Shown here: positions 1 through 15,039 of the stretch, piece after piece | Numbering within the stretch: position 1 is the stretch's first letter | Layout of the letters: every line of letters starts with the position of its first letter | From: Deltaproteobacteria bacterium | GTDB lineage: Bacteria > Desulfobacterota > Syntrophia > Syntrophales > UBA5619 | Length of the DNA: 15,039 nucleotides | Assembly (NCBI GenBank): GCA_026388365.1 | Contig: JAPLJW010000100.1 | Span: 1-15,039, forward strand | Reading direction: 5' to 3' | The notes under the pieces: model-generated | Seen by the model: only the letters and a program-made list of their open reading frames with translations | Database searches by the model: none | Told to the model about the DNA's origin: nothing | Made by a program: the position numbers and the translations under genes

Positions 1-1085
1 AGCATCCGCCGCCCCTCCTCCACATTGGTCCCCTGAAGCCGCACCACCATCGGCAGTTTCATCTCGATGTTCTTCGCCGCCTGGATCAGCCCGGCGGATA
101 CGCGGTCGCACCGGAGGATGCCGCCGAAGATGTTGACGAGGATGGTCTTCACGTTCGGGTCGGACGTCAGGATCCTGAACGCCTTCTCAATCTGCTCCGC
201 CGAGGCCCCGCCGCCCACGTCGAGGAAGTTTGCGGGCTCTCCTCCCGCCATCTTGATCATGTCCATCGTCGTCATCGCCAGCCCCGCCCCGTTGACCATG
301 CAGCCGACGTTTCCGTCCAGCTTGATGTAGTTCACGGCGGCGTTTTTGGCCGCGACCTCCAACGGTTCCTCCTCATCCGGGTCCCGCATTTCCCGGATCT
401 CGGGATGGCGGTACAGCCCGTCATCATCGAAATTGATTTTCGTATCGAGGGCGAGCAGCCGGCCGTCTTCCGTGATGGCCAGCGGGTTGATCTCCAGAAG
501 CGAGCAGTCCTTCTCCAGAAACAGCCGGTACAGGTTCCGGACGATCTCCGCAAACGGCTTGCGCTGCTCCGCGTCCAGTCCCAGAGCGGCGGAGAGCTTG
601 CGCGCCTGGAACGGACTGAACCCCACGACGGGATGAACCGCGCACCGGACGATCTTCTCCGGGGTCGTCGCCGCCACCTGCTCGATGTCCATGCCGCCCG
701 CCTCCGAGGCCATGAACACCACGCACTCCCTGCCTTTGGAGCGGTCCACCACCAGGCTCAGGTAGAGCTCCTTCCGGATGGCGGACGCCTCCTCCACGAG
801 AACGCTGCGCACCTTTTTCCCCTCCGGACCCGTCTGGTGGGTCACGAGCTGCATCCCGATGATCGCCCGGGCGGCCGCAAAGGCCTCGTCCGGCGACGCG
901 GCCGTCTTGACGCCTCCGCCCTTTCCCCGGCCTCCCGCGTGGATCTGCGCCTTGACGACGGTTTTTCCCTGGAGCTCTTCGGCCGCCTCGCGCGCCTCTT
1001 CCGGGGTCGCAGCCGCCTTCCCGCGGGGAACCGGAATCCCATAGCCGCGCAACAGTTCCTTGGCTTGATACTCATGAATCTTCAT
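1..1085 (-). CDS. sucC: Succinyl-CoA ligase [ADP-forming] beta subunit, partial (3' end beyond window)
   Basis: This is the beta subunit of the TCA-cycle enzyme that interconverts succinyl-CoA and succinate with formation of ATP or GTP in the cytoplasm. The minus-strand translation begins MKIHEYQAKELL and continues with an ATP-grasp nucleotide-binding region that includes VVKAQIHAGGRGKGGGVK. Further on it contains LLEINPLA, then GCMVNGAGLAMTTMDMIK and GGEPANFLDVGGGA, all hallmark SucC motifs. The last readable residues (LQGTNVEEGRRML) lie near the normal C terminus; about 361 codons are present, and the family is about 385-390 residues, so only some 25 residues are missing. The start is supported by GGAGG seven bases upstream. 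The alpha subunit gene sucD would normally follow, outside the window; that is inference. The frame is open throughout. Confidence 0.96.
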   Translation of the reverse strand, partial: MKIHEYQAKELLRGYGIPVPRGKAAATPEEAREAAEELQGKTVVKAQIHAGGRGKGGGVKTAASPDEAFAAARAIIGMQLVTHQTGPEGKKVRSVLVEEASAIRKELYLSLVVDRSKGRECVVFMASEAGGMDIEQVAATTPEKIVRCAVHPVVGFSPFQARKLSAALGLDAEQRKPFAEIVRNLYRLFLEKDCSLLEINPLAITEDGRLLALDTKINFDDDGLYRHPEIREMRDPDEEEPLEVAAKNAAVNYIKLDGNVGCMVNGAGLAMTTMDMIKMAGGEPANFLDVGGGASAEQIEKAFRILTSDPNVKTILVNIFGGILRCDRVSAGLIQAAKNIEMKLPMVVRLQGTNVEEGRRM

Positions 1086-1218
1086 CTGTTACCTCCAGAG
1101 GTCCGGTTCGCCTTTCTTTTGCTGCGAACGCCGGATGAACGTTGGTTTGGTGCCGGAAGCCGCTCCTGATCGCGTGGTCATATTGAACCCGGACCGGATA
1201 TCCAAATTTGCATATACC

Positions 1219-1224
1219 CTTATA
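1219..1224 (-). promoter_or_regulatory. Possible -10 element upstream of sucC
   Basis: Read on the minus strand this is TATAAG, in an AT-rich patch about 135 bases upstream of the sucC start. No good -35 hexamer lies 16-18 bases further upstream, so it is only a weak candidate. It sits just outside the long hairpin at 1255-1304. Confidence 0.2.
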
Positions 1225-1254
1225 TCGTCTGAGCCATTTGCAAAAGTCCTTCTG

Positions 1255-1304
1255 CGTCATTTCGGCGAATCCCGGATCAAAGTCCGGGGTTCGCCGGGGT
1301 GACG
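1255..1304 (+). repeat. Long hairpin (22-pair stem) in the sucC-prfC intergenic region
   Basis: Bases 1255-1276 pair with 1283-1304 around a six-base loop (TCAAAG). All 22 positions pair if G-T is allowed: 18 are Watson-Crick and four are T-G (1260-1262 with 1297-1299, and 1270 with 1289). The ends read CGTCA and TGACG. The overall look (CGTCA...CGGCGAA...CCCGGA-loop-TCCGGG...TTCGCCG...TGACG) is like dispersed palindromic repeats common between genes in proteobacterial genomes. No T-tract follows, so it is not a standard terminator. Other copies cannot be checked inside this window. Confidence 0.75.
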
Positions 1305-1386
1305 GAATAAACTGGTTTTGCCATTGGCTCGTCTGACGTTTGAATCTCTATCGCAACTTTTAAAACTTATCAAGCGCTCTTTCGGG

Positions 1387-1404
1387 GGCGGCGACGGTGC
1401 CGCC
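1387..1404 (+). repeat. Small GC hairpin
   Basis: GGCGGC at 1387-1392 pairs perfectly with GCCGCC at 1399-1404 around a six-base loop. No T-run follows it. It lies between the long hairpin at 1255-1304 and the nested hairpin at 1417-1483. Confidence 0.5.
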
Positions 1405-1416
1405 TGAAGAAGACGT

Positions 1417-1483
1417 CGGGGACATGTGGGGATACCTTGCCGCAAGGTGTCCCCACGCCCAAAGGGATCGGAACGTGTCCCCG
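1417..1483 (+). repeat. Nested inverted repeats (REP-like)
   Basis: The inner hairpin pairs 1426-1439 with 1443-1456 around a CCG loop, 14 pairs with a single T-G wobble. An outer inverted repeat pairs 1417-1426 (CGGGGACATG) with 1474-1483 (CGTGTCCCCG), again with one T-G wobble. The two share base 1426, so they compete or stack rather than form one stem. The ten-base word TGTCCCCGGA occurs at 1476-1485 and again at 1555-1564. Words of this kind are often seen in REP-type elements; that assignment is inference. Confidence 0.6.
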
Positions 1484-1503
1484 GAACACAGATATGATTT
1501 TGC

Positions 1504-1532
1504 TTGACAAATCCCTCCCGATGATGTAAGGA
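1504..1532 (+). promoter_or_regulatory. Candidate sigma70 promoter of prfC
   Basis: A perfect TTGACA lies at 1504-1509. Seventeen bases later is TAAGGA (1527-1532), a weak -10. An alternative is TGTAAG at 1525-1530, with an upstream TG but only a 15-base spacer. The -35 is good and the -10 is poor. It lies about 90-100 bases upstream of the preferred prfC start. Confidence 0.4.
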
Positions 1533-1624
1533 AGTCACGCTTTTAGCAGGTATCTGTCCCCGGAGCCTTGAGGCTGTTGGGGATTTTTTTCATCATGGAA
1601 ATGGAAGCAAAACAGGAAATGATC

Positions 1625-3277
1625 ATGGATTTTCAACCAGCCGGCCTTGCGGAACCGCAGGCACCGGCTGCGGTCCTCAAGGCGGACCGCCGTCAGCAGC
1701 AGGAAATCCAGCAGCGCCGGACCTTCGGCATCATCAGCCACCCGGACGCGGGGAAAACGACGCTCACGGAAAAGCTCCTCCTCTTCGGCGGGGCGATTCA
1801 GCTCGCCGGCGCCGTCAAGGCCCGAAAGGCGGGCCGGCACGCAATGAGCGACTGGATGGCGATCGAAAAGGAGCGGGGGATCTCCGTCACGACCTCCGTG
1901 ATGAAGTTCCACTACCGGGATTTCGAGATCAATCTCCTGGATACCCCCGGCCACCAGGACTTCTCCGAGGACACCTACCGGGTCCTCACCGCCGTGGACA
2001 GCGCGCTGATGGTGATCGACAGCGGCAAGGGGGTCGAGCCCCAGACGGAGAAGCTGATGGAGGTCTGCCGGATGCGCAACACCCCCATCATGACCTTCAT
2101 CAACAAGCTCGACCGGGACGGGATGGCGCCGATGGAGATCCTCGCCAACATCGAAGACAAGCTCCAGATCGAGTGCGCCCCGCTCTCCTGGCCGATCGGC
2201 ATGGGAAAGGATTTCAAGGGGGTTTACAATCTCTACCGGAAGTCGCTCCATCTCTTCACGCCGGGGAAGGACAGCCGCAAGGAGAAGGGGATCACCATTA
2301 CTGATCTTTTAGACCCGCGGTTGGACGAACTTCTGGGGAGCCAGGCGGAGCAGCTCCGCGACGATATCGCCCTGATCGAGGGGGCAGCTAGCCCCTTCAG
2401 CCACGGGGAGTTTCTCAAGGGCAACCAGACCCCCATCTTTTTCGGCAGTGCGATCAACAATTTTGGCGTTCGGGAACTCCTGGACGCCTTCGTGGAGATG
2501 GCCCCCGCCCCCGGCCCCCGGCCCGCGGTCACCCGGATCGTCTCCCCGCTGGAGGAGGCCTTCTCCGGCTTCGTCTTCAAGATCCAGGCGAACATGGACC
2601 TCGCCCACCGCGACCGGATCGCCTTTTTCCGGATCTGCTCGGGGAAGTTCACCCGGGGGATGAAGGTGTTCCATCACCGGATCGGCCGGGAGATCGTGAT
2701 CTCCAATGCGACGATCTTCATGGCCCAGGACCGCACGAACGTGGAGGAGGCCTGGCCCGGCGATATCATCGGGATCCACAACCACGGGACGATCCAGATC
2801 GGCGACACCTTCACCGAAGGAGAGCCGCTCCAGTTCACCGGGATTCCCAACTTCGCCCCGGAGCACTTCCGGCGGGTCCGAATCAAAAACTCGATCAAAA
2901 TCAAGCAGCTCCAGAAAGGGCTCGCCCAGCTCTCCGAGGAGGGGGCGGTCCAGGTCTTCCGGCCGCTCTTCGGCAACGACTACATCCTCGGCGCGGTCGG
3001 CGTCCTCCAGTTCGACGTGACGATGGCGCGGCTCAAGACCGAGTACGGCGTGGACGCCTCATACGAACCGATCGAATACGCGGCAGCCCGCTGGATTGAA
3101 TGCAACGACAAGAAACGCCTCGCTGAGTTCGAGAAGAAGTGCCAGGCGAACCTGGCGCTCGACGCGGACGGCCGCCTGACCTACTTGGCAACGAGCGAAT
3201 GGCGCCTCGGCTTCATCATGGAGGAGTGGCCCGATATCGCCTTCCGCAAGACCCGCGAACACAATGGAAACGCATGA
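1625..3277 (+). CDS. prfC: Peptide chain release factor 3 (RF3), translational GTPase
   Basis: RF3 is the cytoplasmic GTPase that removes RF1/RF2 from the ribosome after peptide release. The 550-residue product carries the G1 motif HPDAGKTT (39-46), the switch I motif RGIS (84-87), G3 DTPGHQD (106-112) and G4 NKLD (160-163). Long stretches read like the E. coli protein, for instance [46 protein letters not shown] and [10 protein letters not shown], and the end is KTREHNGNA. The frame is open upstream to a TTG at 1568, with further ATGs at 1595, 1601 and 1619. I prefer the ATG at 1625 because AGGAA (1614-1618) sits six bases before it. Even so, the N-terminal extension ahead of [10 protein letters not shown] is longer than in E. 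coli. The gene stands alone, divergent from sucC. Confidence 0.96.
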
Positions 3278-3659
3278 CAAATCCTTATTTCAACAACAGA
3301 GGATTTCACAAAGATGTAATTTTGCTTATCCGGGTTTATTATTGAATTCTGGATGAAAGATGGCATTTTCGGAGGATGATCGGGGTTGAGATGTGCATCC
3401 TGTCAGTCATTCAAGGACCAATTCAACAGACTATCAACTCAAACGTAAGCATCAACCGGATGATCTTCTTTGATTCCGGTCGCGCAGACTTAAATGTTTC
3501 CGCTTGATTTTCCTCCCCGTCCCCTCTATCGTACCGGGCAGGGAGTCCCTCTCTTCACTGTAAACTCCACTTCTTCACAATGTCATCCCCCTCGAATCAG
3601 CACCGCATCCTTTAGGGACTTCGTTATAAGCGAAAGTCTTTCACAGAAAGGAGGACGTC
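3278..3659. other. Intergenic region without a recognised gene
   Basis: About 380 bases separate prfC from the amidohydrolase-peptidase gene. Small frames here have no recognisable content and poor starts. There is no convincing Rho-independent terminator after prfC. TATAAG at 3625-3630 could be a -10 for the downstream gene, but no matching -35 is visible. A strong Shine-Dalgarno (AAGGAGG, 3648-3654) closes the region. Base composition is visibly more AT-rich than in the flanking genes. Confidence 0.5.
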
Positions 3660-5987
3660 ATGACCCAAAAACCGATCGATGCCCATTGTCATCTTTTCAG
3701 CGCGAGGTATGTCGTCGAAGAGGCGGCCGCCATGGGATGGGCCTATGTCGCCGGCAATTACCCGCATGCCGAAGCCGTCACCCGGGCCGATTTGGCTGCC
3801 GAATCGCTGTTCTCCTGGAGCCGTCTGGAGGATGTCGTCAGGTGGTTCCTTGACCTCGGCGCCGCGGTGAGCAGTTATGAAACGAACTACCAAAGCATCG
3901 CGAAGGCCTGCCGTGAAGGGTTGAACCTTCCTTCCACAGAAGGACTGATCGTCGCGCCCCTGATGATGGATATCTTCTACATGTTCGGCCCTCCCGCAAG
4001 CGGGCCTATGCAGGGGGTCAAAGCAGGGCGGACTGTGCGGAGGACGAAACGCCTGCGCGACGCCGAAGACAGGGAAGCCAGCAAAGCGGCCTTCGAACGG
4101 TTCCAGAAGCGGGTCATCGCGCTGGTTGCGGAGAGAACGGCGGCGGCGCCCAAGGCGAAAGGCCGCCCTGCCGGAATCCGTGATTCCTTAAAGGGCGGTC
4201 GGGAGCCCGCCCTTTCATCAAAGGAGACCGACCGGATCTTTCTGGACGCGAGAAGTGCGGGGACGGCGAAGGGCGTTATGAAAGGCCTCACCGCCGGGCG
4301 GGAGCTGTCGCGGGGCTTCGAGAATCAGATCGCCGCCCTGATCGAACTTCAGGCAAATCACGCGGGGTCGGTGTTTCCCTTCTTCGCCGTCGATCCCCGC
4401 CGGCGCGGTGTGGTCGATATGGCCATCCGCGGGATCCCCGAACTGAACGGCGGCAAACCGCTGGTCACGCCATCGGGGCCGTTCTTCGGCGTCAAGCTCT
4501 ACACCCGGCTGGGATACTTGCCTGTGGATGTCCCGGATGAACTGTACGGTTACTGCGACACAAACCGGATCCCCATCACCGTCCACACCAGCGCCGAGGG
4601 CTTCCCGCCCGTGTCGGACTGGGAATATGCCGGCTATGCGGCTCCCGATTATTGGCAGGCGGTTTTGGACAAACATCCCGCTCTCCGCCTCGATTTCGCC
4701 CACTTCGGCAGCGGCAACGACGCATGGGTCGTGCAAATCCTGAACTTGATGACCCGCTATCCGAACGTTTATGCCGACCTGGCCTGCTATACGGATCGCG
4801 GCGAACTGTTGCAGGCAAGGAAAGTCTGGAGCGACAATGCCATTGTTCGGGACCGGCTGCTGTTCGGCACGGATTTCGTCGTCTCGTCTCTGACCCAGGT
4901 TCTAAGCCTGGAAGGGTATTTCGAGGCCTTCCAAGAGGTCTTCGGCCCCGCCGACCTGGAGGACCTGATGACGGTCAATACCCGGAAATTCTTCCAGCCG
5001 ATTCTCCCGGCAACGGCCGGCTTACCGGCGGCGCGCCGCGTTCCCCCCGCCGACGAAGAGAAACTGCGCCGCAAGCTGGGCTGGCTTCCGGATCTCCCCG
5101 ACCATCGGGACCACGACATGGAAACGGATGTGGTCCCCCGGCATCTCCTGCGCCTGAACCGCCAACAGACCGTGAAAGGCATGATGGAAAAGACCACCCG
5201 CTGTGCCGACGCATCGGCAGGGCGTGCGCCGTCCGCCCCGGCGCTGCCGGGGTCCGTTGATCTGCGCCGGTGGTGCTCGCCGATCGAAGACCAGGGACCG
5301 CTCGGCGCCTGTACGGCGCATGCGGCGGCGGCACTCATCGAATATTACGAACGGCGGGCCTACGGAAGCCATATCGACATCTCCCGGCTGTTTCTCTACA
5401 AGGCGACCCGCAATCTGCTCAACTGGACGGGCGACACGGGGGCCTATCTGCGCACGACGATGGAGGCTATGGTCCTCTTCGGCGTTCCCCCGGAGGAGTA
5501 CTTCCCCTACGATCCGGCCAACGTGGAGATCGAACCTTCGGCCTTCTGCTACTCCTTCGCCCAGAACTACCAGACGCTGACCTATTTTCGCCTGGACGCC
5601 GCCCGGACGACCCGCCCGGAGCTGCTCCGGCAGATCAAGATGAATCTGGACAGGGGCATCCCCGCGATGTTCGGCTTTACCGTCTTCGGCTGCATCGGCA
5701 GCGCAGCCAGGACGGGACGGATCCCCTTCCCCGTCAAGACCGACCGTCGCGAAGGGGGGCATGCCGTCGCCGCCGTGGGTTACGACGATGGCCTCGTTAT
5801 CCGCCATCCCTTCACGGATCTGGAAACGAAAGGCGCGATCCTGATCCGGAATTCCTGGGGCAAGGCGTGGGGGGAGGGAGGATACGGCTGGCTTCCCTAC
5901 GAATATGTGCTGCACCATCTGGCCATCGATTGGTGGACGGTCCTCAAACAGGAATGGGTGGACACCCGTCAGTTCCAGGAACCGTAA
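3660..5987 (+). CDS. Amidohydrolase-2 / papain-like C1A peptidase fusion protein
   Basis: The 775-residue protein has two enzymatic halves. Residues 1 to about 450 form an amidohydrolase-2 (ACMSD-like) TIM barrel with the metal ligands in place: HCH at 9-11, His309 (ITVHT), His348 (DFAHFG) and Asp405 (FGTDFV), plus [10 protein letters not shown] and [14 protein letters not shown] basic, charged region at about 115-215 is probably an insertion. Residues 474-484 ([11 protein letters not shown]) match the stretch that commonly precedes bacterial C1A peptidases. The peptidase domain (about 530-760) has Gln545, Cys551 ([11 protein letters not shown]), His701 ([12 protein letters not shown]) and Asn731 ([16 protein letters not shown]), so all four catalytic positions are present. 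No signal peptide is seen, so it is probably cytoplasmic. The start has AAGGAGG five bases upstream. A DUF1232 gene follows 37 bases downstream. Substrates are unknown. Each domain call is secure; the joint function is not known to me. Confidence 0.93.
4190..4215 (+). repeat. Perfect 9-bp hairpin inside the fusion gene
   Basis: AAAGGGCGG (4190-4198) pairs perfectly with CCGCCCTTT (4207-4215) around an eight-base loop. It encodes roughly residues 177-186, in the poorly conserved basic insert of the amidohydrolase half. It resembles a terminator stem but has only three T bases at its end. Confidence 0.5.
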
Positions 5988-6024
5988 TGCAGGCGGGATG
6001 GGTATAGGTTTCAAGACGGGAAAA

Positions 6025-6402
6025 ATGATATCATTCGGTTCATGGAAAGACAGCGTCAAGGCCCTGAAGCGGGAGACCTTCACGCTCTACCTGGCCTGCC
6101 GCCACCCCCGCGTCCCCTGGTACGCGAAGCTCCTCGCCCTGATGGTCGTCGCCTACGCATTGAGTCCGATCGATCTGATCCCGGACTTCATCCCCGTGCT
6201 GGGATACCTGGATGACCTGATCCTTATCCCGCTGGGGCTCATGCTTGTGATCCGGATGATCCCGGCGGATGTCCTCGCGGAATGCCGTCAGCAATCGGAG
6301 GAAATCGTCGGAAGAGCGACCCGGGCGGGGAAAATCGCGGCCGCCGTGATCGTCGCGATCTGGCTCCTTCTGGCGGCGCTCATCGTCCGCCTGATTCTGT
6401 AA
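6025..6402 (+). CDS. DUF1232 (YkvA-type) small membrane protein
   Basis: This 125-residue protein carries the DUF1232 signature [19 protein letters not shown] at 47-65, set in hydrophobic stretches: about 33-52, about 62-79 and a C-terminal anchor at about 103-124. The family is widespread in bacteria and its function is not established; some members are called YkvA. It is probably an inner-membrane protein. The ATG at 6025 follows AGACGGG, a weak Shine-Dalgarno. An ATG at 5998, in the same frame and 10 bases after the upstream stop codon, is an alternative that would add nine residues. The close spacing suggests it is transcribed with the fusion gene at 3660-5987. Confidence 0.85.
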
Positions 6403-6416
6403 AACCTTCATATTTC

Positions 6417-6446
6417 TTGACACCCGAACGGCCTTTCCGGTAGTGT
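6417..6446 (+). promoter_or_regulatory. Candidate sigma70 promoter of the acyl-CoA synthetase gene
   Basis: A perfect TTGACA (6417-6422) is followed after 18 bases by TAGTGT (6441-6446), a three-of-six -10. It lies in the 89-base gap before the synthetase gene, about 45 bases before its start codon, which suits a short leader. Confidence 0.4.
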
Positions 6447-6491
6447 GCGGCCCACGTCAGCGCCATTCCCCAAAAAAGAGAGGCAAACGCT

Positions 6492-8195
6492 ATGAAGGAC
6501 CAACAGAAAGACGAACGCTGCCGCCGGATGTTTCAGGATCTCCTCCCGAACATCGCCGATTACGTGACCCGCTACGCCAAAGAGCGGCCGAAGGAGACGG
6601 CGATCATCGAGCACAACACCGGCGAAACGGTGACCTGGAAGCAGTTCGACACCTCCGTCTCCGCCTTCGCCGCCAAGCTGCTCTCCATCGGCCTCGTCAA
6701 AGGGGACATCGTCGCCACGAGCCTGCCGCTGCTGAAGGAACACGTCTATCTGATCTACGCCTGCTACCGTATCGGGGTGATCGTCGCCCCGCTGGACCTG
6801 CGCCTGAAGGCCAAGGAGGTCATCGTCTGCATGGAGAAGATGAAGCCAAAGGCCTTTTTCTTCCTGGGAAAGACGCCGGTCGTTGATTTCCGTCCCCTCA
6901 TCCGGGAGGTGATGGCGGCCTGCCCCTATATCCGGCATTGGGTTCAGTTCCAGAAAGAGGCCGACCTGATCATGGAAGGCGCCGTGGGAATTGCCGATTT
7001 CGCAAAGGACATCAAAAAGGTTTATCTCTTCAATCTCTTTACGGGGCGTGTGAAGAAAGCCCGCCGCCTCGTCGGAAAGCGGGATGCCTGCCTGATCATC
7101 TTCACGACCGGCTCCACCGGCTCCCCGAAACCGGCGCTGCTGTGCCACGAGAACATCCTGATCCAGTACGTCGGCCTGTGCGTCGGGTTCGAGCTTAAAG
7201 CCTCCGACCGGATGCTGATCAACCTGCCCCCTTCCCATGTGGGCTGCACGACGGAGCAGTTGGGGACGGTCCTCTTCGGCGGCGGGGTCGCGGTGATCCT
7301 CCATATTTTCGATCCGAAGCTCTCCCTGGAGGCGATCGAAAAGCACCGGGCGACCATCATCGGCCAGATCCCGGCGCTGTTCAACATGGAATGGCGCCTT
7401 CCCGATTACGGAAAATACGACCTCAAGAGCCTCCGTTTCGCCATCTACGGCGGTCAGGCCGTACCCCGGGAATTCCTGGTGAAGATGAAGGCGATGGCGC
7501 CCCGGATCGGGACAGGCCTCGGGCTGACGGAAACGGCCGGCTTCTGCACCTATACGAACGTGGACGCCGACGTGGATGAGCTCGCCCAGGGGATCGGCTA
7601 CGATTCGCCCCTGTGTCTGATCACGATCCGCGATTTCATGAGGGCGGACGGCACGGCCGGGGCGGAAAAGCCGCGGGGCGAGGTTGGGGAGATCTGCTTT
7701 TCCGGCCCCCAGGTTTTCTTGGGCTACCTGGGCGATCCGGAAAACACGGCCAGGACGATCTCCCGGGAGGGCGTCTGCTACACGGGCGACGTCGGTTATT
7801 ACGACGAAAAGGGGCTCCATTTCTCCGGCCGGGCCAAGCTCGTCATCAAGCCGAAGGGGTATCAGGTCTTCCCGGAGGACGTGGAGAATCACATCCATGA
7901 GAAGCTCAAGGAGCGCGCCGGCATGATCGCCATCGTCGGCGTCGAGCATGAGATCTTCAGCGAGGGGATCATGGCCTTCGTGGAGTGCCAGGATGGAAAG
8001 ACGATCACCCCCTTGGAGGTCCTGGCCGCCTGCGGCGACATCTCCGCCTATTCAAGGCCATCGCACGTGGTGATCCTCAAGGCGGGCGAGATTCCGCTGA
8101 ACCGCGTCGCCAAGACCGATTACCTGAACCTCCGGGAGAGGGCGGCGGCGGCGGTCCGGGAACTGCGCGCCGAGGGGAAGTGGGACCGGGGGTAG
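6492..8195 (+). CDS. AMP-forming acyl-CoA synthetase / ligase (ANL superfamily)
   Basis: This 567-residue enzyme would activate a carboxylic acid to its CoA thioester via an acyl-adenylate. Visible motifs are the phosphate-binding loop FTTGSTGSPK (204-213), TETAG (346-350), YTGD (430-433), the hinge region GRAKLVIKPKGYQVFPEDVE (446-465) and NRVAKTDY with the probable catalytic Lys541. Length and motif order are normal for the family. The hinge usually reads GR-x-KD-x-IK; here Leu replaces the Asp, a small deviation. The start has GAGAGG (6478-6483) eight bases upstream. There is no signal peptide, so it is cytoplasmic. The substrate cannot be told from sequence; a medium-chain or aromatic acid would suit a fermentative or syntrophic anaerobe, but that is inference. 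It has no neighbouring beta-oxidation genes in the window. Confidence 0.92.
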   Translation: MKDQQKDERCRRMFQDLLPNIADYVTRYAKERPKETAIIEHNTGETVTWKQFDTSVSAFAAKLLSIGLVKGDIVATSLPLLKEHVYLIYACYRIGVIVAPLDLRLKAKEVIVCMEKMKPKAFFFLGKTPVVDFRPLIREVMAACPYIRHWVQFQKEADLIMEGAVGIADFAKDIKKVYLFNLFTGRVKKARRLVGKRDACLIIFTTGSTGSPKPALLCHENILIQYVGLCVGFELKASDRMLINLPPSHVGCTTEQLGTVLFGGGVAVILHIFDPKLSLEAIEKHRATIIGQIPALFNMEWRLPDYGKYDLKSLRFAIYGGQAVPREFLVKMKAMAPRIGTGLGLTETAGFCTYTNVDADVDELAQGIGYDSPLCLITIRDFMRADGTAGAEKPRGEVGEICFSGPQVFLGYLGDPENTARTISREGVCYTGDVGYYDEKGLHFSGRAKLVIKPKGYQVFPEDVENHIHEKLKERAGMIAIVGVEHEIFSEGIMAFVECQDGKTITPLEVLAACGDISAYSRPSHVVILKAGEIPLNRVAKTDYLNLRERAAAAVRELRAEGKWDRG

Positions 8196-8273
8196 GAGGG
8201 AATCCTCCTCTTCACCGGGGCTTCCCCGTTTCCCGGCAGGGACCCTGCCGGATTCGTAGGGCCTGCACTACGA
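8194..8273. repeat. Cluster of four small hairpins between convergent genes
   Basis: In order: AGGAGG 8194-8199 with CCTCCT 8204-8209; CGGGG 8216-8220 with CCCCG 8224-8228; CCGGCAGG 8233-8240 with CCTGCCGG 8244-8251 around a three-base loop; and TCGTAG 8254-8259 with CTACGA 8268-8273. The first overlaps the synthetase stop codon and the last overlaps the stop codon of the minus-strand gene. None has a clear T-tract in either direction. The third is the most stable and could help end transcription from both sides. Confidence 0.45.
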
Positions 8274-8600
8274 TAAATTTTCGGGCTCGCTGGGCGGCGG
8301 CGTGTACTTGTCCAGGGTGGTCCAGACGTCCCGGCAGGCCGTCTGGTATTGTTGATCGGCAATGGAACTCTTGAAATCCAGATAGTCGATTCCCTCCGCA
8401 ACATCAAACAGCTTCTGGGACACAACATGCTTCGGGATCGCCGCGCGGAATCGGTAGAGACCGTAGCGCCTTATCGTGACCTCGGCGTCCGGGAAAAGCC
8501 TCTCAATATGGTTGGCGAAACGGGACTGAACCATGAATTCGCCCGGACTGTTCTCTGAAGCAACGATGGAAATGAAACTGTTCCTGGTGAAGACCCACAT
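8268..8600 (-). CDS. Conserved-looking hypothetical protein (110 aa)
   Basis: The product starts MWVFTRNSFISIVASENSPG and continues as a compact mixed alpha/beta protein with YRFRAAIPKHVVSQ, IDYLDFKSS and CRDVWTTLDKY. I have an impression of similar small proteins in other bacteria (an MW-x-FT start, a central YR-x-R-x-x-hydrophobic-P stretch, a late D-x-W), but I cannot name a family and give no function. There is no signal peptide or membrane segment. The start has GGAGG (8607-8611 on the complement) six bases upstream. It lies 101 bases downstream of the HU gene and could be co-transcribed with it. The frame is not a shadow of any other gene. Confidence 0.75.
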   Translation of the reverse strand: MWVFTRNSFISIVASENSPGEFMVQSRFANHIERLFPDAEVTIRRYGLYRFRAAIPKHVVSQKLFDVAEGIDYLDFKSSIADQQYQTACRDVWTTLDKYTPPPSEPENLS

Positions 8601-8675
8601 GACCTGCCTCCGATATTTCTTTTGAAAGACAGCACAAACAATCTGATATGAAGAACAAGCGTCGCTGATGAAAGC

Positions 8676-8691
8676 ATATCCAGCCGGATAT
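8676..8691 (-). terminator. Weak hairpin after the HU gene
   Basis: ATATCC (8676-8681) pairs with GGATAT (8686-8691) around a four-base loop, just past the stop codon of the HU gene. The stem is AT-rich and the minus-strand sequence that follows is GCTTTC, so it is at best a poor terminator. Confidence 0.2.
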
Positions 8692-8701
8692 CCGTCTTTG
8701 T

Positions 8702-8983
8702 TTACAATCCCCGGTTGACCCTCTCCTTCAATTCATTCCCAGCCTTGAAAAACGGCATCTTCTTGGGTCCCACCGGAATCTTCTCTCCCGTCTTCGGATT
8801 CCTCCCCGGATAGGCGCCGTGGTCCCTGATGGTGAGGCTCCCGAACCCCCGGATTTCAATTCTTCCGTCCTTTTTGAGAGTATCGGTGAAACCATCGAAG
8901 ACCAGGTCGATCACCTTGGATGCATTTGTTGCCGTCAGGCTTTCTTTGATGGACAGCTGCTGGATGAGATCGGGCTTGTTCAT
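8702..8983 (-). CDS. HU/IHF-family DNA-binding protein
   Basis: This 93-residue protein belongs to the bacterial histone-like family, small dimeric proteins that bend DNA in the nucleoid. It shows the N-terminal helices (MNKPDLIQQLSIKESL), the core strand motif RIEIRGFGSL (41-50), the DNA-contacting arm with GRNPKTGE (60-67) and the closing PFFKAGNELKERVN. Length is typical. The AYPGRNPKTGEKIPVGPKK arm and RERVN-like end look somewhat closer to IHF beta than to HU, but I cannot separate them with certainty. The ATG at 8983 has AAGGAG on its 5' side. The frame is open upstream, but that stretch is a shadow of the ACT gene. It lies in the same orientation as the tct genes, behind the truncated ACT gene. 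Confidence 0.93.
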   Translation of the reverse strand: MNKPDLIQQLSIKESLTATNASKVIDLVFDGFTDTLKKDGRIEIRGFGSLTIRDHGAYPGRNPKTGEKIPVGPKKMPFFKAGNELKERVNRGL

Positions 8984-9317
8984 GGGAAGCTCCTTGAAAG
9001 AGAATGATGGAAAGATTTCGACGAAGCCAATGTAAAAGGGAATAGGCTGAGCTGTATTCCCCCTGGACCCGCAGCGAGTGAATGCTGTCGGTGACGGCGA
9101 CGCCCAGGCGGGAGGCCGCGGCAATCTCCAGATCGCCCCGCAGGGGAGTGACGAATACGACCCCTGTCCCGGGCTTTTCCGGCGCCCGCCTCGCAATGAT
9201 GAAGTCGAGATCTACGCCCACCTCCCGCAGGCTGGCCAGGATCTTTGCCAAACTTCCGGGCCTGTCTTCAATCGAGACTCCCCACACATCCACACGCTCA
9301 ACGAGCAGGTTCATCAT
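8856..9317 (-). pseudogene. ACT-domain protein, apparently truncated after about residue 86
   Basis: The first 86 residues (9060-9317) look like a genuine small ACT-domain protein: the start MMNLLVERVDVWGVSIEDRPG, then SLAKILASLREVGVDLDFII, ARRAPEKPGTGVVFVTPL and SLRVQG. Such proteins usually bind amino acids or other small ligands, and known relatives carry a second ACT unit after SLRVEG. Here the frame instead runs on as unrelated sequence (EYSSAYSLLHWLRR...) through the leader and 128 bases of the HU gene to a stop at 8856. I read this as loss of the second half, by deletion or rearrangement. The start at 9317 has AAGGAG six bases upstream. It could still be made as a 153-residue protein; the overlap with the HU gene argues against a functional tail. 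Confidence 0.6.
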
Positions 9318-9404
9318 GCGTTTCTCCTTTATACGATGCAGGCTTCCCGGTCTTGTTCCCGCGCATTCAGACGGCATATTATGGCCGGCCGGATGAAGGC
9401 CGAA

Positions 9405-10880
9405 TCATTTTTTGAAGTGCTGCGTTATGGACTTCCGGAGACTCAAAAGCACGACAACGGCAGTCAGTCCCAAAAAGAGAATGGCGATGGGACGAGAAAG
9501 GAAAATGGCCAAGGAGCCGCCCGACATCTGCAGCGTCGCACGAAAATGCTGTTCCAGGGCCGGACCCAGAATAAACCCCAGGATCAGCGGGGCTGCCGGC
9601 CAGTCGCGAATCTTCATCAAGTAGCCAAGAATACCAAAGGCAATCGCGGTCCAGACGTCGAACAATGTATTTCTGACGGAGTAAGCGCCGATGATGCATA
9701 TGGCCAGCGTCACGGGCCCTAAATAACGGTACGGAATCATTGCCAAACGCACCCAAAGGCCTACCAGGGGCAGATTCAGAATCAAAAGGATAACGTTTCC
9801 GATATACATGCTGACAATGATCGTCCACGCCATATCTGCGTGTTGAGCAAATAACAGCGGACCGGGTTGGAGCCCATACATCATAAAGGCGGCAAAAAGC
9901 AGGGCCATGGCGGCATTCGTCGGCAGTCCCAGCGAAAGCAACGGTATCAATCCGGCCTCACTGGCTGCGTTATTCGATGCCTCCACGGATGCCACCCCTT
10001 CGATTGCCCCGGTGCCGAACTTCTCCGGATGCTTCGATGAACGAACTTCCACATCATAGGCAACGAAGGCAATGACCGAGGGCATCATCCCGGGAAGGAT
10101 GCCCAGGCCCAGCCCAACTGCTGTTCCCCGTAGGCTTGCATACAACCCTTTGGCCAATTCAACGCCTCGGGGAATCATCCGGCCCAGTTTTCCCGTGTAG
10201 ATCGCGACCAGACCCTCATTGGCGCTGGACAGGATTTCCGCTATGCCGAAGAGTCCCATGAGCACCGGAATCACATCGAATCCCTTCATCAGCGATGTCA
10301 ATCCAAAATTTAATCTTTGCATTCCTGTCATGGGATCCAGTCCAATGCTGGCAATGAGCATACCCAAAGTGGCCATCAATACGCCGCGGATCTTGCTTTT
10401 ACCGGATACAGCCACCAGGGTTGTAAAACAAAACAGCATCAACGCCACATATTCGGGAGCTCCGAATTTCAACCCCAGATCGGCCAGAGGAGGGGCAGCT
10501 ATCTGCAACACGACGATGGCTACGGTACCGGCAATAAACGATCCGATCGCGGCGATGGCCAATGCCTCTCCACCTCTGCCCTGCTTGGTCATCTGGTAGC
10601 CGTCGACGCAGGTGAGTATAGAAGAGGCCTCGCCGGGCACGTTGAGCAAAATACTCGTTACAGACCCTCCATACATGGCCCCATAAAAAATACCCGCCAA
10701 CATGATAATGGCTCCCGTAGGATCCAGAAATGCGGTCAGCGGAAGCAGCATGGCCATCGTCGCCGTTGGACCCAATCCGGGCAACACGCCAACCACGGTT
10801 CCCAGTAAACAGCCCATAAAACAGTAGAGCAAGTTGAACGGAGAAAGGGCACCCTGTAAACCAATCAGCAAATTTCCCAT
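9405..10880 (-). CDS. tctA: Tripartite tricarboxylate transporter, large membrane subunit TctA
   Basis: This 491-residue, very hydrophobic protein is the large permease of a TctCBA-type carboxylate importer, which takes substrate from a periplasmic binding protein and is driven by an ion gradient. It shows the family repeats: GVLPGLGPTATMAMLLP near residues 31-47, YGGSVTSILLNVPGE (70-84), then DGYQMTKQGRGGEAL, and in the second half GLGLGILPGMMPSVIAF, EASNNAASEAGLIPLLSLGLP and WPAAPLILGFILGP. About ten to twelve membrane segments are expected. Length is typical (about 500). The start at 10880 lacks a strong Shine-Dalgarno. It is the last gene of the C-B-A set, 64 bases after tctB, so translation may depend on upstream reading. 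Confidence 0.95.
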   Translation of the reverse strand: MGNLLIGLQGALSPFNLLYCFMGCLLGTVVGVLPGLGPTATMAMLLPLTAFLDPTGAIIMLAGIFYGAMYGGSVTSILLNVPGEASSILTCVDGYQMTKQGRGGEALAIAAIGSFIAGTVAIVVLQIAAPPLADLGLKFGAPEYVALMLFCFTTLVAVSGKSKIRGVLMATLGMLIASIGLDPMTGMQRLNFGLTSLMKGFDVIPVLMGLFGIAEILSSANEGLVAIYTGKLGRMIPRGVELAKGLYASLRGTAVGLGLGILPGMMPSVIAFVAYDVEVRSSKHPEKFGTGAIEGVASVEASNNAASEAGLIPLLSLGLPTNAAMALLFAAFMMYGLQPGPLLFAQHADMAWTIIVSMYIGNVILLILNLPLVGLWVRLAMIPYRYLGPVTLAICIIGAYSVRNTLFDVWTAIAFGILGYLMKIRDWPAAPLILGFILGPALEQHFRATLQMSGGSLAIFLSRPIAILFLGLTAVVVLLSLRKSITQHFKK

Positions 10881-10944
10881 CAGATCTTACACCCCAACCG
10901 ATAGATACCGATATCCATGGATCAGATGAACGGGCCGGCGATCC

Positions 10945-11394
10945 TCATGGCATGGGTATTTGTGCCAGGTAAACAAAAACACCCCAAAAAACAGCCCCCG
11001 AAATGCCGGCGATCAGGATGGATTTAACCCAGGATTGCTCGCCGAACAGACGGGTACACACCAACAGGAAAGCCGCTGTACTCAGAAAGTATCCTATGTA
11101 GGGGAGCAGGGCGCAGCTGACAATCATCGCAACAATGGCGAAAGAAGCTGGTCCCTTCCATGAAAATGCCTCCTCTGGTGCCGCCTCTGTTTTTTTATCG
11201 CGCCCTTTAAAAGTGGAAACAATGTAATAAAGGCCGCAGACGATCAATACCAGGCTTAAGATGATGAGATACCATCCCGGTCCGAAGGCATCGCCTGCTT
11301 CCTCTGAACGTCCGTTGAGTCTGAGACCTTCGATAATACCCACGATCCCGAAAATCATCAAAACAAGGCCTTCATTACAAAGAATAGCAACCAA
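10945..11394 (-). CDS. tctB: Tripartite tricarboxylate transporter, small membrane subunit TctB
   Basis: This 149-residue protein has four hydrophobic segments (about 3-22, 43-62, 83-102 and 120-142) separated by a charged linker (FKGRDKKTEAAPEEAF), the usual build of TctB, the small partner of TctA. Its sequence is poorly conserved in the family, as is normal; the assignment rests mainly on size, topology and its place between tctA and tctC. The start is a TTG at 11392-11394, with AGGAG on the minus strand about nine bases upstream; no better ATG is in frame. A large hairpin separates it from tctC. Confidence 0.88.
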   Translation of the reverse strand: MVAILCNEGLVLMIFGIVGIIEGLRLNGRSEEAGDAFGPGWYLIILSLVLIVCGLYYIVSTFKGRDKKTEAAPEEAFSWKGPASFAIVAMIVSCALLPYIGYFLSTAAFLLVCTRLFGEQSWVKSILIAGISGAVFWGVFVYLAQIPMP

Positions 11395-11422
11395 GATGCT
11401 TATCTCCTCTGCATTTATATTT

Positions 11423-11465
11423 CTCTGGAGAGCGCCGCCAGGATGAGTGGCGGCGCCCCCCAGAG
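11423..11465 (-). repeat. Strong intercistronic hairpin between tctC and tctB
   Basis: An inner nine-pair perfect stem (11432-11440 with 11448-11456, seven-base loop) is extended, across a three-by-three internal loop, by a six-pair outer stem (CTCTGG 11423-11428 with CCAGAG 11460-11465). It starts 35 bases past the tctC stop and ends just before the tctB ribosome-binding site. On the minus strand no T-tract follows. Hairpins here are known in transporter operons to stabilise the binding-protein message; that role is inferred. Confidence 0.7.
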
Positions 11466-11500
11466 GGATTGGATCCTTGGGATGCGTTTTTAAATATGGA

Positions 11501-12481
11501 TTACAGTTCCTTTAATTCTTTGGCAAGATCCAACACATAGGTACGAAAATCCTGGGAGCCCGCAAATGCGGGAACCGCCCCGATCTTGCCCAACTCCTTC
11601 GCGATCTCCGGCGAGTCGATGGACCCTTTGATTGCATCCTCAATGGCCTTCACAATTTCCGGGGGGAGACCCTTCGGTCCGGCAAATCCCACATGGCCCT
11701 GGAAGGTGACGGTTTTCCACCCCTGTTCGACCGTGGTATGAAGATCAGGATAAGCCGGATGCCTGTGACTCCCGGTAATGGCGATGAGTTTTACCTTGCC
11801 CGCACTGGACATGGGCCCTACCGATGTTGTTGAAGCGGACCCGATGTCCACATGTCCGCCTGCCAAAGCAGTGACCAGGTCAGCCCCGCCGGGATAGGTC
11901 ACCATTTTGACCTTGGAGACATCGATGCCCTTCTTTTTCAGCGCTGCCCTGAACTGACCGACGGGCCCGTCTGCTCCGGCAGTACCGCCCAGCCAGCCCC
12001 ACTTGATCTCGCCCGGATTGGCCTTGATCGCTGCGGCTACGTCATCCAGCGATTTCCACGGCGAGCCGTCGCGGATCGTGAATACCCAGGGAAATTCGGC
12101 GATTTTAGCGATGTAGGTCCGGTCTTCGATTTTGAAGGGAACATCCTTGCCCCAGGCGGCGGGGATGGCATTGCTGCCGTCGGCATCGGCCAGCAGGGTG
12201 TATCCGTTTGGCGCCGCACTCAGCGCCTCAACGGTTCCGGGGATCCCCTTGCCGCCGGGTTTGGCGGTCACGTTGACGCTGACGCCCCATTTGTCTGACA
12301 ATATTTTCGCACCCACCCTTGCCACCCCGTCGGTGCTTCCACCCACGGACCAGGGAACGATCACGGTAATCGGTTTATTGGGAAACTTTGCCTGTGCCGC
12401 TGCCGTTTGCATCCCTAAAAATACGGCAAGAACAGGGACGATGATCACCAGTGAAACCAGCAACCTGAATTTCTTGTTCAT
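11501..12481 (-). CDS. tctC: Tripartite tricarboxylate transporter periplasmic substrate-binding protein (TctC/Bug family)
   Basis: This 326-residue secreted binding protein would capture a carboxylate in the periplasm and hand it to TctAB. The first 31 residues are a Sec signal peptide: MNKKFR, a hydrophobic core and an AAAQA cleavage site. The mature part has the family marks FPNKPITVIVPWSVGGSTD (33-51), NGYTLLADADGS, VTYPGGADLVTALAGGHVDIG and FAGPKGLPPEIVKAI. Length is typical. The ATG at 12481 has GAGGAGG eight bases upstream; an in-frame ATG at 12550 would put residues ahead of the signal peptide and lies in the promoter region, so I reject it. It is the first gene of the C-B-A operon. 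Bug-family ligands are diverse, so the substrate is open. Confidence 0.95.
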   Translation of the reverse strand: MNKKFRLLVSLVIIVPVLAVFLGMQTAAAQAKFPNKPITVIVPWSVGGSTDGVARVGAKILSDKWGVSVNVTAKPGGKGIPGTVEALSAAPNGYTLLADADGSNAIPAAWGKDVPFKIEDRTYIAKIAEFPWVFTIRDGSPWKSLDDVAAAIKANPGEIKWGWLGGTAGADGPVGQFRAALKKKGIDVSKVKMVTYPGGADLVTALAGGHVDIGSASTTSVGPMSSAGKVKLIAITGSHRHPAYPDLHTTVEQGWKTVTFQGHVGFAGPKGLPPEIVKAIEDAIKGSIDSPEIAKELGKIGAVPAFAGSQDFRTYVLDLAKELKEL

Positions 12482-12532
12482 ACGAACGCCTCCTCGTTTT
12501 GATGAAATCACATATCGCCCAACCTCTGTCCA

Positions 12533-12560
12533 GAAACTTAGATGTTTCATTACATGGAAC
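12533..12560 (-). promoter_or_regulatory. Overlapping palindromes downstream of the tctC promoter (operator candidate)
   Basis: Two inverted repeats share an arm. GAAAC (12533-12537) and GTTTC (12544-12548) are separated by six bases, and GTTTCAT (12544-12550) and ATGGAAC (12554-12560) by three bases with one mismatch. They begin about eleven bases downstream of the -10, covering the expected transcription start and early leader, where a repressor would block transcription. No regulator gene is in the window. Confidence 0.5.
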
Positions 12561-12570
12561 TTTGTTTTGC

Positions 12571-12599
12571 TCTATATATCAACCATCTGCGCTTGTCAA
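12571..12599 (-). promoter_or_regulatory. Sigma70-like promoter of tctC
   Basis: On the minus strand TTGACA (complement of 12594-12599) and TATAGA (complement of 12571-12576) are separated by exactly 17 bases. The -35 is perfect and the -10 matches four of six. The expected start near 12564 gives a leader of roughly 80 bases before the tctC start codon. Confidence 0.7.
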
Positions 12600-12981
12600 G
12601 AGAATAATGGGGTGTTTCAAAGAGGAGAAAAAGTCGAACCGAGAGGCGATCCGGAGAGGCAACCCCTGCAAGCGAGCCGGCCGGGGCTTGGCCGGACTGA
12701 TCTGGACTTTCAAATGAGATCGGACCTTTCTTCGCAAATGCATATACGGTGACTCCTTGAGCGTCAAGACGAATGTAAGCACAGCCTGTTGCGGAGAGAG
12801 GGGATTTTGCTCCGGTCGTCCGGAGCAGCCTGCGGAACGGAGCAGCTGCAGATAAACGTTTGCCGGAATCGATCGCTGCCTGAATCGCCGGACGCCATTT
12901 CAGCAAGTGCGCACGAACCGGATTCCGGGCTCCGCCAGCCCTTCGAACCCGGCGGGCGGTTCTCCGGGAGGGGGTCCGCGT
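12600..12981. other. Intergenic region without a convincing gene
   Basis: This stretch lies between the tctC promoter and the end of pcnB. Frames in it encode Arg/Ser-rich shadows with no recognisable family. One minus-strand frame near 12579-12743 has a plausible AAGGAG before an ATG but runs through the tctC promoter and has no recognisable content. The stretch contains a CCGGCC/GGCCGG hairpin (12677-12695) and a perfect TGCTCCGG/CCGGAGCA hairpin (12808-12827). No clear terminator for pcnB is seen. Confidence 0.5.
12808..12827. repeat. Perfect 8-bp hairpin downstream of pcnB
   Basis: TGCTCCGG (12808-12815) pairs perfectly with CCGGAGCA (12820-12827) around TCGT. On the minus strand it is followed by AAAATCC, not a T-tract, so it does not look like an intrinsic terminator for pcnB. 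Confidence 0.5.
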
Positions 12982-14298
12982 TCAGCCGGCGGCGGGGAGC
13001 GGGCGGCGCCGGCGGCGCTTCTTTCTGCACCGTTTTGCAGGGACTTCATCGGTCGGCGCCGAAACGCTTGCGGCCGGGGTCTGTAGGAAGGCCTCCCACC
13101 ATTCCCGGGCGGTTCTGTTTTCTGCCCGGGTCTTGGCGATGAGACAGAGGTAGGAGATGGCGTCCGTAAAATCGGGCCGGGCGACCAGGGAGGCGGGACG
13201 CCGCGGAGGCATCCGGTGCAGCGAGGGCTGCAAGGCGAGGATCCCGCGCAGTTGACCCCCGACCCGCCCCGGGATGCAGACGGTCTTGCAGAACTCCTCC
13301 ATGAAAACGGCGCACGCGGCGTGGAGCGCCTGCGGGTGCGAGATGCCGTCACGGTTCCGGGCAAGCGTCTCCTCTTCGAGACTCGGCCCGAAGAGCGCGG
13401 CGAGAAAGAGCGCCGGAGACGGGGGCACCCCGCTTCGATGCAGCCGATCGAGGCATTCCAAGTTGGTGTGCAGTACCGCCCGGCGATCGCCGTTTCCATC
13501 CAGCCACCGACCCAGCGACGGGAAAAGGGCGGCAAGGAGTCCGCTGGCGTCCAGCAGGGTGAAAGCCGGCCGGCTGGATCCGAGCAGGAAGAGTTTCAGC
13601 ATCTCTTCGTAGAGCCTGGCCGGCGCAGCACGGGAAATGGTGGCGGAGAGGGCGCAGAGCGTCTCCCAGGTCGCCGGTTCAATGACGAGGTCATGGGACG
13701 CCGCAAAACGAACGGCCCGGACCATCCGCACCGGGTCTTCCGTAAACCGGACCAAGGGGTCGCCGATGAGGCGGATCAGACGCTGTTTCAAGTCGCTCAG
13801 GCCGGTGCTGTAGTCGATCACGGAGGCGTCTGCGATATTGTAGGCCAGCGCGTTGATGGTAAAGTCGCGGCGGAGGGCGTCCTCCTCCGGCGTGCCAAAG
13901 ATGTTGTCGCGCAGGACCATGCCATCCTCGTCCTTGAGGTGGCGGGGCGGGCGGCCATGGCGGTCCGTCTCTTCCGTGTCCGCTTCATTGGAGGGGACGG
14001 CCGCCCGGAAGGTGGAAACTTCCAGGATTTCGTTCGGGAAGTGGAGATGGGCCAACCGGAAACGGCGGCCGATGAGCCGGCAGTTGCGAAAGAGCTTCTT
14101 GATCTGGCCGGGCGCCGCGTCGGTTGCGATGTCAAAGTCCTTGGGGGTTCTCTCCAGGAGCAGATCGCGGACGCACCCTCCCACCAGGTAGGCGATGAAG
14201 CCGTTGTCATGGAGCCGGTAGAGCGTCCGCAGCGCATTCGGGCTCACCTGCTTGCGGGAGATGCTGTGTTCACTTCGGGGAATGATGCGTGGCTGCAT
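12982..14298 (-). CDS. pcnB: Poly(A) polymerase I (PcnB), CCA-adding-type nucleotidyltransferase family
   Basis: PcnB adds poly(A) tails to RNA 3' ends, which usually promotes decay; the family also holds tRNA CCA-adding enzymes. The 438-residue product opens MQPRIIPRSEHSISRKQVS, as in E. coli PcnB, then has the nucleotidyltransferase signature LVGGCVRDLL (38-47) with catalytic DFD (54-56), FRNCRLIGRRFRLAH, LRDNIFGTPEEDALRRDFTINA and EDPVRMVRAVRFAA. The C terminus is strongly basic (KRCRKKRRRRRPLPAAG), the RNA-binding tail that marks PcnB rather than CCA enzymes. The start is uncertain: ATG 14298 keeps the family start, ATG 14310 adds four residues, and an open frame back to 14475 would cross the typA terminator and is rejected. 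It is separated from typA by that terminator. Confidence 0.92.
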   Translation of the reverse strand: MQPRIIPRSEHSISRKQVSPNALRTLYRLHDNGFIAYLVGGCVRDLLLERTPKDFDIATDAAPGQIKKLFRNCRLIGRRFRLAHLHFPNEILEVSTFRAAVPSNEADTEETDRHGRPPRHLKDEDGMVLRDNIFGTPEEDALRRDFTINALAYNIADASVIDYSTGLSDLKQRLIRLIGDPLVRFTEDPVRMVRAVRFAASHDLVIEPATWETLCALSATISRAAPARLYEEMLKLFLLGSSRPAFTLLDASGLLAALFPSLGRWLDGNGDRRAVLHTNLECLDRLHRSGVPPSPALFLAALFGPSLEEETLARNRDGISHPQALHAACAVFMEEFCKTVCIPGRVGGQLRGILALQPSLHRMPPRRPASLVARPDFTDAISYLCLIAKTRAENRTAREWWEAFLQTPAASVSAPTDEVPAKRCRKKRRRRRPLPAAG

Positions 14299-14336
14299 GG
14301 CCGGCACCATAACACAACCGGTCAGAAAAGCAAATT

Positions 14337-14363
14337 GCAGCCCCGCCCGCAGGCCGGGGCTGC
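14337..14363 (-). repeat. Perfect 9-bp GC hairpin upstream of pcnB
   Basis: GCAGCCCCG (14337-14345) pairs with CGGGGCTGC (14355-14363) around a nine-base loop. Read on the minus strand it is followed by AATTTGCTTTTCTG, a loose T-rich stretch, so it may be a second, weaker typA terminator or a structure in the pcnB leader, about 40 bases before the pcnB start. Confidence 0.5.
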
Positions 14364-14421
14364 CCGGCAAGGGAACTGGTTGTTGGCGGGCTTGCAGGTA
14401 GCGCTCCCGGTCACCGCAAAG

Positions 14422-14451
14422 AAAAACCCGGCGGGAAACATCTCCGCCGGG
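14422..14451 (-). terminator. Rho-independent terminator of typA
   Basis: CCCGGCGG (14427-14434) pairs perfectly with CCGCCGGG (14444-14451) around a nine-base loop. On the minus strand the stem is followed directly by TTTTT (complement of 14422-14426) and then CTTTG. It lies 37 bases past the typA stop, a classic position. Confidence 0.85.
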
Positions 14452-14488
14452 CAAAAACGGGGCGGTGCGGTGCAATCACCGGACCGTC

Positions 14489-15039
14489 TTACGCGTATTT
14501 CTCCTCCCGGTAGCGGGCCATCCGGGTCTGGGCATCGAGATCCCGCTTCCGGAGGCGGATGCTCCCCGGGGTCACCTCGACGAGTTCGTCCTCGGCGATG
14601 AACTCGATGCACTGGTCGAGCGACATCGGCCGCGCCGGCCGGAGGATCACCGTCTGGTCCGAGGTGGAGCTCCGCATGTTCGTGAGCTTCTTCTCTTTGA
14701 CGATGTTCACGTTCATGTCGATCGAGCGGTTCCGCTCCCCGACGACCATCCCGCCGTACACCTCCGTCCCCGGCGATATCAGCAGCTCGCCGCGGTCGGC
14801 CATTGCGTGGCAGGCGTAGGCGGTTGTTTTCCCCGGCCGGTCGGCCACGAGCGCCCCCGTCATCCGCTGCGGGATCGCGCCCGCCCAGGGCTCGTATCCC
14901 TCGAAGAGGGTGTTCATTACCCCGGACCCCTTTGTGTCCGTCAGGAAGTGGCTTCGAAAGCCGATCAGGCCGCGCGCCGGGATGATGAATTCCAGGTTCA
15001 CCCGGCCGCTCCCCTTGTTCACCAGGTTGACCAGCCGTC
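14489..15039 (-). CDS. typA: Ribosome-associated GTPase TypA/BipA, C-terminal part (5' end beyond window)
   Basis: TypA/BipA is an EF-G-like GTPase that binds ribosomes and supports large-subunit assembly and growth under stress. Only about 183 C-terminal residues are in the window; the frame is open to the right edge. They match the conserved BipA C-terminal region: [58 protein letters not shown] and the end [20 protein letters not shown]. The GTPase domain with the G motifs lies outside. An internal GTG at 15022 is not the start, because the preceding residues RLVNL already match the family. The gene ends in its own terminator. Confidence 0.95.

Follow-up and report, generated by a model that had tools for sequence, protein, structure and literature searches.

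Papain-type (C1A) enzymes often carry N-terminal pro-segments when synthesised, which commonly keep the peptidase in check, and in xylellain the tail packs over the active-site groove. The xylellain chain (3ois) consists of one peptidase unit (291 residues); it is the best solved relative of the C-terminal half of the protein described here and has identical catalytic residues. Its substrate is reported as unknown in the accessible part of PMC12090721, where non-classical secretion is predicted for xylellain-like peptidases of plant-associated bacteria. Other multidomain prokaryotic C1A peptidases likewise combine the C1A unit with another domain (PG_binding_1, VanY or LamG), and such proteins are numerous and appear without detailed analysis in the accessible part of PMC10380794; amidohydrolase is mentioned once, in the reference list, in the accessible part of PMC10318531. 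We analysed a stretch of 15,039 nucleotides, called the window throughout, encoding a peptidase unit of the xylellain kind that sits behind an amidohydrolase. Among the relatives listed, the combination of C1A and amidohydrolase occurs only in the fusions reported here, and the literature searched, including the accessible parts of PMC10380794 and PMC10318531, yielded no description of it, in agreement with the original prediction, which likewise pointed to no described system of this architecture. Within that literature the architecture is an undescribed, new combination of two known families.

The two halves lie in a single open frame that is preceded by a good ribosome-binding site and closed by one terminal stop (Table 1). 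Amidohydro_2 (PF04909) is matched with 72.1 bits over residues 211-445 (cut-off 26.4) and Peptidase_C1 (PF00112) with 45.6 bits over residues 529-744 (cut-off 20.7), and both halves show the residues (HxH/His/His/Asp and Gln/Cys/His/Asn, respectively) and the fold (TIM barrel and papain fold) of their families. We aligned the window protein with 27 fused relatives (alignment A1, 28 rows, P0011 and P0174 left out) and found H309, H348, D405, Q545, C551, H701 and N731 to be invariant. H9 and H11 are nearly invariant, being absent only from P0010 and P0035, which by our own reading of the alignment would be explained by both rows starting late; in every row covering the respective positions H9, H11, H309, H348 and D405 are all kept. 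The presumed metal-binding and catalytic roles of these five residues are those of ACMSD-type enzymes, whose ligand set this half shows. The prediction of one frame carrying every metal-ligand and catalytic position was thus upheld, as was that of two complete domains.

Table 1. Positions of the fused gene, its parts and adjacent features in the window
Feature	Position	Strand	Remarks
Shine-Dalgarno-like AGGAGG	3649..3654	+	read in sequence; 5 nt upstream of ATG at 3660
Fused gene	3660..5987	+	775 codons plus stop
Amidohydrolase half, residues 1-450	3660..5009	+	TIM barrel; H9, H11, H309, H348, D405
Variable linker, residues 451-473	5010..5078	+	low model confidence; variable in alignment A1
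Peptidase N-terminal tail, residues 474-528	5079..5243	+	conserved motif, then variable-length loop; common to free C1A proteins, present in 29 fusions
First GWLP-coding repeat	5079..5090	+	shares 11 bases with copy at 5886
Papain-type C1A catalytic domain, residues 529-775	5244..5984	+	Q545, C551, H701, N731
Second GWLP-coding repeat	5886..5897	+	807 bp (269 codons) downstream, in frame
DUF1232 small protein, next gene	6025..6402	+	Pfam on longer frame 5905-6402; start codon inferred; not a conserved neighbour

The fusion recurs outside the window. An unbroken fused frame is present in other assemblies, complete in L001 and from residue 14 in L002, and both Pfam domains (PF04909 and PF00112) are present in 28 of the best 120 of 181 relatives; one further fusion, P0174 (797 aa), came from an amidohydrolase profile search and was read from the sequence. 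The prediction had named two findings that would speak against a real fusion, i.e. homologues that are always two separate genes and an assembly slip near 5000-5200; neither was encountered, and both chance and an assembly error in this region are ruled out as the source of the fused form by its occurrence in other assemblies and in at least 28 listed relatives. Automated annotation already assigns both names to some of the relatives. NCBIfam gave no match for P0001, and PADLOC gave none for P0001 and three other window genes, so that a defence system was dropped as a candidate.

The peptidase half carries the xylellain-type N-terminal tail motif G(W/Y)xPDxxDxRD at residues 474-484. The tail is laid out as a GWxxDxPDxRD-type motif followed by a QTVKxM-like segment and LPxSVDL, the mature-type start, and in 3ois the sequence GYIPDIADIRD resembles the window motif, a match made by eye, HMMER having aligned that part of 3ois elsewhere. 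As the original prediction held for the GWxxDxPDxRD stretch, this tail is typical of this C1A group, the GW...PD.RD motif and the QTVKxM-like segment being common to fused and free C1A proteins. Because fused and free proteins share this tail, the fusion took the whole peptidase gene, and because the tail is conserved in the fusion, the end of one complete protein was joined to the start of another, with about 23 variable residues (451-473) in between.

Free peptidases of this type are widely distributed. A genome scan, in which 318 stretches were confirmed and 80 loci kept, returned free C1A genes with products of roughly 300 residues at 75 of the 80 loci (L006-L080), and these free leaderless genes are spread over many phyla. 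In 47 of the 69 free C1A genes measured, even the longest possible frame extends no more than 16 residues upstream of the GW motif. The absence of a signal peptide, regarded as unusual for a papain-type enzyme in the original prediction, thus looks usual in this group. Xylellain-type peptidases are widespread in bacteria and also present in archaea-labelled bins, and xylellain-type C1A genes were seen in contigs labelled Methanothrix and Altiarchaeota (L072, L051).

Our data are best described by a reading, to which we give about an even chance, according to which the gene encodes a cytoplasmic two-enzyme protein that originated from the end-to-end joining of two complete genes. The first strand of the barrel lies right at the N terminus and a hydrophobic leader is absent, from which we infer a cytoplasmic location. 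The C-terminal half would be a leaderless xylellain-type papain peptidase keeping its own N-terminal tail, now placed between the domains. Like many N-terminal segments of C1A enzymes, this tail may keep the peptidase latent, and the substrates of the peptidase would be proteins or peptides in the vicinity of the hydrolase. Tethering would serve the co-production and co-location of two linked activities, possibly of a shared pathway.

The region joining both enzymes was modelled with low confidence. In the full-length model the mean pLDDT values for the blocks covering residues 451-480 are 34, 31 and 44, and the linker 451-473 and the loop 512-526 are both of low confidence; in a second model, comprising the peptidase half with its tail, the mean pLDDT is 60, and the tail is weak in both models. 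The spacing between the GW motif and the catalytic Cys is 74-82 in the window clade, 68-69 in the Geobacteraceae-type group (excluding P0032, which was mis-measured by the script) and 56 and 58 in the two rows of a third group. The low-confidence linker and loop, the extra residues ahead of LPxSVDL in the window clade compared to the Geobacteraceae-type group and the established occurrence of N-terminal pro-segments in C1A enzymes would fit a self-processing polyprotein, in which the peptidase cuts within 451-473 or 512-528 to free itself and the hydrolase, the release acting as a switch. We hold this to be rather unlikely, as no conserved cut site was seen in the linker and loop of the A1 rows and as the free xylellain-type proteins bear the same tail without any upstream domain to release. 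An arrangement that we judge unlikely is a protease switch built into the protein, in which the tail-latent peptidase, once triggered in the cell, would cut the joining region, making hydrolase release and peptidase activation one event; if true, this would be a cytoplasmic bacterial two-enzyme zymogen. The fusion represents a simple test object comprising one protein, one cysteine and one linker.

The amidohydrolase half differs from the described amidohydrolase-2 enzymes compared, i.e. 5-carboxyvanillate decarboxylase, ACMSD, isoorotate decarboxylase and BB4693 (3irs), to which it is just 9-18% identical over the aligned part. Unlike these, it contains a partly helical insert of about 100 residues in the barrel half (approximately residues 111-215) and motifs including KLYxRLGY. 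It is best read as a metal-dependent enzyme of a distinct, mostly free-standing subfamily, a reading that shares the even chance given to the two-enzyme protein as a whole. Its reaction is probably the hydrolysis or decarboxylation of a small molecule, most likely a small carboxylate or amide; the neighbouring genes differ even among close relatives and thus give no pointer to the substrate.

Most relatives of this half live without a peptidase. The fusion is not universal, since a C1A part is lacking in 93 of the 120 amidohydrolase relatives listed (best 120 of 199, profile search). Among these 93, about 12 are window-clade pieces, several of which are cut short or frame-broken; the remaining 81, one of them from the cultured Anaerobacterium chartisolvens, mostly have a length of about 375-500 residues and share 27-40% identity with the window protein. 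Unfused amidohydrolases are also nested inside fused clades (P0017; P0145, P0150 and P0152), and therefore the fusion can be lost. In P0017, encoded at locus L004, a stop was read directly after the barrel, and the locus keeps the upstream order of the window, i.e. a sucC-like followed by a prfC-like gene, plus one extra small gene. P0145, P0150 and P0152, whose ends may be a stop or a contig end, form one well-supported clade within the Geobacteraceae-type group, and P0013 (L003) runs off its contig and is hence uninformative on fusion. P0012 lacks exactly the stretch between both GWLP motifs, which might reflect either recombination-like loss of the sequence between the short repeats, a route by which the peptidase domain would be deleted, or an assembly slip.

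Pairwise dN/dS values between the window and L001 are low: the two barrel parts give 0.17 and 0.27, the insert gives 0.39, the linker together with the tail 0.27 and the C1A domain 0.10. Compared to L004, which is devoid of the peptidase, the barrel parts give 0.27 and 0.32, pairwise values that cannot isolate the L004 branch. Weaker values were obtained for the C1A domain between the window and L005 (0.30) and for the insert (up to 0.51). We read the low pairwise values as suggesting that the hydrolase is under constraint also without the peptidase, and because of this occurrence tethering would not reflect a physical need.

The fusions fall into three groups, i.e. a window-like (Syntrophus-like), a Geobacteraceae-type and a small third group, each of which forms a clade in the peptidase tree; the window is placed near Syntrophus-like bacteria on account of L003 and L004. 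This tree comprises 72 rows, including 27 of 28 fused proteins, 38 of 70 free genes chosen by random draw and 7 of 10 proteins of other architectures; P0035 was omitted, its end being out of frame. Constraining window and Geobacteraceae-type groups to one clade improved on the free quick tree by 20.0 log-likelihood units (p-AU 0.85), constraining all three groups together by 7.4 units (p 0.68) and constraining window and third group by 9.7 units (p 0.72); as the constrained trees beat the free tree, the free search was poor. In the amidohydrolase tree, built from 40 hand-chosen rows with the nested unfused rows grouped in after the tree was inspected, a single clade of all fusions was marginally rejected (p 0.038), a clade of window and Geobacteraceae-type groups was not rejected (p 0.104), and the branches with good support require no fewer than three changes between the fused and the unfused state. 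An old fusion with repeated loss would be the simplest reading of these trees, and more than one fusion event is possible.

These data also bear on a chance or neutral joining, in which the halves would be functionally unlinked and the fusion merely persists. The fusion is missing in several relatives inside the fused clades, the gene neighbours are unconserved, several other domains likewise occur in combination with this C1A unit, and the linker dN/dS of 2.4 between the window and L003, calculated over only 14 codons, fits a mere spacer. We nevertheless regard this explanation as quite improbable, as the fusion is old, the window and Geobacteraceae-type clades being only about 45% identical with both active sites kept in each, and as the peptidase tree fits better with these two groups together. 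A long-lived fusion to a putative small-molecule hydrolase would be a concrete hint at what one xylellain-type peptidase works with.

In a sample of 395 genomes from the phylum of G001, six match the amidohydrolase half at E 1e-15, and the fused form was seen only in G001. A search for Geobacteraceae-type fusions in 277 genomes of one class, run with P0120 at E 1e-40, gave no match, an outcome that carries no weight because a known positive was lacking. Among plasmids, 24 records show a match, none of which reaches 80% query coverage.

We analysed whether the two activities are linked beyond the fusion itself. In favour of the two-enzyme reading, one Bacteroidota contig (L049) contains a free C1A gene and, beyond one intervening gene, an amidohydrolase frame that a stop interrupts (L049:3780-4902, in-frame TAG near the start). 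Of 75 genomes with a free C1A gene, 11 also encode an amidohydrolase relative at E 1e-20 or better (10 of 50 and 1 of 25); nine of these 11 are Chlorobi, and in several the match is confined to the later portion of the profile. No close pair other than L049 was seen, and inspection by eye of eight regions from seven co-occurrence genomes revealed no C1A gene beside the amidohydrolase. The pathway link within the two-enzyme reading is thin, as neighbours are unconserved, co-occurrence is confined to 11 of 75 genomes and unfused amidohydrolases are nested in the fused clades.

The genes flanking the fusion carry release factor 3 and DUF1232 domains according to Pfam, and the neighbours of the fusion are not conserved even in close relatives. 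A conserved operon with the DUF1232 gene and an acyl-CoA-ligase-like gene was considered and dropped, as L001 and L002 have a Ku-like gene (by eye) downstream. Further downstream in the window, the frame 6492-8195 (+) shows AMP-binding (acyl-CoA-ligase-like) domains by Pfam, and three frames at 9405-12550 (-) resemble by eye a tripartite tricarboxylate transporter set.

Free xylellain-type C1A genes are in some cases accompanied by a chagasin-type (I42) gene. We scanned all 52 close neighbours of free C1A genes, i.e. genes on the same strand with a gap under 260 bp and a length of 95 aa or more, and the I42 family matched six of them. In the control, 52 genes hand-chosen from 95 more distant genes on either strand, the families matched at least twice do not include I42, single-match families being shown only in part. 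The six cases, identified by cluster and by eye (L011, L016 and L047 from Microcystis, L036 from Accumulibacter, L020 and L031 from Solitalea), represent about three independent lineages. This suggests that the I42 genes adjoining free xylellain-type C1A genes encode a cognate inhibitor, and their position beside free relatives points to an active, regulated peptidase. At L029 an I42 gene lies beside a free C1A gene by cluster membership only. A 194-aa gene beside C1A in Chlorobi was considered as a chitinase and dropped, the L006 copy giving no Pfam match at E 0.001.

The inhibitor genes, the leaderless state of the free relatives and the joining of relatives to peptidoglycan-binding, VanY or LamG domains might indicate that the peptidase is a protein-degrading payload using an unknown route of release or export, with the hydrolase as carrier or second payload. 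This appears very improbable for the fusion: Pfam assigns no I42 to either flanking gene; inspection of the window frames by eye revealed no gene recognisable as one for secretion; and the hydrolase resembles a small-molecule enzyme. A motif scan for I42 over the six reading frames of the window returned one match, which lies opposite the sucC-like gene.

Among the C1A relatives of other architectures, P0043 contains an intein-type splicing domain inside the peptidase, between WGE and SGYGW, and P0047, P0049, P0089 and P0093 likewise contain one by precomputed domain. P0042 is a C1A peptidase with a Nif11-like segment on its C-terminal side, scoring 23.7 bits, just below the cut-off of 23.8.

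The analysis outlines a sizeable uncharacterised amidohydrolase subfamily that extends into phage contigs. Three IMG/VR contigs encode short free-standing amidohydrolases forming one clade (L131:7995-8969 in 143,854 bases, L132:7299-8285 in 24,135 bases and L133:7725-8720 in 101,730 bases); in viral scans the A1 and A4 profiles found the same three contigs and the A3 scan found no relative. The L132 amidohydrolase has no match in a named phage collection, and its neighbours resemble by eye ribonucleotide reductase, ParB-like proteins and a DNA methylase. A distant amidohydrolase relative of 402 aa is encoded at L127:2140-3348 (-) among genes that are phage-like by eye.
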